A DNA stretch of 64,000 nucleotides from Gemmobacter lutimaris (GTDB lineage Bacteria; Pseudomonadota; Alphaproteobacteria; Rhodobacterales; Rhodobacteraceae): contig NZ_QXXQ01000003.1 of the NCBI RefSeq assembly GCF_003570715.1, positions 310,001 through 374,000 on the forward strand, given 5' to 3'. A model generated the notes under the pieces. It did not search any database, had not been told where the DNA came from, and worked only from the letters and a program-made list of their open reading frames with translations. The position numbers and the translations under genes were made by a program. Each line of letters opens with the position of its first letter. Position 1 is the first letter of the stretch. Positions 1 to 64,000 of this stretch are shown here, piece by piece.

Positions 1-17
1 GCTGCGGACGGGGCGCG

Positions 18-644
18 ATGGCTGATCTCAAGGCGTTGTCTATTGCGGCACGGGATCTTCTGCCCGCAGCCGTCGGGGTTGGTGTGAGCGATCCGCAGGG
101 CGATCATCCGCCCTTTCCGGGCGAGCAGGCGGGCGGCCTGCCGCAGCGGCTGGCCGAGTTTCGCGCCGGTCGTGTGGCCGCGCGCGAGGCGATGGCCGCG
201 ATTGGTCTGCCGCCCTTGCCGGTGCCAATGGGCGAGGACCGCGCGCCGGTCTGGCCCAGGGGGCTGATCGGCTCGATCAGTCATTCGGCGCAGCTTTGCC
301 TTGCCGCCGTGGCCGTGCCTTCGCCTCTGCGGGGGCTTGGTGTCGATCTGGAACCGACGCTGCCGCTGGAAGACGAGTTGCGCGCGGCAGTCCTGCGCCC
401 CGAGGAAGATCACTACGATCCGCACAGGGCCAAGCTGGTCTTTGCGGCGAAGGAAGCCGCCTACAAGGCGCAATATGGCCTCAGCCGCACGCTGTTCGAT
501 TTTCATGTCCTGTCGGTCGATCTGCAACCGGGCAGCTTTACGGCTACCTTTCAGGAAGAGATCACCCCGTTCCGCAGCGGTCATGTGTTGCGTGGCAGAT
601 GGGCCGAGGTGGCTGGCCATTTCCTGTGCGCGGTAACGCTCTGA
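18..644 (+). CDS. 4'-phosphopantetheinyl transferase (EntD/Sfp superfamily)
   Basis: This enzyme transfers the phosphopantetheine arm of coenzyme A to a serine on an acyl or peptidyl carrier protein. The 208-residue product carries the family signatures in order: GSISHS near residues 85-90, the Mg-binding GVDLE (Asp110, Glu112) and the KEAAYK helix (Lys145-Lys150, with Glu146 as third metal ligand). GSISHS and the overall layout favour the EntD-like branch rather than AcpS. The ATG at 18 follows a purine-rich stretch at the window edge, so a slightly longer N-terminus cannot be excluded. No NRPS or PKS gene lies in the window, so the carrier protein served is unknown. zapE follows 37 bases later on the same strand. 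Confidence 0.85.
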   Translation: MADLKALSIAARDLLPAAVGVGVSDPQGDHPPFPGEQAGGLPQRLAEFRAGRVAAREAMAAIGLPPLPVPMGEDRAPVWPRGLIGSISHSAQLCLAAVAVPSPLRGLGVDLEPTLPLEDELRAAVLRPEEDHYDPHRAKLVFAAKEAAYKAQYGLSRTLFDFHVLSVDLQPGSFTATFQEEITPFRSGHVLRGRWAEVAGHFLCAVTL

Positions 645-681
645 TCTTTTCGCGGCGCTGCGGCGCGGCTATGACAGGATC

Positions 682-1776
682 ATGCGCGAGACCCTGACCC
701 AGATCTACGAAGCCCGTGTCGCTGCCGGACGGCTGCGGCCCGATCCGGCACAATACGCGGTATTGCCCATCCTTGAGGATCTGCGCCGCTGGCTGGAGGA
801 AAACGCCAACCGCAAGGTCGGGCTGTTCGCGGGCCTGTTCGCCCGCCCGGTGACGCCACCCAAGGGGCTGTATCTCTGGGGCGGGGTGGGGCGCGGCAAG
901 TCCATGGTGATGGACCTGTTTGTCGAAAGTCTCGACATCCCGCAGAAACGCCGGGTGCATTTCCATGCTTTCATGCAGGAAATCCACAAGGGCATGCATG
1001 AGGCACGGCAGCGCGGGGTCGAAGATGCGCTGAAGCCCGTGGCCGACCGCGTGGCCAAGGATGTGCGACTGCTGGCCTTCGATGAAATGCAGATCACCGA
1101 CATTACGGACGCGATGATCGTCGGGCGGCTGTTCCAGCTGCTGACCGATCAGGGGGTGGTTGTTGTCACCACCTCGAACCGGGTGCCCGAGGATCTCTAC
1201 AAGAACGGGCTCAATCGCGGACTGTTCGTGCCCTTCATCACCTGGCTGCGCGAGAGATTCATCGTGCACGAGCTGGAAAGCCCGAATGATTACCGTCAGC
1301 ACCGGCTGCAAGGTGCGCAGGTCTATTTTCATCCGGCAGGGCAAAGCGGCCCGGCGATCGAGGCGATCTGGCGTGATCTGGTGGGTGGGGTCTCTGGTCA
1401 ACCGCTGCTGCTGGAGGTGAATGGCCGACAGGTGGAAATCCCGCGCTTTGCCAATGGTGTGGGGCGCGCGACGTTCTGGGATCTTTGCGCCCGCCCGCTG
1501 GGGCCAGCGGATTATCTGGCCATCGCGCAGGCGCTGCGCGTGCTGGTGCTGGAGGATGTGCCACAGCTTTCCGCCTCCAACTACAACGAGGCGAAGCGCT
1601 TCGTGACGCTGATTGACGCCTTGTATGAGGCGAAGGTGCGGCTGATCTGTTCGGCGGCGGATGTGCCCGAACGGCTTTATGCCGAGGGCACGGGGGCGTT
1701 TGAATTTGAACGCACCGCCAGCCGTCTGCGCGAAATGCAGGATGCCGCCTGGGGCAGCGAGGCGGCGGCGGATTAA
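682..1776 (+). CDS. zapE: AFG1-like P-loop ATPase, cell division protein ZapE
   Basis: The 364-residue protein is an AFG1/ZapE ATPase, a cytoplasmic Z-ring-associated protein in gammaproteobacteria and a mitochondrial quality-control factor in eukaryotes. The Walker A motif is GGVGRGKS at residues 67-74. Walker B is LLAFDEMQ, with Asp134-Glu135. A sensor-like VVTTSN segment and the typical RFVTLID near the C-terminus follow. The length matches the family. It sits downstream of the phosphopantetheinyl transferase and ends in a 10-bp GC hairpin, convergent with the carbonic anhydrase gene. A role in division is inferred from the family and is not shown by context. Confidence 0.9.
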   Translation: MRETLTQIYEARVAAGRLRPDPAQYAVLPILEDLRRWLEENANRKVGLFAGLFARPVTPPKGLYLWGGVGRGKSMVMDLFVESLDIPQKRRVHFHAFMQEIHKGMHEARQRGVEDALKPVADRVAKDVRLLAFDEMQITDITDAMIVGRLFQLLTDQGVVVVTTSNRVPEDLYKNGLNRGLFVPFITWLRERFIVHELESPNDYRQHRLQGAQVYFHPAGQSGPAIEAIWRDLVGGVSGQPLLLEVNGRQVEIPRFANGVGRATFWDLCARPLGPADYLAIAQALRVLVLEDVPQLSASNYNEAKRFVTLIDALYEAKVRLICSAADVPERLYAEGTGAFEFERTASRLREMQDAAWGSEAAAD

Positions 1777-1786
1777 CCGCCGCCGC
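1762..1786. terminator. GC hairpin between convergent zapE and carbonic anhydrase
   Basis: Positions 1762-1771 and 1777-1786 form a perfect 10-bp stem of repeated GGC/GCC units with a 5-base loop. The stem overlaps the zapE stop codon. It has no T-tract on either side, so intrinsic termination is only possible, not certain. Confidence 0.4.
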
Positions 1787-1792
1787 GAAGGC

Positions 1793-2440
1793 TCAGAACG
1801 GCACGAAGGCCTTGGCTGCCGGGTCGTATTGTTCCAGCCCGCCTTCGCCGATGTCGTTCCACAACCCGTGCAGGGTCAGGATTTCTGATTCGACCGCTTC
1901 GCGCACGAAGGGGAAGGTCATCAGGTTTTCCAGACTGACCAGCACAGCTTCCTTTTCCAGCGCGCGGGCGCGGTCTGCATCGGGCAGATGGGCGACCCGT
2001 TCGTAGCCAGGGCGCAGAATATCCATCCAGCGGCCGACGAAGCTGGTTTTCTCCAGCAGTTGCGGTGCGTGGCCGGAACACATGTCATCGCAGCCCTTCA
2101 CGCCGCCGCAATTGGAATGGCCGATGACGATGACATGCGCGACTTTCAGCGCCGTCACAGCATATTCAACGGTGGCCGAAGTGCCGTGATTGCCGCCATC
2201 GGGGCTGTAGGGCGGCACGAGACCGGCGATATTGCGGTGGATGAAGAACTCGCCTTCATCCGCGCCGAAGATCGAGGTCACATGCTGGCGCGAATCGCAG
2301 CAGGAAATGATCATGGCGCGGGGATGCTGGCCGTGGGCGGCGAGGCGGCGATACCAGGCCTTGTTGTCCTGATAGGTCGTGGCCTTCCAGCCGGAATAGC
2401 GGCTGACAAGGTAGTGCGGCAGCGGTCTGGCGTATTGCAT
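1793..2440 (-). CDS. beta-class carbonic anhydrase
   Basis: The enzyme interconverts CO2 and bicarbonate with a cysteine-ligated zinc. The 215-residue protein shows the beta-class ligand set: Cys47 and Asp49 in CCDSR, and His108 and Cys111 in GHSNCGG, with the usual HRNIAG segment near residue 68. The start at 2440 gives the normal family length; the frame stays open further upstream, but nothing there resembles the family. No signal peptide is visible, so it is probably cytoplasmic. Its 5' region (2441-2590) is shared with a divergent small gene of unknown function. Confidence 0.93.
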   Translation of the reverse strand: MQYARPLPHYLVSRYSGWKATTYQDNKAWYRRLAAHGQHPRAMIISCCDSRQHVTSIFGADEGEFFIHRNIAGLVPPYSPDGGNHGTSATVEYAVTALKVAHVIVIGHSNCGGVKGCDDMCSGHAPQLLEKTSFVGRWMDILRPGYERVAHLPDADRARALEKEAVLVSLENLMTFPFVREAVESEILTLHGLWNDIGEGGLEQYDPAAKAFVPF

Positions 2441-2590
2441 CGGGGCCTCCGTCAGATCTGGCAGAATGTGGCTCGGCAATACGATGCAATCGCAGAAAAT
2501 TCGAGAGGTTTCTTTCACGCGCCGCAACCTTTTGTTCAGCCTGACCGCGCAGCATGGGCATGGGTGTGAATCAACGGGTTGGGTGACGCG

Positions 2591-2974
2591 ATGAGCGTTC
2601 AGGTGACGGTCCTTCGACCGAAGGAACATTTGCAACAGGATGTGGAGCCGGTCGCGGCGATGTATCGGGATATGGGCACTGCGCAGGCCGAACAGGTGGT
2701 GACGCGGGCGTTGGGTGAACTCGCGCTGACCATGGCGGGTCTGGCGCAGCAGGTGCGCAGCCATGACCTGACGAACCTCGCGCGACAGCTGCGCAGGCTG
2801 CAACGCATGTCAGAACATCTGGGCATGATCAGCCTCGGTCTGGTGGCGGCCGACGTGCGCAACTGTCTGGAACAGGGCGATTCCACCGCATTTTCAGCCG
2901 TCTGGGCACGGCTGTTGCGGGTGGCCGAACGGTCTTTGGCGGTGGACAAGGGCTTGCTGGACCAGAGCCTCTAG
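2591..2974 (+). CDS. hypothetical helical protein (127 aa)
   Basis: I do not recognise this gene with certainty. The 127-residue product is soluble and appears almost wholly alpha-helical, rich in Leu, Ala, Arg and Gln, with no signal peptide or membrane segment. Its size and helical pattern recall histidine-phosphotransfer-like four-helix proteins, but I cannot point to a phosphorylatable histidine in the conserved context. The ATG at 2591 is preferred over an in-frame TTG at 2579. It runs divergently from the carbonic anhydrase gene and is followed 59 bases later by an M17 aminopeptidase gene. GC-rich third positions agree with a real coding region. Confidence 0.65.
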   Translation: MSVQVTVLRPKEHLQQDVEPVAAMYRDMGTAQAEQVVTRALGELALTMAGLAQQVRSHDLTNLARQLRRLQRMSEHLGMISLGLVAADVRNCLEQGDSTAFSAVWARLLRVAERSLAVDKGLLDQSL

Positions 2975-3033
2975 CGGGGCTTGCGGGTGGCGATGGAACG
3001 GCTAGGCTTCGTCGCAATCTGGAAGGAGCCGCC

Positions 3034-4410
3034 ATGACCCCCGCATTCGCCGATCCGCAAAGCCCGTCGCGCCCGCTGCACGTGGTGGCGGCCGATGATC
3101 TGGAAACCTGGCTGGCGGCCGCGCCGCCCGCACTGGCGGTCTGGGTGCGCGACAATGCCTTTACCGCAGGGCTGGGCGAGGTTCTGCCACTGCCCGGCGC
3201 GGGGGGGGAGATGGGTGGCGCGCTGATCGGCTTTGGCACGGGGAAAACCCGAGCCCGCACCCGTTTTGGCCTGTCGCGTGCGGTGGCGGCACTGCCTGCC
3301 GGTGACTGGCATTTCGAAGGGCTGGCCCCGGATCATGCAGCAGAGGCGGCGCTGGGCTGGCTGCTGGCGCAGTATCGGTTCGACCGCTACAAACCGGCCA
3401 GCCGCATCCTCCCTGGCCTGAAATGTCCGGCTGGCGTGGACGAGGCCCGGATCCTTGCCATGGCGGCAGGGGAATATCTGACGCGCGATCTGATCAACAC
3501 ACCGGCGCAGGACATGGGGCCGGCGGAACTCGAGGCCGCCTTCCTGTCACTGGCTGACCGTTTCGGCGCCGCGACGCAGGTGGTGACGGGCGTGGCGCTG
3601 GAGCGCGATTTCCCGATGGTCCACGCCGTCGGCAAGGGATCCGATCGTGCGCCACGCCTGATGTCGCTGCGCTGGGGGCAGACGGGGCCAAGCCTCACGC
3701 TGGTCGGCAAAGGGGTCTGTTTCGATACCGGGGGGCTGAACCTGAAACCGTCCTCCGGGATGCAGTTGATGAAGAAGGACATGGGCGGCGCGGCTACGGT
3801 CATGGGGCTGGCCTTGATGATCATGCAGTTGAACCTGCCGATCCGTCTGCGCGTTATCGTTCCTGCGGTGGAAAACAGCGTGTCCGGCCGGTCGATGCGG
3901 CCGAAGGACATCCTGCATTCGCGCAAGGGCCTGACGGTCGAGGTGAATGACACCGACGCCGAGGGGCGGCTGGTGCTGGGCGATGCACTGACATGGGCGG
4001 CTGAGGAAAACCCCGAGCTGTTGATTTCGATGGCCACACTGACTGGCGCGGCGCGGGTTGCGGTGGGGCCGGATCTGGCACCGTTCTACACCGATGACGA
4101 GGCTATGGCGGCTGCACTTGCGAATGGGGCGGTGGCGGGGGCCGATCCGGTCTGGCGCCTGCCATTCCATGACGCCTACGAAAGCGTGATCGAGCCGGGG
4201 ATCGCCGATCTGGATAATGCACCCGGCTTCGGATTCGCCGGGTCGATCACGGCCGCGTTGTTCCTGCGCCGTTTTGCCGATCATCCGCGCTATATGCATT
4301 TTGACATCTATGGCCATACGCCCAGCGATGCGCCGGCGCGGCCCAAAGGCGGCGCGGGGCAGGGTGCGCGTGCGCTGCTTTGCGCCCTGCCGGAAATGCT
4401 GGGGCTTTGA
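3034..4410 (+). CDS. M17 family leucyl aminopeptidase
   Basis: A cytosolic metallo-aminopeptidase that removes N-terminal residues from peptides. The 458-residue protein carries the M17 core: KGVCFDTGG followed by a Lys-Lys-Asp segment holding the first metal ligands, and the signature NDTDAEGRLVLGDA at residues 305-318 (the canonical form is NTDAEGR; here Asp replaces the residue after Asn). The N-terminal 150 residues are less conserved, as is usual. An RBS (AAGGAG) precedes the ATG. The stop codon is followed after only 2 bases by the start of an NlpC/P60 gene, so the two are probably co-transcribed, a pairing compatible with recycling of muropeptides. Confidence 0.92.
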   Translation: MTPAFADPQSPSRPLHVVAADDLETWLAAAPPALAVWVRDNAFTAGLGEVLPLPGAGGEMGGALIGFGTGKTRARTRFGLSRAVAALPAGDWHFEGLAPDHAAEAALGWLLAQYRFDRYKPASRILPGLKCPAGVDEARILAMAAGEYLTRDLINTPAQDMGPAELEAAFLSLADRFGAATQVVTGVALERDFPMVHAVGKGSDRAPRLMSLRWGQTGPSLTLVGKGVCFDTGGLNLKPSSGMQLMKKDMGGAATVMGLALMIMQLNLPIRLRVIVPAVENSVSGRSMRPKDILHSRKGLTVEVNDTDAEGRLVLGDALTWAAEENPELLISMATLTGAARVAVGPDLAPFYTDDEAMAAALANGAVAGADPVWRLPFHDAYESVIEPGIADLDNAPGFGFAGSITAALFLRRFADHPRYMHFDIYGHTPSDAPARPKGGAGQGARALLCALPEMLGL

Positions 4411-4412
4411 CC

Positions 4413-5234
4413 ATGGATCGCCGTCTGACCCCCGCCAATGGCCGCGCCGCATTGGACAGACTGCGCGGCATCGTCGCGGCACCTGCCTATGTGCCGGGGG
4501 AGGCCGCGCGGATCTTGCCGCCGGTAGCCGATCTGCTGAAATCGCCGGGGGGTGCCCGCGACCGGCAGGTCTTGCATGGCGAGGGGGTTCTGGTGATCGA
4601 CCGGCAGGACGGCTGGGCCTTCGTGCAGGCGGCGAAAGACGGCTATTGTGGCTACTTGCCGGAATCCGCTCTGGGTGCGCCGGAGGCGGCTACACATTGG
4701 GTCGCCACGCCTGCGACGCACCTATACGAAGGGCCGAAGGTGCAACAGCGCGAGGTGATGGCGCTGCCCATGGGCGCGCGGCTGAGGGTGACAGGTCAGA
4801 CCGGCGTCTGGGCCGAAACACCCGGCGGTTTCGTGCCTGCGATGCATCTGTTGTCGCTGGGTCAGCACCACGCCGATCCCGCTGAGGTTGCGCAGCAGTT
4901 TCTGCATGTGCCCTATCTGTGGGGGGGCAATTCTGCGGCAGGGATGGATTGCTCTGGTCTGGCACAGATCGCTTTTGCAGCTTGCGGGATTTCGCTGCCC
5001 GCCGACAGCGATTTGCAGGCGTCTTGCGGCCGCCCGCTTGACGAGGATGAGCCGCTGCGCCGCAACGATCTGCTGTTCTGGAAGGGCCATGTCGCCATCG
5101 CGCTGTCGGAAGATCGCATGATCCATGCCACGGCTGCTGTGATGGCGGTGACGGTTGAGCCTGTAGAGACGGCGATCACTCGCATTCTTGCGGCGGGCGA
5201 GGGGCCGGTGACGCATCGGCGGCGGATTATCTAG
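4413..5234 (+). CDS. SH3-domain NlpC/P60 family cysteine peptidase
   Basis: Probable peptidoglycan endopeptidase or amidase. The 273-residue protein has bacterial SH3-like segments at about residues 50-150, followed by an NlpC/P60 domain from about residue 155. The catalytic cysteine is Cys180 in GMDCSGLAQ, the histidine is His226 in GHVAIAL, and a third polar residue lies in the MIHATA segment. The WGGN stretch just before the cysteine is typical. No clear signal peptide is visible, which is unusual for a wall hydrolase but common in this alphaproteobacterial subgroup, including homologues next to M17 peptidases. The start ATG lies 2 bases after the peptidase stop, giving tight translational coupling. 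Confidence 0.88.
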   Translation: MDRRLTPANGRAALDRLRGIVAAPAYVPGEAARILPPVADLLKSPGGARDRQVLHGEGVLVIDRQDGWAFVQAAKDGYCGYLPESALGAPEAATHWVATPATHLYEGPKVQQREVMALPMGARLRVTGQTGVWAETPGGFVPAMHLLSLGQHHADPAEVAQQFLHVPYLWGGNSAAGMDCSGLAQIAFAACGISLPADSDLQASCGRPLDEDEPLRRNDLLFWKGHVAIALSEDRMIHATAAVMAVTVEPVETAITRILAAGEGPVTHRRRII

Positions 5235-5244
5235 TCGCCGGGGT

Positions 5245-5601
5245 CTATTCGATGGGCCGGATCAGCTTGCGTTCAAATACGCGCAGCACCGCGGCCAGAT
5301 CATGCCCGCGTCGCAATACCTGCCCACCTTCGCCCAGCACCGCATAGGCGCCCTGCTTCTGGCGAAGCTTCGGGCGTTTCTCGATCCGGTATAGCGGCAC
5401 TTCGGCGGTGCGGCGGAAGATCGAGAAGACAGCGACATCGCGCAGGGCCGATATGGCGTAATCGCGCCATTCCCCGGCGGCCACCATCCGGCCATAGACC
5501 GACAGGATCACGCCAAGTTCGGTTCGATCAAAGCGCACCACCTCGACCAGGGTCGAGGCGAGCGGGATCGGGGTCGGCGGCACGGGGGGCAGGATCGACA
5601 T
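5245..5601 (-). CDS. DUF2794 domain-containing protein
   Basis: This 118-residue protein belongs to DUF2794, a small family conserved in alphaproteobacteria with no assigned function. The recognisable core runs from VVRFDRTEL through YGRMVAAGEWRDYAI and RIEKRPKLRQKQGAY to the C-terminal HDLAAVLRV. It is basic and soluble, without signal peptide or membrane helix. It is convergent with the NlpC/P60 gene (10-base gap). The 250 bases upstream (5602-5853) hold no convincing gene, only short overlapping reading frames. Confidence 0.85.
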   Translation of the reverse strand: MSILPPVPPTPIPLASTLVEVVRFDRTELGVILSVYGRMVAAGEWRDYAISALRDVAVFSIFRRTAEVPLYRIEKRPKLRQKQGAYAVLGEGGQVLRRGHDLAAVLRVFERKLIRPIE

Positions 5602-5853
5602 GTCATGATGCTGTCATCAACCCTGTCGCAAATCAAGCCGCCTGCATGGGGGCCGGACTTGCCGCGATCTTCACCAAAACGCCAGCACCGCACCATGATT
5701 CCGCCGCGAATCCGGGTGATCTTGCGGGCAGGGTGAAAGCCGGGGTCGATGGACAAAAGCCCCCACCCAGCCTGTCGGCCTCGGTTTTCGCTTGAGAGCG
5801 GCCCCTCGGATGCACCGTGCATTCGGGGGGTCTTCTTCATCTGGCGCGACGGT

Positions 5854-6855
5854 TCAGGTGCCGGGGAAGCCTTCGGCAAGGCGGATCTCTCCGGTCTCGA
5901 CCCCGCGCCAGTTGCGCTGGACAAGGGCAAGCCGCCGCTGCGCCGCCGGATGTGCCGGGTCCAGCACGCCGATGCGCACCAGAAGTGCCGTGATGGCAGC
6001 CTCTGACGCACGGCTGTTGCCATCAAGGATCTTCAGCGCGATGCCCATCTTGCGTTCGGGCACGATGGCGACGAAGACCGCTTCGGCCCCCGTCTTGATC
6101 GTCACGCGGCCCTCCATGGCGCGCATCAGTTCGGTGCAGGCACGGCCTTCGCCTGCGACCATTTCAGGAAACTCGGCCATGGCGCGGGTCAGGCGATGCG
6201 CTGCGCGGTCGCGGGCGCCGCCCGTTCCCGTCGCGGCGGCGAAATAGGCCATTGCGCGGGCAAGGCCATGGACGGTTGTGGCGAAGTTCGGCGCGGAACA
6301 GCCATCGACACCCCAGCCGGGACTGGCTTCGCCTGTCACTTCCTCAAAAGCCATACGGATGGCGCGTTGCAGCGGGTGGTCAATGTCCACATATTCCGGA
6401 CCGGCCTTCACATGGCGGCTGTAGGTCAGGAAACCTGCATGCTTGCCAGAGCAGTTGTTGTGATATTGGCATGGGCCTTCTTCGGCACGGATCAGGCGGT
6501 CACGCTCGGCGCGGTCAAAGGGTTCGTGACTGCCGCAGCGCAGGTCGGCCTCGGCCAACCCCAGCCCGTCCATCCAGTCGCGCACCGCGCCCACATGCAG
6601 CGCAGCACCCTGATGGCTGGCACAGGACAGCGCAAGCTGCGCCGGGCGCAGCCCCGCCGCATCGGCGGCCCCGCTTTCGACCAGCGGCAAGGCTTGTAAC
6701 ATCTTGCAGGACGAGCGCGGAAAGATCACCGCGCCGGGGTCGCCCCAGCTTTCGACGATTTCACCCGCTGCGTCGCAGATCACGGCATGACCCAGGTGGC
6801 TGCTTTCGGGCAGTCCGCCGCGCCAGAGTTCGACCATACGCACCGCTGCTGCCAT
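5854..6855 (-). CDS. asparaginase II family protein (L-asparaginase)
   Basis: Hydrolyses L-asparagine to aspartate and ammonia; this is the Rhizobium etli-type asparaginase, unrelated to the E. coli AnsA/AnsB fold. The 333-residue protein shows family features: an N-terminal VELWRGG, a PRSSCKMLQALP segment, the SCASHQG motif, HNNCSGKH and the VDGCSAPNF stretch. The ATG at 6855 is chosen because a GAGGA Shine-Dalgarno lies just upstream. The reading frame stays open for another kilobase upstream, but that part is antisense to rlmN. It is divergent from an IalB-like secreted protein gene. Confidence 0.9.
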   Translation of the reverse strand: MAAAVRMVELWRGGLPESSHLGHAVICDAAGEIVESWGDPGAVIFPRSSCKMLQALPLVESGAADAAGLRPAQLALSCASHQGAALHVGAVRDWMDGLGLAEADLRCGSHEPFDRAERDRLIRAEEGPCQYHNNCSGKHAGFLTYSRHVKAGPEYVDIDHPLQRAIRMAFEEVTGEASPGWGVDGCSAPNFATTVHGLARAMAYFAAATGTGGARDRAAHRLTRAMAEFPEMVAGEGRACTELMRAMEGRVTIKTGAEAVFVAIVPERKMGIALKILDGNSRASEAAITALLVRIGVLDPAHPAAQRRLALVQRNWRGVETGEIRLAEGFPGT

Positions 6856-7023
6856 TCCGATCCTCACAGATGCGCGATTCCTTGCCCAGCGGACTTTCGC
6901 GCCTTGCCATTTTCTTGTTATGCAGGGATATCGGGTGAAACGCCCGCCCGCTACAGGAAAAGCCCGAAAGAACGGGAGTTGGCGGGGCGGCAGAGGCAAA
7001 GACACGGCTGGAGGCTGTATCAG

Positions 7024-7557
7024 ATGACATCCCTTCTCGCACGCACGCTTGGCGGGGCAGCGCTGGCATTCGTTGCGGTGACCGGAGCGCAGGCGCAGGA
7101 ATCGACCAACCAGGTTGCGGTTCAGACCGACTGGTCGGTTTTCGTTGAACCGCCTGAAGGCAAGCCCAAGGAATGCTGGGGTGTTTCGGTTCCCAAGGAA
7201 ACCGTGAACAGCCGGGACGGCAAGCCGGTTTCGGTGCGGCGCGGTGACATCCTGCTGTTCGTGACCTATCGCGCCGGTGGCGCGGGCCGTGGCGAAGTCA
7301 GCTTTACCGGCGGCTACCCCTTCGCGGGCGGATCGACCGTCAACATGACGATCGACGGGTCGAGCTTCGAACTGTTTACCGATGGCGAATATGGCTGGGC
7401 TGCGCCAGAGCAGGATGCGGCGATCCTGGCCGCCATGAAAAAGGGTACCACCGCCGTTCTGACCGCCCGGTCCGGGCGCGGGACGCAGACCAAGGATACG
7501 TTCTCGCTGCGGGGTTTCACCGCGGCGATGGACGATGCGGCCAAACGCTGCCAGTAA
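7024..7557 (+). CDS. invasion-associated locus B (IalB) family secreted protein
   Basis: The 177-residue product starts with a clear Sec signal peptide (cleavage likely after Ala24, AQA|Q), followed by a small beta-rich domain typical of the IalB family: WSVF, ECWGVS, then VSFTGGYPF and a C-terminal FSLRGFTAAM. The mature protein keeps two cysteines, at ECW and KRCQ near the C-terminus, compatible with a disulfide. Members are periplasmic or outer-membrane-associated and are common in alphaproteobacteria, including free-living species where the name invasion has no direct meaning. The gene appears monocistronic, with a strong terminator right after the stop. Confidence 0.8.
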   Translation: MTSLLARTLGGAALAFVAVTGAQAQESTNQVAVQTDWSVFVEPPEGKPKECWGVSVPKETVNSRDGKPVSVRRGDILLFVTYRAGGAGRGEVSFTGGYPFAGGSTVNMTIDGSSFELFTDGEYGWAAPEQDAAILAAMKKGTTAVLTARSGRGTQTKDTFSLRGFTAAMDDAAKRCQ

Positions 7558-7579
7558 GGCCGCGTTCCGACCGCCCGCG

Positions 7580-7601
7580 GGCCGCCTTCGGGCGGCCTTT
7601 T
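7580..7601 (+). terminator. rho-independent terminator after the ialB-like gene
   Basis: A 7-bp perfect GC stem (GGCCGCC / GGCGGCC) closes on a TTCG tetraloop at 7587-7590 and is followed by TTTT. It ends the IalB-like transcript before rlmN. Confidence 0.85.
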
Positions 7602-7680
7602 GCATTCCGCCGCGCAAGGCCCTTTGGCAAAGGCGGCGATTTCCTGTATGAACCCCCTTCATCCGAAGGAATCCGCTGCC

Positions 7681-8889
7681 ATGAACGCCCCGAATCCCAT
7701 GCCCGAGGCTCCCGCCACCATTGCCCCGATCACGCAGGACGTGCTGACCATCCCGCGCAAACTGCCCGAGGGCGGCTTGCGCAATCTTGTTGGTCTGACG
7801 CGCGATCAGTTGCGCGACGCGCTGATCGCCGCCGGCACGTCGGAAAAGCAGGCCAAGATGCGGGTCGGGCAGATCTGGCAATGGATCTACCATTGGGGTG
7901 TGCGTGACTTCGCCGCGATGACCAATCTGGCGAAGGACTATCGCGCGCTGCTGGCCGAGCATTTCGAGATTTCGGTGCCCGAGGTCGTGACGCGGCAAGT
8001 GTCAGCCGATGGCACGCGGAAATATCTGCTGCGCATCGCGGGCGGGCATGAGGTTGAAGCCGTCTATATCCCCGAGGAAACCCGTGGGACACTGTGCATC
8101 TCCAGCCAGGTTGGCTGCACGCTGACCTGTTCGTTCTGCCATACCGGCACGCAAAAGTTGGTGCGCAACCTGACGGCGGCGGAAATCGTCGGTCAGGTCA
8201 TGGTGGCGCGCGACGATCTGGGCGAATGGCCGGTGCCGGGTGCGCCGAAGGATGAAACCCGGCTGGTGTCGAATGTCGTGCTGATGGGCATGGGTGAGCC
8301 GCTTTACAACTTCGACAATGTGCGCGACGCGATGAAGGTGGTGATGGATGGCGAGGGTATCAGCCTGTCGCGTCGCCGTATCACCCTTTCCACCAGCGGC
8401 ATCGTGCCGGAAATCGCCCGCACGGCCGAGGAAATCGGCTGCCTGCTGGCGATCAGCTTCCACGCCACCACCGACGAGGTGCGTGACCGTCTGGTGCCGG
8501 TCAACAAGAAATGGAACATTGCCACCCTGCTGGACGCGCTGCGCGATTATCCGCGCCTGTCGAACAGCGAACGCATCACCTTTGAATATGTGATGCTGAA
8601 GGGCGTGAATGACAGCGATGCCGATGCGAAACGTCTGGTGAAGCTGATCTCGGGCATCCCGGCCAAGATCAACCTGATCCCGTTCAATGAATGGCCCGGC
8701 GCCCCCTATGAGCGTTCGGACTGGGAGCGGATCGAGGCCTTTGCCGACATCGTCTACAAGGCGGGCTATGCCAGCCCCATCCGCACCCCGCGCGGCGAAG
8801 ACATCATGGCGGCCTGTGGCCAACTGAAGTCGGCGACCGAACGCGCACGCAAGTCGCGCGCAGAAATCGCTTCGGAAGCCGGGCTGTAA
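7681..8889 (+). CDS. rlmN: 23S rRNA (adenine-2503-C2)-methyltransferase, dual-specificity RlmN
   Basis: Radical SAM enzyme that methylates C2 of A2503 in 23S rRNA and A37 in certain tRNAs. In the 402-residue protein the radical SAM cluster motif CxxxCxxC is Cys146, Cys150 and Cys153 (CTLTCSFC). The [13 protein letters not shown] block and the S-adenosylmethionine-binding LSTSG are present, and the C-terminal [12 protein letters not shown] provides the second catalytic cysteine. The start at 7681 is the first methionine after the upstream terminator and gives the expected N-terminal length. It is convergent with the RTX protease gene. Confidence 0.96.
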
Positions 8890-8896
8890 GCCCGGC
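8878..8896. terminator. hairpin at the rlmN / RTX protease convergence
   Basis: An 8-bp perfect stem (GCCGGGCT / AGCCCGGC) with a 3-base loop spans the rlmN stop codon. There is no T-tract, so a role as a bidirectional terminator is tentative. Confidence 0.4.
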
Positions 8897-8901
8897 GCCG
8901 G

Positions 8902-10398
8902 TCAGGTGAAAATGATCTGATCGCGGTCGGCCCAGACCAGATTGGTGAAGCGCAGATGCGCCTCGCCGATGCTGAGTTCCAGCCTGCCCGCATGGCGGCT
9001 GAACACCGGATCAGCCTCGCCGTCGATGCGGATCGAGTCGTTGACAAGGTCGAAACCGATCACCCGGTCGCTGCCGCGGTCGTAGTCAGGGTCGATGACC
9101 ACGACATGCGACGCGCCGTTCAGCCGCAATTCATCGTCGCCCTTGCCGCCGCTGACATCCGCCGATCCAAGTCGGCGGACGGCAAGCACATCGTCGCCCC
9201 CCCCACCGGACAGGATGGAATGGCCCCAGGAACGGGTGTCGAGCACAAGATGATCCAGGCCGGTGCCACCCAACAGGGTGTCATTCCCACCGCCTGATCG
9301 AAGATAGTCGTGCCCGGCATCCCCGCGCAGCAGGTCGCTTGCGATATAGCCATGCATCGCGCTGCGGTCCGCCGAGAGTGAATCGATGCCCGCGCCGCCT
9401 CGCAGGGTGTCGGAACCGTCTCCGCCCCAAAGCGTATCCTGTCCCGCCCCGCCGAACAGCATCTCGTCGGCTGCGCCGCCGGTCACGATGTCATAGCCGT
9501 CACCGCCATAAAGCCGTCCGTTGGTATCTTTGAGAACATCCGCGCCATTGCCGCCACGGATCACGTCATACCCCGAGCCGCCGATGATGGTATCGGCCCC
9601 GCCCATGCCGGAAAGCGTGCTGTCGCCAATCGGCCCGACAACGGTTTCGGCGCGGCCGGTCATCTTCAGGGTTACCCCGGCACCGTCGGCGGTGATCTGC
9701 CAGCCACGCGTATTGACCGGATCGCCATAAAGCCGGGTCAATGCCGCTGCGTCCAATGAGCGGTAGTCGGTGAAATAGCCGTTGTCGCTGTGGGTATAGG
9801 ACATCAGCGTGTTGCTGGTATTGTCATACTGGCGCGGCAGCTTGATGTCTCCCTCGAAGGGGTGCTTCAGGCCAAGCGCATGGCCCAGCTCGTGCAGCAT
9901 CGCCTCGAAAGCGAAGGTGCCGGGCGCATAGCTGGCTCCCGATGCGAAATCGAGTACCAGATCGCCGCCCGTAGTGCCCCATTTGGAGACGGCCGGGTAA
10001 TGCGCCCAGCCTGCATAGCTGGAGCCGGTGGAATTGTAGATGTCGATCATCGCCCCGTCCGCGTCGCTTTCGACAAGAACAACTCCGGCGGTTTGCATGA
10101 CGATTTCGGCGGCTTTGCGAAACTCTGCACGCTGCGCATCGCTGAACGGTGCATAGCTGTCACTGTCGTAGGGATTGAACTCGGACAGGGACGGCAATTC
10201 CTGTTGCAACAGGAAAGAATAGGTCACGATGACAGGCGTTTTCAGATCGGTCAGGGCATTCCAGCGCGCGCCCGAACTGTCAAGATAGGCCAGAAGGGCA
10301 CGTTCGCTGCCCGCAGGCGGAGGGTCGGCAACGACGACCCCCGGTTCTTCTTCCTCTTCTCCCGGACCAGCCGCACCAAGCACACACAGAAGGCACAT
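8902..10398 (-). CDS. RTX metalloprotease, M10 (serralysin/matrixin) family
   Basis: Predicted secreted zinc protease. The 498-residue protein has the metzincin motif HELGHALGLKH at residues 169-179 and a Met-turn LMSY soon after, followed by about a dozen GGxGxDxxx calcium-binding nonapeptides (GGSGYDVIR, GGAGQDTLW, GGDGSDTLR and others). There is no Sec signal. RTX repeats with a hydrophobic C-terminus point to type I secretion, but no ABC/HlyD exporter genes are in the window. The start is taken at 10398, behind a GGAG; the frame remains open further upstream. The first residues (MCLLC) hold a CxxC, followed by a run of five Glu and a proline-rich stretch, which is not the classical serralysin propeptide. 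Confidence 0.88.
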   Translation of the reverse strand: MCLLCVLGAAGPGEEEEEPGVVVADPPPAGSERALLAYLDSSGARWNALTDLKTPVIVTYSFLLQQELPSLSEFNPYDSDSYAPFSDAQRAEFRKAAEIVMQTAGVVLVESDADGAMIDIYNSTGSSYAGWAHYPAVSKWGTTGGDLVLDFASGASYAPGTFAFEAMLHELGHALGLKHPFEGDIKLPRQYDNTSNTLMSYTHSDNGYFTDYRSLDAAALTRLYGDPVNTRGWQITADGAGVTLKMTGRAETVVGPIGDSTLSGMGGADTIIGGSGYDVIRGGNGADVLKDTNGRLYGGDGYDIVTGGAADEMLFGGAGQDTLWGGDGSDTLRGGAGIDSLSADRSAMHGYIASDLLRGDAGHDYLRSGGGNDTLLGGTGLDHLVLDTRSWGHSILSGGGGDDVLAVRRLGSADVSGGKGDDELRLNGASHVVVIDPDYDRGSDRVIGFDLVNDSIRIDGEADPVFSRHAGRLELSIGEAHLRFTNLVWADRDQIIFT

Positions 10399-10574
10399 CG
10401 TCGAATCTCCAAACCCTGCAAAATGCAACCCAAGGCGGTGCGACGGTAGGGGCTGACTACGGTCGGCACAAGGGCCTTCACGGGCGGAAGTGCGCAATTC
10501 GTCATTCGTGTCACCCGTGATTCCAATATCTTGCGGGCGCTTGTTTATGGCATCTGGCCTGCTAACCTGCCGCA

Positions 10575-11798
10575 ATGTCACAGGTGCCGCTTCTCCCCAA
10601 TTCCCGCGCTCGGCGCATCTTTCTGGACCGTCACGCGCTGGCCGAGGCGCCGTCGGGTGCTGCCAGCGGCGCTGCGCTGCATGATCTGATCACCCGCATC
10701 GGGTTCGTGCAGGTGGACAGCATCAATACGGTAGAGCGGGCGCATCACATGATCCTCTGGGCGCGGCGGCAAAGCTATCGCCCCGAGGCGCTGGCGCGGC
10801 TGGTCGAACGCGACCGGCTGTTGTGGGAACACTGGACCCATGATGCCTCGATCCTGCCGGTCGCTTGCTTCCCGTTCTGGCGGAGACGGTTCGAACAGGA
10901 TCGCGCCCGTCTGGTGCAGCGCTGGACCGGCTGGCAGCGCGCGGGTTTCCACGAGAAATTCGACGAGGTTCTGGCGCGGGTCGCCGATCATGGTCCCGTC
11001 ACCTCGGCCGATGTCGGCGAGGGTGAGGCGCGCGGTTCGGGTGGCTGGTGGGACTGGCACCCGTCCAAAGCCGCGCTGGAATATCTGTGGCGCGTGGGGG
11101 AACTGTCTGTGTCGCGGCGCGAGGGGTTCCGCAAGGTCTATGACCTGACGGAACGGGTGATCCCGGCAGAGTGGCGCGGGGTCATGTACGACGATGCGGC
11201 GGTGATTGCCTGGGCCTGCGATTCTGCGCTGGACCGGCTGGGCTTTGCGACACCGGGCGAACTGGCGGCCTATTGGGGGGCTGTCACCCCGGAGGAAGCA
11301 AAGACCTGGGCCGAGGCGGCACTGGCCTCGGGTGCGGTGATCCGCGTGGCGGTGGAAGGGGCTGATGGCAGCCTGCGCACCCATCTGGCGCGGCCTGATC
11401 TTCCGCAGGTCCAGCCGCCAGAGCCGCCGGGGCGTATCCGCATCCTGTCGCCCTTCGATCCTGCGCTGCGTGATCGCAAGCGGGCCGAGCGGTTGTTCGG
11501 TTTTCACTACCGGATCGAGGTTTTCGTGCCCGAGCCGCAGCGGCGCTTCGGCTATTACATCTTTCCGGTGCTGGAAGGTGCGCGGCTGGTAGGTCGCGTG
11601 GACGCCAAGGCGCAGCGTGATCGTGGCGTGCTGGCGGTGCGTGCCTTCTGGCCCGAGGCTGGCGTGGCAATGGGCGCAGGCCGCTGCGCAAGGCTTGAGG
11701 CCGAACTGGATCGTCTGGCGCGGTTTGCCGGCTGCGATGCCGGGGTCGAATATGCGCCGGGTTGGCTGCGCGACCACCAGCCGCCGGCGCGGGATTAA
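10575..11798 (+). CDS. winged-helix DNA-binding protein, YcaQ/AlkX family (putative crosslink repair glycosylase)
   Basis: The 407-residue protein matches the YcaQ / HTH_42 family, in which E. coli YcaQ (AlkX) is a DNA glycosylase acting on interstrand crosslinks. Visible family landmarks are the N-terminal ARRIFLDR, FVQVDSINTVERAHH, the LWEHWTHDASILP segment, and the later FDPALRDRKRAERLFGF and FGYYIFPVLEGARLVGRVDAKA blocks. The protein is soluble, with three winged-helix-like segments expected. It is divergent from the RTX protease and convergent with N-formylglutamate amidohydrolase (1-base gap). Glycosylase activity is inferred from the family; I have not identified the catalytic residues. 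Confidence 0.82.
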   Translation: MSQVPLLPNSRARRIFLDRHALAEAPSGAASGAALHDLITRIGFVQVDSINTVERAHHMILWARRQSYRPEALARLVERDRLLWEHWTHDASILPVACFPFWRRRFEQDRARLVQRWTGWQRAGFHEKFDEVLARVADHGPVTSADVGEGEARGSGGWWDWHPSKAALEYLWRVGELSVSRREGFRKVYDLTERVIPAEWRGVMYDDAAVIAWACDSALDRLGFATPGELAAYWGAVTPEEAKTWAEAALASGAVIRVAVEGADGSLRTHLARPDLPQVQPPEPPGRIRILSPFDPALRDRKRAERLFGFHYRIEVFVPEPQRRFGYYIFPVLEGARLVGRVDAKAQRDRGVLAVRAFWPEAGVAMGAGRCARLEAELDRLARFAGCDAGVEYAPGWLRDHQPPARD

Positions 11799-11799
11799 T

Positions 11800-12684
11800 C
11801 TATTCCGCTGCCAAGGGCAGGCTGTTTGCGCCGGGTCTGCCGAAAGCATCGGCCAGTTCGGAGACGATACTGCCGATCACCTGCCGGAATGCGGTAAAAT
11901 CCGCGCTGCGACGGATGGCGGTTTCGTCCATGTAAAGCGCGCGGTCGATCTCGATCTGCACAACATGCTGGCCTTGAGAGGGGCGGCCGTAGGTTTGCGC
12001 GATATATGCCCCCGCGAAGGGCGCATTGCGCACGACGCGCAGCCCGGCGCGGCGAAAGGCGGCCTCTACCCGATCCGTGACATCGCGCGCGGCCGAGGCG
12101 CCGAAACGGTCGCCCAGCACGACTTCGGGATGGGCGATCCCGGCGCGGGAATGCACCTCGATCGCCTCATGCGGCATCGAGTGCCAGTCCAGCAGCACCG
12201 CCTCGCCAAATTCCAGATGCGCCGCGCGCAGCAGATCCTTCAGCCGGTCGTGCCAAGGATGCCAGTGCCGCGTGATTCGTGCCTCTGCCTCGGCCAGCGG
12301 GATCTTGCCGCGATATATGTTGCGCCCCTGCGCTACCACGCGTGGAATCACCCCGAGCCCTGAACTGACACGCGGATTGTGCGCGGCGCGTGCGATGCCT
12401 TCGATCACCGCCGGGTCCAGTTCGTCGCAGCCCCGGTTCAGATCCAGACAGGCCCTGGGCACCCGTGCGGCCAGAACCGGGATTCCCGCAGCCGGTGCCA
12501 TGCCGATCAATTCGTCCACGAAGGCATCTTCCGAACTGCGGATCTGTGACGAATCGAGCATGACGCGATCGAGAAATGCCTGTTCATAGGCCCGGCCACT
12601 GTGCGGTGATGAAAAAACCAGCGGTGCCCGCGCGGTTTGCGGGCGGTTCAGGACATAGGCATCGGTTTCGGTCCGGTGGATCAT
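11800..12684 (-). CDS. N-formylglutamate amidohydrolase family protein
   Basis: Predicted zinc amidohydrolase that releases formate from N-formylglutamate at the end of a histidine degradation branch. The 294-residue protein shows the family start LVFSSPHSGR, followed by SSEDAFVDEL, the RACLDLNRG block and LLDWHSMPH. No other hut gene is in the window, so assignment to histidine catabolism rests on the family alone. The start at 12684 is the first in-frame ATG. The region upstream carries the tRNA-Val promoter on the opposite strand. Confidence 0.87.
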   Translation of the reverse strand: MIHRTETDAYVLNRPQTARAPLVFSSPHSGRAYEQAFLDRVMLDSSQIRSSEDAFVDELIGMAPAAGIPVLAARVPRACLDLNRGCDELDPAVIEGIARAAHNPRVSSGLGVIPRVVAQGRNIYRGKIPLAEAEARITRHWHPWHDRLKDLLRAAHLEFGEAVLLDWHSMPHEAIEVHSRAGIAHPEVVLGDRFGASAARDVTDRVEAAFRRAGLRVVRNAPFAGAYIAQTYGRPSQGQHVVQIEIDRALYMDETAIRRSADFTAFRQVIGSIVSELADAFGRPGANSLPLAAE

Positions 12685-12725
12685 GTCAAAAGGTATAGCG
12701 CGGTTTTTTCTGTTGTCGAAACCCC

Positions 12726-12754
12726 TTGAACACCGCTGCGACTCTCTTTATAGA
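12726..12754 (+). promoter_or_regulatory. sigma-70 type promoter for tRNA-Val
   Basis: A near-consensus promoter: -35 TTGAAC at 12726-12731, a 17-base spacer, and -10 TATAGA at 12749-12754. It lies about 65 bases upstream of the tRNA-Val gene and has no competing gene in front of it. Confidence 0.7.
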
Positions 12755-12819
12755 CCCCTCCACGACGCGGTTCTGCCCGCGTCCTTTGTTTTTACGAAGG
12801 TCGCGGCAGGGGCAAGTCA

Positions 12820-12894
12820 GGGCGGTTAGCTCAGCGGTAGAGCACTACGTTGACATCGTAGTGGCCACTGGTTCGATCCCAGTACCGCCCACCA
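12820..12894 (+). tRNA. tRNA-Val (anticodon GAC)
   Basis: A complete cloverleaf. Acceptor arms GGGCGGT and ACCGCCC pair perfectly. The D-arm region is TAGCTCAGCGGTAGAGC. The anticodon stem CTACG/CGTAG encloses TTGACAT with anticodon GAC (valine). The T-arm is CTGG-TTCGATC-CCAG. The 3' CCA (12892-12894) is encoded. It reads GUC and GUU codons. Confidence 0.97.
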
Positions 12895-12957
12895 TTTTCG
12901 TCCCGCAAGGGGCACAAGGCAAGAAGGCGCACGCGCGCCGCGATAAGGAGACGACCC

Positions 12958-13083
12958 ATGAAGGTCAAGAACTCGCTGCGCTCGCTGAAGACGCGTCACC
13001 GCGACTGTCAGGTTGTGCGCCGTAAAGGCAGGGTCTATGTGATCAACAAGACCCAGAAGCGCTACAAAGCCCGTCAGGGCTGA
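12958..13083 (+). CDS. rpmJ: 50S ribosomal protein L36
   Basis: A 41-residue ribosomal protein starting [17 protein letters not shown] and ending QKRYKARQG. Most L36 proteins of about 37 residues carry a CCCH zinc ribbon; this one has only one cysteine (Cys17), so it is the zinc-free (C-minus) form usual in alphaproteobacteria. The AAGGAG Shine-Dalgarno sits 7 bases before the ATG. It lies 63 bases downstream of tRNA-Val, possibly on the same transcript, and is followed by a strong terminator. Confidence 0.95.
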
Positions 13084-13106
13084 TTGGCGCCAAGCCATCG
13101 CTTTGG

Positions 13107-13139
13107 AAAGACCGCCGCGGGCAACCCGGCGGTCTTTTT
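13107..13139 (+). terminator. rho-independent terminator of rpmJ
   Basis: An 11-bp perfect stem (13107-13117 with 13127-13137) with a 9-base loop followed by a run of T. In the reverse direction the stem begins with AAAGACC, so it may also stop the convergent AhpD-like gene. Confidence 0.88.
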
Positions 13140-13144
13140 CATTA

Positions 13145-13711
13145 TCAGCGCGCCATGGCGTGATATTCGGGGTTCGGGCGCATCTCGACCGCCGCCGCGA
13201 CACGGTTCGACATGTTGTAGAAGGCGGCGACCGCGGCGATGTCCCAGATGTCGGCATCGCTGAAGCCTTCGGCGCGCAGGGCGGCCCGGTCTGCCTCACC
13301 CATTTCGGCGGGCGTATTGGTCAGCTTCACCGCAAAGGCCAGCATGGCCCGCTGTCGGGGTGAAATATCGGCCACGCGCCAGTTCTGCGCAACGGTTTCC
13401 GCTAGTGCCGGATCGCCCGAAAGCTGCCGCAGCGCCGCGCCATGCGCCGTCAGGCAATAGACGCAGGCATTCTGCGCCGAGACGGCGACCGCGATCATCT
13501 CGCGTTCCGCTTTGGTCAGGCCAGAGGGCGCCAGCATCAGATCATTATACATGGCGCTGAAGGCGCGCAGCTTTTCGGCATCGAAAGCATAAGCCAGCAG
13601 CACGTTGGGGATCAGGCCCAGCTTTTCCTGACACTTGCTGAAATAGGCGGCGATGTCGTCGGGCAGCGGGTTTTCGGGTTCCAGATCCAGCGCGGTTACG
13701 GTTTCGGTCAT
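13145..13711 (-). CDS. AhpD-like peroxidase-related protein (carboxymuconolactone decarboxylase fold)
   Basis: The 188-residue protein belongs to the AhpD/CMD superfamily, in its peroxidase-related subfamily. The redox motif is Cys83-xx-Cys86 followed by His90 (ACVYCLTAHG), the arrangement used for alkylhydroperoxidase activity. The downstream helices DISPRQRAMLAFAVKLTNTP and FYNMSNRVA are typical of the subfamily. The start at 13711 is supported by an AGGGAGGA Shine-Dalgarno. It is cytoplasmic and the physiological peroxide is unknown. It is divergent from a glutathione S-transferase gene about 110 bases away, which would fit a shared detoxification theme. Confidence 0.85.
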   Translation of the reverse strand: MTETVTALDLEPENPLPDDIAAYFSKCQEKLGLIPNVLLAYAFDAEKLRAFSAMYNDLMLAPSGLTKAEREMIAVAVSAQNACVYCLTAHGAALRQLSGDPALAETVAQNWRVADISPRQRAMLAFAVKLTNTPAEMGEADRAALRAEGFSDADIWDIAAVAAFYNMSNRVAAAVEMRPNPEYHAMAR

Positions 13712-13819
13712 CTTGTCCTCCCTTGTCCGGAGCAGCCTGCACCGAAGCGCGGCAGGTTCCAACGTGAAATCGCGGGGCTATGCTGAGGACAGTCGAATCG
13801 GCTGACGGGGGACAGGATC

Positions 13820-14431
13820 ATGCGGTTGTTTCACTCTCCGACCTCGCCCTATGTGCGCAAGGTCATGGTTCTGCTGCACGAAACCGGGCTGTTGCTGCGG
13901 GTGGAGCTTGTTGCGGCGCAGGGCACGCCGGTCGATCCGGGGTCTATGCCGGTGGACCGCAATCCCTTGGGCAAGATTCCTGCGCTGGAAACCGATGAGG
14001 GGGTGGCGCTTTATGACAGCCGGGTGATCTGCCGTTATCTGGATGATCGGGCCGGGGCAGGGTTCTATCCGGGCGGGCCCGCCCTGTGGGAGGTGCTGAC
14101 GCTGGAGGCGACGGCGGATGGTATCCTCGATGCCGCGATCCTGATGGTCTACGAATCGCGTGTGCGGCCCGAGGACCGGCGTCACCCGGACTGGGTCGAG
14201 GGGCAGTGGGCCAAGATTGCCCGCGCGCTGGATACGGCCGAGCGGCGATGGGCCGCGCATCTGGCCGGGCCGCTGGACATGGGGCAGATCGCCTTGGGCT
14301 GTGCGCTGGCCTATCTGGATTACCGTCATTCCGACCGGCCGTGGCGGGCTGCCCATCCGCATCTTGCCGCCTGGGAGGCAGAGTTTTCCGCCCGCCTGTC
14401 GATGCAGGCCACACGGCCGCCGATGGCGTGA
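13820..14431 (+). CDS. glutathione S-transferase family protein
   Basis: The 203-residue protein has a thioredoxin-like N-terminal domain beginning MRLFHSPTSPYVRKV. Ser9 stands where many bacterial GSTs place the catalytic Ser or Cys. NPLGKIPALE carries the cis-proline, and the ALYDSRVICRYLD motif contacts the glutathione gamma-glutamyl group. An all-helical C-terminal domain follows. The substrate is unknown. It is convergent with the PAP2/barrel gene (2-base gap). Confidence 0.88.
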   Translation: MRLFHSPTSPYVRKVMVLLHETGLLLRVELVAAQGTPVDPGSMPVDRNPLGKIPALETDEGVALYDSRVICRYLDDRAGAGFYPGGPALWEVLTLEATADGILDAAILMVYESRVRPEDRRHPDWVEGQWAKIARALDTAERRWAAHLAGPLDMGQIALGCALAYLDYRHSDRPWRAAHPHLAAWEAEFSARLSMQATRPPMA

Positions 14432-14433
14432 CC

Positions 14434-15648
14434 TCAGAAACGCCTGGCCAGTCCGACATTGAGGGCGCCGGTTGTCAGATCCGTCCCCAGCTTGCCGCCC
14501 GAATCGAGTGCGATGTCGTGGTGCGACCATGTTGCCTTGATTTCGACAAAGGCTGACCACCGGGCAGAAAGATCGCCGCGCAGCCCGGCGACGGCCTGAA
14601 TGGCCGGGCCGGTCATCTGACACCCGAAGGTATGCGCTCCGCCGTTCGGGCGAATATCGACATGTGGCACGGCGACCCCCGCGCCAACACCCGCATAGGG
14701 GAAGATACCGTGCCGGTTTTCTGGCCAGCGATACCAAAGGGTCAGCGTGGCGATGTTCAGGCCGTCGGAGAACTCCAGTCTTTCATACCCGTGGCGGGCA
14801 GGGTTGTCGGCATAGGCCTTGGCGTGGTTCAGGTCGAGCCCGTAACCCCAGCCGCTTGCAAGCCAGCGGGTGAGGCGCAGCCCGTAATAGGGTGGGGCCT
14901 CCAGCGATTTGCCGCGCCAGTTTACGGTTTTCCGGCCCGAGGGGGCTGTGATGTCGCTGACGGCCACGCCCTGCCAGCCGCCATAAAGCGCAAGCTCCGT
15001 CTCGGCGCGCGTCGCCGAGGTGCCGATTATGGTCATCAGTGCGAAGACGAGCAGGCGAAGGCTGACTGTCGTGTGTGTTCCCGCCGCGCGCAGCCAAGCG
15101 GGGGCGGTGCGCAGGCCTCGGCCGATCCGGCGCAGACCGGCGGTGACCCCACGGCGGGCCACGGAGTCGCGACGCAGCAGCCGGTCGCCCAGCCAGCCCA
15201 GAACCGCGCCCGCCAGAACCTGCCAGATGTCATGTGCCTGCGCCTGAATGCGTGAGGCCCCCACAAAACCGGCCGCGATCACCACGACGGCCCGCGCGAC
15301 AGGATGCGACGGCAGGCAATCGTGCAACAACGAACTGGCACCGAAGGCCGCCGCTGCGGTATGGGCGGAAGGAAAGCCATGGGTGCCACCGCTCGGCCGT
15401 GTGTTCAGTGTGCTGTCACCCAACAGGCGTTTTGTGCCATGGGCGACGGTGAACACGCCGACAAACCGCAACATCAATTCGCCCGCCCTGCCATCGGCCA
15501 GCGCGCAGGCCCCGGCGATGAGGGGCAGGGCGATCTGAAGCCGGTCGCCATAGCGCCGCGCCGCCGGTTCGCAGAGAATCAGGCTCAGCGACAGGGCGGC
15601 CAAGACAAGCTGGACGCGGCCGAACAATTTCCAGTAGGGCCTGACCAT
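14434..15648 (-). CDS. PAP2 phosphatase fused to LpxQ-like outer-membrane beta-barrel
   Basis: An unusual 404-residue protein. Residues 1-160 form a hydrophobic PAP2 (type 2 phosphatidic acid phosphatase) module with NTRPSGG (82-88), the FPSAHT motif (His96) and SRxxxxxH (Ser132-His139); the position four after His139 is Gln, not the common Asp. A basic stretch (about 158-194) leads into a hydrophobic segment ending SATRA (215) that looks like an internal signal peptide. The last 189 residues are beta-rich and end in Phe, as BAM substrates do. Segments such as APPYYGLRL, LDLNHAKAYAD, LEFSDGLN and PYAGVGAG resemble, from memory, the lipid A oxidase (LpxQ) family. A likely role is lipid A dephosphorylation coupled to outer-membrane lipid A modification, which is inference. 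Confidence 0.72.
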   Translation of the reverse strand: MVRPYWKLFGRVQLVLAALSLSLILCEPAARRYGDRLQIALPLIAGACALADGRAGELMLRFVGVFTVAHGTKRLLGDSTLNTRPSGGTHGFPSAHTAAAAFGASSLLHDCLPSHPVARAVVVIAAGFVGASRIQAQAHDIWQVLAGAVLGWLGDRLLRRDSVARRGVTAGLRRIGRGLRTAPAWLRAAGTHTTVSLRLLVFALMTIIGTSATRAETELALYGGWQGVAVSDITAPSGRKTVNWRGKSLEAPPYYGLRLTRWLASGWGYGLDLNHAKAYADNPARHGYERLEFSDGLNIATLTLWYRWPENRHGIFPYAGVGAGVAVPHVDIRPNGGAHTFGCQMTGPAIQAVAGLRGDLSARWSAFVEIKATWSHHDIALDSGGKLGTDLTTGALNVGLARRF

Positions 15649-15745
15649 TCGCCTCTCCGTCGCGTGTGGTCAAACCCTAGCCGGGTGATGTAACAGAGAG
15701 TTCACGCGCCCGTGTCGCAGGCATTGTGGCATCGCGAGGGGCGAA

Positions 15746-15766
15746 TGATGCGAAAATGCCGCATCA
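15746..15766. promoter_or_regulatory. perfect 7-bp dyad TGATGCG-N7-CGCATCA upstream of petABC
   Basis: Arms at 15746-15752 and 15760-15766 are perfect inverted repeats with a 7-base spacer. The dyad lies about 140 bases before petA. A near-identical site occurs at 27897-27913. The GCG...CCGC core loosely resembles the RegA/PrrA type of box known to control bc1 genes in Rhodobacter, but the left half-site departs from that consensus. Confidence 0.4.
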
Positions 15767-15903
15767 AACCGGGGCCTGTGCGCCTATGACCGCTGGACGT
15801 GACGGGGGCGCTTGGCTAAAACCCGCCCATCACGGCAGCGGGCAACCGCAGCCCCTGATTTGCATGGGTCGCATGAGGCGGCCCTTGAGAGGGAGAAGAT
15901 CTC

Positions 15904-16464
15904 GTGTCCCACGCAGAAGATCACGCAGGCACCCGCAGGGATTTCCTGTATTACGCAACGGCCGGTGCCGGCGCTGTCGCTACCGGCGCGGCGGTCTGGC
16001 CGCTGGTCAACCAGATGAACGCCTCGGCCGATGTCCGCGCCCTTGCCTCGATCCATGTCGATGTGTCCAATGTGGCCGTGGGCTCGCAACTGACCGTCAA
16101 ATGGCTGGGCAAGCCGGTCTTCATCCGTCGCCGCACCCCCGAAGAGATCGAGGCCGGACGCGCGGTTGCGCTGACTGATCTCGTCGATCCCCATGCCGAC
16201 AATGCCAACAAGCCGGACGCCGATGCCGCCGACCAGAACCGCACGCTGGACGAAGCGGGCGAGTGGCTGGTGATGATGGGCGTCTGCACCCACCTCGGCT
16301 GTGTGCCGCTGGGCAATGGCGCCGGTGACTTCGGCGGCTGGTTCTGCCCCTGCCACGGGTCGCACTACGATACGGCCGGCCGCATCCGCAAAGGGCCCGC
16401 GCCGCGCAACCTGCCTGTGCCGGTGGCGCAGTTCACCGATCCGAACACCATCAAGCTGGGCTGA
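15904..16464 (+). CDS. petA: ubiquinol-cytochrome c reductase, Rieske iron-sulfur subunit
   Basis: Electron-transfer subunit of the cytochrome bc1 complex. The 186-residue protein has a twin-arginine-like start (TRRDFLYY) leading into one membrane anchor (about residues 15-35), then the soluble Rieske domain with CTHLGC (Cys128, His130, Cys133) and CPCHGSH (Cys148, Cys150, His151). These provide the 2Fe-2S ligands and the disulfide. Translation starts at a GTG, behind a GGGAG. petB follows after 11 bases, so the three pet genes form one operon. The 255 bases upstream contain no gene and include a perfect dyad at 15746-15766. Confidence 0.97.
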
Positions 16465-16475
16465 GGGAGACACCG

Positions 16476-17789
16476 ATGGCCGGAATTCCGCACGACCATT
16501 ACGAGCCCAAGACGGGCATCGAAAAGTGGCTGCACAAGCGCCTCCCGATTGTCGGGCTGGCCTATGACACGCTGATGATCCCCACACCGAAGAACCTCAA
16601 CTGGATGTGGATCTGGGGCATCATCCTGACCTTCTGCCTTGCGTTGCAGATCGTGACCGGCATCGTGCTGGTGATGCACTACACCCCGCATGTCGATCTG
16701 GCCTTCGCCAGCGTCGAACACATCATGCGTGACGTGAACGGCGGCTTTGCCCTGCGCTACCTGCATGCCAACGGGGCCTCGCTGTTCTTCGTGGCCGTTT
16801 ACCTGCACATCTTCCGGGGTCTCTACTACGGCAGCTACAAGGCGCCGCGCGAAGTGACCTGGATCGTCGGGATGATCATCTATCTCTGCATGATGGGCAC
16901 CGCCTTCATGGGCTACGTTCTGCCCTGGGGTCAGATGTCCTTCTGGGGCGCGACCGTGATCACCGGCTTGTTCGGCGCCATTCCGGGCATCGGGCCGGAC
17001 ATTCAGGCCTGGCTGCTGGGCGGACCGGCTGTCGATAACGCCACGCTGAACCGCTTCTTCTCGCTGCACTATCTGCTGCCTTTCGTGATTGCGGCGCTTG
17101 TTGCCGTTCACATCTGGGCCTTCCACACCACTGGCAACAACAACCCCACCGGGGTCGAGGTGCGCCGTGGCTCCAAGGAAGAGGCGAAGAAGGACACCGT
17201 TCCGTTCTGGCCTTACTACGTCATCAAGGATCTGTTCGCGCTGGCCGTGATTCTGGTGGTGTTCTTCGCCATCGTCGGTTTCATGCCGAACTATCTGGGT
17301 CACCCCGACAACTATATCGAGGCGAACCCGCTGGCGACGCCCGCGCATATCGTGCCGGAATGGTACTTCCTGCCGTTCTACGCCATCCTGCGCGCCTTCA
17401 CTTCGGACGTCTGGGCGGTGCAGTTCGTTCAGTTCATCACCTTCGGCATCGTGGACGCCAAGTTCTTCGGCGTGCTGGCGATGTTCGGCGCGATCGCTGT
17501 CATGGCGCTGGCGCCCTGGCTCGATACCTCGTCGGTGCGTTCGGGCAAGTATCGCCCGATGTTCAAATGGTGGTTCTGGCTGCTCTGCGTCGATTTCATG
17601 GTCCTGATGTGGGTCGGCGCCCAATCGACCGAGTTCCCCTATGACTGGATCTCGCTCATCGCCGCGACCTACTGGTTCGCCTACTTCCTCGTGATCCTGC
17701 CGCTTCTGGGCGTGATCGAAAAGCCGCAGGCATTGCCCGCGACCATCGAGGAAGACTTCAAGGCCCATTACCCGACCGCGGCCGAGTGA
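16476..17789 (+). CDS. petB: cytochrome b subunit of the bc1 complex
   Basis: The 437-residue integral membrane protein is the diheme quinol-oxidising core of the bc1 complex. It has the expected eight hydrophobic helices. The heme histidines lie in the second and fourth helices ([14 protein letters not shown] and [10 protein letters not shown]... AVHIWAFH), and the Qo-site PEW triad is present in [15 protein letters not shown]. The bacterial b-type insertion and C-terminal tail give a length similar to that in Rhodobacter. It is the second gene of petABC, 11 bases after petA and 19 bases before petC. Confidence 0.97.
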
Positions 17790-17808
17790 GAGAAAGGAAG
17801 TGACTGAG

Positions 17809-18597
17809 ATGCTTCGCAAAATCGCAATCAGCGCGATCTCGGCCCTGGCCATCACCTCCGGCGCCGCCATGGCCGCCGGTGGCGGCGGCCACATCGAGGA
17901 TGTCGCCTTCTCCTTTGAAGGTCCGTTCGGCAAGTTCGAAAAGAACCAGCTTCAGCGCGGCCTTCAGGTCTTCACCGAAGTCTGTGCGGCCTGCCACGGT
18001 CTGAAATATGTGGCCATCCGCACACTTTCGGACGAGGGCGGCCCGCAGCTTCCCGAGGATCAGGTCCGTGCCTACGCCAAGAACTTCTCCGTTGTGGACA
18101 AAGACACCGGCGAAGAGCGTGAGGCAGTCCCGTCGGACCACTTTCCGCCGAATACCGGCGCGGGTGCCCCCGACCTCAGCCTGATGGCCAAGGCGCGCGC
18201 GGGCTTCCACGGGCCCTACGGCACGGGTCTGAGCCAGCTGTTCAACGGTATCGGCGGCCCGGAATACATCCATGCGATCCTCACCGGCTATACCGGCGAG
18301 ACCAAGGAAGAAGCCGGCGAGACCTATTATGAAAATCACGCCTTCCCCGGCGGCTGGATCAAGATGCCCCCGCCGCTGGCCGACGATCAGGTGACCTATA
18401 TCGACGGTCACACCGCGACGGTGGACGCCATGTCGGAAGACGTGTCGGCCTTCCTGATGTGGACCGCCGAGCCGAAGCTGATGGCGCGCAAGCAGATGGG
18501 CTTTGTCGCCGTTCTGTTTCTGATCGGGCTTTCGACGCTGCTTTACCTGACCAACAAGCGGCTCTGGGCCGGCATCAAGGGCAAGAAGCTGGTCTGA
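17809..18597 (+). CDS. petC: cytochrome c1 of the bc1 complex
   Basis: Heme c subunit that passes electrons from the Rieske centre to soluble cytochrome c. The 262-residue precursor begins with a signal peptide cleaved near Ala22 and has the heme-binding CAACH at residues 59-63. The sixth ligand methionine probably lies in the PPPLAD region context, and one C-terminal membrane anchor ([20 protein letters not shown]) is present. The ATG at 17809 is preferred over an in-frame GTG at 17800 because the AAGGAAG Shine-Dalgarno is then correctly spaced. It is the last gene of the operon and is followed by a terminator. Confidence 0.96.
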
Positions 18598-18615
18598 TCT
18601 GGCACCCGTGAATTG

Positions 18616-18646
18616 AAAAGCCCCGCAGGAAACTGCGGGGCTTTTT
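18616..18646 (+). terminator. rho-independent terminator of petABC (possibly bidirectional)
   Basis: A 13-bp perfect stem (18616-18628 with 18633-18645) closes on a GAAA tetraloop, with A-rich and T-rich flanks on both sides. It lies between convergent petC and thiQ and can serve both strands; the final base overlaps the thiQ stop. Confidence 0.93.
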
Positions 18647-19329
18647 CATGCGCCGAGGTAGTTGACCAGCGCCGGGGGGGGATTGGCGAACAGGGCATCG
18701 GTCGGGGCAGGGGAGGCCGCGATACCATCGGCGACCAGAACGGTATGCGTGGAAAAGCGCTGCGCATCTTCGGGGTCATGCGTGACCATGAGCACCAGCG
18801 CCGGACCCGCGAGTTCCTCCACCAGCGCCAGCATCTCTGCCTTCAGGGCCGGGCCAAGCGCGGCAAAGGGTTCGTCCAGCAGCAGCATCGGCCGGGCACG
18901 CAGCAAGGCGCGGGCCAGCGCGGCGCGGCTTTGCTGGCCCCCCGACAGCGCGGCGGGGCGCCTGTTGCCCAACCCTTCCAGCCCGACCCGCTCCAGCGCC
19001 CGGTCAACCGCCGCCGTATTGACATGCCGCAACGAGGGATCGAGCCCGAGGCCAAGGTTCTGCGCCACGGTCAGATGCGGGAACAGATTCTGATCCTGAA
19101 ACAGAATCGACAGCGGGCGCTTGCCCGGTGGCAGCCCGTCAAGCGGCTGGCCGTCCCAGCGGATGTGACCCGACTTCAGCGGTATGAAGCCTGCGACGGC
19201 ATTCAGCAGGGTGGACTTTCCGGCGCCCGAGGGGCCGATGACGGCGATGCGCCCGCCTGCGGCGGCCTGCCAGTTGGCGGCAAGGCTGAAATCACCTTGC
19301 CGGATCGTGACATTTTCAAAGCTCAGCAT
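18646..19329 (-). CDS. thiQ: thiamine ABC transporter ATP-binding protein
   Basis: ATPase of the ThiBPQ importer for thiamine and its phosphates. The 227-residue protein has Walker A GPSGAGKS, the Q-loop ILFQDQNLFPHLTV, the signature LSGGQQSRAALARAL and Walker B MLLLDEPFAALGP with the H-loop VTHD. It is shorter than most importer ATPases, as ThiQ is, because it lacks a C-terminal regulatory domain. The start at 19329 overlaps the end of thiP by 14 bases. It is the third gene of the riboswitch-led operon. Confidence 0.92.
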   Translation of the reverse strand: MLSFENVTIRQGDFSLAANWQAAAGGRIAVIGPSGAGKSTLLNAVAGFIPLKSGHIRWDGQPLDGLPPGKRPLSILFQDQNLFPHLTVAQNLGLGLDPSLRHVNTAAVDRALERVGLEGLGNRRPAALSGGQQSRAALARALLRARPMLLLDEPFAALGPALKAEMLALVEELAGPALVLMVTHDPEDAQRFSTHTVLVADGIAASPAPTDALFANPPPALVNYLGA

Positions 19330-20842
19330 CTTTGCGCCCCCATCTGTCACACATCCAGAACACGCCGAAGGCCGCGATCACCAGCAGAAGCGACGCCGCC
19401 GCTGCCGCCTCCATCCGATAGGCGGCCATCAGCCGCGAGATGACCAGCGGCAGGGTGGCGCCCTGTTCTGCGGCAAACAGCGCGATGACGCCCAGATCCC
19501 CCACCGCCAGCGCGCCGGTCAGTCCCAGTGCAAACCCAAGCGGGCGACGCAGACGCGGCAGGATCAAAAGCCGCAGCGCCGCCCGGCCCTGCAAATCCAG
19601 CGATGCGGCCAGCCTGCCGTAATCGGCCATCAGAACCCGCGCTTCGGGCAGGAGGATGCGATAGGCGAAGGGCAGGGCCATGACCGCAGTGACCACAATC
19701 GTCACCGGCAGCGCCACATCGGGCGGTGCGACTAGCGGAAACACCAGCAGGAACAGCCCGGTGCCCAGTACCAGTTGTGACCCGGCCATTGGCAGCATCG
19801 CTACTGCCTCCAGCCAGCGGGCGCCCTGTGCGCGGGCCAGCGCCAGCACCAGCGCGGCGGAAACGGCCAGAGGTGCGGTGCAGGCAGCCACCAGAAGCGA
19901 GGTCAGCAGGCCGGGCCAGACTGCGGAAGGCAGGTTGAAAAGGCCCGGCAGCCCGCGCAATACCACAGCGCCGATGGGCAGGGCGAGGAAGGTTGCGGCC
20001 GTCCCGATCGCCAAGGCATCGGCAAGCCGACGCCACCCTGTCGGTGCGTGCAGATCGGCCTGCCGGTCCAGCCCGGCGCCGAAACCGCCCGGTGTGGTGA
20101 AGAAGGACGCCAGCGCCACCGCCAGCCCGCAGGTGCCCACCTGCATCAGCGCCAGTGTGGCGGCGCGCGGCAGGTCAAACTCGAACCGGATCGCCTGATA
20201 GATCGCCAGTTCCACGGTCGTGGCCGCTGGGCCGCCGCCGAGAATCAGCACCACGGCAAAGCTGGTCAGGCAGATCGCAAAGACCGCGAGCAGCACGCCG
20301 GGCAGCACATCGCGCAGCATCGGTGCCTCGATATGGTGCCAGAAATCGGTGGGCGTGAAATCGAGACTGGCGGCGAGCCTCAGGCGTTCCGCCGGGATGG
20401 CCTGCCAGCCTTGCAGCAGCATCCGCGTCGCCAGCGGCATGTTCAGGAACACATGCGCCAGCACCACACCACCCAACCCGAAGATCGACACGGGCGCCAG
20501 ACCCAGCAGGCGCAGCCCGTCATTCACCAGACCGGCGCGCCCAAAGATTGCCAGCAACCCCAGCACGGCCACGATGACCGGCAACAGGAAGGGTGCCCCC
20601 AGTGCGGTGATCATAAGCCGACGCCCGGCAAAGCGGCGGCGGGCCAAGGCGCGGGCCAGCGGGACGGCGCAGGCGGTGGAGGCCAGTGCCGAAAGCGCAG
20701 CTTGCGTTACCGTGAAGCGCAGCGCGGCCAGATCGGCCGTGCCGACCCCGCCGCGCCCGGCTTGCGCCAGAACAATTGCCACGGGGCCAAGCGTCAGCGC
20801 CGCCAGCCCCGCCGCGATCAGCGCGCCAGCGCGACGCGCCAT
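19316..20842 (-). CDS. thiP: thiamine ABC transporter permease
   Basis: The 508-residue permease is a tandem fusion of two binding-protein-dependent transport domains with about twelve membrane helices, the architecture of ThiP. Each half carries an EAA-like loop (AIPAERLRLAASLDFTP in the first, MADYGRLAASLDLQGRAAL in the second) that contacts ThiQ. The start overlaps the end of thiB by 25 bases and the end overlaps thiQ, so the three genes are translationally coupled. Confidence 0.93.
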   Translation of the reverse strand: MARRAGALIAAGLAALTLGPVAIVLAQAGRGGVGTADLAALRFTVTQAALSALASTACAVPLARALARRRFAGRRLMITALGAPFLLPVIVAVLGLLAIFGRAGLVNDGLRLLGLAPVSIFGLGGVVLAHVFLNMPLATRMLLQGWQAIPAERLRLAASLDFTPTDFWHHIEAPMLRDVLPGVLLAVFAICLTSFAVVLILGGGPAATTVELAIYQAIRFEFDLPRAATLALMQVGTCGLAVALASFFTTPGGFGAGLDRQADLHAPTGWRRLADALAIGTAATFLALPIGAVVLRGLPGLFNLPSAVWPGLLTSLLVAACTAPLAVSAALVLALARAQGARWLEAVAMLPMAGSQLVLGTGLFLLVFPLVAPPDVALPVTIVVTAVMALPFAYRILLPEARVLMADYGRLAASLDLQGRAALRLLILPRLRRPLGFALGLTGALAVGDLGVIALFAAEQGATLPLVISRLMAAYRMEAAAAASLLLVIAAFGVFWMCDRWGRKDAEL

Positions 20843-21798
20843 TCTTCCAGCGCCGGGGCCCGTAGCGCCTCGGCTTCATCCGCGCCCAGCAGCAGCGATT
20901 TCGTCGGTTGCACCAGAGTCTCGAACCCTTTCGGCAGCCCCTCGGCCGGCACATGGGCCGGATACATCCAGTTTGTCGTCGGCAGCACCGCTTGCGCGGC
21001 ATCCGACAGCATATAGGCAAGGAAACGGTCGGCGAGTTCGGGCTGGTCGGTGGCGGCCAGTTTACCCATCACCTCGACCTGCATGTAATTGCCCTCGTCG
21101 AAGACGGCGGCGGTCTTGCTGTCATCCTGTTCGGCAATCAGGTGATAGGCTGGCGAGGTGGTGTAGCTGAGCACCATGTCGGCTTCGCCTTCAAGGAACA
21201 TGCCATAGGCTTCGGACCAGCCGGGGGTCACGGTGACGATATTGTCGGCCAGATCCTTCCAGACCTGCGCCGCCTCGTCGCCATAGGCCGCCTTCACCCA
21301 CATCAGCAGACCCAGGCCAGGGGTCGAGGAGCGCGGGTCCTGAATGACGATCTTCAGATCCGACGCCGCCAGATCGCGGAAATTCTTCGGCGCCTCCAGC
21401 GTGCGGTTGTGAACAAAGGCGAACCAGCCCCAGTCATAGGGCAGGAAATCGGCGTCGTCGAAAGCGACCGGCAGGTCGAGTTTCGGCGTCTGGCCATGCG
21501 GCGAGAACAGGCCCGTTTCGCGGGCGGCTGCGGTCAGGTTGGTGTCTAGCCCCAGCACTACATCGGCCTCGCTGCGGGCGCCTTCCAGTTGTACCCGGGC
21601 CAGCAGCGCCGCGCCGTCGCCCGCCGGGATGAAGCGCAGGTCACAGCCGCATTCGGTCTCGAACCCCTTTTCGATGGCCGGGCCGGGGCCCCATTCGGAC
21701 ACGAAGCTGTCATAGGTCAGCACGTTCAGCACCGGGGTCTCTGCCGCCACCGAAGTGGCAAAAAACGCGAGACCCGCAGCAAATTTGAGAGATTTCAT
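20818..21798 (-). CDS. thiB: thiamine ABC transporter substrate-binding protein
   Basis: Periplasmic thiamine-binding protein, 326 residues, with a Sec signal peptide (cleavage near residue 19, VAA|ET). The mature start LNVLTYDSFVSEWGPGP is the characteristic ThiB/TbpA beginning. Later landmarks are LGLDTNLTAAA, the PYDWGWFAFVHN segment and a C-terminal TTNWMYPA. The ATG at 21798 is chosen because it sits 6 bases behind an AGGAGG; an ATG at 21804 is too close to that site. A TPP riboswitch lies directly upstream, so expression should fall when thiamine pyrophosphate is abundant. Confidence 0.93.
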   Translation of the reverse strand: MKSLKFAAGLAFFATSVAAETPVLNVLTYDSFVSEWGPGPAIEKGFETECGCDLRFIPAGDGAALLARVQLEGARSEADVVLGLDTNLTAAARETGLFSPHGQTPKLDLPVAFDDADFLPYDWGWFAFVHNRTLEAPKNFRDLAASDLKIVIQDPRSSTPGLGLLMWVKAAYGDEAAQVWKDLADNIVTVTPGWSEAYGMFLEGEADMVLSYTTSPAYHLIAEQDDSKTAAVFDEGNYMQVEVMGKLAATDQPELADRFLAYMLSDAAQAVLPTTNWMYPAHVPAEGLPKGFETLVQPTKSLLLGADEAEALRAPALEEWRVALAR

Positions 21799-21847
21799 CG
21801 TCATCCTCCTATCTGCGACGGGCGGAGACGGGAGTATGGCCAAGCCA

Positions 21848-21937
21848 CGCACCTTCCCTCCGCCGGTCCTAACCGGTTCAGGTTCAACGGGTCCGCGTTG
21901 CCGCATCTCAGCCCGAAAGGGCCCCCCGAGGTGAGGG
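21848..21937 (-). promoter_or_regulatory. TPP riboswitch (THI element) controlling thiBPQ
   Basis: Read on the minus strand, the leader contains the conserved THI elements in order: GGGCTGAGATGC, the GGACCCGTTGAACCTGA block, a CCGG...CCGG pairing around TTAGGA, and GCGGAGGGAA closing the aptamer. These are the pyrimidine- and pyrophosphate-sensor loops. The aptamer ends about 50 bases before the thiB start, leaving room for an expression platform that masks the Shine-Dalgarno. Confidence 0.94.
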
Positions 21938-21969
21938 CGACAATAGGGCCGCGCATGGAAGGTGCAAGG

Positions 21970-22003
21970 GAAAAGCAGATGCCCCGGCGCAGGGCCGGGG
22001 CAT
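21970..22003 (-). terminator. rho-independent terminator of thyX
   Basis: Positions 21979-21988 and 21994-22003 form a perfect 10-bp stem (ATGCCCCGGC/GCCGGGGCAT) with a 5-base loop. On the minus strand it follows the thyX stop and is succeeded by a pyrimidine-rich CTGCTTTTCCCTT, so it separates thyX from the thi riboswitch leader. Confidence 0.78.
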
Positions 22004-22026
22004 CCTCTGGTCTTGGCGGGCCGAAG

Positions 22027-22932
22027 TCAGCCCCAGATCTCGGTGAATTCGCGCCACTCGCCCTTGCTCATGCCGCTGTCTTCCTGAGTAACGGTTTCGC
22101 CCGCAAGGCGGCGCTTCAGGACGGCAATGGCCTTGGCGGACAGGGTAACCCCGCCCATGCGGTAATCCTCGAAAGCACCGAAGGCGACGGGCACCCAATC
22201 GGCGACCACGCGGGCGATGGCTTCGGCATAGACACGGATTTCGTATTGCGCATGCGGGTCGGCGCGCAGCCGCAGGAAGTGGAACAGGTTGTGCAGATCG
22301 GTCTTCCAATACCATTGCGTATAGATATTGGCGGGCAGGTTCATCCGTGCCAGCTCACGCGCGAGGCCCTGCTGGCCATCCTGGCTGAGCATTTCCTCGT
22401 AATGGTCATAGCTGCGGGCGGCATCGGATTTCAGTATCTCCAGCACCCGCGCGGCCTCGTCGCCTTGCAAGGTGGCGCCCCGGCCCTGATTGTTGACCGT
22501 CGATTGCGCTGCCAGATGTTCCGCGGCGGGGATATAGAATTCGCGGTCCATGATGGAATAGCGGGCCGAGTATTCATTTACATTTGCGGTGCGATGCCGG
22601 ATCCACTGACGCGCGACGAAGATCGGCAGTTTGACGTGCAGTTTGACCTCGCACATCTCGAACGGGGTCGAGTGCCAGTGCCGCATCAGGTAGCGGATCA
22701 GGCCGCTGTCGTCGTTCACCTTCCGGGTGCCAGCGCCATAGCTGACGCGCGCGGCCTGCACGATGGCGGCATCGTCGCCCATATAGTCGATCACCCGGAC
22801 AAAGCCGTGATCCAGCACCTCATGCGCACGGTAAAGATGCGCCTCCATCCCCTCGGACACGGCGCGCAGGGTTGCGCGCGGGGTTGCGCGCAGGGCGTCG
22901 ATCTCAGCTTGCTGTTCGGGGGTAAGCGGCAT
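22027..22932 (-). CDS. thyX: FAD-dependent thymidylate synthase
   Basis: Makes dTMP from dUMP using methylene-tetrahydrofolate and reduced flavin. The 301-residue protein contains the ThyX signature RHRX7S (Arg112-His113-Arg114 and Ser122). Upstream helices with [14 protein letters not shown] and the downstream [18 protein letters not shown] block match the active-site architecture. ThyX replaces the classical ThyA in many alphaproteobacteria, including Rhodobacteraceae. The gene appears monocistronic. Confidence 0.95.
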
Positions 22933-23124
22933 GGTGGTGTCCTTCGGATGAGTCGGAAACCACTATATCTGGGCGAAGCGGTACAAAGAACCCACCGGAT
23001 GATGCGTGGTGCAGAGATGCCGCAGGGCTGAGCCAATATGAGGATTGCAGCGAAACACGTTGACTTTATTCAGCTTTTGCCAAATCTGAAAAGAAAAACG
23101 CAGCAGTGTCACAGGACCATTATC

Positions 23125-24210
23125 ATGTCTCAGCTTCGTACCGCGCTTGCCGCGCTTCTGCTTCTGTCCGCCTGTAGCGGCAGCCCTTTCGAGGATTCGA
23201 CGGACGGAACCGACGGCGGCACCGATGGCGGAACGGACGGTGGCACCGACGGCGGGATTGACAGCGACCGCGTGCTGCCCCCCGGCACCGCCAGCCCCAA
23301 GGCCACTTCGTCTATCGTGCGCTACGAGGCGACAGGCGATGATTCCACCGACGGGAACAGTGGCAACGGCTATGTGACCAAGGTCAGCTATGATCGCAAG
23401 ACCGACACGTTCAGCGTGGACGGGCTCGCCTTTGACGGCGACAACACCTATGCACGCGGCTCCAAGGTCGGCTCGTTGGGCAAGGTCGCTGTTTACGAGG
23501 GCAAGCCCAGCATCCCCGACGGCTTCAGCGGCACCAGCATCGACCAGATCCAGCATCGCGCCCTTTACGGTGTCAGCAGCGACGGGCAGGTCGAATTCGC
23601 CATTGTCCGCACTGGCGGCTATGTCGATTATGGTTTCGGTGGCTTCATCTACCAGCGGAACGGTTCGGTGAAGCTGCCGTCAGAAGGCACAGATACCGCC
23701 GATTATCGCGGGCAAGCGCGCTACAAGGGCAAGTTTGCCTCGCTGCGCGATTTCAAGGCGCGTGGCGGTCTGGAATATGGTCGTGCCGACATGACCATGG
23801 ACATTGACTATGACGACTTCAACGACGGCAACGGCGTGAAGGGACGGATCTACAATCGCAAGATCTATGACATCAACGGCAAGGACATCACCGAGGATGT
23901 CGTGGCCGCGCTGTCCGCCGAATCGAACCTCAAGCAGGACGAACTGCCGGAAATCCGCTTCCGGGTGCAGCAAGGCGTCATGGACGACAATGGCGAGATC
24001 GTCGGCACTGTCAGCTCCAGCTACTATAACGGCGAAGGTGCGATCGAGGGCTTCGAGGAGGGCAATTACTATGCCATCGTCGAAGGCAAGGATGCCGATC
24101 AGGTGGTCGGTGTGGTCGTGGTTGAGGGTGACGATCCGCGTTGGTCGGGTGTGACCACGCGCGAGACTGGCGGCTTCATCCTGAAGCGCAAGAAGGCGAG
24201 CACGAACTGA
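23125..24210 (+). CDS. surface-exposed lipoprotein, probable Slam substrate (TbpB-like barrel)
   Basis: The 361-residue precursor has a lipoprotein signal with lipobox LSAC (Cys17) followed by Ser-Gly-Ser, which is not an Asp+2 inner-membrane retention signal. A low-complexity stalk with four Thr-Asp-Gly-Gly repeats follows (residues about 29-44). The rest is beta-rich. The C-terminal 150 residues (INGKDITEDV, then GEIVGTVSSSYYNGEG, and a final RETGGFILKRK) resemble the small beta-barrel of transferrin-binding-protein-like lipoproteins. It is followed after 2 bases by a Slam-type gene, the usual arrangement for a translocator and its lipoprotein client. The ATG at 23125 has an AGGA 8 bases upstream. 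The ligand is unknown. Confidence 0.75.
   Translation: MSQLRTALAALLLLSACSGSPFEDSTDGTDGGTDGGTDGGTDGGIDSDRVLPPGTASPKATSSIVRYEATGDDSTDGNSGNGYVTKVSYDRKTDTFSVDGLAFDGDNTYARGSKVGSLGKVAVYEGKPSIPDGFSGTSIDQIQHRALYGVSSDGQVEFAIVRTGGYVDYGFGGFIYQRNGSVKLPSEGTDTADYRGQARYKGKFASLRDFKARGGLEYGRADMTMDIDYDDFNDGNGVKGRIYNRKIYDINGKDITEDVVAALSAESNLKQDELPEIRFRVQQGVMDDNGEIVGTVSSSYYNGEGAIEGFEEGNYYAIVEGKDADQVVGVVVVEGDDPRWSGVTTRETGGFILKRKKASTN
23209..23256 (+). repeat. four tandem 12-bp repeats encoding Thr-Asp-Gly-Gly
   Basis: Four contiguous 12-base units (ACCGACGGCGGC and variants differing at one to three bases) encode TDGG four times in the stalk of the surface lipoprotein. In-frame 12-bp units allow length change without frameshift. 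Confidence 0.85.
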
Positions 24211-24212
24211 TC

Positions 24213-25598
24213 ATGTCCCGGCCGCTGCGGTTCCGGCTGGCGGCGGGGCTTCTTGCCGCCGTCCTGCTGGCGCCCTGCGGGGCGTGGGCCGAGGATGCCA
24301 TGACAGCGCAGGAATTGCGCCGCATCGGGTATGCCATGATGGCCGAAGGGGACGCGAAGGGTGCTGAGGCGCTGGCTGAGGCGCTGATCGCGCGGGACGC
24401 GAAGGATACCGCCGCCTTGATGCTGCGCGCACAGGCGCGGCTGAAGCTGGGGCAGGCGGGCGGCGCGCGTGCCGATGCGCGTCAGGTTTATCGGCTCAGC
24501 GATCAACGTCAGGCACGGTTTGGCGCTGCGATGTTCGTCGCAAGCTCGCTGGTGGATGATGGCTATGTCACGCGCGGGCAGCTTTGGTTGCGGCGGGCAG
24601 CGCAGGCGGCCCCGGATGCCGCCAGCCGCGCGGTGGTGGCAAAGGATTACGATTTCGTCCGTTCGCGCAATCCGTGGCTGTGGAACTTCAATCTGCGGGC
24701 CAACCCGTCCTCCAACGTCAATGACGGTTCGACCGAGGCGACCTATACCAACCCCGGCATCCCGTGGCTTGGCCCCGAGATCGAGATTACCGGCGCCCAG
24801 AAGGCGCTGTCCGGGATAGAGGTGGCGGCCGGTTTCGGTGTGACCTATCGCCTGCCGCCCACCGCCACCACAATGACTGCACTGCATTTCCGCGCCGAAC
24901 AGACGAAGGTGCGTCTTTCGTCCGAAGCGAAGCGGATTGCTCCGGGTGCCCGTGGCCAAGACTATGACAGCGCCAGCGTCGAGGCAGGGATCAGCCGCCG
25001 TTGGCGCCCGGAAGCCGGACGCAAGACCTTCGCTTTCGGTGCCTATGCCTCGCATGACTGGGCCGGAGGCTATGATCTGTCCAATGCGCTGCGGCTGGAG
25101 GCTCAGGCTGATCGGCCGTTGGGCGCCGGTGTGGCGGGCATGGTGGCGCTGAGCGCAGAACGGCAGTGGCGGCTCGATTCTGCTGTGCGGTCTGCGGATG
25201 TTGTGTCGCTGACTTTCGGTGTGCAGAAGCAGCTAGCCAATGACGACCGTCTGCAACTGACGCTGGGCGGCCGCCATACTGCGACCGACAGTCCCGGCCT
25301 GCGCAATGCCGCGGTGACCGCGCGGCTGGCATGGGACAAGGCCGCGCCGCTCGCCGGGTTTTCGGTCGGTGGCGCGCTGACATTCGAGGCACGCGATTAC
25401 CCCGATTCACCCTTTGACCTGCGTGACGGGCGGCAGGACCGGCGGATGTCGCTGGACATCTCGATCCAGCACGAGGATGTGCAGTTCTACGGTTTTTCCC
25501 CCACGCTAGATATTCGCGCTGCGCGCAACCATTCGGATGTCGGGCTTTACAGTTCGCGCGATCTGGGGGTGACGCTGGGCATCCAGTCCAGCTTCTGA
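24213..25598 (+). CDS. Slam-type surface lipoprotein assembly modifier (TPR + outer-membrane barrel)
   Basis: The 461-residue protein has a signal peptide (cleavage near residue 26, AWA|ED), a periplasmic TPR region (about residues 30-145) and a C-terminal barrel domain beginning near NPWLWNFNLRANPSSNVND. This order matches Slam (DUF560, surface lipoprotein assembly modifier), which moves specific lipoproteins across the outer membrane. The barrel ends GVTLGIQSSF with a terminal Phe, a BAM recognition feature. The start codon is 2 bases after the lipoprotein stop, so the two are translationally linked. The closest known systems are neisserial Slam1/Slam2. Assignment to a specific client is inference from adjacency. 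Confidence 0.8.
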   Translation: MSRPLRFRLAAGLLAAVLLAPCGAWAEDAMTAQELRRIGYAMMAEGDAKGAEALAEALIARDAKDTAALMLRAQARLKLGQAGGARADARQVYRLSDQRQARFGAAMFVASSLVDDGYVTRGQLWLRRAAQAAPDAASRAVVAKDYDFVRSRNPWLWNFNLRANPSSNVNDGSTEATYTNPGIPWLGPEIEITGAQKALSGIEVAAGFGVTYRLPPTATTMTALHFRAEQTKVRLSSEAKRIAPGARGQDYDSASVEAGISRRWRPEAGRKTFAFGAYASHDWAGGYDLSNALRLEAQADRPLGAGVAGMVALSAERQWRLDSAVRSADVVSLTFGVQKQLANDDRLQLTLGGRHTATDSPGLRNAAVTARLAWDKAAPLAGFSVGGALTFEARDYPDSPFDLRDGRQDRRMSLDISIQHEDVQFYGFSPTLDIRAARNHSDVGLYSSRDLGVTLGIQSSF

Positions 25599-25674
25599 CT
25601 GGCATCCGCCGGATTTACCCCTATGTTTCCGCTATCGGCGGCACAGCCGCCACGGCCAAAGGCGAGGGAACCCG

Positions 25675-26103
25675 ATGACGCTGAAGTATCTGCACACCAT
25701 GGTCCGCGTGCTGGACCTTGAAAAATCCATGGCCTTCTATCGCCTGCTGGGGCTGGAGGAAACGCGGCGCTACGAAAACGAACAGGGCCGTTTCACGCTG
25801 GTTTTCATGGCGCCGCCCGGCCAGCCGGAATGCCCGGTAGAACTGACCTACAACTGGGATGGCGATGACGGTCTGCCCTCGGACAGCCGCCATTTCGGCC
25901 ATCTGGCCTATGAGGTGGCGGACATCTATGCCACCTGCCAACATCTGATGGATAATGGCGTGACCATCAACCGCCCGCCGCGTGACGGCCGCATGGCCTT
26001 TGTCCGTAGTCCTGACAATGTCTCGGTGGAGTTGTTGCAGGCCGGTGCGGCACAGGCTCCGGCCGAACCCTGGGTCTCGATGCCCAGCACGGGCCACTGG
26101 TAA
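25675..26103 (+). CDS. gloA: lactoylglutathione lyase (glyoxalase I), VOC family
   Basis: Converts the hemithioacetal of methylglyoxal and glutathione to S-lactoylglutathione. The 142-residue protein has the four metal ligands of GloA in the expected places: His7, Glu56, His76 and Glu119. The MAFYRLLGLEE and ELTYNWD segments are typical. The C-terminus is slightly longer than in E. coli GloA. It stands alone between the Slam gene and recJ. The rise of basal methylglyoxal is the usual need; no regulatory site was seen. Confidence 0.92.
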   Translation: MTLKYLHTMVRVLDLEKSMAFYRLLGLEETRRYENEQGRFTLVFMAPPGQPECPVELTYNWDGDDGLPSDSRHFGHLAYEVADIYATCQHLMDNGVTINRPPRDGRMAFVRSPDNVSVELLQAGAAQAPAEPWVSMPSTGHW

Positions 26104-26151
26104 GGCGGGAAACCTCTTGCGGGCGCGGGGCGAAGCGGTCAGGACAGGCGC

Positions 26152-27897
26152 ATGACGGATCGAGCTTTTCTGAATGTCGAAGCCTCGCTGACCGGACGGC
26201 GCTGGCTTGGCCCCGACCCATCGGTAACCCGGCAGGCCGAGGCGCTGGCCCAGGCCACGCGGCTGCCCGCCGCGCTTTGTCAGATTCTGGCCGAACGCGG
26301 CGTGGCCCCGCAGGAGGCGCAGGCTTTCCTCGCCCCGGCGCTGCGCGACCTGCTGCCCGATCCGCTGAGCCTGCGCGACATGGGCGCGGCGGCAGAACGG
26401 TTCCTGAAGGCACTGCGCGGCCGCGAACGCATCGCCATCTTCGCCGATTACGACGTGGATGGCGGATCGTCTGCTGCGCTGTTGCTGACATGGCTGCGCG
26501 CCATGGGGCGGCCCGCCACGCTTTATATCCCCGACCGTATCGACGAGGGTTATGGCCCCAATGTGCCCGCGATGCAGGCGCTGGCCGCTGCGCATGACCT
26601 GATTATCTGCGTCGATTGCGGCACGCTGAGCCACGAACCCATCGCCGCCGCGCAGGGCGCCGATGTCGTGGTGCTGGATCACCACCTTGGTGGCGAAACG
26701 CTGCCTGAGGCCGTGGCCGTGGTGAACCCCAACCGGCAGGATGAAGACGGCAGCCTCGCGCATCTCTGCGCAGCTTCTGTCGTGTTCCTGCTGTTGGTCG
26801 AGGCCAATCGCCGCCTTCGGGCCGAAGGCGTGCAGGGGCCGGATCTGATGGCGCTGCTTGATCTGGTGGCGTTGGCCACCGTGGCCGACGTGGCGCCGCT
26901 CATCGGGGTCAACCGTGCCTTCGTGCGGCAGGGACTGCGGGTGCTGGCGCGGCGTGAACGCGCCGGGTTGCGCGCACTGGCCGATGTGGCACGGATGGAT
27001 CAGGCACCCACGCCCTATTCGCTGGGCTTCCTGCTGGGGCCAAGGGTGAATGCGGGCGGACGGATCGGTCAGGCCGATCTGGGCGCCCGTCTTCTTGCCA
27101 CCGATGACCCGGCCGAGGCGGCGGCACTGGCCGAACGTCTTGACCAGCTCAACACCGAGCGGCGCGAGATCGAGGCGGCGGTGCGTGCCGCGGCCCTTGC
27201 GCAGGCCGAGGCGCGCGGGCTGGATGGTCCGCTGGTCTGGGCCGCCGGGGCAGGGTGGCATCCGGGCGTTGTCGGCATCGTGGCCGCCCGTCTGAAAGAG
27301 GCGACGAACCGCCCGGCCGTGGTGATCGGGCTTGAGGGCGGCATCGGCAAGGGCTCGGCCCGGTCGGTGACCGGCGTGGACCTTGGCGCAGCGGTGCAGC
27401 GCGTGGCGGCTGAGGGGCTGCTGCTGAAAGGCGGCGGGCACAAGATGGCGGCGGGTCTGACTGTGGCCGAGGATCAGATCGAACCCGCCATGGCGCGGCT
27501 TGCCGAATTGCTGGAGCGGCAGGGGGCGGGGGCCACTGGCCCCGCTGACCTGCGGCTGGACGGCCTGCTCAGCCCGATGGCAGTCAACCCTGCGCTGGTC
27601 GAACAACTGGAAGAAGCCGGTCCCTTCGGGGCCGCCGCCCCGGCCCCGCGCTTTGCCTTTGCCGATCAGGCGGTCAGCGCGCGTCGCGTGGGTGAAAGTC
27701 ACCTGCGGCTCAGCTTCGGGGATGGCAGCGGCCCGAAGATCGACGCCATCGCTTTCGGTGCCTGCGATGGCCCGCTTGGCCCCACGCTGGAGAACGCGGG
27801 ACACCAGCGCTTTCACCTCGCCGGGCGGCTGGAGCTGAACAGCTACGGTGGCCGGACGCGGGTGCAACTGCGCCTTGAGGATGCCGCGCGCGCATGA
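26152..27897 (+). CDS. recJ: single-stranded-DNA-specific exonuclease RecJ
   Basis: 5'-3' single-strand DNA exonuclease for recombination and mismatch repair. The 581-residue protein has the DHH-family motifs: motif I ADYDVDG (Asp99, Asp101, Asp103), motif II VDCGT, motif III LDHH (Asp176-His177-His178), and the DHHA1 glycine-rich GGGHKMAAG near residue 425. Length and order match the family. The stop codon overlaps the left arm region of a dyad at 27897-27913 that precedes the tRNA-Glu promoter. Confidence 0.96.
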   Translation: MTDRAFLNVEASLTGRRWLGPDPSVTRQAEALAQATRLPAALCQILAERGVAPQEAQAFLAPALRDLLPDPLSLRDMGAAAERFLKALRGRERIAIFADYDVDGGSSAALLLTWLRAMGRPATLYIPDRIDEGYGPNVPAMQALAAAHDLIICVDCGTLSHEPIAAAQGADVVVLDHHLGGETLPEAVAVVNPNRQDEDGSLAHLCAASVVFLLLVEANRRLRAEGVQGPDLMALLDLVALATVADVAPLIGVNRAFVRQGLRVLARRERAGLRALADVARMDQAPTPYSLGFLLGPRVNAGGRIGQADLGARLLATDDPAEAAALAERLDQLNTERREIEAAVRAAALAQAEARGLDGPLVWAAGAGWHPGVVGIVAARLKEATNRPAVVIGLEGGIGKGSARSVTGVDLGAAVQRVAAEGLLLKGGGHKMAAGLTVAEDQIEPAMARLAELLERQGAGATGPADLRLDGLLSPMAVNPALVEQLEEAGPFGAAAPAPRFAFADQAVSARRVGESHLRLSFGDGSGPKIDAIAFGACDGPLGPTLENAGHQRFHLAGRLELNSYGGRTRVQLRLEDAARA

Positions 27898-27913
27898 TGC
27901 GAAACTGTCGCAT
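27897..27913. promoter_or_regulatory. ATGCG-N7-CGCAT dyad just upstream of the tRNA-Glu -35 box
   Basis: Arms at 27897-27901 and 27909-27913 are perfect inverted repeats with a 7-base spacer. The surrounding 22 bases match the dyad at 15746-15766 at about 19 positions. It ends 7 bases before the -35 hexamer of the tRNA-Glu promoter. Confidence 0.4.
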
Positions 27914-27920
27914 TTTCCTC

Positions 27921-27949
27921 TTGCGCGGCAGCCAACGCGCCGCTAGATA
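27921..27949 (+). promoter_or_regulatory. sigma-70 type promoter for tRNA-Glu
   Basis: -35 TTGCGC at 27921-27926, a 17-base spacer, and -10 TAGATA at 27944-27949, ending 16 bases before the mature tRNA 5' end. The layout is similar to the tRNA-Val promoter in this window but closer to the gene. Confidence 0.6.
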
Positions 27950-27965
27950 GCCCCTCACCGGCCAC

Positions 27966-28040
27966 GGCCCGTTCGTCTATCGGTTAGGACGTCAGGTTTT
28001 CAACCTGAAAAGAGGGGTTCGACTCCCCTACGGGCTGCCA
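27966..28040 (+). tRNA. tRNA-Glu (anticodon TTC)
   Basis: A complete cloverleaf. The acceptor GGCCCGT/ACGGGCT includes one G-U pair at the first position. The anticodon stem TCAGG/CCTGA encloses TTTTCAA with anticodon TTC (glutamate). The T-arm is AGGGG-TTCGACT-CCCCT. The encoded CCA ends at 28040. Confidence 0.96.
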
Positions 28041-28146
28041 CTTTCTTTTCAGGAAGTGGCGGGTTTTCCCAAGAAGTGGAATACATGCTTGCCCGCCTGC
28101 GGGGTGCGGGCTACTGCGGGAAACTGGTAAATTCATGGAGCGTCAG

Positions 28147-28473
28147 ATGATCCTTTACGGAATCTCCACCTGCGACACCTGCAAGAAAGCTCTGAAAGCC
28201 ATCGAGGCGACGGGCCATGCGGTGACTTTCCGCGACATCCGTAAAGAGCCGCTCAGCGAGGCGGAAATTGCGGCGCTGGTGGTGGAGTTCGGGGACCGGA
28301 TCATCAACAAGTCCTCGACCACATACCGTAGTTTCAACGACTTCCTTAAGGCATCGGAGCCAGAGGCGCAGCTTGCCGCGCAGCCGACCGTGATGAAACG
28401 GCCGGTCATCGAATCGGATGGGAAGTGGTTTCTGGGCTGGGATGCGGCGGTGCAGGCGGCGGTTCTGGGCTGA
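28147..28473 (+). CDS. ArsC/Spx-like protein (YffB-type, thioredoxin fold)
   Basis: The 108-residue protein belongs to the arsenate reductase/Spx/YffB superfamily. It has the N-terminal redox motif CDTC in GISTCDTCKKA, the FRDIRKEPLSE segment and a PTVMKRPVIE cis-proline block. The short glutaredoxin-like form and absence of other ars genes argue for a YffB-like thiol role rather than a dedicated arsenate reductase. The ATG at 28147 is preferred over one at 28135 because a TGGAG Shine-Dalgarno sits 6 bases before it. It is convergent with cspA. Confidence 0.85.
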   Translation: MILYGISTCDTCKKALKAIEATGHAVTFRDIRKEPLSEAEIAALVVEFGDRIINKSSTTYRSFNDFLKASEPEAQLAAQPTVMKRPVIESDGKWFLGWDAAVQAAVLG

Positions 28474-28501
28474 GCCAGAAGCGCCGGTTTGCAAATGCAA
28501 A

Positions 28502-28519
28502 CGGCCCCTCGCGGGGCCG
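28502..28519. terminator. hairpin between the ArsC-like gene and cspA
   Basis: A 7-bp perfect GC stem (CGGCCCC/GGGGCCG) with a TCGC loop. On the minus strand it is followed by TTTGCATTT, so it probably ends the cspA transcript; toward the plus strand no T-tract is present. Confidence 0.6.
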
Positions 28520-28545
28520 TAGCATACCGCTTCGATCCGGGCGGA

Positions 28546-28752
28546 TCAGAGCAGTTTCAGATCGCCAGCCGACGAACGCCCGTCACGGCCCGACTGAAGC
28601 TCATAACCGATTTTCTGGTTGTCGCTCAGACCCTTGAGCCCGGCGCGTTCCACCGCCGAGATATGGACAAACACGTCCTTGCCGCCATCGTCGGGTGCAA
28701 TGAAGCCATAGCCCTTGGTGGCATTGAACCATTTCACGGTGCCGGTCGGCAT
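28546..28752 (-). CDS. cold-shock family protein (CspA-like)
   Basis: A 68-residue single cold-shock domain that binds single-stranded RNA and DNA. RNP1 (KGYGFI) and RNP2 (VFVHIS) are both present after the standard GTVKWFN start. The long leader between a plausible promoter at 28872-28901 and the ATG (about 110 bases) is typical of csp genes whose translation is controlled by mRNA structure. Confidence 0.93.
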   Translation of the reverse strand: MPTGTVKWFNATKGYGFIAPDDGGKDVFVHISAVERAGLKGLSDNQKIGYELQSGRDGRSSAGDLKLL

Positions 28753-28871
28753 GCCGTCTCTCCTTCATCAGACATCCCGCGGCGGAATTACCGTGGGCCG
28801 TGCAGCCAGGTCTTCCAATTCTCCGGCTGCCAGTCCGGCAGGAGGCGGTCGAAAGTCTGTCGTCACTGAAG

Positions 28872-28901
28872 TTATGATGACACGGGCTTGGTAAAAATCA
28901 A
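28872..28901 (-). promoter_or_regulatory. putative promoter of the csp gene
   Basis: On the minus strand, -35 TTGATT (28896-28901) and -10 TCATAA (28872-28877) are separated by 18 bases. This implies a 5' leader of about 110 bases before the csp start. Based on motif match only. Confidence 0.4.
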
Positions 28902-28910
28902 GAAAATAGC

Positions 28911-28934
28911 TTGGGCGGCCAATGGACCGCCCAA
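28911..28934 (-). terminator. rho-independent terminator of thrS
   Basis: An 8-bp perfect stem TTGGGCGG/CCGCCCAA (28911-28918 with 28927-28934) with an 8-base loop. On the minus strand it follows the thrS stop by 35 bases and is succeeded by GCTATTTTCTT. Confidence 0.75.
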
Positions 28935-28969
28935 TTCTTCAGGTCTTCAGCAGCACGTCCGGGCGATCG

Positions 28970-30907
28970 TCAGGGCATCTGCCCTTCCTTGGCCAGTTGC
29001 GGGACGATCTGGTCCAGCGCAACGGTTTCCGTGCGCGTCTCGCCCAGACGCCGCACCGACACGGACCGATCTTCCACTTCTTTCATGCCGATGGCAAGGA
29101 TCACGGGCACCTTGCCGACGGAATGTTCACGGACCTTGTAGTTGATCTTCTCGTTGCGCGTATCCGCCTCGGCCCGGATGCCCGCCGCTTTCAGCGCCGT
29201 GACCACCTCATGCACATAGGCATCGGCGTCCGAAACGATGGAGGCGACCACCACCTGACGCGGGGCCAGCCAGAACGGCAGCTTGCCCGCATAGTTCTCG
29301 ATCAGGATGCCGATGAAGCGCTCGAACGAGCCCAGCACGGCGCGGTGCAGCATGACGGGGCGATGCTTTGCACCATCCTCGCCAACATATTCCGCATCCA
29401 GCCGCACCGGCAGGTTGAAATCGGCCTGGAAGGTGCCGCATTGCCATTCGCGCCCGATCGCATCGGTCAGCTTGAAGTCAAGCTTCGGCCCGTAGAAAGC
29501 CCCGTCGCCGGGGTTGATCTCGTAGGGCAGGCCAAGGCTTTCGATGGCCTTTTGCAGCGCATGCTCGGCCTTGTCCCAGATCTCGTCGCTGCCGACGCGC
29601 ACATCGGGGCGGGTGGACAGCTTGATGTCGAACTTCTCGAACCCCAGATCGCGGTAAACCGACGACAGCAGCCCGATGAAGCCCGCGCATTCGGCCTCGA
29701 TCTGGTCCTCGGTGCAGAAGATATGCGCGTCGTCCTGCGTGAAGCCGCGCACCCGCATCAGCCCGTGCATGGAGCCGGAGCTTTCATAGCGGTGGCACGA
29801 GCCGAATTCCGCCAGACGCAGCGGCAGGTCGCGATAGGATTTCAGGCCCTGATTATAGACCTGCACATGGCAGGGGCAGTTCATGGGCTTCAGCGCATTG
29901 ATACGCTTTTCCTTGGCGCCTTCCTCGTCCACCTCGACGATGAACATGTTTTCGCGATAGGCTTCCCAGTGGCCGGATTTCTCCCACAGCACGCGGTCAA
30001 CCACTTGCGGCGTCTTGATTTCCTTGTAATCCGCCTGCCGCAGCCGCTTGCGCATGTAGTCTTCCAGCGTGCGATAGACGGTCCAGCCGTTCGGATGCCA
30101 GAACACCATGCCCGGAGCCTCTTCCTGTAGGTGGAACAGGTCCATCTCGCGGCCCAGCTTGCGGTGGTCGCGCTTGGCGGCCTCCTCCAGCATGGTCAGA
30201 TGCGCCTTGAGGTCGTCACGGTTGCGGAAGGCCACGCCATAGATGCGTTGCAGCATCGGACGCGTGGCATCGCCCAGCCAATAGGCGCCGGCAACATGGG
30301 TCAGCTTGAAGGCATCGGCCGGAACTTGGCCCGTATGTTGCAGATGCGGACCACGGCAAAGGTCTTGCCAGTCGCCGTGCCAATACATGCGGATGTCCTG
30401 ATCTTCGGGAATCCGGTCCAGCAGTTCCAGTTTGAACGGCTCGCCCCGGCCGCGATAGTATTCGACGGCGCGCGCGCGCTCCCAGACTTCGGTTTTCACC
30501 GGCTCGCGGGCGTTGATGATCTGCTTCATCCGCGCCTCGATCTGGCCGAGGTCTTCGGGCGTGAAGGGTTCCGCCCGGTCGAAATCGTAGAACCAGCCAT
30601 AGTCGCGCACCGGGCCGATGGTGACCTTCACATCGGGCCAGATCTCTTGCACGGCGCGGGCCATGATATGCGCGAGGTCGTGGCGGATCAGTTCCAGCCC
30701 CTGCGCCTCGTCCTGCATCGTATGGATGGCGATGGTGGCATCGGCCGGGATCGGCCATTGCAGATCCCAATGCGCGCCGTTCACCGTCGCGCTGATCGCC
30801 TTTTTCGCAAGGCTGGTCGAAATGGCGGCAGCCACTTCGGCAGGCGTGACGCCAGCCGCGAACTCGCGCTTGTTGCCATCGGGGAATGTCAGGGAAATCT
30901 GGCTCAT
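28970..30907 (-). CDS. thrS: threonyl-tRNA synthetase
   Basis: Charges tRNA-Thr. The 645-residue class II enzyme has the full bacterial layout: an N-terminal TGS domain (about 1-60), the editing domain with [11 protein letters not shown] and the [10 protein letters not shown] zinc/editing motif, the catalytic core with the NCPCH motif and the [22 protein letters not shown] motif 2 block, and the C-terminal anticodon-binding domain. The ATG at 30907 has a GAGGAGGA upstream; an in-frame ATG six residues earlier in the reading frame is less well placed. It is divergent from a glycosylase gene. Confidence 0.97.
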
Positions 30908-31053
30908 GGCCATCCTCCTCGTCGGTTTGGCGCCCACGGAACGCCCGGTTGCGGGTATGTTGGCGCGGTTTTGCGCCTTGCGCGGGGCGGCGTCAAGTCT
31001 TGTTCGGGCGCCAGCCTTCTGCCACGCTGCCGGGGGCGGCGACGGAGGCAGGG

Positions 31054-31722
31054 ATGCGCAGCTTTGACGAGATTCTGGCGATTGCCGCCGCCCGCAAGGG
31101 CAGCACTGATGCGGTGCTGGCGGGCGCCATGCGGGCGAAACCGGCGGCCGAGCTTGCGGCCATTCCCGGGGACCGCTGGCTTGCCACCATGGCGCGCGGC
31201 ATCTTTCAGGCGGGCATAAGCTGGACGGTGGTCGAGGCCAAATGGCCCGGCATCGAAGAGGCTTTCGCGGGCTTCGATGTGGGGCGGGTGTCGATGATGG
31301 ATGACGCTTGGTTTGATGCGCTGCTGGCGGATACCCGTGTCATCCGAAGCGGGCCGAAGATTGCAGCGATCCGCGACAATGCTGCGTTCATACGGCGGGT
31401 CGATGAAACCGAAGGTGGCTTTGCGCGCCGCATTGCCGACTGGCCGACCGAAGATTACATCGGCCTGCTGGATTGGCTGACGAAAAACGGCAGCCGTCTG
31501 GGTGGAAATACCGGCGCCTACATGTTGCGGTGGATGGGGAAAGAAAGCTTTATCCTCTCGCAAGATGTGGTGGCGCGGCTGGTGGCGGAAGGCGTGGTCG
31601 ATGCCGCGCCCAAGTCGAAGAAAGCCCTGCAGCCGGTGCAGGCTGCGTTCAACCAGTGGCGGGCCGAAAGCGGGCGCAGTTTCAACGAAATCGGCCGCGT
31701 TCTGGCGCAGAGCATCGGTTGA
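31054..31722 (+). CDS. DNA-3-methyladenine glycosylase I family protein, zinc-site-less
   Basis: The 222-residue protein matches the Tag (HhH, adenine glycosylase) family in its core: [55 protein letters not shown] and a late [21 protein letters not shown]. coli Tag uses a zinc bound by two Cys and two His near both termini. This protein contains no cysteine and no histidine at all, so it cannot have that site, and the N-terminal CxW motif is missing. Glycosylase activity is therefore uncertain. The ATG at 31054 follows GGAGG. An alpha/beta hydrolase gene lies 45 bases downstream. Confidence 0.75.
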
Positions 31723-31767
31723 GCGGCGCGGTGCGCCTCTGCTAAGACACGGGCAAAGGAGAATGCC

Positions 31768-32511
31768 ATGCCCGAGTTTCTGACCACGCCGCAAGGCCGT
31801 CGCATCGCCTATCACCGCACGGTCGGCAAGGGACCGGGGGTGGTTTTCCTTGGCGGGTTCAAATCTGACATGACGGGCACCAAGGCTGTGCATCTGCAAG
31901 CCTGGGCCGAGGCGCAGGGCCGCGCCTTCCTGCGGTTTGATTATTCCGGCCATGGGCAATCGTCGGGCGATTTTCTGGACGGCTGCATCGGCGACTGGGC
32001 CGAGGACGCGATGGCGGCGGTGGCGACGCTGACCGAGGGGCCGCAGATCCTCGTCGGTTCGTCGATGGGGGGGTGGATGGCGCTGCTGGTCGCGCGCACT
32101 ATGCCGGAACGGGTCGCCGGGCTGGTCGGCATCGCCGCCGCGCCGGACTTTACCGAGGATCTGATGTGGCAAGGCTTCACCGAGGCCGAGCGCGCGGCGG
32201 TGATGGCCGGGCGGCTGGAACAGCCCTCGGAGTATTCGGACGAGCCTTACATCATTACCCGCAAGCTGATCGAGGATGGCCGTAACCGGCTGGTCCTGCG
32301 CACGCCCCTGCCGCTGCCCTTCCCGGTGCGGCTGCTGCAGGGCACGGCGGATGTGGATGTGCCGCCGTCTGTTGCACTGCGCTTGCTGGACCATGCCGAA
32401 AGCCCTGACCTGCGGCTCTGTCTGGTGAAGGGGGCCGATCACCGCTTCTCGACGCCCGAATGTCTTGACCTGATCACGGCCAGCCTCGCCGAGATTGACG
32501 CGACCCTTTGA
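31768..32511 (+). CDS. alpha/beta hydrolase (ABHD10/BEM46-like)
   Basis: The 247-residue soluble hydrolase has the nucleophile elbow GSSMGG near residue 96, an oxyanion loop at FLGGFKSDM, and a late acid and base in the TADVDVPPS and ADHRFST segments. The overall pattern (short lid, DYSGHGQSSGDF, KGADHRF) fits the ABHD10 / palmitoyl-thioesterase-like group. The substrate is unknown. It may be co-transcribed with the upstream glycosylase-like gene (45-base gap) and the downstream second hydrolase. Confidence 0.85.
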   Translation: MPEFLTTPQGRRIAYHRTVGKGPGVVFLGGFKSDMTGTKAVHLQAWAEAQGRAFLRFDYSGHGQSSGDFLDGCIGDWAEDAMAAVATLTEGPQILVGSSMGGWMALLVARTMPERVAGLVGIAAAPDFTEDLMWQGFTEAERAAVMAGRLEQPSEYSDEPYIITRKLIEDGRNRLVLRTPLPLPFPVRLLQGTADVDVPPSVALRLLDHAESPDLRLCLVKGADHRFSTPECLDLITASLAEIDATL

Positions 32512-32637
32512 CCGCTGTGGCGCAAATGCCCGCGGTTGCCGTCGCGCAAAGCGGTGCTCTGGCCCGCGCGGGGGCCTTGCAGTAACCTCGCCGGTAACGC
32601 CGCCCGCAGATGCGGTGATCCAGAAGGCACGAGGTAT

Positions 32638-33339
32638 ATGAACGAGCCGGTCGTCCTGATTCCGGGGTTGCTTTGCGATGTCCGGGTGTTCGAACACCAG
32701 ATCCTGCATCTGTCGCGGCACCGGCCGGTGACGATTGCGCAGCCGCAGGGCCATACGGTCGAGGAAATGTCGGCGGCACTGGTGTTGCAGCTTCCTCCGC
32801 GCGCGGTTCTTGTCGGGCAGGGGTTGGGTGGCGATGTGGCGCTGGACGTGCTGCGCCGTGCCTCAGATCGTGTCAGCCGCATCGCGCTGATCTCGACCGA
32901 TCCACTTGCTGAACCCGCGAATGTTGCCGCCGCCCGCGAGGCGCGAATGGTGGCGGCGCGGGCCGGACGGCTGTTTCAGGCTGTGGCAGAGGACTATCCG
33001 GTCGCCGACACCGGGCCGCGCGCCGAGGCGATTGGCGCGCTTCTGCGCGAGATGGCCGATCATCTGGGGGAAGGAGTCTATCTGGCCCAGTCGCGCGCCA
33101 TGCAGCGGCGGCCGGATCAGCAAAAGACCCTGCGCCGCGCGACAGTGCCTGCCCTGATCCTGGGCGGGGTGCGCGACACCCTGGTGCCGCCCCGGCGGCA
33201 CGAGTTGGTGGCCGGGCTGATGCCCTTTGCCAAATTACGGATGGTCGAGGGGGCTGGGCACCTTCTGACGCTGGAAGCACCCGAGGTCGTGACGGCCGCG
33301 CTGGAGGAGTTCCTGCGCGGCCCTATGCTTTTGCGTTGA
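32638..33339 (+). CDS. alpha/beta-fold hydrolase homologue lacking the nucleophilic serine
   Basis: The 233-residue protein follows the alpha/beta hydrolase pattern: an N-terminal VVLIPGLLCDVRVFEHQI, a strand-turn-helix at the nucleophile position, a late GVRDTLVPPRRHELVA acid segment and a final GAGHLLTLEAP histidine segment. At the nucleophile elbow it reads GQGLGG instead of GxSxG, and the codon is a plain GGG, so the catalytic serine is replaced by glycine. Either the protein is non-catalytic or it uses another chemistry. It starts at ATG 32638 after GAGG. It abuts the phaZ stop (convergent). Confidence 0.75.
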   Translation: MNEPVVLIPGLLCDVRVFEHQILHLSRHRPVTIAQPQGHTVEEMSAALVLQLPPRAVLVGQGLGGDVALDVLRRASDRVSRIALISTDPLAEPANVAAAREARMVAARAGRLFQAVAEDYPVADTGPRAEAIGALLREMADHLGEGVYLAQSRAMQRRPDQQKTLRRATVPALILGGVRDTLVPPRRHELVAGLMPFAKLRMVEGAGHLLTLEAPEVVTAALEEFLRGPMLLR

Positions 33340-34611
33340 TCAGTTCGACGCGGCCAGCTTGACCGGCGATTTCGCGGGTTTGCCGGAATTGGCGTCGATG
33401 AAGTTCAGCACCAGCGGACGGATGTTCAGGCGCCACGACTTGCCCGCGAAGATCCCGTAGTGACCGGCGCCGGGTTCAAGGTGCTGGGCCTTCTTGTCTT
33501 CCGGCAGGTTGGTCAGCAGCTTCAGCGCGGCAAGGCACTGGCCGGGGGCCGAGATGTCGTCCTTCTCGCCTTCGACGATCTTCACCGCGACCTTGGTGAT
33601 CGCCCCCATATCGACCTTCTTGCCTGCGACGGTAAAGACGTTGCGGGCAATTTCACGGTTCTTGAACACACGCTCTACCGTGGACAGGTAGAATTCCGCC
33701 GTCATGTCCATCACCGCCAGATATTCGTCGTAGAAGCGGTTGTGGGCGTCATGATCCGAAGCCTCGCCGCGGGCGACGCGCATGACCTGATCGGAGAACG
33801 CCTTGGAATGCCGTTCCGCATTCATCGACATGAAACCGGCAAGTTGCAGCAGACCCGGATAGACCAGCCGCCCGGCGCCCTTGTATTTGAAGCCGACGCG
33901 CTGGATCGCCCATTGTTCAAGCTGACCCATGGTAACACGGCGGCCAAAATCCGTCACTTCGGTGGCGGCGGCATCGGGGTCAACCGGCCCGCCCATCAGC
34001 GTCAGCGAACGGGGCTGGGCATCGGGGTCTTCGGCAGCCAGATAGGCGGTGGCGGCCAAGGTCAGCGGCACCGGCTGGCAGACCGCGATGACATGGGTAT
34101 CGGGGCCGAGGTGGCGCAGGAAATCGACCAGATACAGCACATAATCCTCGACATCGAATTTCCCGGCAGAAACCGGGATGTCGCGGGCATTGTGCCAGTC
34201 GGTGACATAAACATCGGCGTCAGGCAGCAGGCTGGCGACGGTAGGACGCAGCAGCGTGGCGTAATGGCCCGACATTGGCGTCACGACGAGCATCTTGCGC
34301 GCCATCGGCGCCCGGCGGCGCACGAAGAACTGGATAAGATCGCCAAACGGCTTTTCGACCGCCTGCTTGATGTCCACGAGGTGGTCCTGCCCGTCCGGGC
34401 CGACAATGGAGCGGATGCCCCAGTCGGGCTTGGCGACCATGCGGCCGAAGGTGCGTTCTGTCACCTCGCCCCAGGCGGCAGTCAGATTGACCAGAGGATT
34501 GGTTGACAGCGCGAAGGCCGGATAAGACGCCATCGCACGCGCCGTTGCCCCCAGCCATTCATTTGTGTTGCGGGCAGTTTCCATAAGGTCGTAAGTCGCC
34601 ATATACTTCAT
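33340..34611 (-). CDS. phaZ: intracellular polyhydroxyalkanoate depolymerase
   Basis: Breaks down stored PHA. The 423-residue protein has a lipase-box-like AVCQPV motif with Cys178 in place of serine, as known for the intracellular PHB depolymerases, plus a conserved C-terminal GAGHYGIFAGKSWR histidine region. No signal peptide is present. The ATG at 34611 has an AGGAGA; the frame stays open much further upstream, antisense to phaC, and that part is rejected. It is divergent from phaC with a 99-base shared intergenic region, so storage and mobilisation genes are back to back. Confidence 0.92.
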   Translation of the reverse strand: MKYMATYDLMETARNTNEWLGATARAMASYPAFALSTNPLVNLTAAWGEVTERTFGRMVAKPDWGIRSIVGPDGQDHLVDIKQAVEKPFGDLIQFFVRRRAPMARKMLVVTPMSGHYATLLRPTVASLLPDADVYVTDWHNARDIPVSAGKFDVEDYVLYLVDFLRHLGPDTHVIAVCQPVPLTLAATAYLAAEDPDAQPRSLTLMGGPVDPDAAATEVTDFGRRVTMGQLEQWAIQRVGFKYKGAGRLVYPGLLQLAGFMSMNAERHSKAFSDQVMRVARGEASDHDAHNRFYDEYLAVMDMTAEFYLSTVERVFKNREIARNVFTVAGKKVDMGAITKVAVKIVEGEKDDISAPGQCLAALKLLTNLPEDKKAQHLEPGAGHYGIFAGKSWRLNIRPLVLNFIDANSGKPAKSPVKLAASN

Positions 34612-34710
34612 CGCGTCTCCTTGCCCGCAGGGCCGTGGCTCCGCCGCGCACCCCCGGAAGGCAGGCGGATATGCTGCATGTGCGAAAAACTGTAGGGGGG
34701 ATTTCTTAAT

Positions 34711-36504
34711 ATGACAACCGAGACCAAGGACGATGACGCACGGCTTGAGCGGCTCAATGCGAATCTTGTCAGGGTCGATGAGTTGTCGAGGCGTCTCGCG
34801 GCGGCCCTTTCTCACCGCAAACAGGTTGATATGTCTCTGCATGGCCCCTCGCAGGAGGTCTATCTGAAGGCCGCTGCGGCCTATGTTGCGGAAATGATGC
34901 AGGACCCTTCGAAAATCATCGAGCAACAGGTCGGCTACTGGGGAAAGACCCTGAAACACTATGTGCAGGCGCAGCATGCGCTGACGCAGGGTGAATTGAA
35001 GGCCCCCGCTGATCCGGGTCCGAAGGACAAGCGATTCGGAAACCCGCTTTGGGACAGCCACCCGTTCTTCAACTACCTCAAGCAGCAATATCTGATGAAT
35101 GCCGATGCGATTTCCGGCGCGGTTGCCGGAATCGAGACGCTGGACCCGACCGACAAGAAACGGATCGAATATTTCTCGCGCCAGCTTGTCGATATGTTCT
35201 CGCCCACCAATTTCCTTGGCACCAACCCCGACGCGCTGGAGCGTGCGGTGGCGACCGACGGGGAAAGCCTTGTGCGTGGGCTGGAAAACCTCGTGCGGGA
35301 CATCGAAAGCAATCACGGCGACGTGCTGGTGACGCTGGCGGACCGCAATGCCTTTCATGTGGGCGAAAACATCGCCACGGCACCGGGTTCGGTCGTGTTC
35401 CGCAATCATATGCTGGAACTGATCCAGTATACCCCGACGACGGAAAAGGTGCACCAGACCCCGTTGCTGATCTTCCCGCCGTGGATCAACAAGTTCTACA
35501 TTCTGGATCTGAAGCCCGCCAACAGCCTGATCCGCTGGATCGTCGATCAGGGCTTTACCCTGTTCGTGGTCAGTTGGGTCAACCCGGATGCCAGCTACGC
35601 CAATATTGGCATGGATGACTATATCCGTGACGGCTATCTGGCGGCGATCAACGAGGTGAAGCAGATCACCGGCGAAAAGCAGATCAATGCCGTTGGCTAC
35701 TGCATCGCGGGAACGACGCTGAGCCTGACGCTGGCCCATATGCAGAAGACCGGCGACAAGTCGGTGAAATCGGCGACGCTGTTCACCACCCTCACCGATT
35801 TCAGCGATCAGGGTGAGGTCGGGGTTTTCCTCAACAACGATTTCATTGACGGAATCGAGCGACAGGTCGCGGTGGACGGTGTGCTGGACAAGTTCTTCAT
35901 GAGCAAGACGTTCAGCTTTCTGCGATCGAACGACCTGATCTATCAGCCCGCGATCAAGAGCTACATGATGGGCGAGGCGCCCCCCGCCTTCGACCTGCTG
36001 TTCTGGAACGGCGACGGCACCAACCTGCCCGCCAGAATGGCGGTCGAATATCTGCGCGGCCTTTGCCAGAACGACGAATTCGCGCGCGAGGGCTTTCCGG
36101 TCTTTGGTGAAAGGGTCAAGTTGTCGGATGTGAAGGTGCCGATGTGCGCAATCGCGTGTGAGACCGATCACATTGCCGCCTGGAAAAGCAGCTTCAACGG
36201 CGTGCGTCAGATGGGATCGAAGGACAAGACCTTCATCGTCTCCGAAAGCGGCCATATCGCAGGGATCGTCAATCCGCCGTCCAAGGGCAAGTATGGCCAT
36301 TATACGAATGACGGACCGATGACCTCGGCCGAGGAATGGATGCAGGCCGCGACCTTCACACCGGGAAGCTGGTGGCCGCGCTGGGGAGAGTGGCTGGCAG
36401 GGCGGTCAGGCAAGATGATTCCCGCGCGCGTTCCCGGCGATTCGACCAATCCGGTTCTGGCTGCCGCCCCCGGAACTTACGTCGCGGCAGTCCCAAGTGC
36501 CTGA
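34711..36504 (+). CDS. phaC: class I poly(R)-hydroxyalkanoate synthase
   Basis: Polymerises hydroxyacyl-CoA into PHA. The 597-residue protein has the synthase lipase-like box with Cys331 (GYCIAGT), the catalytic Asp486 in CETDHIAAWKS and His515 in ESGHIAGIVNPP. The length and N-terminal extension are of class I, which acts alone without PhaE. The WDSHPFFNYLKQQYL and WINKFYILDL blocks are characteristic. It starts 99 bases from phaZ, runs away from it, and is followed by phaP and phaR on the same strand. The shared promoter region holds an imperfect CTGC-N3-TGCG half-match to the PhaR box at about 34674. Confidence 0.96.
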   Translation: MTTETKDDDARLERLNANLVRVDELSRRLAAALSHRKQVDMSLHGPSQEVYLKAAAAYVAEMMQDPSKIIEQQVGYWGKTLKHYVQAQHALTQGELKAPADPGPKDKRFGNPLWDSHPFFNYLKQQYLMNADAISGAVAGIETLDPTDKKRIEYFSRQLVDMFSPTNFLGTNPDALERAVATDGESLVRGLENLVRDIESNHGDVLVTLADRNAFHVGENIATAPGSVVFRNHMLELIQYTPTTEKVHQTPLLIFPPWINKFYILDLKPANSLIRWIVDQGFTLFVVSWVNPDASYANIGMDDYIRDGYLAAINEVKQITGEKQINAVGYCIAGTTLSLTLAHMQKTGDKSVKSATLFTTLTDFSDQGEVGVFLNNDFIDGIERQVAVDGVLDKFFMSKTFSFLRSNDLIYQPAIKSYMMGEAPPAFDLLFWNGDGTNLPARMAVEYLRGLCQNDEFAREGFPVFGERVKLSDVKVPMCAIACETDHIAAWKSSFNGVRQMGSKDKTFIVSESGHIAGIVNPPSKGKYGHYTNDGPMTSAEEWMQAATFTPGSWWPRWGEWLAGRSGKMIPARVPGDSTNPVLAAAPGTYVAAVPSA

Positions 36505-36551
36505 ATCGGTTTGATATTGCCGCAGTGTTTCCTCTACAACCCCTGATTTTG

Positions 36552-36600
36552 CTGCGTCGCAGAAAATTCACTTGAATTTCTGCGGTGCAGCATTTACATA
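36552..36600 (+). promoter_or_regulatory. phaP promoter with two PhaR-type operators
   Basis: Two copies of CTGC-N3-GCAG, at 36552-36562 and 36580-36590, match the box described for Rhodobacter/Paracoccus PhaR. They also sit in a larger near-perfect inverted repeat centred near 36571. A candidate promoter, -35 TTGAAT (36572-36577) and -10 TACATA (36595-36600) with a 17-base spacer, places the second box between the two hexamers. Binding there would block RNA polymerase. Confidence 0.72.
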
Positions 36601-36654
36601 GGATGGCAGGAAACGGCACTGCTTCAGTGCAGACCCGATAGATGGAGCACTAGG

Positions 36655-37110
36655 ATGACCAAGACCCCCGATATGACCAAGATGGTTCAGGACATGATGG
36701 CTGCGTTCCCGGTGGACGGCACCGCGTTCCAGAACGCGTTCAAGACCCAGGCCGCCATGGGCGAAAAGCTGACCAAGGTTGCGCTGGAAGCTGCCGAGAA
36801 ATCGACCGAGATCACCTCGAAATGGGCCAAGGACACCATCGCCAAGATGGCCGACGCCTCGAAAGCCAAGGCTGATGTCGCCGAATACGGCAAAGCCGCT
36901 TCGGACTTCGCTTCGTCCGCGGCTGAAATGGCTGCCGAAAACATGGCTGCTTTCGCCGAGATCGCCAAGAAAGTGCAGATGGAAACCGTCGAGCTGATGC
37001 TCGCCGCCGGCAAGGACGCTTCGGAAGAAGCTCAGGCTGCCGTGAAGAAGGCCACCACCGAAGCGAGCGCTGCGGTGAAGAAAGCCGCTTCGGCCGCTGC
37101 CGCGAAGTAA
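36655..37110 (+). CDS. phaP: phasin (PHA granule-associated protein)
   Basis: The 151-residue protein is amphipathic, almost wholly helical and rich in Ala, Lys and Glu, as expected for a phasin that coats PHA granules. It matches the phasin_2 family pattern (AFKTQAAMGEKLTKVALEAAEKSTEITSKW, then a long coil) and ends in a lysine/alanine-rich AVKKAASAAAAK tail seen in PhaP and H1-like proteins. It lies between phaC and phaR and has its own promoter with PhaR boxes. A strong terminator follows. Confidence 0.9.
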   Translation: MTKTPDMTKMVQDMMAAFPVDGTAFQNAFKTQAAMGEKLTKVALEAAEKSTEITSKWAKDTIAKMADASKAKADVAEYGKAASDFASSAAEMAAENMAAFAEIAKKVQMETVELMLAAGKDASEEAQAAVKKATTEASAAVKKAASAAAAK

Positions 37111-37155
37111 TCTTCGCGCGCATCCCCGGCACCTCCTCCCAGCCGGGGGATGCGC

Positions 37156-37186
37156 AAGGGCGGGCTTCGGCCCGCCCTTTCTTTTT
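37156..37186 (+). terminator. rho-independent terminator of phaP
   Basis: A 10-bp perfect stem (37156-37165 with 37170-37179, AAGGGCGGGC/GCCCGCCCTT) closes on a TTCG loop (37166-37169) and is followed by TCTTTTT. It separates phaP from phaR. Confidence 0.92.
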
Positions 37187-37221
37187 GCTTTCCTTTTCCG
37201 CTGCGCCTGCCCTAATCTTCT

Positions 37222-37233
37222 CTGCAAGCGCAC
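37222..37233 (+). promoter_or_regulatory. imperfect PhaR box before phaR
   Basis: CTGC-N4-GCAC differs from the CTGC-N3-4-GCAG box in one base. It lies 19 bases before the phaR ATG, a position that would suit autoregulation. A single short imperfect match is weak evidence. Confidence 0.3.
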
Positions 37234-37252
37234 AAGAGGGGAGGGCGCCGCC

Positions 37253-37816
37253 ATGGCCAATACCGAGAAGCCGCTGCTGATCAAACGCTATGCCAGCCGC
37301 CGTCTCTACAACACCGAAACCAGCGATTATGTGACGCTGGAAGATATTGCCGGCTTCATTCGTGCCGGGCGCGAGGTGCAGATCGTCGATCTGAAGTCGG
37401 GCGATGACCTGACCCGCCAATACCTGCTTCAGATCGTGGCCGAACATGAAAGCAAGGGCGAAAGCGTCCTTCCGATCAATGTGCTGACCGATCTTGTGCG
37501 CAGCTACACCACCGAGATGCAAAGCGTGGTGCCGCATTTCCTTGCCGCCTCGTTCGAGATGCTGCGCGACGGCCAGTCGAAAATGATGGAGAATTTCAGC
37601 AGCTTCCCCAATCCGATGAGCGCGATGCCGGGTTTCGAGGCGATGCGTAAACAGCAGGAGGCCTTCATGAAGTCCATGATGGGTGGACTGCCGGGCTGGG
37701 CCCCCACCGGACCAGAGCGCGAGGCCGGAGAAGACAAGCCGGGCGGTTCGGCCGAGGAACTGGCGCAGATCCGCAAGCAACTTGCCGAGTTGCAGTCGAA
37801 GCTGTCAAAGCTCTGA
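37253..37816 (+). CDS. phaR: polyhydroxyalkanoate synthesis repressor PhaR
   Basis: Sensor and repressor that binds PHA granules and releases DNA as polymer accumulates. The 187-residue protein has the PhaR/PHB_acc N-terminal domain (LIKRYASRRLYNTETSDYVTLEDI, residues about 8-31), the conserved central QIVDLKSGDDLTRQYLLQIV, a phasin-like central region and a C-terminal predicted coiled coil (about 160-187). An AGGGGAGG-like Shine-Dalgarno precedes the ATG. It follows phaP, and the boxes before phaP and itself suggest it regulates both. Confidence 0.94.
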   Translation: MANTEKPLLIKRYASRRLYNTETSDYVTLEDIAGFIRAGREVQIVDLKSGDDLTRQYLLQIVAEHESKGESVLPINVLTDLVRSYTTEMQSVVPHFLAASFEMLRDGQSKMMENFSSFPNPMSAMPGFEAMRKQQEAFMKSMMGGLPGWAPTGPEREAGEDKPGGSAEELAQIRKQLAELQSKLSKL

Positions 37817-37838
37817 TCCTGACAACCCCGGTGCGGCA

Positions 37839-38807
37839 ATGACCGAAAACCAGAGCCGCATTTCCCTTTGGGGTGTCGAGGTGTTTCTGGCTGCGGCCGA
37901 GGCGGGGTCGATCTCTGCCGCAGCGCGGCGCCTGGGGGCCAGCGCCTCTACCATCAGCCAGCAACTCGCGGCGCTTGAGGCGACCTTGGGCACGGTTCTT
38001 CTGGATCGTGGCGCCAGGCCGATGAAACTGACTTCGGCGGGCCGGGTGTTCTTGCGGCACGCACGCGCCATGCTGGACAGCGCCACCGCCGCGCGGGCGG
38101 AACTGGCGCTGGCCGATCTGTCGGGCCTGCCGCGTTTACGGCTGGGCGTGATCGAGGATCTGGACTCCGATGTCACGCCGCGCCTGCTGGCCGCACTGGC
38201 CGCGCAGTTCCGCAACAGCCGCTTTTTGCTGGAAACCGGGGCAAGCCATCGCCTGCTGGACCAGCTTTCGGCGCGCGCGCTGGATATGGTGGTCACCGCC
38301 GATCCCGGCCTTGCCCGCAGCAGCGAGCCGGGGGAGGAAACTTATCCCCTGCTGGCCGAACCCTTTGTCGTCGCCCTGCCGCAGGGCACACCGGCCGGCG
38401 ATCTGGCTGAAACCCTGCGCGGGTTGCCGTTGATCCACTATTCCGCGCGGCATCTGATGGGGCGGCAGATTGCGGCGCATCTGGCCGGGCAGAACCTGAC
38501 ACTGGCGCATCGGTTTGAACTGGACAGCTATCACGCCATTCTGGCCATGGTTGCGGCGGGGCAGGGCTGGACGATCCTCACCCCGCTGGCCCTGCACCAT
38601 GCGGCGCGCTTCCTGCCTGAGGTTGTGGTGCAGCCGCTGCCCTTCGGCGCGCTGGAACGGCGGATTGTGCTGTCCGCGCGCAGCGGCGCCTTACAGACCA
38701 TGCCGGGACAGGTGCGCAAGCATGTGCAGGCCCTGCTGGCAGAGGCGGTGATCGCCCCGGCGCTGATGCGCTGGCCCTGGCTCGACGGGCAGTTGCGGCT
38801 GCTTTAG
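37839..38807 (+). CDS. LysR family transcriptional regulator
   Basis: The 322-residue protein has an N-terminal LysR winged helix (VEVFLAAAEAGSISAAARRLGASASTISQQLAALEATLGTVLL, about residues 11-53) followed by a periplasmic-binding-like effector domain. The target is not evident. It is transcribed convergently with the aminotransferase gene (the two stops overlap by 4 bases) and just after phaR (22-base gap). A link to the downstream minus-strand cluster is possible but not shown. The ATG at 37839 gives the standard LysR N-terminus. Confidence 0.9.
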   Translation: MTENQSRISLWGVEVFLAAAEAGSISAAARRLGASASTISQQLAALEATLGTVLLDRGARPMKLTSAGRVFLRHARAMLDSATAARAELALADLSGLPRLRLGVIEDLDSDVTPRLLAALAAQFRNSRFLLETGASHRLLDQLSARALDMVVTADPGLARSSEPGEETYPLLAEPFVVALPQGTPAGDLAETLRGLPLIHYSARHLMGRQIAAHLAGQNLTLAHRFELDSYHAILAMVAAGQGWTILTPLALHHAARFLPEVVVQPLPFGALERRIVLSARSGALQTMPGQVRKHVQALLAEAVIAPALMRWPWLDGQLRLL

Positions 38808-39991
38808 CCCTTCACATCCATCGCTGCGGCGACCAGTGCCTCGGCAATGAAATCCAGTTCCGCCCGGTTCAACCGTGTCGGCAGCCGCACGTCACAGGCG
38901 CGCATCAGCATGGCACGGGTCTGCGGCAATTCCGGCAGTTCGCCCAGAAACTGCCAGTTCCAGAACGCTCGGGCGTTGTCATCGCTGAGGCCGAACACCT
39001 GCACCGAAACGCCGCGCGTCTTGGCGGCAGTCTGGAAGGCGCGGGCCTCGGCGTCAGTTTCAAAGCCCACGAGATTGAACTGGATCGAATCCGGCGCGCG
39101 TTCCTCCGGGGGCAGCGGTGCGGGCACCGACAGCCAGGGCGAGCGGTTCAGCAGATCGGCAACGTGATCGTGGTTCTCGCGCCCCTTTTCCACCCGCCGC
39201 GCCAGCTCCGGCAGTTGCGGGCGGATCACGGCGGCAGACAGGTTCTGCATCCGCATATTGTAGAGCGGTAGTTTGTTCTGCCACAGCATATAGCTGTTTT
39301 GCAGGCCCGGATGCTTCTTCCAGTTATGTTCATAGGCGCCCGACATGATGACGGCGCGGGCTGCCAGTTCCGGATCGTCGGTGATCAGGATGCCACCTTC
39401 GCCTGCGTTGATCATCTTGTAGGACTGAAAGCTGAAACAGCCGATCTTGCCAATGGTGCCGATGTTGCGGCCATGCCAGGTGGTACCAAGACTATGTGCC
39501 GCATCTTCGACCACCGGCACGTCTGCCGCATCGCAAAGCTGCATGATTGCGTCCATGTCCGAGGTATGGCCGCGCATGTGGCTGATGATGACCGCCGCCG
39601 CGCCGGGTAGCTTGGCGGCGAAATCGGCCATATCCACACGATAGTTCTCGCCCACTTCAACCAGAACGGGGGTGCAGTCGGCATGCACCACAGCCGAGGG
39701 CACGGCGGCGAAGGTAAACGCCGGGATCAGCACCTTGGCTCCGCGCGGCAGGTCCAGCGCCTTCAGCGACAGGAACAGCGCGGCGGAGCAGGACGATACC
39801 GCCAGCGCATAGCGGGCGCCCAGAAGCGCGGCGAATTCGGCTTCCAGCAGGGCGACCGGGGCACCTTCGGGCGCAGTGTAGCGGAACAGGTCACCCGAGG
39901 CGAGCAGCCCCTCGATCGCCGCGCGCGCGGCCTCGGGGATCGGTTCGGCGTCATAGACATTGGGCGGGGCGATCTGTCCGTCAGCGGCCAT
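38804..39991 (-). CDS. DegT/DnrJ/EryC1/StrS family PLP-dependent aminotransferase
   Basis: The 395-residue enzyme has the family layout: a substrate loop SSCSAALFLSLKAL, AFTFAAVPSAV, the VVEDAAHSLG block with the PLP-binding Asp163, and the internal aldimine lysine Lys192 in FSFQSYK, followed by AGEGG. Enzymes of this family usually aminate nucleotide sugars. Here it is downstream of the PuuAB-like cluster with no sugar genes nearby, so its substrate is uncertain. The start at 39991 is preceded by an AGGAAAG that lies in a hairpin (39997-40025). Confidence 0.85.
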   Translation of the reverse strand: MAADGQIAPPNVYDAEPIPEAARAAIEGLLASGDLFRYTAPEGAPVALLEAEFAALLGARYALAVSSCSAALFLSLKALDLPRGAKVLIPAFTFAAVPSAVVHADCTPVLVEVGENYRVDMADFAAKLPGAAAVIISHMRGHTSDMDAIMQLCDAADVPVVEDAAHSLGTTWHGRNIGTIGKIGCFSFQSYKMINAGEGGILITDDPELAARAVIMSGAYEHNWKKHPGLQNSYMLWQNKLPLYNMRMQNLSAAVIRPQLPELARRVEKGRENHDHVADLLNRSPWLSVPAPLPPEERAPDSIQFNLVGFETDAEARAFQTAAKTRGVSVQVFGLSDDNARAFWNWQFLGELPELPQTRAMLMRACDVRLPTRLNRAELDFIAEALVAAAMDVKG

Positions 39992-39996
39992 ATTCG

Positions 39997-40025
39997 GCTT
40001 TCCTGAAACTTTTCTTCGGGAAAGC
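39997..40025 (-). promoter_or_regulatory. hairpin covering the Shine-Dalgarno of the DegT-type gene
   Basis: Positions 39997-40003 and 40019-40025 pair perfectly over 7 bp with a 15-base loop. On the minus strand the 3' arm (GGAAAGC) contains the only Shine-Dalgarno-like sequence before the ATG at 39991. Pairing could limit translation. Stability and conservation are untested. Confidence 0.3.
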
Positions 40026-40104
40026 TGTAAGCTGAACGGCCTGCCAATGCCAGCAACAAGTGCATGACAGGCGGAAGGGACGGGGCTTTCCGCCGACCTG
40101 AGGG

Positions 40105-41406
40105 TCAGATGCCCAGCCGGTCGCGCAGCGAAAACCAGGTCATTGCGGCCACCAGCATCGGCCAGCGCAAGGCGACGCCGCCGGGGAAGCGCGGCTGCGG
40201 CAATGCGGCCATCAGGTCGAACCGCTCCGCCTGCCCGCGCAAAGCCTCGGCCATCAGCTTGCCTGCCAGCGTCGCCAGCGCGACCCCATGGCCGGAAAAG
40301 CCGGAGGCCGACAGGATATTGCCGGTCACGCGGGTAAAGCAGGGCAGTCGGTTCATGGTGATTGCCAGCGTCCCGCCCCAGGCGTAATCAATCCTCGCGT
40401 CGCGCAGTTGCGGATAGACCTCAAGCATTGGCTTTGACACGGTTTTCACGATGTCTGGAAACTTCCAGCCATAGCTTTCGCCGCCGCCGAACAGCAGGCG
40501 ATTGTCTTCCGACAGGCGCCAGTAGTTCACCACGAATTTCGTATCCGCCACGGCGACGGGCTTTGACAGGATCTCTGCCGCGCGGTCGCCCAAAGGTTCG
40601 GTTGCGACGATGAAATTGTTGATCGGCATGACCTTGGCGGCCACCTGCGGCTCCAGCCCGCCAAGATAGCCGTTGCAGGCCAGCACCACATGATTGGCAA
40701 CCACCCGGCCGTGGTTGGTGGCCACGGTCGCCGGGGTGCCCTTGTCGATCCGGTGCACTGGGCTGGTTTCATGGATCACCGCACCTGCCGCCGCCGCTGC
40801 CTGTGCCAGCCCCAGCGCGTAGTTCAAGGGGTGCACATGCCCGGCGCCCCAGTCGATTTCGCCGCCTTTGTAAGCGTCGGACCCGATCAGCGCGCGGATT
40901 CCGGCACGGTCCAGAACCTCCAACTGGTCATAGCCATAATCGCGATGCAGTTTTTCGGCATAAGTGTGGGTGTGGCGGACCTCGCGGTCATGCCAGCAGG
41001 CATGGGCCACGCCGGGATGGAAGGTGCAGGGCATCGCGTGATCGGCGATCAGCCCCTTGACCAGCGCCTTGGCCTCTTCCGCCATATCCCAGTAGCGGCG
41101 CGCGTTTTCGCGCCCGGCGATCCGCTCCATTTCTTCCTGGTCAAGCCGCTGGCCGCTGCCGACCTGCCCGCCGTTGCGCCCCGAGGCACCAAAGCCCACG
41201 CGATGCGCCTCCAGCACCACGACGCGCAGGCCGGCTTGCGCCAGATGCAGCGCGGCGGAAAGGCCGGTATAGCCTGCACCGATCACGCAGACATCTGCGC
41301 GCACCTCGCCCCGCAGTTTGGGGAAGGGGGCAAGCTCGGCCTTGGTGGCGGCGTAAAAGCTGGCCGGGTAGTGGCCCGGCCGGTCGTTTGCGTAAAGAAG
41401 GTTCAT
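40105..41406 (-). CDS. puuB: FAD-dependent oxidoreductase, gamma-glutamylputrescine oxidase-like (PuuB)
   Basis: The 433-residue flavoprotein has an N-terminal Rossmann segment ADVCVIGAGYTGLSAALHLA (GxGxxG, with the Glu of VVVLEA), GFGASGRNGGQ and a C-terminal FSGHGVALATLAGKLMAEAL, features of the DadA/PuuB amine-oxidase group. In E. coli, PuuB oxidises gamma-glutamylputrescine. The upstream neighbour is a PuuA-like synthetase (7-base gap), which supports this role. The true amine is not determined. Confidence 0.82.
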   Translation of the reverse strand: MNLLYANDRPGHYPASFYAATKAELAPFPKLRGEVRADVCVIGAGYTGLSAALHLAQAGLRVVVLEAHRVGFGASGRNGGQVGSGQRLDQEEMERIAGRENARRYWDMAEEAKALVKGLIADHAMPCTFHPGVAHACWHDREVRHTHTYAEKLHRDYGYDQLEVLDRAGIRALIGSDAYKGGEIDWGAGHVHPLNYALGLAQAAAAAGAVIHETSPVHRIDKGTPATVATNHGRVVANHVVLACNGYLGGLEPQVAAKVMPINNFIVATEPLGDRAAEILSKPVAVADTKFVVNYWRLSEDNRLLFGGGESYGWKFPDIVKTVSKPMLEVYPQLRDARIDYAWGGTLAITMNRLPCFTRVTGNILSASGFSGHGVALATLAGKLMAEALRGQAERFDLMAALPQPRFPGGVALRWPMLVAAMTWFSLRDRLGI

Positions 41407-41413
41407 GCGAGCC

Positions 41414-42769
41414 TCAGACGTTCAGCAGAAGATGCTCGCGCTCCCACGGGCTGATGACTTGCAGGAACTCTTTGTACTCATTGCGCTTTACGCTGTCATA
41501 GACACCGCAGAAGGTGACACCCAGCACCTCGCGCAGCGGGCCGTCCTCTTCCAGAAGGTCCAGCGCATCGCCAAGGTTGTAGGGGATGTCGTCGCTGTCG
41601 ATATAGGCGTTGGTCGTGCATTCGGCGCGCGGCATCTGCTTTTCCTTCAGCCCCAGATAGCCGCAGGCAAGGCTGGCGGCGATGCCCAGATAGGGGTTGC
41701 AATCCATGCCCGGCAGCCGGTTTTCCACCCGCCGTGCCGACGGGCCGGAGATCGGCACGCGCAGCCCGGTGGTGCGGTTGTCGCGGCCCCATTCCAGATT
41801 GATCGGCGCCGCGAAGTCGGGGACATAGCGGCGATAGCTGTTCACATAGGGCGCGAGCAACGCGATGGCGGCCGGAAGGTGGTTCTGCATCCCGGCGATG
41901 AAATGCAGGAATTCCAGCGTCTCGCCGCCCTCGGCATCGGAAAAGATATTGGCGCCGGTTGCCGTATCCACCACCGAGTGATGGATATGCATGGCCGATC
42001 CCGGCTCGCCCGCAATGGGCTTGGCCATGAAGGTGGCGAAGCAATCGTGGCGCAGCGCCGCCTCGCGGATCAGCCGCTTGAAGAAGAACACGTCATCGGC
42101 CAGCCGCACCGGATCGCCATGCGCGAGGTTCAACTCGATCTGCCCGGCGCCGCCTTCCTGAAGAATACCGTCAATCTCCAGCCCCTGCGCCTCGGCGAAA
42201 TCATAAATGTCGTCGATGACCTTGCCGTATTCATCCACCGCCGACAGGCTGTAAGCCTGTTTCTGCGCGGCGCGGCGGCCGGTGCGGCCCATGGGGGGCT
42301 GGATCGGCTGGTTCGGGTCGGTGTTGCGGGCGGTCAGGAAGAATTCCATCTCGGGCGCGACAACCGGGGTCCAGCCCTCGGCCTTGAACAGATCGACCAC
42401 ACGTTTCAGCACGTTGCGCGGGCTGAAGGCAACCGGATTGCCCTGCTGGTCCTGCGCGTCATGGATCACCTGAAGCGTGACATCGGCGGTCCAGGGAGCG
42501 GCGGTGGCGGTCGTGAAATCCGGCACAAGGATCATGTCGGGTTCTGTAAAGGCATCGAAAGGATTGTCGGCCCATTCGCCGGTGATGGTTTGCAGGAAGA
42601 TCGAGTTCGGCAGGAAATAGCTGGTTTGCTTGCCGAATTTCGCGGCCGGCATCGCCTTGCCGCGCGCCACACCGGCGACGTCGCCGATCACGCATTCCAC
42701 CTCGTCCACGCGGCGGTTGGCAATATAGTTCCGGGCTGCCTCGGGCAGCTTGCTCGTCCAATCGGACAT
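41414..42769 (-). CDS. puuA: glutamine synthetase family protein, PuuA-like (copy 1)
   Basis: The 451-residue protein has the glutamine synthetase catalytic fold. EMEFFL carries the acidic metal ligand, NLAHGDP/MHIHHSV carry the metal-binding His and Glu, and NPYLGIAASLACG follows. Length and sequence fit the PuuA (gamma-glutamylputrescine synthetase) group rather than GlnA. It is second of two GS-like genes in this cluster; the other is at 43556-44896. Tight spacing with puuB and the amidotransferase gene suggests one operon. Confidence 0.83.
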   Translation of the reverse strand: MSDWTSKLPEAARNYIANRRVDEVECVIGDVAGVARGKAMPAAKFGKQTSYFLPNSIFLQTITGEWADNPFDAFTEPDMILVPDFTTATAAPWTADVTLQVIHDAQDQQGNPVAFSPRNVLKRVVDLFKAEGWTPVVAPEMEFFLTARNTDPNQPIQPPMGRTGRRAAQKQAYSLSAVDEYGKVIDDIYDFAEAQGLEIDGILQEGGAGQIELNLAHGDPVRLADDVFFFKRLIREAALRHDCFATFMAKPIAGEPGSAMHIHHSVVDTATGANIFSDAEGGETLEFLHFIAGMQNHLPAAIALLAPYVNSYRRYVPDFAAPINLEWGRDNRTTGLRVPISGPSARRVENRLPGMDCNPYLGIAASLACGYLGLKEKQMPRAECTTNAYIDSDDIPYNLGDALDLLEEDGPLREVLGVTFCGVYDSVKRNEYKEFLQVISPWEREHLLLNV

Positions 42770-42799
42770 GGGTCACACTCTGGTTTTGGCCTTGCGGCC

Positions 42800-43486
42800 T
42801 CAGTTTTCCCCGCGAGGGGCTTTGAAAAATGCGGCAATCCGGCGCGCAATGGTCTGGTCATGGATCGGCGTGCCAAGGCGCGCGCCCGCCTTGGCCATCA
42901 CCTCGTCAGGCACAACGCCCTTGCCCCGGGTCTTCATCAGCCCGTCTACGAATTCATCGCGGAATTCGGGATGGGCCTGCACGGTCAGCGCCCGGTCATC
43001 ATAGACCAGCGCGGCATTTTCGCAGAAGGCATTGCTGCCGATCACCTCGGCGCCTTCCGGCAGCGCGACCACCTGATCACGGTGCCATGCGTTAAGGGTC
43101 AGCGTCTCGTCGCCAAAGGCGTAGTCGGTCGGCCCCACCGCCCAGCCGCCGTCGAACCTTTCGACCTTGCCCCCCAGCGCCTGCGCGATGATCTGGTGGC
43201 CAAAGCAGATCCCGACCATCGGCACATGTTCGGCATAGGCGCGGCGGATGAAATCCTCCAGCGGCTTGATGAAGGGATGATCCTCGTAGGCGCCATGGCG
43301 CGAGCCGGTAATCAGCCAGCCGTCACAGTCATGCACATCGGCGGGAAACTCCATGTCCACCACGCGATAGGTGCGGAAGTCGAAGCCGTTGCCGTCCAGC
43401 AGTCGGGCAAACATGTCGGGGTAATCCCCCATCTGCGGCGCAAGCGCGTCAGGGGCGAGGCCGGTTTGCAGGATGCCGATACGCAT
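42800..43486 (-). CDS. class I glutamine amidotransferase (GMP-synthase-like)
   Basis: The 228-residue protein has the class I triad: Cys94 in GICFGHQ, His172 and Glu174 in QAHPEF, with DGWLITGSRHG upstream. The sequence is closer to the GMP-synthase-like amidotransferases than to PuuD. In this cluster it may cleave gamma-glutamyl bonds in the place where PuuD acts, but it could equally supply ammonia for another step. It lies between the two GS-like genes. Confidence 0.82.
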   Translation of the reverse strand: MRIGILQTGLAPDALAPQMGDYPDMFARLLDGNGFDFRTYRVVDMEFPADVHDCDGWLITGSRHGAYEDHPFIKPLEDFIRRAYAEHVPMVGICFGHQIIAQALGGKVERFDGGWAVGPTDYAFGDETLTLNAWHRDQVVALPEGAEVIGSNAFCENAALVYDDRALTVQAHPEFRDEFVDGLMKTRGKGVVPDEVMAKAGARLGTPIHDQTIARRIAAFFKAPRGEN

Positions 43487-43555
43487 GGATAACCTGTGTC
43501 AGTGATACGGAAAATGTAGCAACCTGCCCCCCCTGACGGCAAGGGGGGCAAGGCA

Positions 43556-44896
43556 TCACACGGTGTCGAGATAAAGTTCGACCTGTTCCTCGGGGCTGAG
43601 CTCTGCCAGGTAATGCAGTTCCTGCCGTTTGGTCAGCACCAGATTGTGAATCAAGTCGGGCGACAGGATGCGCGGCATGATGGTCGAGCTTTCGAAGGCG
43701 TTGATGGCTTCGGCCCAGTTCGCCGGGATCTGCGGCAGGTCCAGCGCATAGGCATTGCCGGTGATGGGCGAGGGCGGCTCCATCTCGTCCTCGATGCCGA
43801 CAAGTGCCGCGCCAAGGATGGTGGCAAGCATGAGGTAGGGGTTCACGTCGCCCCCCGCCACGCGATGTTCCACCCTCCGGGCCGAGGGGCTGCCGGCCGG
43901 AATGCGGATCGCCGCCGTGCGGTTTTCGTAGCCCCAGGCGATTGCGGTGGGCGCATGTTTACCCGGCACCAGCCGGTCATAGCTGTTCTGATGCGGCGCG
44001 AAGATCAGCGTGCTGTCATGCATCGCATGCAGGCAGCCCGCCACCGCCTGACGCAGCGCTGCCGTGCCCTTTGGCCCGCCGCTGTCAAAGATATTGTCGC
44101 CGTTCTTGTCGATCACGCTGAAATGGGTGTGCAGCCCCGAGCCGGAATATTCGGCATAGGGTTTCGCCATGAAGCTGGCGGCAAAGCCGTGACGGCGGGC
44201 CAGACCCTTCACCAGCATCTTGAACAGCCATGCGTCATCCGCCGCGCGCAGCGGATCGTCGCAATGCATCAGGTTCATCTCGAACTGGCCCAGTCCGGTT
44301 TCCGAAGTGGTGGTATCGGCCGGTATGTCCATCGCCTCGCAGGCGTCGTAAAGATCGGTGAAGAAGGTGTCGAAGGCATCAAGCGCCCGGATCGACAGGG
44401 TTTCCGCCGCCTTGCGCCGCTTGCCGGACCGGGGAGAGGCGGGCACCTGCATGGTCTTGCCGCTGTCGTCGATCAGAAAGAATTCCAGCTCCATCGCGCA
44501 AACCGGGGTCAGGCCGCGCGCCTTGTAGCGCTCCACCACTGCGCGCAGGGCATGGCGGGGGTCGCCGTCATAGGGTTGACCGTTTTCGCGGAACATCCAG
44601 ATCGGCAGCAGCGCGGTTGGCGCCTCCAGCCAGGGCATCGGCATGAAGCCGCGTTCGGTGGGCTTCAGCACCCCATCCTGATCGCCCTGTTCAAAGACCA
44701 GCGGGCTGTCGTCGATGTCCTCGCCCCAGATGTCGAGGTTCAGCACCGAGAAGGGGAAGCGCGTGCCGTTCTTCACCACATTCTCGGCAAAGCGGGCGGG
44801 AATGCGCTTGCCGCGCGCCTGTCCGTTCAGGTCTGCCGCCGCTACCCGGATCGTGCGGACCTCAGGGTGTTTACGAAGCCAATCCTTCATACTCAT
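43556..44896 (-). CDS. glutamine synthetase family protein, PuuA-like (copy 2)
   Basis: The 446-residue protein has the same fold as copy 1: AMELEFFL, FEMNLMHCDDP, LHTHFSV, and the YENRTAAIRIPAGSPSARRVEHRVAGGDVNPYLMLA block. It is clearly diverged from copy 1, so it is not a recent tandem duplicate and may act on a different amine. The ATG at 44896 is chosen as the first in-frame methionine of the normal family N-terminus; no strong Shine-Dalgarno is visible and a TTG just upstream at 44908 is possible. The first gene after the transporter on the minus strand. Confidence 0.83.
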   Translation of the reverse strand: MSMKDWLRKHPEVRTIRVAAADLNGQARGKRIPARFAENVVKNGTRFPFSVLNLDIWGEDIDDSPLVFEQGDQDGVLKPTERGFMPMPWLEAPTALLPIWMFRENGQPYDGDPRHALRAVVERYKARGLTPVCAMELEFFLIDDSGKTMQVPASPRSGKRRKAAETLSIRALDAFDTFFTDLYDACEAMDIPADTTTSETGLGQFEMNLMHCDDPLRAADDAWLFKMLVKGLARRHGFAASFMAKPYAEYSGSGLHTHFSVIDKNGDNIFDSGGPKGTAALRQAVAGCLHAMHDSTLIFAPHQNSYDRLVPGKHAPTAIAWGYENRTAAIRIPAGSPSARRVEHRVAGGDVNPYLMLATILGAALVGIEDEMEPPSPITGNAYALDLPQIPANWAEAINAFESSTIMPRILSPDLIHNLVLTKRQELHYLAELSPEEQVELYLDTV

Positions 44897-45095
44897 CGTG
44901 TCATTCAAGACCGTCAGGCGCCGGTTCACCGTCGTGGGCCCTCGCGCCCGCCGGGGTGAGAGCCATGCCCTTGGCCCTTTCTCCCTTGTTCGATCCTTGC
45001 CATCCACGCCCGCCCGACGGGGCAGGGGACGCCATATGCCCCGCAGGGTGCACGGTTCGGGCGACGGCCCGAAGAATTTGATCAAATAATGGATA

Positions 45096-45923
45096 CTATC
45101 GGATCAACCTCGGACGCAAGCGAATTTTGCTGCGAATGTTCGATGGCAGGTGCCGGTTCAGCCGCCGGTTCACGAATCCGAACAAAAGGATCAGCGTCGC
45201 GGTCAGCAGGATGAAATAAAAGGCGACGATCGGATAGGGCACGAAGGGGTTGAACGTCTTGTCCGCGAAGTAGTTCGCGTAATAAAGCGCGTCGCCCCTT
45301 TGCTGAAACGCCGGGAAGCCGGAAAAGAACACCAGCGTCGTGGCGTGGAACAGGAAGATCGCCTCGTTCGTATAGGCGGGCCAGGCCAGCCGCAGCATGG
45401 TAGGCCACTGGATGCGACGGAACTTGGACCAGCCATGGATGCCGTAAGCCTCGGCCGCCTCCAGATCGCCTTTCGGCACCGACATCAGGGCACCATAGAA
45501 GATTTCGGCGGCGTAAGCGGCGGTATTGAGGAACAGCACGATCAGCGCGCCCGCCCATGCGCTTGTCAGCCAGTTGGTTGCGATATGCAGGCCGAAAATG
45601 TCGATCCCGCCGCGCGGCAGCATCACCAGCGCCGAATAGGCAAGGAAGAACTGGATGAACAGCGGCGAGCCACGGAACACGAAGATGAACCATTCGGCCG
45701 GTTTGCGCGCCCAAGGGTTGTGCGAGGCTTTCGCCATGGCCAGCGCATTGGCGAAGAAAAAGCCGAACAGCAGCGCCAGCGCGCCGAAATAGATGTTCCA
45801 GATCAGGCCTGAGCCGATCAGGGTGAATTGCTGGCACAGGGTGAAATCGCTGCGCGGCAGCAGTTTCTCGCCATAGCCGAGGCTGCGGAAGGCATAGGCA
45901 CCGACGGTTTCCCAGCAGGTCAT
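45096..45923 (-). CDS. amino-acid-type ABC transporter permease (HisM/ArtM-like)
   Basis: The 275-residue integral membrane protein is a polar amino-acid-type permease. Membrane helices and the conserved ALMSVPKGDLEAAEAYGI loop (the EAA motif that contacts the ATPase) are present. The start overlaps the end of the second permease by 4 bases, so the two are translationally coupled and form a heterodimeric channel. A hydrophilic C-terminus is rich in Arg. Confidence 0.9.
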   Translation of the reverse strand: MTCWETVGAYAFRSLGYGEKLLPRSDFTLCQQFTLIGSGLIWNIYFGALALLFGFFFANALAMAKASHNPWARKPAEWFIFVFRGSPLFIQFFLAYSALVMLPRGGIDIFGLHIATNWLTSAWAGALIVLFLNTAAYAAEIFYGALMSVPKGDLEAAEAYGIHGWSKFRRIQWPTMLRLAWPAYTNEAIFLFHATTLVFFSGFPAFQQRGDALYYANYFADKTFNPFVPYPIVAFYFILLTATLILLFGFVNRRLNRHLPSNIRSKIRLRPRLIR

Positions 45924-46801
45924 TGCGCGGCCCTCCGCATCGCCTCACCGGCGGCGGTGGCCTGACCATGGTTCAGGCGTGCCGACAGGCGGCCCAGCAG
46001 AATTTCGGAAACGCGCGTCATGCAGAGATAGGCCACCAGCAGGAAGAGGAAATACCACAGCCGCCAGTCGGGATGCGGATAGGAATAGGCTTGGGTTTTG
46101 GCGCTGCCCAGTTCGCGCGCCCAGTAAACGATGTCCTTGACCCCCAGAAGAAACAGCAGCGGCGTCGCCTTGATCAGGATCATCCACAGGTTCGACAGGC
46201 CGGGCAGCGCATAGGTCCACATCTGCGGCACCAGAATCCTGCGGAACACCTGCCGGGGCGTCATGCCATAGCTTTCTGCGGTTTCAAGCTGCGCGCGCGG
46301 CACCGCATTCATGGCACCATAGAGCACATTGGCCGCGAAAGCGCCAAAGACGATGGAAAAGGTGAAGACCGCCAGACCGAAGCCGTAAAGCTGATGCCAG
46401 ATCTGCGAGGAAGAATTCAACGGCACCTTGGCTTCGGGGCAGACACGGAATTCGAGGCCCTGCCGGATCGGCTCTTTCCAGTCGGGGCAGACGACCTGAT
46501 GTTTCATCCACTCGACCCCCTGATCAAGCGCGATGACGAAGAACATGAAGAACACGATGTCGGGGACGCCCCGCACCATGACGATGTAGATTTTCCCCAG
46601 CCAGCTGACCGGCGCGATATGGCTGCGCGCCGCCATGGCGCCGCCAAAGCCGAAGGCCAGCGCGGTCGGCGCGGTCACGGCAAGCAGGGTCAGCACCGTC
46701 AGGAACGATGTGTAGAAGTCGAGGTGCTTGCCGGAGGTCAGATAGCAAAAAAGCCAGCTGAACCCTTCAAGCGCCTTCGGGTCGGCGCAATGGCTGAACA
46801 T
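45920..46801 (-). CDS. amino-acid-type ABC transporter permease (HisQ-like)
   Basis: The 293-residue permease has several membrane segments and the EAA-type loop ALYGAMNAVPRAQLETAESYGM-like region (about residues 170-195) for ATPase contact. It contains a longer-than-usual periplasmic insertion around residues 100-135 with two cysteines (VVCPDW and RVCPEA), which is not common in this family and could form a disulfide. It pairs with the next permease in one transporter. Confidence 0.9.
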   Translation of the reverse strand: MFSHCADPKALEGFSWLFCYLTSGKHLDFYTSFLTVLTLLAVTAPTALAFGFGGAMAARSHIAPVSWLGKIYIVMVRGVPDIVFFMFFVIALDQGVEWMKHQVVCPDWKEPIRQGLEFRVCPEAKVPLNSSSQIWHQLYGFGLAVFTFSIVFGAFAANVLYGAMNAVPRAQLETAESYGMTPRQVFRRILVPQMWTYALPGLSNLWMILIKATPLLFLLGVKDIVYWARELGSAKTQAYSYPHPDWRLWYFLFLLVAYLCMTRVSEILLGRLSARLNHGQATAAGEAMRRAAQ

Positions 46802-46841
46802 GGGGGACAGATCGCTGGGGCCGCACGGGGCAGGTCGGAAA

Positions 46842-46866
46842 GCCCCGCCGGACGAACCGGCGGGGC
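46842..46866 (-). other. stem-loop between the binding-protein gene and the permease gene
   Basis: A perfect 10-bp stem (GCCCCGCCGG/CCGGCGGGGC) with a 5-base loop lies between the binding-protein stop and the permease start on the minus strand. It has no T-tract, so a role in mRNA stability or partial attenuation is more likely than full termination. This position is typical for lowering permease relative to binding-protein levels. Confidence 0.55.
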
Positions 46867-46876
46867 AGGGGCGAAA

Positions 46877-47596
46877 TCAGAACAGCGGCGTTTCTTCGCC
46901 GAAGTGCTTTTTCAGCGCGGCGTTCAGGGTGCCGTCGGCTTTCATCGACTGGATCGCGGCAGTGAATTTCTCGCGCAGTTCCGTATCGCTTTGACGGAAG
47001 CCGAGGCCGACACCGCCGCCGAGTTCCACATCATCGCCCACGAACATCAGTTCGCCGTTCGACTGTTCCACATAAGGCTTCAGGAAGTCCTTGTCGGCGA
47101 AGACCGCTGCCGCCTCGCCGTTGCGCACGGCACCGATGGTTTCATCGGGGGTGGCGAATTCCAGCAGCGTGGCACCGGATTCGGCGACGTAGCCCGCCTG
47201 GATGGTGCCGACCTGCGCCGAGATGACGCCCTTCAGATCGGCGCCTTCTTCCGCAGCGACATAGGCCGAGGCGGCTGGCGGGAAGTAGTTTTCCGAGAAG
47301 CTGATGACCTTCGAGCGTTCGTCAGTGATGCTCATGCCCGCGATGATGACATCATAGTTGCCCGATTGCAGGTTCGGGATGATCGAATCCCAGTCGTTCG
47401 TCACCCATTCACAGGTGAGTTCGGCACGCTTGCACAGCTCGTCTCCGACTTCGCGTTCAAACCCGGCGACCTGACCGTTGTCGTCGATGAAGTTGAAGGG
47501 CGGGTAGGCGCCCTCGGTGCCCAGACGCACGGTCTGCGCGGCCGCGGCCCCGCCGGTCAGCGCCAGAAGCGCGGTGGCAAGAAGCAGTTTCTTCAT
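46877..47596 (-). CDS. ABC transporter periplasmic substrate-binding protein (family 3)
   Basis: The 239-residue precursor begins with a clear Sec signal peptide cleaved near residue 20 (AAA|QT). The mature part shows the family 3 polar-amino-acid signatures: RLGTEGAYPPFNFID, DWDSIIPNLQSGNYDVIIAGMSITDER and a DKDFLKPYVEQ middle. Family 3 usually binds amino acids rather than polyamines, so the imported compound may be an amino acid or an amine derivative. The ATG at 47596 follows a GGGGAG. Confidence 0.92.
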   Translation of the reverse strand: MKKLLLATALLALTGGAAAAQTVRLGTEGAYPPFNFIDDNGQVAGFEREVGDELCKRAELTCEWVTNDWDSIIPNLQSGNYDVIIAGMSITDERSKVISFSENYFPPAASAYVAAEEGADLKGVISAQVGTIQAGYVAESGATLLEFATPDETIGAVRNGEAAAVFADKDFLKPYVEQSNGELMFVGDDVELGGGVGLGFRQSDTELREKFTAAIQSMKADGTLNAALKKHFGEETPLF

Positions 47597-47628
47597 TGGT
47601 AGTCTCCCCATGGTGATACGATTATGCG

Positions 47629-47662
47629 GGCCTGACAGGAGGGCAGCGCCCCATGTCAGGCC
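47629..47662 (-). other. stem-loop between the ATPase and binding-protein genes
   Basis: Positions 47629-47637 and 47654-47662 form a perfect 9-bp stem (GGCCTGACA/TGTCAGGCC) with a 16-base loop, overlapping the ATPase stop. No T-tract follows. It could stabilise upstream mRNA or slow transcription before the binding-protein gene. Confidence 0.45.
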
Positions 47663-48456
47663 ATGGTGGCCGAAAGGAAACCGCGCAGCCGTTCTGTCTG
47701 CGGATTTCCGAAAAGCTGATCAGGCGGGCCTTCCTCCTCGATCCGGCCCTGATGCAGGAAGACGACGTGATCGGACACATCATTGGCCATCTTCATGTCA
47801 TGGGTCACGATGATCATGGTCCGGCCCTCCTCAGCCAGTGCCTTGATCACCTTCACCACTTCCTGTTCAAGTTCGGGGTCCAGCGCCGAGGTGGGTTCAT
47901 CGAACAGAAGCGCGCGCGGCTCCATGCACAGGGCGCGGGCGATCGCGGCACGCTGCTGCTGGCCACCGGAAAGCTGCGCGGGCCAGGCATCGGCCTTGTC
48001 GGCAATGCCCACCTTGGCCAGATATTCGCGCGCTTTTGCCTCAACCTCTTTCGGGTCACGTTTCAGCACCGTCACCGGCGCTTCCATCACGTTTTGCAGG
48101 ATGGTCAGATGCGCCCAAAGGTTGAACTGCTGGAACACCATCGACAGGTTGGTGCGGATCCGCAGCACCTGCGCCTTGTCGGCCGGGTGACGGTGCAGGC
48201 CGGTGCCCTTCCAGTGGACGGCCTCACCCTCGAACAGAATGTCGCCCTGCTGGCTGTCCTCCAGCAGGTTGCAGCACCGCAGAAGCGTCGATTTGCCGGA
48301 CCCGGACGACCCGATGAGCGAAATGACATGGCCTTTCGGCGCAGCCAATCCAACGCCCTTCAGAACCTCCAGCGGACCGTAGGACTTGTGAAGATCGCGG
48401 ATCTCGATGACCGGAACGGAACTGTCCGGGGCGGTCGTAAGTTTATCGGCAGTCAC
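47656..48456 (-). CDS. amino-acid-type ABC transporter ATP-binding protein
   Basis: The 266-residue ATPase has Walker A GSSGSGKS, Q-loop VFQQFNLW, signature LSGGQQQRAAIARAL and Walker B LLFDEPTSALDPE with the D-loop, plus the H-loop VTHDM. It is close to HisP/GlnQ. It is the first gene of the minus-strand cluster 48456 to 38804, which has tight spacings, so the transporter and the PuuAB-like enzymes are probably expressed together. The gap to the PhnD-like gene upstream (48457-48592) is 136 bases and probably holds the cluster promoter. Confidence 0.93.
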   Translation of the reverse strand: MTADKLTTAPDSSVPVIEIRDLHKSYGPLEVLKGVGLAAPKGHVISLIGSSGSGKSTLLRCCNLLEDSQQGDILFEGEAVHWKGTGLHRHPADKAQVLRIRTNLSMVFQQFNLWAHLTILQNVMEAPVTVLKRDPKEVEAKAREYLAKVGIADKADAWPAQLSGGQQQRAAIARALCMEPRALLFDEPTSALDPELEQEVVKVIKALAEEGRTMIIVTHDMKMANDVSDHVVFLHQGRIEEEGPPDQLFGNPQTERLRGFLSATMA

Positions 48457-48562
48457 GGTTTCTCGCTTGTCGTTGGCCTGTCAGGCTCCCTTGACGGTCG
48501 AGTAGTGCGGAATTCCTGACGCATTGCAACGCCAATTGTGTCGGAACAAACAGAGTTGCCTG

Positions 48563-48590
48563 CAAAACGGGCAATCTGCCCGCCCGTTTT
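48563..48590 (-). terminator. rho-independent terminator of the PhnD-like gene
   Basis: Positions 48564-48572 and 48582-48590 form a perfect 9-bp stem (AAAACGGGC/GCCCGTTTT) with a 9-base loop. On the minus strand it follows the stop at 48593 by only a few bases, and the stem itself ends in four T. Confidence 0.75.
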
Positions 48591-48592
48591 GG

Positions 48593-49360
48593 TCAGTCGC
48601 GTGCCAATACGGGCGGTGGCGGAATCGGCACGGCAAGATAGTCGGCGGCCGGAATGGTGATCAGCCCGCAAAGCCCCAGCGCCGCCCTGTCATCGGGGGG
48701 AAGCGTGACGATGGCATCGGCCACGGCCCCGGCCAGCGGCGCGGGGTCGGTGCCGCGGGCCGTGACATAGGGCAAGCCGGGGGTGGGTTCCGTCAGGCCA
48801 ATGACACGGAGCCGCGCCGACAGCTCTGGCTCCCATCGCATCAAAAGCCGCCATGTCACCGCATCCAGGCTGGCCCAATCGGCCCGGCCTTCGACCAAGG
48901 CACGGGCAGAGGCGACATGGCCGCCGGTTTCCAGCGCGGGGCGGATCGGCATCCCGAGGTGAGCCATATGGTTCGCCGCCGCCGCCCAGCCGGATTGCGA
49001 GCGCGGCTCGTTGAAGGCAAAGGCTGCATTGGCGAAATCGGCCGGTTCCGCTCGTGGATCATCGCCGCGCGCGACCAGAACGCTGCGATAATAGCCGGGC
49101 GGGCAGCCTTCCACGCCGAAATCCGGGGTGCCGACCAGTGTCACCACATCCTTCAATTCTGTGCGGTAAGGCATGCCACAGGTCTGCGACAGCAACAGGT
49201 CGGGCGAATGCCACCCGGCCCACCACGCGCGTTCGTCGCGGGTCAGCGCGTCGGGGGCGTCGATGCCACGCTTGCGCAGGCCGTCGCGGATCAGCGACCA
49301 GTAAAGATCGGTCGAGGCGCGCAATTCGGGGCGGTCATACATGCCAAGGGCGGCGATCAT
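48593..49360 (-). CDS. PhnD/SsuA-like substrate-binding-fold protein without signal peptide
   Basis: The 255-residue protein matches the periplasmic binding-protein fold of the PhnD/SsuA group (LYWSLIRDGLRKRG, the DLLLSQTCGMPYRTEL hinge segment and GWAAAANHMAHLG, then a DAVTW-centred middle). It has no signal peptide and no transporter partner nearby. Such orphan proteins occur beside unrelated genes in Rhodobacteraceae; the ligand is unknown. The start ATG overlaps the terB stop by 4 bases, so the two are coupled. Confidence 0.75.
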   Translation of the reverse strand: MIAALGMYDRPELRASTDLYWSLIRDGLRKRGIDAPDALTRDERAWWAGWHSPDLLLSQTCGMPYRTELKDVVTLVGTPDFGVEGCPPGYYRSVLVARGDDPRAEPADFANAAFAFNEPRSQSGWAAAANHMAHLGMPIRPALETGGHVASARALVEGRADWASLDAVTWRLLMRWEPELSARLRVIGLTEPTPGLPYVTARGTDPAPLAGAVADAIVTLPPDDRAALGLCGLITIPAADYLAVPIPPPPVLARD

Positions 49361-49797
49361 TGCGCCGCCTCTGCCCGCTGCCGCGCCTGTGCGGATTCCA
49401 CATCGGTCAGCCCCAGCAGGTTTGAAATCAGCCGCAAGACCTGATCCTCGTCATCCGAGCGTTCGCCGTCGGCCAGCGCCACGGTCCAGAGCCCCTCGAC
49501 CAGCGCCGCCCGCGCCTCCAGCGGCACTGCCTCTTTCAGTGCACGGGTAAAACGCACCGTATCGGGGGCCGAAGCTTCCAGTGCCTCGGCCTCGGCGCGC
49601 AATGCAGCGGCTGCAAAGGGCGAAAGGCCATGCGTGCGCGCCAGAACCGCGTCGATCCTTGCCTGTTCGGCAGGGTCATAGATGCCATCCGCCCGCGCCA
49701 CACGCACCAGCAAGGCCGCAAGCGCGATTTGTGCCTCGTCGGCGCCAAGACGGGCCGGGGCCGGGGAGGTCAGATGTCGAAGCAGCTTTTCAAACAT
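49357..49797 (-). CDS. TerB-like (DjlA N-terminal) family protein
   Basis: The 146-residue soluble helical protein has the TerB-fold pattern: an acidic metal-binding-like loop VARADGIYDPAEQARID near residue 33 and a second one ALADGERSDDEDQVL near residue 108, with the spacing typical of the family. Tellurite resistance has not been established for such stand-alone chromosomal copies, and no terACDZ gene is nearby, so I give only the fold. Confidence 0.82.
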   Translation of the reverse strand: MFEKLLRHLTSPAPARLGADEAQIALAALLVRVARADGIYDPAEQARIDAVLARTHGLSPFAAAALRAEAEALEASAPDTVRFTRALKEAVPLEARAALVEGLWTVALADGERSDDEDQVLRLISNLLGLTDVESAQARQRAEAAQ

Positions 49798-49818
49798 TGC
49801 AGATCCCGTTCATTGCCC

Positions 49819-50115
49819 TCAGCCCGCGTCCCATCCGGTCACGATTACCACATCTGCGCGTGAGACGGGTTCCCGCAGCGCTTTGGCGGCCTGATATTCC
49901 GGGCTGTGATAACAGGCTGTCGCCGCTTCGAGGCTGGGAAATTCCAGGACCACAGTGCGGGCGCGGGCCGTGCCCTCGACCACCTGTTGCGCCCCGCCCC
50001 GCACCAGAAACCGCGCACCATGTTGCGCGAAAGGCAGCGCATTGGCCTGCCGGTAGGCATCGTAAGCCTCGGCATCGTCAATATCGACATGGGCAACCCA
50101 ATAGGCTTTGGTCAT
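49819..50115 (-). CDS. DUF1330 domain-containing protein
   Basis: A 98-residue alpha/beta protein of the DUF1330 family (dimeric ferredoxin-like alpha-beta barrel), with KAYWVAHVDIDDAEAYDAY at the start and the CYHSPEYQAAKALRE helix. No catalytic role is established. It overlaps the downstream end of the PhzF-like gene by 4 bases, so it is in the same transcript as PhzF and RlmJ genes. Confidence 0.86.
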   Translation of the reverse strand: MTKAYWVAHVDIDDAEAYDAYRQANALPFAQHGARFLVRGGAQQVVEGTARARTVVLEFPSLEAATACYHSPEYQAAKALREPVSRADVVIVTGWDAG

Positions 50116-51026
50116 GCCTGCTCTCCCGGTATGCGGATATGGCCTTGTGCCACCGGGACGGCGCCGCCGCGAATGCGGATCGCGCGCAGCCCGTCCGGGC
50201 CGTAGTCAACCGTCATGGTCAGATCGGAGGCGCGACCCATCTCGACCCCTTGCCGCAGCCGGAACACTTGCGTGCCGCTGCGCAAAACCCGCGCGGCCCG
50301 CAACTGCGCCGCCAGAATGGCGGTGGCGGAGCCGGTGGCCGGGTCTTCCGGGATGCCCGCGGTGGGTGAAAACATCCGCGCGCGGAAATCGCAATCTGTG
50401 CCTTCGGTGTAAAGATAAGCGCTGTCCACCCCGGCGCTGTCCATCAGCCCGGACCAGTGCGGTTCGATCGGGCGGGCACGCGCCAGCACTTCCAGAGAAG
50501 AGACGGGAACGTAGAGAAAACTTGGCCCGCCCTGCCAGATGCCGGGGCGATGGGCGGCGAAACCGATGTCGGCCTCATCAATGTCCAGCGCCTTGGCAAT
50601 CAGGTCAGCAGGGGCCTGACCGGGTGCTGCCTTGGGCAGCACCGGGGCGGTGAATTCGGCTTCCACCACATCACCGCGCCGCATGACGGACACCGGAACC
50701 AGCCCGGCTTCTTCCTCGAGCGCCAGATCAGCGGTGAAATCACCGGGGCCCTGCGCGCGGGTGGCCAGAAGGATGGCGCAGCCTATAGTTGGATGACCGG
50801 CGAAGGGAATCTCGGCCGTCGGAAAGAAGATCCGAACCCGCGCGGTATGTGCGGGGTTCACCGGGGGCTGGACGAAAATCGTCTCGGACAGGTTGAATTC
50901 GCGCGCGATGACCTGCATCTGTCGCGCCGACAGCACCTCGGCCCCCAGCACCACGGCCAGCGGGTTCCCGGCAAAGGGCCTGTCGGTGAAAACGTCCAGC
51001 GTGTGAAATTCCAGCATGTCGGTCAT
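50112..51026 (-). CDS. PhzF family isomerase-like protein
   Basis: The 304-residue protein has the PhzF fold, two similar alpha/beta halves. The catalytic Glu lies in FNLSETIFV (about residue 46), and the second-half PFAGHPT and DPATGSATAILAAQL segments contact the substrate. Members isomerise or epimerise small carbonyl compounds; no phenazine gene is here, so the reaction is unknown. The start at 51026 overlaps the rlmJ stop by 4 bases, and the frame open further upstream runs antisense into rlmJ. Confidence 0.86.
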   Translation of the reverse strand: MTDMLEFHTLDVFTDRPFAGNPLAVVLGAEVLSARQMQVIAREFNLSETIFVQPPVNPAHTARVRIFFPTAEIPFAGHPTIGCAILLATRAQGPGDFTADLALEEEAGLVPVSVMRRGDVVEAEFTAPVLPKAAPGQAPADLIAKALDIDEADIGFAAHRPGIWQGGPSFLYVPVSSLEVLARARPIEPHWSGLMDSAGVDSAYLYTEGTDCDFRARMFSPTAGIPEDPATGSATAILAAQLRAARVLRSGTQVFRLRQGVEMGRASDLTMTVDYGPDGLRAIRIRGGAVPVAQGHIRIPGEQA

Positions 51027-51799
51027 GGTGCCTTGAACAGCCTTGAAAGATCGGCCGCCGTCTCGGCCAGACCCCAGGGTGGGTTCACCACAAACATGCC
51101 CGAGCCGATCATGCGGTGCCCCGGACGCACGGGCGGAAAGCGCACTTCGTGGCGCAGGTGATCGGGGTGGTTCTGCTCCAGCCTCTCCAGCATGCCGCGA
51201 TGTGCGCCCGTGGTCAGGATCGGATACCAGAGCATCAGGATCCCCACGTTCCATTTCCGCGCGATGGCGGCGAAATGCTTGGGGATGGCCTGATAATCCT
51301 CCTTCACCTCATAGGAGGGATCGCACAGCAGCAGCCCGCGCCGGGGCGTGGGCGGCGTCAGCGCCAGCGCAAGGTCAAAGCCGTCGCGCTTGTAGATATG
51401 CGCCGAAAAATGCGCCATCGCCTCGGTCAGGGCGGCATGTTCCTGCGGGTGCAGCTCGGCCAGATGGATCTTGTCCATGTCGCGCAACGACAGTGCGGCG
51501 ACCATGGGCGAGCCGGGATAGGCCATTTCCCCCCAGCGCCCGCGCACCGCATTCAGCCGCTGCCGATAGGGGTGATCTACGGGCAAGCGGCGTTCCAGCG
51601 CCGAAATGCCGCCAGCCGCCTCGCCCGTTTTCAGCGCCTCGTCGCTGCCAAGGTCATAAAGCCCGCGACCGGCGTGCGTCTCGATATAGGTAAGCGGCTT
51701 GTCCTTGCCCACAAGATATTGCAGGGCCGAGGCCAGCAGCGCGTGTTTCTGCACATCGGCCGGGTTCCCGGCATGGTAGATATGTTGGTAAGACAGCAT
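51023..51799 (-). CDS. rlmJ: 23S rRNA (adenine-2030-N6)-methyltransferase RlmJ
   Basis: Methylates A2030 of 23S rRNA. The 258-residue protein has the SAM-binding THAGRGLYDL, a YHAGNPADVQKHALL start and a DPSYEVKEDY catalytic motif (a DPPY-type motif with Ser in the third position). The late GHRMIGSGMFVVNPPWGL block is characteristic of RlmJ. The first gene of the tight minus-strand set rlmJ-phzF-DUF1330. Confidence 0.93.
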   Translation of the reverse strand: MLSYQHIYHAGNPADVQKHALLASALQYLVGKDKPLTYIETHAGRGLYDLGSDEALKTGEAAGGISALERRLPVDHPYRQRLNAVRGRWGEMAYPGSPMVAALSLRDMDKIHLAELHPQEHAALTEAMAHFSAHIYKRDGFDLALALTPPTPRRGLLLCDPSYEVKEDYQAIPKHFAAIARKWNVGILMLWYPILTTGAHRGMLERLEQNHPDHLRHEVRFPPVRPGHRMIGSGMFVVNPPWGLAETAADLSRLFKAP

Positions 51800-51855
51800 G
51801 GGTCAGGCGTAGCCCCGGCAGGGCTGCGCCGCAAGAGAAATAGCCGTGAGCAGCG

Positions 51856-53865
51856 TCACAGCCGCGCGGCGAGGCGGGTGCCCTGGTCGATGGCACGCTT
51901 GGCATCCAGTTCCGCGGCCACATCGGCACCACCGATGATATGGAAGGCACGGCCCGCAGCCTCCAGCGCCGGGGCAAGGCTTCGGTCGGGGTCTTGCCCG
52001 GCGCAGATCACCACCGTATCCACCGGCAGAAGCTGCGGCTCACCGTTCACTGTGACGGCAAGCCCTTCTGGCGTGATCGCGTCATAGGCCACCCCGCCCA
52101 GCATCTTCACCCCCTTCATCTGCAACGTGGCACGGTGAATCCAGCCGGTCGTCTTGCCCAGCTTGCGGCCCGGCTTTTCGGGTTTGCGCTGCAACAGCCA
52201 GACCTGCCGCGCGGGCGCTTCGGGCTTCGGACCTTCGGGGACAAGGCCGCCCGCCACCTGCGCCGGATCGCCGACACCCCATTCGCGGCGCCAGAGCGCC
52301 GGGTCCAGCGCGGGGCTGGTGCCGTGATGGGTCAGGAATTCGGCGACATCGAAACCGATGCCGCCCGCCCCCACGACCGCCACGCGCTTCCCGGCGGGGG
52401 CACCACGCAAGACCTCGCGGTAGCCCAGAACCTGCGGCAGATCCTCACCCGCGATCCCGGCGGTGCGCGGGGTGATGCCGGTGGCGAGGATGACCTCGTC
52501 GAAGCCTTCCAGCATGTCGGGCGTCACCTCGTTATCTAGACGCAGATCGACGGTGGAGGCGGCGATACTCGCCTCAAACCAGTCGATCAACCCGCGAAAC
52601 TCCTCCTTGCCGGGGATGCTGGCGGCCAGATGCAATTGCCCGCCCACGCGCGCGGCACGGTCGAAAAGCGTGACGGCATGGCCGCGCCCTGCGGCGGTCA
52701 GCGCCGCAGACAGGCCCGCCGGTCCGGCGCCGACCACGGCGATGCGGCGCGGGGTATCCGTGGGGGCGATGACCAGCTCGGTTTCATGGCAGGCGCGCGG
52801 GTTCACAAGGCAGGAGGTCAGTTTGCCGCTGAATGTGTGGTCCAGACAGGCCTGGTTGCAGGCGATGCAGGGCGCGATCTGCGCCGCCCGGCCTGCCGCC
52901 GTCTTTGCCACGAAATCCGGGTCGGCAAGGAAGGGCCGCGCCATCGACACCATATCGGCCTGTCCCCCGGCCAGCAGCCCTTCGGCCACATCCGGCGTGT
53001 TGATGCGGTTCGAGGTAATGACCGGAATGCCAACCTCCGGCCGCAGGCGCCCGGTCAGATGCGCGAAGGCCGCGCGCGGAACCGAGGTGGCGATGGTCGG
53101 CACCCGCGCCTCATGCCAGCCGATGCCGGTGTTCAGCACCGAAGCCCCCGCCGCCTCGATGGCCTTGGCCAGCGTCACGACCTCGTCCCAGGTCGAGCCA
53201 TCGGGGATCAGGTCAATCAGCGAGATGCGATAGATCAGGATGGCATCGCCAATGGCCGCGCGCACCCGGCGCACCACTTCCACCGGCAGGCGCATACGGT
53301 TTTCGTAAGACCCGCCCCAGCGGTCGTTGCGACGGTTCACATGGGTCACGAGAAACTGGTTGAGGAAATAGCCCTCGGACCCCATGACCTCGACCCCGTC
53401 ATAACCGGCCTCGATGGCGCGGGCGGCGGCGGTCACGATATCGGCGATCTGTTTCTCGATCCCCTCCTCATCCAGTTCCTTGGGCGGGAAGGGCGAGATC
53501 GGCGATTTGACGGCAGAGGCCGAGACGCATTCGGGTCCATAGGCATAGCGGCCCGCATGCAGGATCTGCATGGCGATCCGCCCACCCGCATCATGCACCC
53601 GGTCGGTGACGATGCGGTGGTTGGCGATGTCCTGCGGCGCGAACAGGCCGGCGGCACCCGGAAACACCCCGCCCTCGCGGTTGGGCGCCATGCCGCCGGT
53701 GACCATCAGCCCGACCCCGCCCCGCGCGCGGGTGGCATAGAATTCCGCCACGCGGTTCCAGTCGCCGGTTTCCTCCAGCCCCGTGTGCATGGACCCCATC
53801 ATCACGCGGTTGGGCAGCGTCACGGCGCCGAGCGTGATCGGCGACAGAAGATGTGGATAGGTCAT
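51856..53865 (-). CDS. fadH: 2,4-dienoyl-CoA reductase (NADPH), FadH-like
   Basis: The 669-residue flavo-iron-sulfur enzyme reduces dienoyl-CoA in unsaturated fatty acid beta-oxidation. An N-terminal old-yellow-enzyme-type FMN barrel (about residues 1-350, with the ILHAGRYAYG active-site segment) leads to a 4Fe-4S cysteine cluster (CIACNQAC and, 12 residues later, C). A C-terminal FAD/NAD(P) domain follows with two GxGxxG motifs: VVGAGPAGLS and VVGAGGIGFD. The ATG at 53865 has a GGAGGA upstream. Architecture and length match FadH. Confidence 0.9.
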   Translation of the reverse strand: MTYPHLLSPITLGAVTLPNRVMMGSMHTGLEETGDWNRVAEFYATRARGGVGLMVTGGMAPNREGGVFPGAAGLFAPQDIANHRIVTDRVHDAGGRIAMQILHAGRYAYGPECVSASAVKSPISPFPPKELDEEGIEKQIADIVTAAARAIEAGYDGVEVMGSEGYFLNQFLVTHVNRRNDRWGGSYENRMRLPVEVVRRVRAAIGDAILIYRISLIDLIPDGSTWDEVVTLAKAIEAAGASVLNTGIGWHEARVPTIATSVPRAAFAHLTGRLRPEVGIPVITSNRINTPDVAEGLLAGGQADMVSMARPFLADPDFVAKTAAGRAAQIAPCIACNQACLDHTFSGKLTSCLVNPRACHETELVIAPTDTPRRIAVVGAGPAGLSAALTAAGRGHAVTLFDRAARVGGQLHLAASIPGKEEFRGLIDWFEASIAASTVDLRLDNEVTPDMLEGFDEVILATGITPRTAGIAGEDLPQVLGYREVLRGAPAGKRVAVVGAGGIGFDVAEFLTHHGTSPALDPALWRREWGVGDPAQVAGGLVPEGPKPEAPARQVWLLQRKPEKPGRKLGKTTGWIHRATLQMKGVKMLGGVAYDAITPEGLAVTVNGEPQLLPVDTVVICAGQDPDRSLAPALEAAGRAFHIIGGADVAAELDAKRAIDQGTRLAARL

Positions 53866-53946
53866 GCGGCTGGCTCCTCCCGTAGCGAAGGGCAGACTGG
53901 CAAAGCCGCCCGCCGCTGTCACGGCCAACGCTGCGTCACGAACGGA

Positions 53947-54384
53947 TCAGAACACCACGCCCATACGCAGGATGAAGCAGCCGAAGGGGCGGTTTTCTGT
54001 GCAGCGGACCACGGCGTAACAGCCGGGGGCATGGGCGTAGAAGGCCTGCCGCTCAATGGAGCGGGCCACTGCACCCTCGGTCAGGGCGGGGCGCAGCACA
54101 TCCAGCGCGGCGACATGAACCGGATCGGGGCGGTCGCCCACGCCGTCGCGTTCCATCCACAGGGCACCATAGTCGGTGAAGCCGTCCAGCGGCATCAGCG
54201 TAGTGATCAGGCGCAGCCCCTCGACCACATCAAGGCCCGCAAGATCGACCACGCGCCCGCTGCGCGTGGGCAGCGCGAAGGCCGGGTAATTGCTGTCCAC
54301 CACCGCAAGCTCGTCGCCATGGCCCATGCGCATCAGCACATCCATGAGATCGGGTGTAACCCGCGGGTCGATCCCTTTCAGCAT
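53947..54384 (-). CDS. RbsD/FucU family sugar mutarotase
   Basis: The 145-residue protein matches the RbsD/FucU fold: the conserved start LKGIDPRVTPDLMDVL, the catalytic His22 in MGHGDELAVVDSNYPA, and a C-terminal GCYAVVRCTENRPFG active-site loop. The order fits the FucU (L-fucose mutarotase) branch. Sugar genes are absent nearby, so the substrate is unknown. The ATG at 54384 follows GGGAGG. Confidence 0.86.
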   Translation of the reverse strand: MLKGIDPRVTPDLMDVLMRMGHGDELAVVDSNYPAFALPTRSGRVVDLAGLDVVEGLRLITTLMPLDGFTDYGALWMERDGVGDRPDPVHVAALDVLRPALTEGAVARSIERQAFYAHAPGCYAVVRCTENRPFGCFILRMGVVF

Positions 54385-54456
54385 CGGCGCCTCCCTGCCG
54401 GTTGAGGCCGCGGCGGAAAGGGCGTATCCCCGCCGCGACTGGATCGGGAGCAAAGC

Positions 54457-55071
54457 ATGGACTCAAAGGCGGTGGAAGCCCTGTTTACCCGCAGCGATGG
54501 CAGCTATCTCTGTGCCCGCTGGGGACGCCCCATCGTGCCGGTGGTCTTTGGCGTCGAAGATGCCACGCTGTCGGTGGTGAAAGGCGCCATCGAGGCGGTG
54601 GTGGCGCTGGCCGGGCATCGCATGGCCGAGACCGACCCGGAACTGGGCGCCAATCTGATGGTGTTCTTCTTCCGCGACTGGGCAGAGCTGCCGCAGGTCC
54701 CGAACCTCGACCGGCTGGTGCCGGATCTGGCGCCGCTGTGCGACCGGCTGGCGGCGGCGGGCGCGAACCAGTATCGCGCCTTCCGCTTTGACGAGGCGGG
54801 CGCGATCCGGGCGGTCTTCGTCTTCATACGCATGGATGATGTGTTGTCCGAGATGCCTGCGGAGACGCTGGCGCTGTCGCAGGCGGCGCAGGTGATCCTG
54901 TTGTGGTCGGATACCGCCTTTGCCGAGACCTCGCCACTGGCCCGGGCGGGCGAGGCTGTGGTGTTGCGCCCCGAAATCGGCGCGGTGATCCGCGCCGCCT
55001 ATGATCCGGTCATGCCGGTCGTGGCGCGTGAGGCGAGCCATGCCCTGCGTCTGGCGGCGCGGATCGGATGA
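54457..55071 (+). CDS. conserved hypothetical protein (204 aa)
   Basis: I do not recognise a function. The 204-residue soluble protein has alternating predicted strands and helices (for instance VVPVVFGVEDATL and IRAVFVFIRMDDVL), no signal peptide and no membrane segment, and codon use like its neighbours. It is divergent from the FucU-like gene and precedes ybgC with a 73-base gap, at the start of the Tol-Pal block. Whether it belongs to that operon is uncertain. Confidence 0.7.
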   Translation: MDSKAVEALFTRSDGSYLCARWGRPIVPVVFGVEDATLSVVKGAIEAVVALAGHRMAETDPELGANLMVFFFRDWAELPQVPNLDRLVPDLAPLCDRLAAAGANQYRAFRFDEAGAIRAVFVFIRMDDVLSEMPAETLALSQAAQVILLWSDTAFAETSPLARAGEAVVLRPEIGAVIRAAYDPVMPVVAREASHALRLAARIG

Positions 55072-55144
55072 AGGGAAGGGGGCTTTCCGCCCCTCGCCCC
55101 TGCGGGGCTGATCCCCGAGGATATTTTGACCAAGGTAAAAGCAG

Positions 55145-55540
55145 ATGAGCCATAGCCATGCCGTGCGGGTCTATTACGAGGACACCGATCTTGCCGGGAT
55201 CGTCTATTACGCCAATTATCTGAAATTCATCGAACGCGGGCGCAGCGAATGGGTGCGCACACGCGGCGTGGATCAGGGGCGGCTGAAAGCTGAAACCGGC
55301 ATCGTCTTTGCCGTTCGGCGGGTCGAGGCCGATTATCTGCGCCCCGCTGTGTTTGACGATCTTCTGACCGTGACGACCGAACTGCGGACGCTGGGCGGGG
55401 CGCGGATCGACCTTTGGCAGCAGGTTCTTCGCGGCGACGCGGTGCTGTTTACAGCGGCGGTCACGCTGGTCTGCCTTGGGGCGGACGGCCGGGCGCATCG
55501 CTTGCCGGATGCGATCAGGGCGCTTCTGGCCCCGGTTTGA
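55145..55540 (+). CDS. ybgC: Tol-Pal-associated acyl-CoA thioesterase YbgC
   Basis: A 131-residue HotDog thioesterase of the YbgC family that stands at the head of Tol-Pal operons. The active-site loop YYEDTDLAGIVYYANYLKFIERGR (residues about 10-33) carries the catalytic Asp and the characteristic Tyr residues. It is soluble. A 142-base gap to tolQ is free of other genes, so tolQ may have its own promoter there. Confidence 0.94.
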   Translation: MSHSHAVRVYYEDTDLAGIVYYANYLKFIERGRSEWVRTRGVDQGRLKAETGIVFAVRRVEADYLRPAVFDDLLTVTTELRTLGGARIDLWQQVLRGDAVLFTAAVTLVCLGADGRAHRLPDAIRALLAPV

Positions 55541-55682
55541 TGTTTTTGCATGGCGGCTATGACGCAGGCGTGGGCGGCAATCCGCATCCTGACGAGGATG
55601 TGTTGGCAATCCCCCTCAAAACCGGATAGAATCGCCTGTAATAACGGGCCGCGAATGGACCCGATGGCAACGAGCAGGCGTA

Positions 55683-56378
55683 ATGGACACCAACACCCTT
55701 GCGATGGCGCAGGAGATTGATTTCTCCTTGCTGGCGCTTTTCGCGCGCGCAACCTTCACCGTGAAACTGGTCATGATCGGGCTGCTGGTCATGTCGGTCT
55801 GGTCATGGGCCATCATCCTTCGAAAGCACATGATGTTCCGCGCCGCGCGGGGCGAGGCTTCGGTCTTCGACCGGGCCTTCTGGTCGGGCGAGCCGCTGGA
55901 CGAGTTGTTCGAGAAGATCGGCCCGGCACCCGAGGGGCAAAGCGAGAAGATTTTTGCTGCGGGCATGATTGAATGGCGGCGCAGCCACAGGCAGGACGGC
56001 GGGCTGATCGCCGGGGCGCAATCGCGCATCGACCGCGCGATGGATGTGGCCATCGCGCGCGAAAGTGAACGGCTGAATGCCGGACTGAGTTTCCTCGCAA
56101 CCGTCGGCTCCACCGCGCCGTTCATCGGTCTGTTCGGCACGGTTTACGGCATCATGCATGCCTTCACCCAGATCGCCGCGACCAAGAACACCGACCTTGC
56201 CACCGTGGCGCCGGGGATTGCCGAGGCGCTGATGGCGACCGGCATCGGCCTTGTTGCCGCCATCCCGGCAGTCGTGTTCTACAACAAGCTCAATGCCGAC
56301 AGCGAACGCATCCTTGGCGGCTATGAAGCCTTCGCCGACGAATTCGCCACCATCCTCTCGCGCCAGCTGGACGCCTGA
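55683..56378 (+). CDS. tolQ: Tol-Pal system protein TolQ
   Basis: The 231-residue inner-membrane protein is the MotA/ExbB-like proton channel subunit. It has a membrane segment near residues 18-45 (IGLLVMSVWSWAIIL) and the MotA/ExbB domain with TVGSTAPFIGLFGTVYGIMHAF and the ATGIGLVAAIPAVVFYN helix. It works with TolR and TolA to use the proton motive force across the envelope. TolR follows after 3 bases. Confidence 0.95.
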   Translation: MDTNTLAMAQEIDFSLLALFARATFTVKLVMIGLLVMSVWSWAIILRKHMMFRAARGEASVFDRAFWSGEPLDELFEKIGPAPEGQSEKIFAAGMIEWRRSHRQDGGLIAGAQSRIDRAMDVAIARESERLNAGLSFLATVGSTAPFIGLFGTVYGIMHAFTQIAATKNTDLATVAPGIAEALMATGIGLVAAIPAVVFYNKLNADSERILGGYEAFADEFATILSRQLDA

Positions 56379-56381
56379 GCC

Positions 56382-56879
56382 ATGGGGGCCGGGGTAGCCA
56401 AGAAATCGGGTGGGGGCGGGCGTCGCGGGCGGCGTCGCGGCCATTCCAGCGCGATGGCGGACATCAACATCACGCCCTTCGTGGACGTGATGCTGGTGCT
56501 TCTGATCATCTTCATGGTGGCGGCACCGATGCTGACCGTCGGCGTGCCGGTGAAGCTGCCGGAAACGGCGGCGGCCAGTCTGCCGACCGAACAGGAAAAG
56601 CCGCTGGCCATCACCATCGGGGCGGATGGCAAGCTGTTCCTGATGAACAGCGAGGCCGATGAGGCGACGCTTATCCCGCAGCTTCAGGCCATCGCCGCCG
56701 AACGGACCTCGGACAAGATCTTTCTGCGGGCCGACGGTTCGGTGCCTTACGAACGCGTGGCGCAGGTGATGGGTGCGCTGAATGCGGCGGGCTTCCGCAA
56801 TATTGGTCTTGTGACCGACAGCAATGGCCCCTTGATGGGCGCGGCCGCCGGTGGCGGTGCCGCCGAGCCGAACCAGTAG
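56382..56879 (+). CDS. tolR: Tol-Pal system protein TolR
   Basis: The 165-residue ExbD-like protein has one membrane helix with the conserved protonatable Asp in MADINITPFVDVMLVLLIIFMV (about residues 26-47), which is preceded by a basic Gly/Arg-rich N-terminus, and a periplasmic domain with IGADGKLFLMNSE. It overlaps no neighbour but is 3 bases from tolQ and 3 bases from tolA. Confidence 0.95.
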   Translation: MGAGVAKKSGGGGRRGRRRGHSSAMADINITPFVDVMLVLLIIFMVAAPMLTVGVPVKLPETAAASLPTEQEKPLAITIGADGKLFLMNSEADEATLIPQLQAIAAERTSDKIFLRADGSVPYERVAQVMGALNAAGFRNIGLVTDSNGPLMGAAAGGGAAEPNQ

Positions 56880-56882
56880 GTG

Positions 56883-58121
56883 ATGCCGATGCTGCGCGCA
56901 TGGCTGGGCAGGGTCGATAAAAGCGTCTGGATCTCCGGCTCGGGGCATCTGGTCGTGATCCTGTGGGTGCTGTTCGGCGATGTGCTGTTCAGCCCGCCAC
57001 CGCCGCCCGAACCCGAGGTCATGTCGGTCGATACGCTGACCGAAGCCGAGTTTGCCGCGATGGAGGCGGCATCCGGCGGCGTGGAAAGCACCGCGGAACC
57101 GCAGGAGAGTGCGCCCTCCGCATCTGTCCAGCCGCCGGAACGGCCCGAGCCGCCCGCGGCGAGGCCCGAACCACCTGCGCAGGTGGTCGGGGAAACCCCG
57201 CCACCCGAACCTGCCCCCCAGCCAGAAGCCGAGCCGTTGCCCGATGAGGTGCCGGTTGCCGAGGTTGCCCAGCCCGAGGAGGTGCCGGAACCTGTGGCGC
57301 CGCCTGCGGAGCAGGAACAGCCGGTTGCGGTCATTCCGTCCTCGGCCGTGCCGCGCCCGCGCCCGGCGGCGCGCGTGGCGCCGACGCCAGAGGACGCCCC
57401 GGCAGAAGATGTGCCCGAAGCCGAACAGGTGCAGGAGCGTGTGTCCGAAGAGGCGCCGCCCGAAGCCCCGGTGGTGGAACAGGAGCAGGAGGCGACCGCC
57501 CCGCCCGAGGCCACGACCGAAGTGGTGACCGAGGCCACGGAAACGCAGGAGGCTCCGCAACTGGCGCCGACTGCTTCGAAACGCCCGCGTGCGCGGCCCG
57601 CGAAGCCTGATCCGGTTGCAAAACCCGCAGAACCGGCAAAACCGACCCAGACGGCCAGTTCACAGAACGCGGAACAGTCGCAGGCTGACCGGGCCGCCAC
57701 CGAAGCGGCACTGGCCGAGGCGCTGGGCGAAGCGACCGAGACACCGGCCCCGAAGCCCGCCAATCAGAACAGCGCGCCGGGGCGCGGGCTTGCGGCCAAC
57801 GGCCCGCCCATGTCCTCGGGCGAGAAGGATGCCTTGCGCGTGGCGGTGGAACGCTGCTGGAACGTCGGTTCGCTTTCGACCGAGGCACAGCGTGCGATCA
57901 TCACCATCCACGTTACGGTCGGTGCGGACAAAAAGCCGGTTGCAACATCAATCGAACTGGCAAGTTCCAGCGCGTCGGATGCGGCCACGCGTCAGGCGTT
58001 CGAGGCCGCACGGCGTGCGATCCTGCGCTGCGGCTCGCAGGGGTTCCCTCTGCCAGACGAGAAATATGAAACCTGGCGCGAGCTGGAGCTGATTTTCGAC
58101 AAGGGGAGGATCGGGCTGTGA
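56883..58121 (+). CDS. tolA: TolA-like energy transducer of the Tol-Pal system
   Basis: The 412-residue protein has an N-terminal inner-membrane anchor (SGHLVVILWVLFGDVLF, about residues 20-37), a long Pro/Glu/Ala/Val-rich linker that spans the periplasm (about 38-300; it is extended rather than the helical Ala/Lys form of E. coli), and a C-terminal TolA-C-like domain CWNVGSLSTEAQRAIITI...RRAILRCGSQGFPL that contacts Pal/TolB. The ATG at 56883 is used; a second ATG lies two codons on and no clear Shine-Dalgarno decides between them. The next gene starts within its stop codon. Confidence 0.88.
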   Translation: MPMLRAWLGRVDKSVWISGSGHLVVILWVLFGDVLFSPPPPPEPEVMSVDTLTEAEFAAMEAASGGVESTAEPQESAPSASVQPPERPEPPAARPEPPAQVVGETPPPEPAPQPEAEPLPDEVPVAEVAQPEEVPEPVAPPAEQEQPVAVIPSSAVPRPRPAARVAPTPEDAPAEDVPEAEQVQERVSEEAPPEAPVVEQEQEATAPPEATTEVVTEATETQEAPQLAPTASKRPRARPAKPDPVAKPAEPAKPTQTASSQNAEQSQADRAATEAALAEALGEATETPAPKPANQNSAPGRGLAANGPPMSSGEKDALRVAVERCWNVGSLSTEAQRAIITIHVTVGADKKPVATSIELASSSASDAATRQAFEAARRAILRCGSQGFPLPDEKYETWRELELIFDKGRIGL

Positions 58122-58495
58122 AGTGGGTTTTCCGTGCGGGCGTTCTTGCTTTGCCGTTGCTTTCGGCACCGGCTGCGGCACTGCCATCCTTCGGGACATG
58201 GGATGATGCCCGGTTGGCGGCGGCTGTCGCCCCCTGCTGGAACGTGGCCAGCCTTTCCGAGGGCGCGCGCAGGGCACGCTTCACCGTAGCCTTTACTCTG
58301 GACGCGGCGGGCAAGCCAGCAGACAGAAGCTTTCGTCTGGTCGAAAGCACGGCTGGCGGTGCCGTGGGGCAGAGGGCATTTGCGGCGGCCCGCAAGGCCG
58401 TGCAGCAGTGTGGCAGGACCGGGCTACCTGTCCCGCCCGGCTGGCGCGGCGGCACGGTGCAGTCGCTGTTTGCTCCGCAGGGCGGGCGCGGCTGA
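58118..58495 (+). CDS. secreted TolA C-terminal-domain paralogue
   Basis: A 125-residue protein with a signal peptide ([10 protein letters not shown], cleavage near residue 21) and a single domain that clearly resembles the C-terminal domain of the adjacent Tol[24 protein letters not shown] aligns with CWNVGSLSTEAQRAIITIHVTV, and [21 protein letters not shown] with AFEAARRAILRCGSQGFPLPD. Both cysteines are kept. It begins at a GTG that overlaps the tolA stop, behind an AGGGGAGGA. Unlike TolA it has no membrane anchor. It may compete with or assist TolA at Pal/TolB; I know of no named family for it. Confidence 0.8.
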
Positions 58496-58625
58496 TGCGC
58501 CGTGCGATATGGATACCGGGCCAACCCGGACGGAACCGGGGAAGGGCTTGCGCGCTTTCCCCTTTTGGACAGGCAGGCTGCTGGCTGAAAAGCAAGCCTG
58601 TCGCAGGAACAGGAACGAGGGTCAG

Positions 58626-59951
58626 ATGAACCGTCTCCGCCAAATCTTCACCGCTTTCGTGGCCGTGGCCGCATTGGCCGCCCCGGCGATGATGGCCACC
58701 CCGGCCGAGGCGCGGCTTTCCATCACGCTGGGCAGCCCGGTCGTCGAGCCCATGCCTTTCGCCCTGCCGACCTTTGTGGATGAGGGCGGTGCGGGCGATC
58801 TTGCGGCACAGATCTCACAGGTCGTGGCCTCCGATCTGGCAGGCACGGGTCTGTTCGAGCAGATCCCGACCACGGCCTATATTCAGCACATCACCTCTTT
58901 CGGGGCGCCGGTGTCCTATCCTGACTGGCAGGCGATCAATGCACAGGCGCTGGTGACCGGGGCGGTGCAGGCGTCCGGCGGGCAGGTGGTGGTGAAATTC
59001 CGCCTGCATGACGTGTTCGCCAATGCCGAATTCGGCGACGGCCTGCAATTCGTCGGCACGACCGACAGCTGGCGCCGCATGGCGCACAAGGTGGCCGATG
59101 CGGTTTACAGCCGTATCACCGGCGAGACCGGCTATTTCGACAGCCGCGTGGTCTTCGTGTCGGAAAGCGGACCGAAGAACCAGCGCCAGAAGCGTCTTGC
59201 GGTGATGGATTACGATGGCGCGAATACCAGCTATCTGACGGATTCCTCGTCCATCGTGCTGGCGCCGCGCTTCTCGCCCACGGGGGACCGTATTCTGTTC
59301 ACCTCCTATTCCTCGGGCTTTCCGCAGATCTACCTGATGGATGTGGGCAGCCTTGCGATCCGGGGCCTGGGCGAGCAGCCGGGCACCATGACCTTTGCAC
59401 CCCGCTTTTCGCCCGACGGGCGGACAGTGGTGTTCAGCCTTGAACGCGGCGGCAATACCGACATCTATTCGCTGGACACCGGATCAGGGCAACTGTCGCA
59501 GCTGACCAATTCGCCAGCCATCGAAACCGCGCCCTCGTTCAGCCCCGATGGCAGCCAGATCGTGTTCGAAAGTGACCGCTCGGGCACCCAGCAGATCTAT
59601 GTGATGCCCGCGCGCGGCGGAGAGCCGACGCGGATTTCCGGCGGTGCCGGTCGCTATGGCACCCCGGTCTGGAGTCCGCGCGGCGACTATATCGCCTTCA
59701 CCAAGCAGAACCAGGGTCGCTTCCACATCGGCGTGATGCTGAAGGACGGGACGGAAGAAAAGCTTCTGACCGCTTCCTATCTGGATGAAGGCCCGACCTG
59801 GTCGCCCAATGGGCGGGTCATCATGTTCACCCGGCAGGACGCGGGCGGTGAGCCTGCACTTTATTCGGTCGATGTATCGGGGCGCAACCTGCGCAAGGTG
59901 CCCACCTCGGGCGCGGCGTCCGACCCGGCATGGTCGCCGTTGCTGCCCTGA
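58626..59951 (+). CDS. tolB: Tol-Pal system beta-propeller protein TolB
   Basis: The 441-residue periplasmic protein has a signal peptide cleaved near residue 29 (AEA|R), an N-terminal alpha/beta domain and a six-bladed propeller with repeats such as [48 protein letters not shown] and [15 protein letters not shown]. It interacts with Pal and TolA. The ATG at 58626 follows GAGG. It lies 130 bases after the TolA-C paralogue. Confidence 0.96.
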
Positions 59952-60046
59952 CCGTAACAAACCTCACGCCGCCGTCGATTCCCCCGGCGGCGGTTCTCTG
60001 ATAAGCTGGCCCCGTCGAGCTGGCACAACGAAGGACAGAAAAACAC

Positions 60047-60571
60047 ATGGCGTATACTGCGAAAGCAATGCTGCTGCTGGCCGTTCTGGGTCTGGCAGCC
60101 TGTAACAACCCTGACCGCTATGGCGCGGGCGGGCCGGGCGGCGCCGGGGCCAATGGCGCGGGCGGCATCGGGACCGAGGGGCTGGGCGGACCCAGCGATC
60201 CGAACTCGGTGGCCTATTTCAACCAGACCATCGGTGACCGCGTGCTGTTCCTTGTCGATCAATCGACCCTGTCGCCCGAGGCGCAGACCATTCTGGCGCA
60301 ACAGGCCCAGTGGCTGCAAAGCCATGCCGATTACGCGATCATCGTCGAAGGCCATGCCGACGAGCAGGGGACGCGCGAATACAACCTTGCACTGGGCGCC
60401 CGTCGCGCCAGCGCGGTGCAGAACTATCTGATTTCGCAGGGCGTGGCGGCCCATCGGATGCGGACCATTTCCTACGGCAAGGAACGCCCGGTCGAGGTTT
60501 GCCCCTCGGAAGCCTGTTTCTCGAAGAACCGTCGTGCGGTGACGGTGCTGTCGATGGGCGCGGGGGCCTGA
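60047..60571 (+). CDS. pal: peptidoglycan-associated lipoprotein Pal
   Basis: The 174-residue lipoprotein has the lipobox LAAC (Cys19) and, after a glycine-rich linker (GAGGPGGAGANGAGG... in which Gly makes up about half of some 25 residues), an OmpA-like peptidoglycan-binding domain: ILAQQAQWLQ, VEGHADEQGTREYNLALGARRA, and a C-terminal SEACFSKNRRAVTVL. The glycine-rich linker is longer than that of E. coli Pal. Outer-membrane anchor of the Tol-Pal system. Confidence 0.95.
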   Translation: MAYTAKAMLLLAVLGLAACNNPDRYGAGGPGGAGANGAGGIGTEGLGGPSDPNSVAYFNQTIGDRVLFLVDQSTLSPEAQTILAQQAQWLQSHADYAIIVEGHADEQGTREYNLALGARRASAVQNYLISQGVAAHRMRTISYGKERPVEVCPSEACFSKNRRAVTVLSMGAGA

Positions 60572-60575
60572 GCGG

Positions 60576-61385
60576 ATGAACCTGCGTTTCGCGGCGCTCG
60601 CCCTGCTGCTGATGTCCGGTTCCGCCTTTGCGCAGGACCGGGCGCAGACGCTGGCCGACATCAAGGCCGAGCTTGCGGCGTTGAACGCACAGTTCACCGG
60701 CCTCAAGCAGGAACTGATCACTACGGGGGCCATCCAGAACGGGGCAGCAGGCGGCAATGCGCTGCAACGGCTCGATTCCATCGAGGCGGCGCTGATGCGG
60801 CTGACCGCGCAGACCGAACAGGTGGAACTGAAAGTGAACCGCGTGGTCAGCGACGGCACCAACCGCATCGGGGATCTGGAATTCCGGGTGACCGAGCTTG
60901 AGGGCGGCGATGTCGGATCGCTGCCGCCAGCGCAACCCTTGGGCGGGGGCGATGCGCCCGCCCCTGTCGCAACCGCCCCGACCGCCGGGGGGCCCGAGCT
61001 TGCTGTGGGCGAACAGGCAGACTTTGACCGAGCCAAGGAGGTGCTCGGTCAGGGTGACTTTCGCACCGCCGCGGAGAAGTTTGGTGCCTTTGCCACGGCC
61101 TATCCGGGCAGCCCCCTGATGCAGGAGGCGCAGATCCTGCGGGGGGACGCTCTGCAACAGGTGGGTGATACCGCCAATGCGGCGCGGGCTTGGCTCGATG
61201 CCTTTTCGGCGCAGCCCGAGGGGCCGAAGGCTGGCGATGCGCTGGTGCGTCTCGGGCAGGGGCTGGCCGATCTGGGGCAGGTCTCGGATGCCTGTGTGAC
61301 CTTGCAGGAAGTCGGCACGCGCTTTCCCGGTTCCACCGCCGCAGCCGAGGCGCAGGGCAAGATTGCGGCACTGGCCTGCCAGTGA
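60576..61385 (+). CDS. cpoB: Tol-Pal system protein CpoB (YbgF)
   Basis: The 269-residue periplasmic protein has a signal peptide (AFA|QD near residue 19), a short coiled-coil-like N-terminal region (about 25-110) and TPR repeats in the C-terminal half (AEKFGAFATAYPGSPLMQEAQI and DACVTLQEVGTRFPGSTAAAEA). CpoB links Tol-Pal to cell-wall synthesis. The 4-base gap from pal and the GTGA overlap with tilS place it within one operon. Confidence 0.93.
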   Translation: MNLRFAALALLLMSGSAFAQDRAQTLADIKAELAALNAQFTGLKQELITTGAIQNGAAGGNALQRLDSIEAALMRLTAQTEQVELKVNRVVSDGTNRIGDLEFRVTELEGGDVGSLPPAQPLGGGDAPAPVATAPTAGGPELAVGEQADFDRAKEVLGQGDFRTAAEKFGAFATAYPGSPLMQEAQILRGDALQQVGDTANAARAWLDAFSAQPEGPKAGDALVRLGQGLADLGQVSDACVTLQEVGTRFPGSTAAAEAQGKIAALACQ

Positions 61386-62635
61386 CCGGCCTGACCGACG
61401 CCGCGCTGCTGGAGGCTGTGCGTCACACCTTTGACAGGGCGCGGTCAGATCCGGCCGCGCCTTTTCGCATCGGAGTGGCCGTGTCGGGCGGTGGCGATTC
61501 GCTGGCGCTGTTGCATCTCTTGCACCTTGTGGCGCCAGATGCGGGATATGACCTCCACGCTGTGACGGTTGACCATGGCTTGCGGCCCGAGGCGGCGGCC
61601 GAGGCAGCGCAGGTCGCTGACTTCTGCGCCGGGTTGGGTCTGCCACATGACACGTTGCGCTGGTCCGGGCCGCAGCCGACCGGCAATCTGATGGATCAGG
61701 CCCGCCGTGCGCGTCTGGATCTGATCGCCGGTTGGGCACGGGCGCGCGGGATCGGCCATGTCGCGCTGGGCCATACGGCGGACGACCGGGCCGAGAGCTT
61801 TCTGATGAACCTTGCGCGCGCTTCTGGGTTGGACGGGCTGTCGGGAATGCGTGCGGTCTGGGCCGATGCCGGCGTGATCTGGCACCGCCCGCTGCTGGGG
61901 CAGACCCGCGCCGCGCTGCGCGATTATCTGCGGGGCCAAGGAATCGGGTGGATCGACGACCCCAGCAATGACAATGACCGCTTCACTAGGGTTAAGGCCC
62001 GACGCGCGCTGCGCGCGCTGGCGCCGCTGGGGATCACGGTTGAGCGGCTGTCGGGGACGATCGACAACCTTGCAGTCGTGCGCGCCACGCTGACCGGTGT
62101 GACGGCGCAGTTCGCGCGGGGAATAAGAGAGGAGTCTGGCGCGCTGGTCCTGCCGCGCGACTTATGGGCGGGCTGGCCCGAGGAGATTCGCCGCCGTCTG
62201 CTCATTTGCGTGATCCGCTGGATGAATGGCGCCAGCTACCCGCCTCGCGCAGCACAGATCGCGGCACTGGCCGCCGGGCTGGACCTCGGGCGCGATGCCA
62301 CGCTCGCTGGGGTGCGCTTTCGTGCAAGGGGCGATCATGTGCTGATCACCCGCGAAGCCCGCGCCACCATGCCGCCAGTGGTCTGGGGCATGACATGGGA
62401 TCATCGCTGGCAGGTGCAAGGTCCTGGCGGTGAGAGCCTGCATATCGCGGCTCTGGGTGCCGAGGGCTTGCGCCAATGCCCCGACTGGCGGCAAAAAGGC
62501 CCGCGCGAGGCGCTGATCGTCAGCCCGGCGGTCTGGCATAAGGATCGGCTGATTGCTGCCCCGTTGGCCCGGAACGAGCCGGAATGGGGTGCGACTCTCG
62601 GCCCATCCTTCGGAATGTTCATCTTGGCGCATTGA
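61382..62635 (+). CDS. tilS: tRNA(Ile)-lysidine synthase
   Basis: Adds lysidine to C34 of tRNA-Ile(CAU), which is essential for AUA decoding. The 417-residue protein has the N-type ATP-pyrophosphatase P-loop SGGGDS (Ser35-Ser40), VDHGLRPEA, and the GHTADDRAESFLMNLARASGLDGLSGM block. A C-terminal domain completes it. The GTG start at 61382 overlaps the cpoB stop (GTGA), so translation is coupled. Confidence 0.93.
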   Translation: MTGLTDAALLEAVRHTFDRARSDPAAPFRIGVAVSGGGDSLALLHLLHLVAPDAGYDLHAVTVDHGLRPEAAAEAAQVADFCAGLGLPHDTLRWSGPQPTGNLMDQARRARLDLIAGWARARGIGHVALGHTADDRAESFLMNLARASGLDGLSGMRAVWADAGVIWHRPLLGQTRAALRDYLRGQGIGWIDDPSNDNDRFTRVKARRALRALAPLGITVERLSGTIDNLAVVRATLTGVTAQFARGIREESGALVLPRDLWAGWPEEIRRRLLICVIRWMNGASYPPRAAQIAALAAGLDLGRDATLAGVRFRARGDHVLITREARATMPPVVWGMTWDHRWQVQGPGGESLHIAALGAEGLRQCPDWRQKGPREALIVSPAVWHKDRLIAAPLARNEPEWGATLGPSFGMFILAH

Positions 62636-62712
62636 ACCCCCGCGCCAGATGTCTATTTTAGGGCAAAAGATGCGGCAGGGGTCACCCGCGCCGCCCCCTT
62701 TAGGAGTTCCTC

Positions 62713-64000
62713 GTGGGCAACGCACGCAATATCGCTTTCTGGGTGGTCCTGTTCCTGCTGATTCTGGCGCTGTTCAACATGTTCAGCGGCAATACGACCA
62801 CCACGGCCTCGCGCAATCTTTCCTATTCTGAATTCATCGCGCGGGTCGATCAGGGGCAGGTCTCCAGTGTCACGCTGGATGGCGAGCGGGTGATCGTTCG
62901 CGGCAAGGACGGCAATACCTATTCCACCATCAAGCCGCAGGGCGAAGAAGTCACTGATCGCCTGATCGACAAAGGCGTCGAGGTGCGGGCCGAACCGCAG
63001 GAGCAATCGGGCTTCCTCAACCTGCTCAGCCTCTGGCTACCCTTCCTGATCCTCATCGGTATCTGGATCTTCTTCATGAACCGGATGCAGGGCGGCGGGC
63101 GTGGCGGTGCCATGGGCTTCGGCAAGAGCCGGGCGAAGCTGCTGACCGAAAAGCATGGCCGCGTGACCTTCGATGACGTGGCCGGCATCGACGAGGCCAA
63201 GGAAGAGCTGGAAGAGATTGTCGAATTCCTGCGCAACCCTCAGAAGTTTTCGCGTCTCGGCGGCAAGATCCCCAAAGGTGCGCTGCTGGTCGGTCCCCCC
63301 GGCACGGGTAAAACCCTGCTCGCGCGCGCCATCGCGGGTGAGGCGGGCGTGCCGTTCTTCACCATCTCGGGTTCCGACTTCGTGGAAATGTTCGTTGGGG
63401 TCGGTGCATCCCGTGTGCGCGACATGTTCGAACAGGCGAAGAAGAACGCGCCTTGCATCGTGTTTATCGACGAGATCGACGCCGTGGGCCGTGCGCGCGG
63501 CGTGGGTATCGGCGGCGGCAATGACGAACGCGAACAGACACTGAACCAGCTTCTGGTCGAGATGGACGGGTTCGAGGCAAATGAAGGTGTGATCATCGTC
63601 GCGGCGACCAACCGTAAGGATGTGCTGGACCCGGCGCTGCTGCGCCCCGGCCGCTTCGACCGCCAGATCCATGTGCCGAACCCCGACATCAAGGGCCGCG
63701 AGAAGATCCTGACCGTGCACGCCCGCAAGGTGCCGCTTGGCCCCGATGTGGACCTGCGCACCATTGCGCGTGGCACGCCGGGCTTTTCGGGCGCTGACCT
63801 CATGAACCTCGTGAACGAGGCGGCGCTGATGGCTGCCCGTGTCGGACGCCGCTTCGTCACCATGGATGACTTCGAGAATGCGAAGGACAAGGTGATGATG
63901 GGGGCGCAGCGCCGGTCCATGGTGCTGACGCAGGACCAGAAGGAAAAGACTGCCTATCATGAGGCTGGCCACGCAATCGTCGGCATGGCGCTGCCGAAAT
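62713..64000 (+). CDS. ftsH: ATP-dependent zinc metalloprotease FtsH (3' end beyond the window)
   Basis: Membrane-bound AAA+ protease that degrades damaged membrane proteins and short-lived regulators. The GTG start at 62713 follows AGGAG at 62702. It has two membrane helices (about residues 8-24 and 101-120), a periplasmic domain between them, the AAA domain with Walker A GPPGTGKT (194-201), Walker [13 protein letters not shown] and the SRH arginine segment, and the protease HEAGH zinc motif (416-420) just before the window ends. About 429 residues are visible; the family is usually 630-650, so the protease domain is mostly outside. Confidence 0.96.

Follow-up and report, generated by a model that had tools for sequence, protein, structure and literature searches.

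A single uninterrupted frame of 404 residues on the minus strand of a 64,000-nucleotide stretch of Gemmobacter lutimaris DNA (the window) joins a PAP2 phosphatase module to an outer-membrane-type barrel through an internal signal-peptide-like segment (Table 1). We think it somewhat probable that the gene encodes a preproprotein that is cleaved into a lipid A phosphatase and an outer-membrane partner, whose chemistry we leave open. The fusion architecture is confirmed. The initial annotation had described a PAP2 module, a basic segment, a hydrophobic stretch, and a barrel in one frame, and all of these were located, including His96 in PSAH (residues 93 to 96), His139 in SRIQAQAH (residues 132 to 139, SR-x5-H), the Ala-Thr-Arg-Ala that ends the hydrophobic stretch at residue 215, and the 189 residues that follow it up to the C-terminal Phe404. 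The interpretation that went with it, an LpxE-type phosphatase followed by an LpxQ-type oxidase, is partly supported.

Table 1. Features of the fusion gene and its flanks (window coordinates)
Feature	Position	Strand	Basis or remark
Whole fusion ORF	14434..15648	-	404 aa, stop included; ATG at 15648, stop at 14434
PAP2 module, residues 1-158	15175..15648	-	PF01569, E = 1.8e-9; K73, R84, H96, R133, H139 at catalytic motifs
Arg-rich, Lys-free linker, residues 159-193, presumed cytoplasmic	15070..15174	-	Linker composition in four fusions
Internal signal-peptide-like segment, residues 194-215, ending T-R-A/E	15004..15069	-	Hydropathy and comparison with stand-alone barrels
Mature outer-membrane barrel domain, residues 216-404, C-terminal Phe	14437..15003	-	PF13505, below cut-off in the window
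Ribosome-binding-site-like GGAGAGG	15652..15658	-	Read from sequence, just 5' of the ATG
Glutathione S-transferase (GST)-like gene, one slot border	13820..14431	+	Name by recognition
petABC, other slot border	15904..18597	+	Names by recognition
Rieske (petA)	15904..16464	+	Name by recognition; traced across relatives' loci
Cytochrome b (petB)	16476..17789	+	Name by recognition; traced across relatives' loci
Cytochrome c1 (petC)	17800..18597	+	Name by recognition

In Pfam, the PAP2 module of the window chain scored 37.8 bits over residues 84 to 158 against a cut-off of 27.2, and the barrel (residues 201 to 404) scored 22.8 bits with PF13505, below the cut-off of 28.7. The same barrel profile exceeded its cut-off in the fusions of genomes G090 (30.2) and G353 (29.3), fell below it in that of G008 (25.0), and matched 29 of 30 aligned barrel rows, the window's included, at E ≤ 0.01. 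The division of the chain into PAP2 and outer-membrane-type barrel is supported. Neither the whole chain nor the barrel profile found a convincing match in PDB sequence searches, and single-sequence AlphaFold2 models were too poor to use (mean pLDDT, 34.3 for the whole chain and 28.3 for the barrel alone). Lipase matches of the chain were weak and were taken as chance. At E ≤ 0.001, the window genome (G000) has one barrel and two PAP2 proteins of this kind; the distant second PAP2 paralogue (L003; C23:249526-249912) begins with a signal-peptide-like sequence and closes with a short C-terminal stretch whose last residue is Phe. Elsewhere in the window, positions 8902 to 10581 of the minus strand encode an RTX-repeat protein with weak metallopeptidase matches.

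The open linker is weak evidence for a real fusion, because in DNA so rich in GC, 57 codons of the same composition would stay open with a probability of about 0.45. Codon-position GC across the linker was uninformative. The case against an assembly accident comes from recurrence, as the same parts are joined in frame and in the same order in three more genomes (G008, G353, and G090). Among the 11 genomes of a genus search, the fusion was found in the window genome and in G008, where it is 59% identical to the window chain over residues 9 to 403; seven genomes had no match. Two others, the close relatives G002 and G003, carry PAP2 without the barrel in the same genomic slot as the window fusion, which we count against our preferred explanation. 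The gene order and match values of a Gemmobacter caeni locus (L001) are those of G003. A 610-residue frame around the barrel of G705 was considered as a further fusion and rejected as a frame artifact; that barrel starts independently and carries a signal peptide of its own. Further barrels that lie in exceptionally long open frames or are second copies were noted in G163, G364, G017, and G074 (L153 to L156). Among the open-licence papers listed in literature searches, none reported a PAP2-barrel fusion, and nothing relevant to a lipid A link appeared.

To place the fusion among its relatives, we used a sample of 394 genomes of the window's family (Rhodobacteraceae), nearly one per genus, with a threshold of E ≤ 0.001. 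The barrel occurred in 133 of these genomes, PAP2 of the window type in 37, and both in 12, where chance alone predicts an overlap of 12.5. Neither part therefore appears to depend on the other, and 121 of the 133 barrel-carrying genomes had no match to a window-type PAP2. Where both parts are present, they are adjacent or fused in nine of the 12 genomes: fused in three (G000, G353, and G090) and encoded by same-strand neighbors, PAP2 first, in six (G281, G019, G381, G213, G067, and G227, the last with a remote barrel [35%]). They lie apart in G212, G258, and G364. Among the tandem pairs, that of G281 has overlapping genes, and the two genes of G213 almost touch.

We compared 40 loci of 9 to 12 kb, comprising the best barrel matches along with fused, tandem, and PAP2-only cases. 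Both petA and petB were present in 34 of them, and the GST of the window was also matched in 25. The contents of the slot between petABC and GST vary (barrel alone, PAP2 and barrel, fusion, or PAP2 alone), and most barrels are secreted proteins that stand alone, in the loci examined mostly adjoining petABC without a PAP2. As the slot is common to most loci, much of the adjacency of PAP2 and barrel probably goes back to a single ancestral layout. The pair persists in G090 (fusion) and G381 (tandem), which have no petA, petB, or GST match within about 5 kb; its neighbors there are succinyl-CoA ligase and heme genes. The window fusion itself is flanked by petABC and GST, with no lipid A genes, and this too counts against our preferred explanation.

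In stand-alone barrels, the signal peptide ends just before the first strand, mostly between Ala and Glu (A/E), and a hydrophobic stretch and an A/E point are retained at this site in every one of the four fusions. The signal-like segment thus stops exactly where the mature part of the stand-alone barrels begins, in line with the internal signal peptide that had been proposed here. By eye and by hydropathy, each of the four fusions has a basic flank, a hydrophobic core, and a small residue at −1 (Ala in all four; −3 is T, L, A, or G), and the linkers contain 8 to 14 Arg and no Lys. Hydropathy in the window chain reaches its maximum (2.18) at residues 195 to 209. An internal signal peptide at residues 194 to 215 is supported by these features, and its cleavage would be required for outer-membrane insertion, since no spacer separates the hydrophobic segment from the first strand. 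Upstream, the hydropathy profile has five clear membrane spans; six are assumed for the PAP2 fold class, and the region of residues 97 to 110, below threshold in the window, reaches it in G008 and G353.

To characterize the PAP2 part, we aligned 27 rows, window included, in which K73, R84, H96, R133, and H139 are invariant. The C2 (PSxH) and C3 (SR-x5-H) motifs of LpxE are present, with P, S, and H of the former and R and H of the latter fixed in 27 of 27 rows. The usual C1 motif of LpxE is K-x6-RP; the window family instead has K-x10-RP (K73-x10-R84-P85), with K, R, and P invariant throughout. Two cysteines of this part, C48 (15505-15507) and C111 (15316-15318), are likewise invariant in all aligned rows. 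Searched against the PDB, the 27-row profile had LpxE (6ebu) as its best solved match (E = 4.9e-6), followed by a PgpB-type enzyme (E = 0.0011). All 27 rows matched the NCBIfam LpxE model (NF007159, a model of the Helicobacter type) at E ≤ 0.01, but the window missed the curated cut-off of 177 bits, with 29.0 for the whole chain and 31.8 for the PAP2 part.

The best evidence for lipid A as the substrate is the gene context in some relatives, among 30 PAP2 loci inspected. An LpxF-like gene adjoins PAP2 or is fused to it in three of them: it lies directly upstream in G148 and G154, and in G088 a window-type PAP2 is fused behind an LpxF-like phosphatase (P0004; E = 1.4e-21). An ArnT-like PMT gene adjoins PAP2 in six loci, among them L043, whose PAP2 is 62% identical to that of the window over residues 26 to 152. 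Of the six ArnT-like proteins, NCBIfam scans covered two and Pfam scans three, the remainder being tblastn matches. Every named match in NCBIfam was below its cut-off (77 to 100 of 400 bits for LpxF-like and 87 to 92 of 567 for ArnT-like matches). Thirteen of the 30 loci sit in the petABC/GST slot. Together with LpxE as the nearest solved structure, this context makes it fairly well supported that the PAP2 part is a lipid A phosphatase, as first proposed, although curated cut-offs are missed and the window's own flanks hold no lipid A genes. Its family is probably of the LpxE type. In G088 (L059/P0004), G148 (L058/L161), and G154 (L063/L162), the LpxF-like and PAP2 parts are flanked by two PMT-type glycosyltransferase genes, an arrangement that looks like a compact lipid A-remodelling cluster.

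The barrel had been likened to LpxQ, the outer-membrane lipid A oxidase of Rhizobium, a small barrel with a signal peptide. The barrel matched general barrel profiles only, and no profile in the Pfam and NCBIfam scans named LpxQ. A signal peptide, a small barrel, and a C-terminal aromatic residue are all present in the barrel family and are not specific to LpxQ. PagL (PF09411) matched weakly in 7 of 30 rows (best E = 1.4e-5) and was not listed for the window barrel; the conserved PagL motif is H-x-S, and the conserved His 63 and His 117 of this family have no Ser two residues on. A PorG match (24 of 30 rows; best E = 8.6e-9) was taken as general barrel similarity. The 30 rows share 20 invariant columns, including Q14, R46, D83, R95, E157, and N185 (P0002 numbering). 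Such fixed polar residues would be expected of an enzyme but are not proof of one. An LpxQ-type lipid A oxidase is one candidate among several.

We also investigated where else the barrel occurs. In a class search, some match to the barrel profile was found in 107 of 289 genomes, a sample that may or may not include LpxQ-bearing rhizobia. Among the matches listed, only G614 (E = 1.7e-14) and G665 (E = 3.8e-6) were nearly full-length outside the window's family, the others covering mainly the C-terminal half, and within the searched genomes strong matches were almost confined to that family. A copy of the barrel (41%) is present on two rhizobial megaplasmids. On plasmid p1 of Sinorhizobium sp. 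B11 (L039, 5959-9549), a barrel relative has as neighbors a PmrA-like response regulator (219 of 330 bits), a sensor kinase, and a PAP2 of another kind, which is not close to that of the window (E = 0.017 in a two-sequence comparison). A near-identical copy of the L039 barrel is found on a Rhizobium plasmid (L040). A hypothetical protein on a Vibrio parahaemolyticus plasmid (L148, 5824-6483), annotated next to a metallophosphoesterase, is 30% identical to the barrel-family protein of L033 over 78% of it (E = 2e-7).

We built trees for both parts. In the PAP2 tree (35 rows), the fusions of G000, G008, and G353 and the PAP2-only copies of G002 and G003 make up a starred set of five, and the fusion of G090 belongs to a separate starred set of four. 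The fusions of G000, G008, and G353 also group in the barrel tree (39 rows), in a starred set of five that includes the stand-alone barrels of G215 and G087, and G090 is placed elsewhere without a star. Stars were given to 5 of 32 inner branches in the PAP2 tree and 5 of 36 in the barrel tree, and by themselves the starred branches force no more than one fusion origin. The simplest reading is probably that of two fusion origins, two relatives having since lost the barrel.

From the observed architecture, recurrence, conservation, and synteny, we infer a topology, a cleavage, a substrate, and a partnership for the two parts. One preproprotein would be made from the gene, and its PAP2 part would enter the inner membrane so that its two ends lie inside and its active site, judging from the fold class, faces the periplasm, where the enzyme would most likely take phosphate off lipid A in the manner of LpxE. 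The Arg-rich linker would remain in the cytoplasm. Segment 194-215 may then serve as an internal signal peptide that signal peptidase I cuts after Ala215 (A215/E216), and the freed barrel of 189 residues would reach the outer membrane by the usual route. An uncut chain should hardly be able to get there, so cleavage should be needed for barrel function. The barrel may act as an outer-membrane partner in the same envelope pathway as PAP2, and the single chain would deliver both parts in equal amounts to two membranes.

Several other explanations would account for parts of these data. It is conceivable, although we think it falls short of probable, that the barrel is simply a small outer-membrane protein of a general kind that plays no part in lipid A and that the fusion arose when a stop was lost between neighbors in the petABC-GST slot. 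The shared slot, matches to general barrel profiles only, co-occurrence not in excess of chance, and the overlapping or nearly touching genes of G281 and G213 are consistent with such a by-product. It is harder to reconcile with a pair that is intact outside the slot in G090 and G381, with fusions that fall in two distinct regions of the PAP2 tree, and with the rhizobial plasmid barrel that neighbors a PmrA-like regulator, a kinase, and a further PAP2. The barrel half could also be on its way to being lost, with the chain kept for its phosphatase and the barrel unused. G002 and G003, which lack the barrel, are nested among the fused PAP2s, and in the barrel tree the window barrel evolves fast and has an odd composition (end branch, 0.76; G090, 0.69; G008, 0.32; G353, 0.29; median, 0.32); it keeps 41 of 46 conserved columns, the second lowest value among 30 rows. 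A frame that stays open over 189 residues, a retained signal site, and the presence of all eight charged or His columns that are conserved in at least 27 of 30 rows nevertheless make this decay quite unlikely. Still less likely is that the frame yields two separate proteins, with translation of PAP2 beginning at the ATG and that of the barrel at an internal start. A scan for in-frame ATG, GTG, and TTG from residue 140 on (CTG left out) found only GTG163 and ATG205 ahead of the mature barrel in the window. GTG163 precedes the signal segment, and G008 has several starts before that segment, including ATG213 and ATG216. However, no ribosome-site-like sequence precedes GTG163 in the window, ATG205 sits inside the hydrophobic signal segment, and some starts in G008, G353, and G090 are preceded by only three or four base matches. 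An independent barrel product from the window frame is thus unlikely, and a fused precursor is likely.

The substrate and the barrel chemistry can be read in other ways as well. Eight of the 27 PAP2 rows also match an undecaprenyl-diphosphatase model and two match PgpB, weakly in both cases, and a PgpB-type enzyme is second in the PDB search. These matches would fit a PAP2 part that acts on undecaprenyl or phosphatidylglycerol phosphates and not on lipid A, but this is rather improbable given that all 27 rows match the LpxE model, that LpxE is the best PDB match, and that LpxF-like and ArnT-like neighbors occur in some relatives. The full reading of the initial annotation, in which LpxE and LpxQ form one chain and the phosphatase and then the oxidase act on the same lipid A, draws on the LpxE-like PAP2 and its lipid A-type neighbors in some relatives, on the requirement of LpxQ for 1-dephosphorylated lipid A, and on the many fixed, enzyme-like polar residues of the barrel. 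We regard it as unlikely: LpxQ is named by no profile, most barrel genomes (121 of 133) lack a match to the window-type PAP2, and nearly full-length barrel matches outside the window's family are limited, among those listed, to G614 and G665. A wider version, in which a chain cut by signal peptidase supplies an inner-membrane 1-phosphatase and an outer-membrane enzyme (LpxQ-type or new) that acts on its product, making a lipid A-remodelling polyprotein that probably evolved twice, is a speculative and rather unlikely proposal. The missed cut-offs, the K-x10-RP spacing, the lack of excess co-occurrence, the few starred branches, and the fast evolution of the window barrel also count against our own explanation. 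The cleaved preproprotein with a lipid A phosphatase and a partner of open chemistry is the reading that we retain.

It is unusual for one chain to combine a polytopic inner-membrane enzyme with an outer-membrane barrel, an arrangement that should force cleavage at an internal signal peptide before the barrel works and that makes such processing directly testable. Repeated fusion and tandem pairing also make the unassigned barrel family, present in 133 of 394 genomes, a candidate for an enzyme of lipid A or of the envelope. Among known systems, the PAP2 part shares with LpxE (6ebu) the C2 and C3 motifs, a small polytopic build, and, in some relatives, a lipid A-type context, but the window chain adds a signal peptide and a barrel at the C terminus. 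The barrel is similar by description to LpxQ of Rhizobium, a small outer-membrane-type barrel with a signal peptide, here paired with an LpxE-like enzyme; unlike this pairing, barrels of the window type mostly lie beside petABC without PAP2 in the loci examined. Small OMP_b-brl barrels (PF13505) match 29 of 30 rows, with weak PagL-, OmpW-, and opacity-type matches, whereas the window's barrel family has a conserved polar set of its own. In the LpxF-like/PAP2 fusion of G088 (P0004), the same PAP2 family is joined to another lipid A-type protein, but that partner is a second inner-membrane phosphatase and not a barrel. A precedent for the proposed processing is FbcH of Bradyrhizobium, a cytochrome b-c1 precursor that is cut at an internal signal peptide. 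Like the window chain, it has a polytopic inner-membrane part that is followed by an internal signal peptide and then by a part for export; both parts of FbcH end up in one inner-membrane complex, whereas those of the window chain would go to different membranes.
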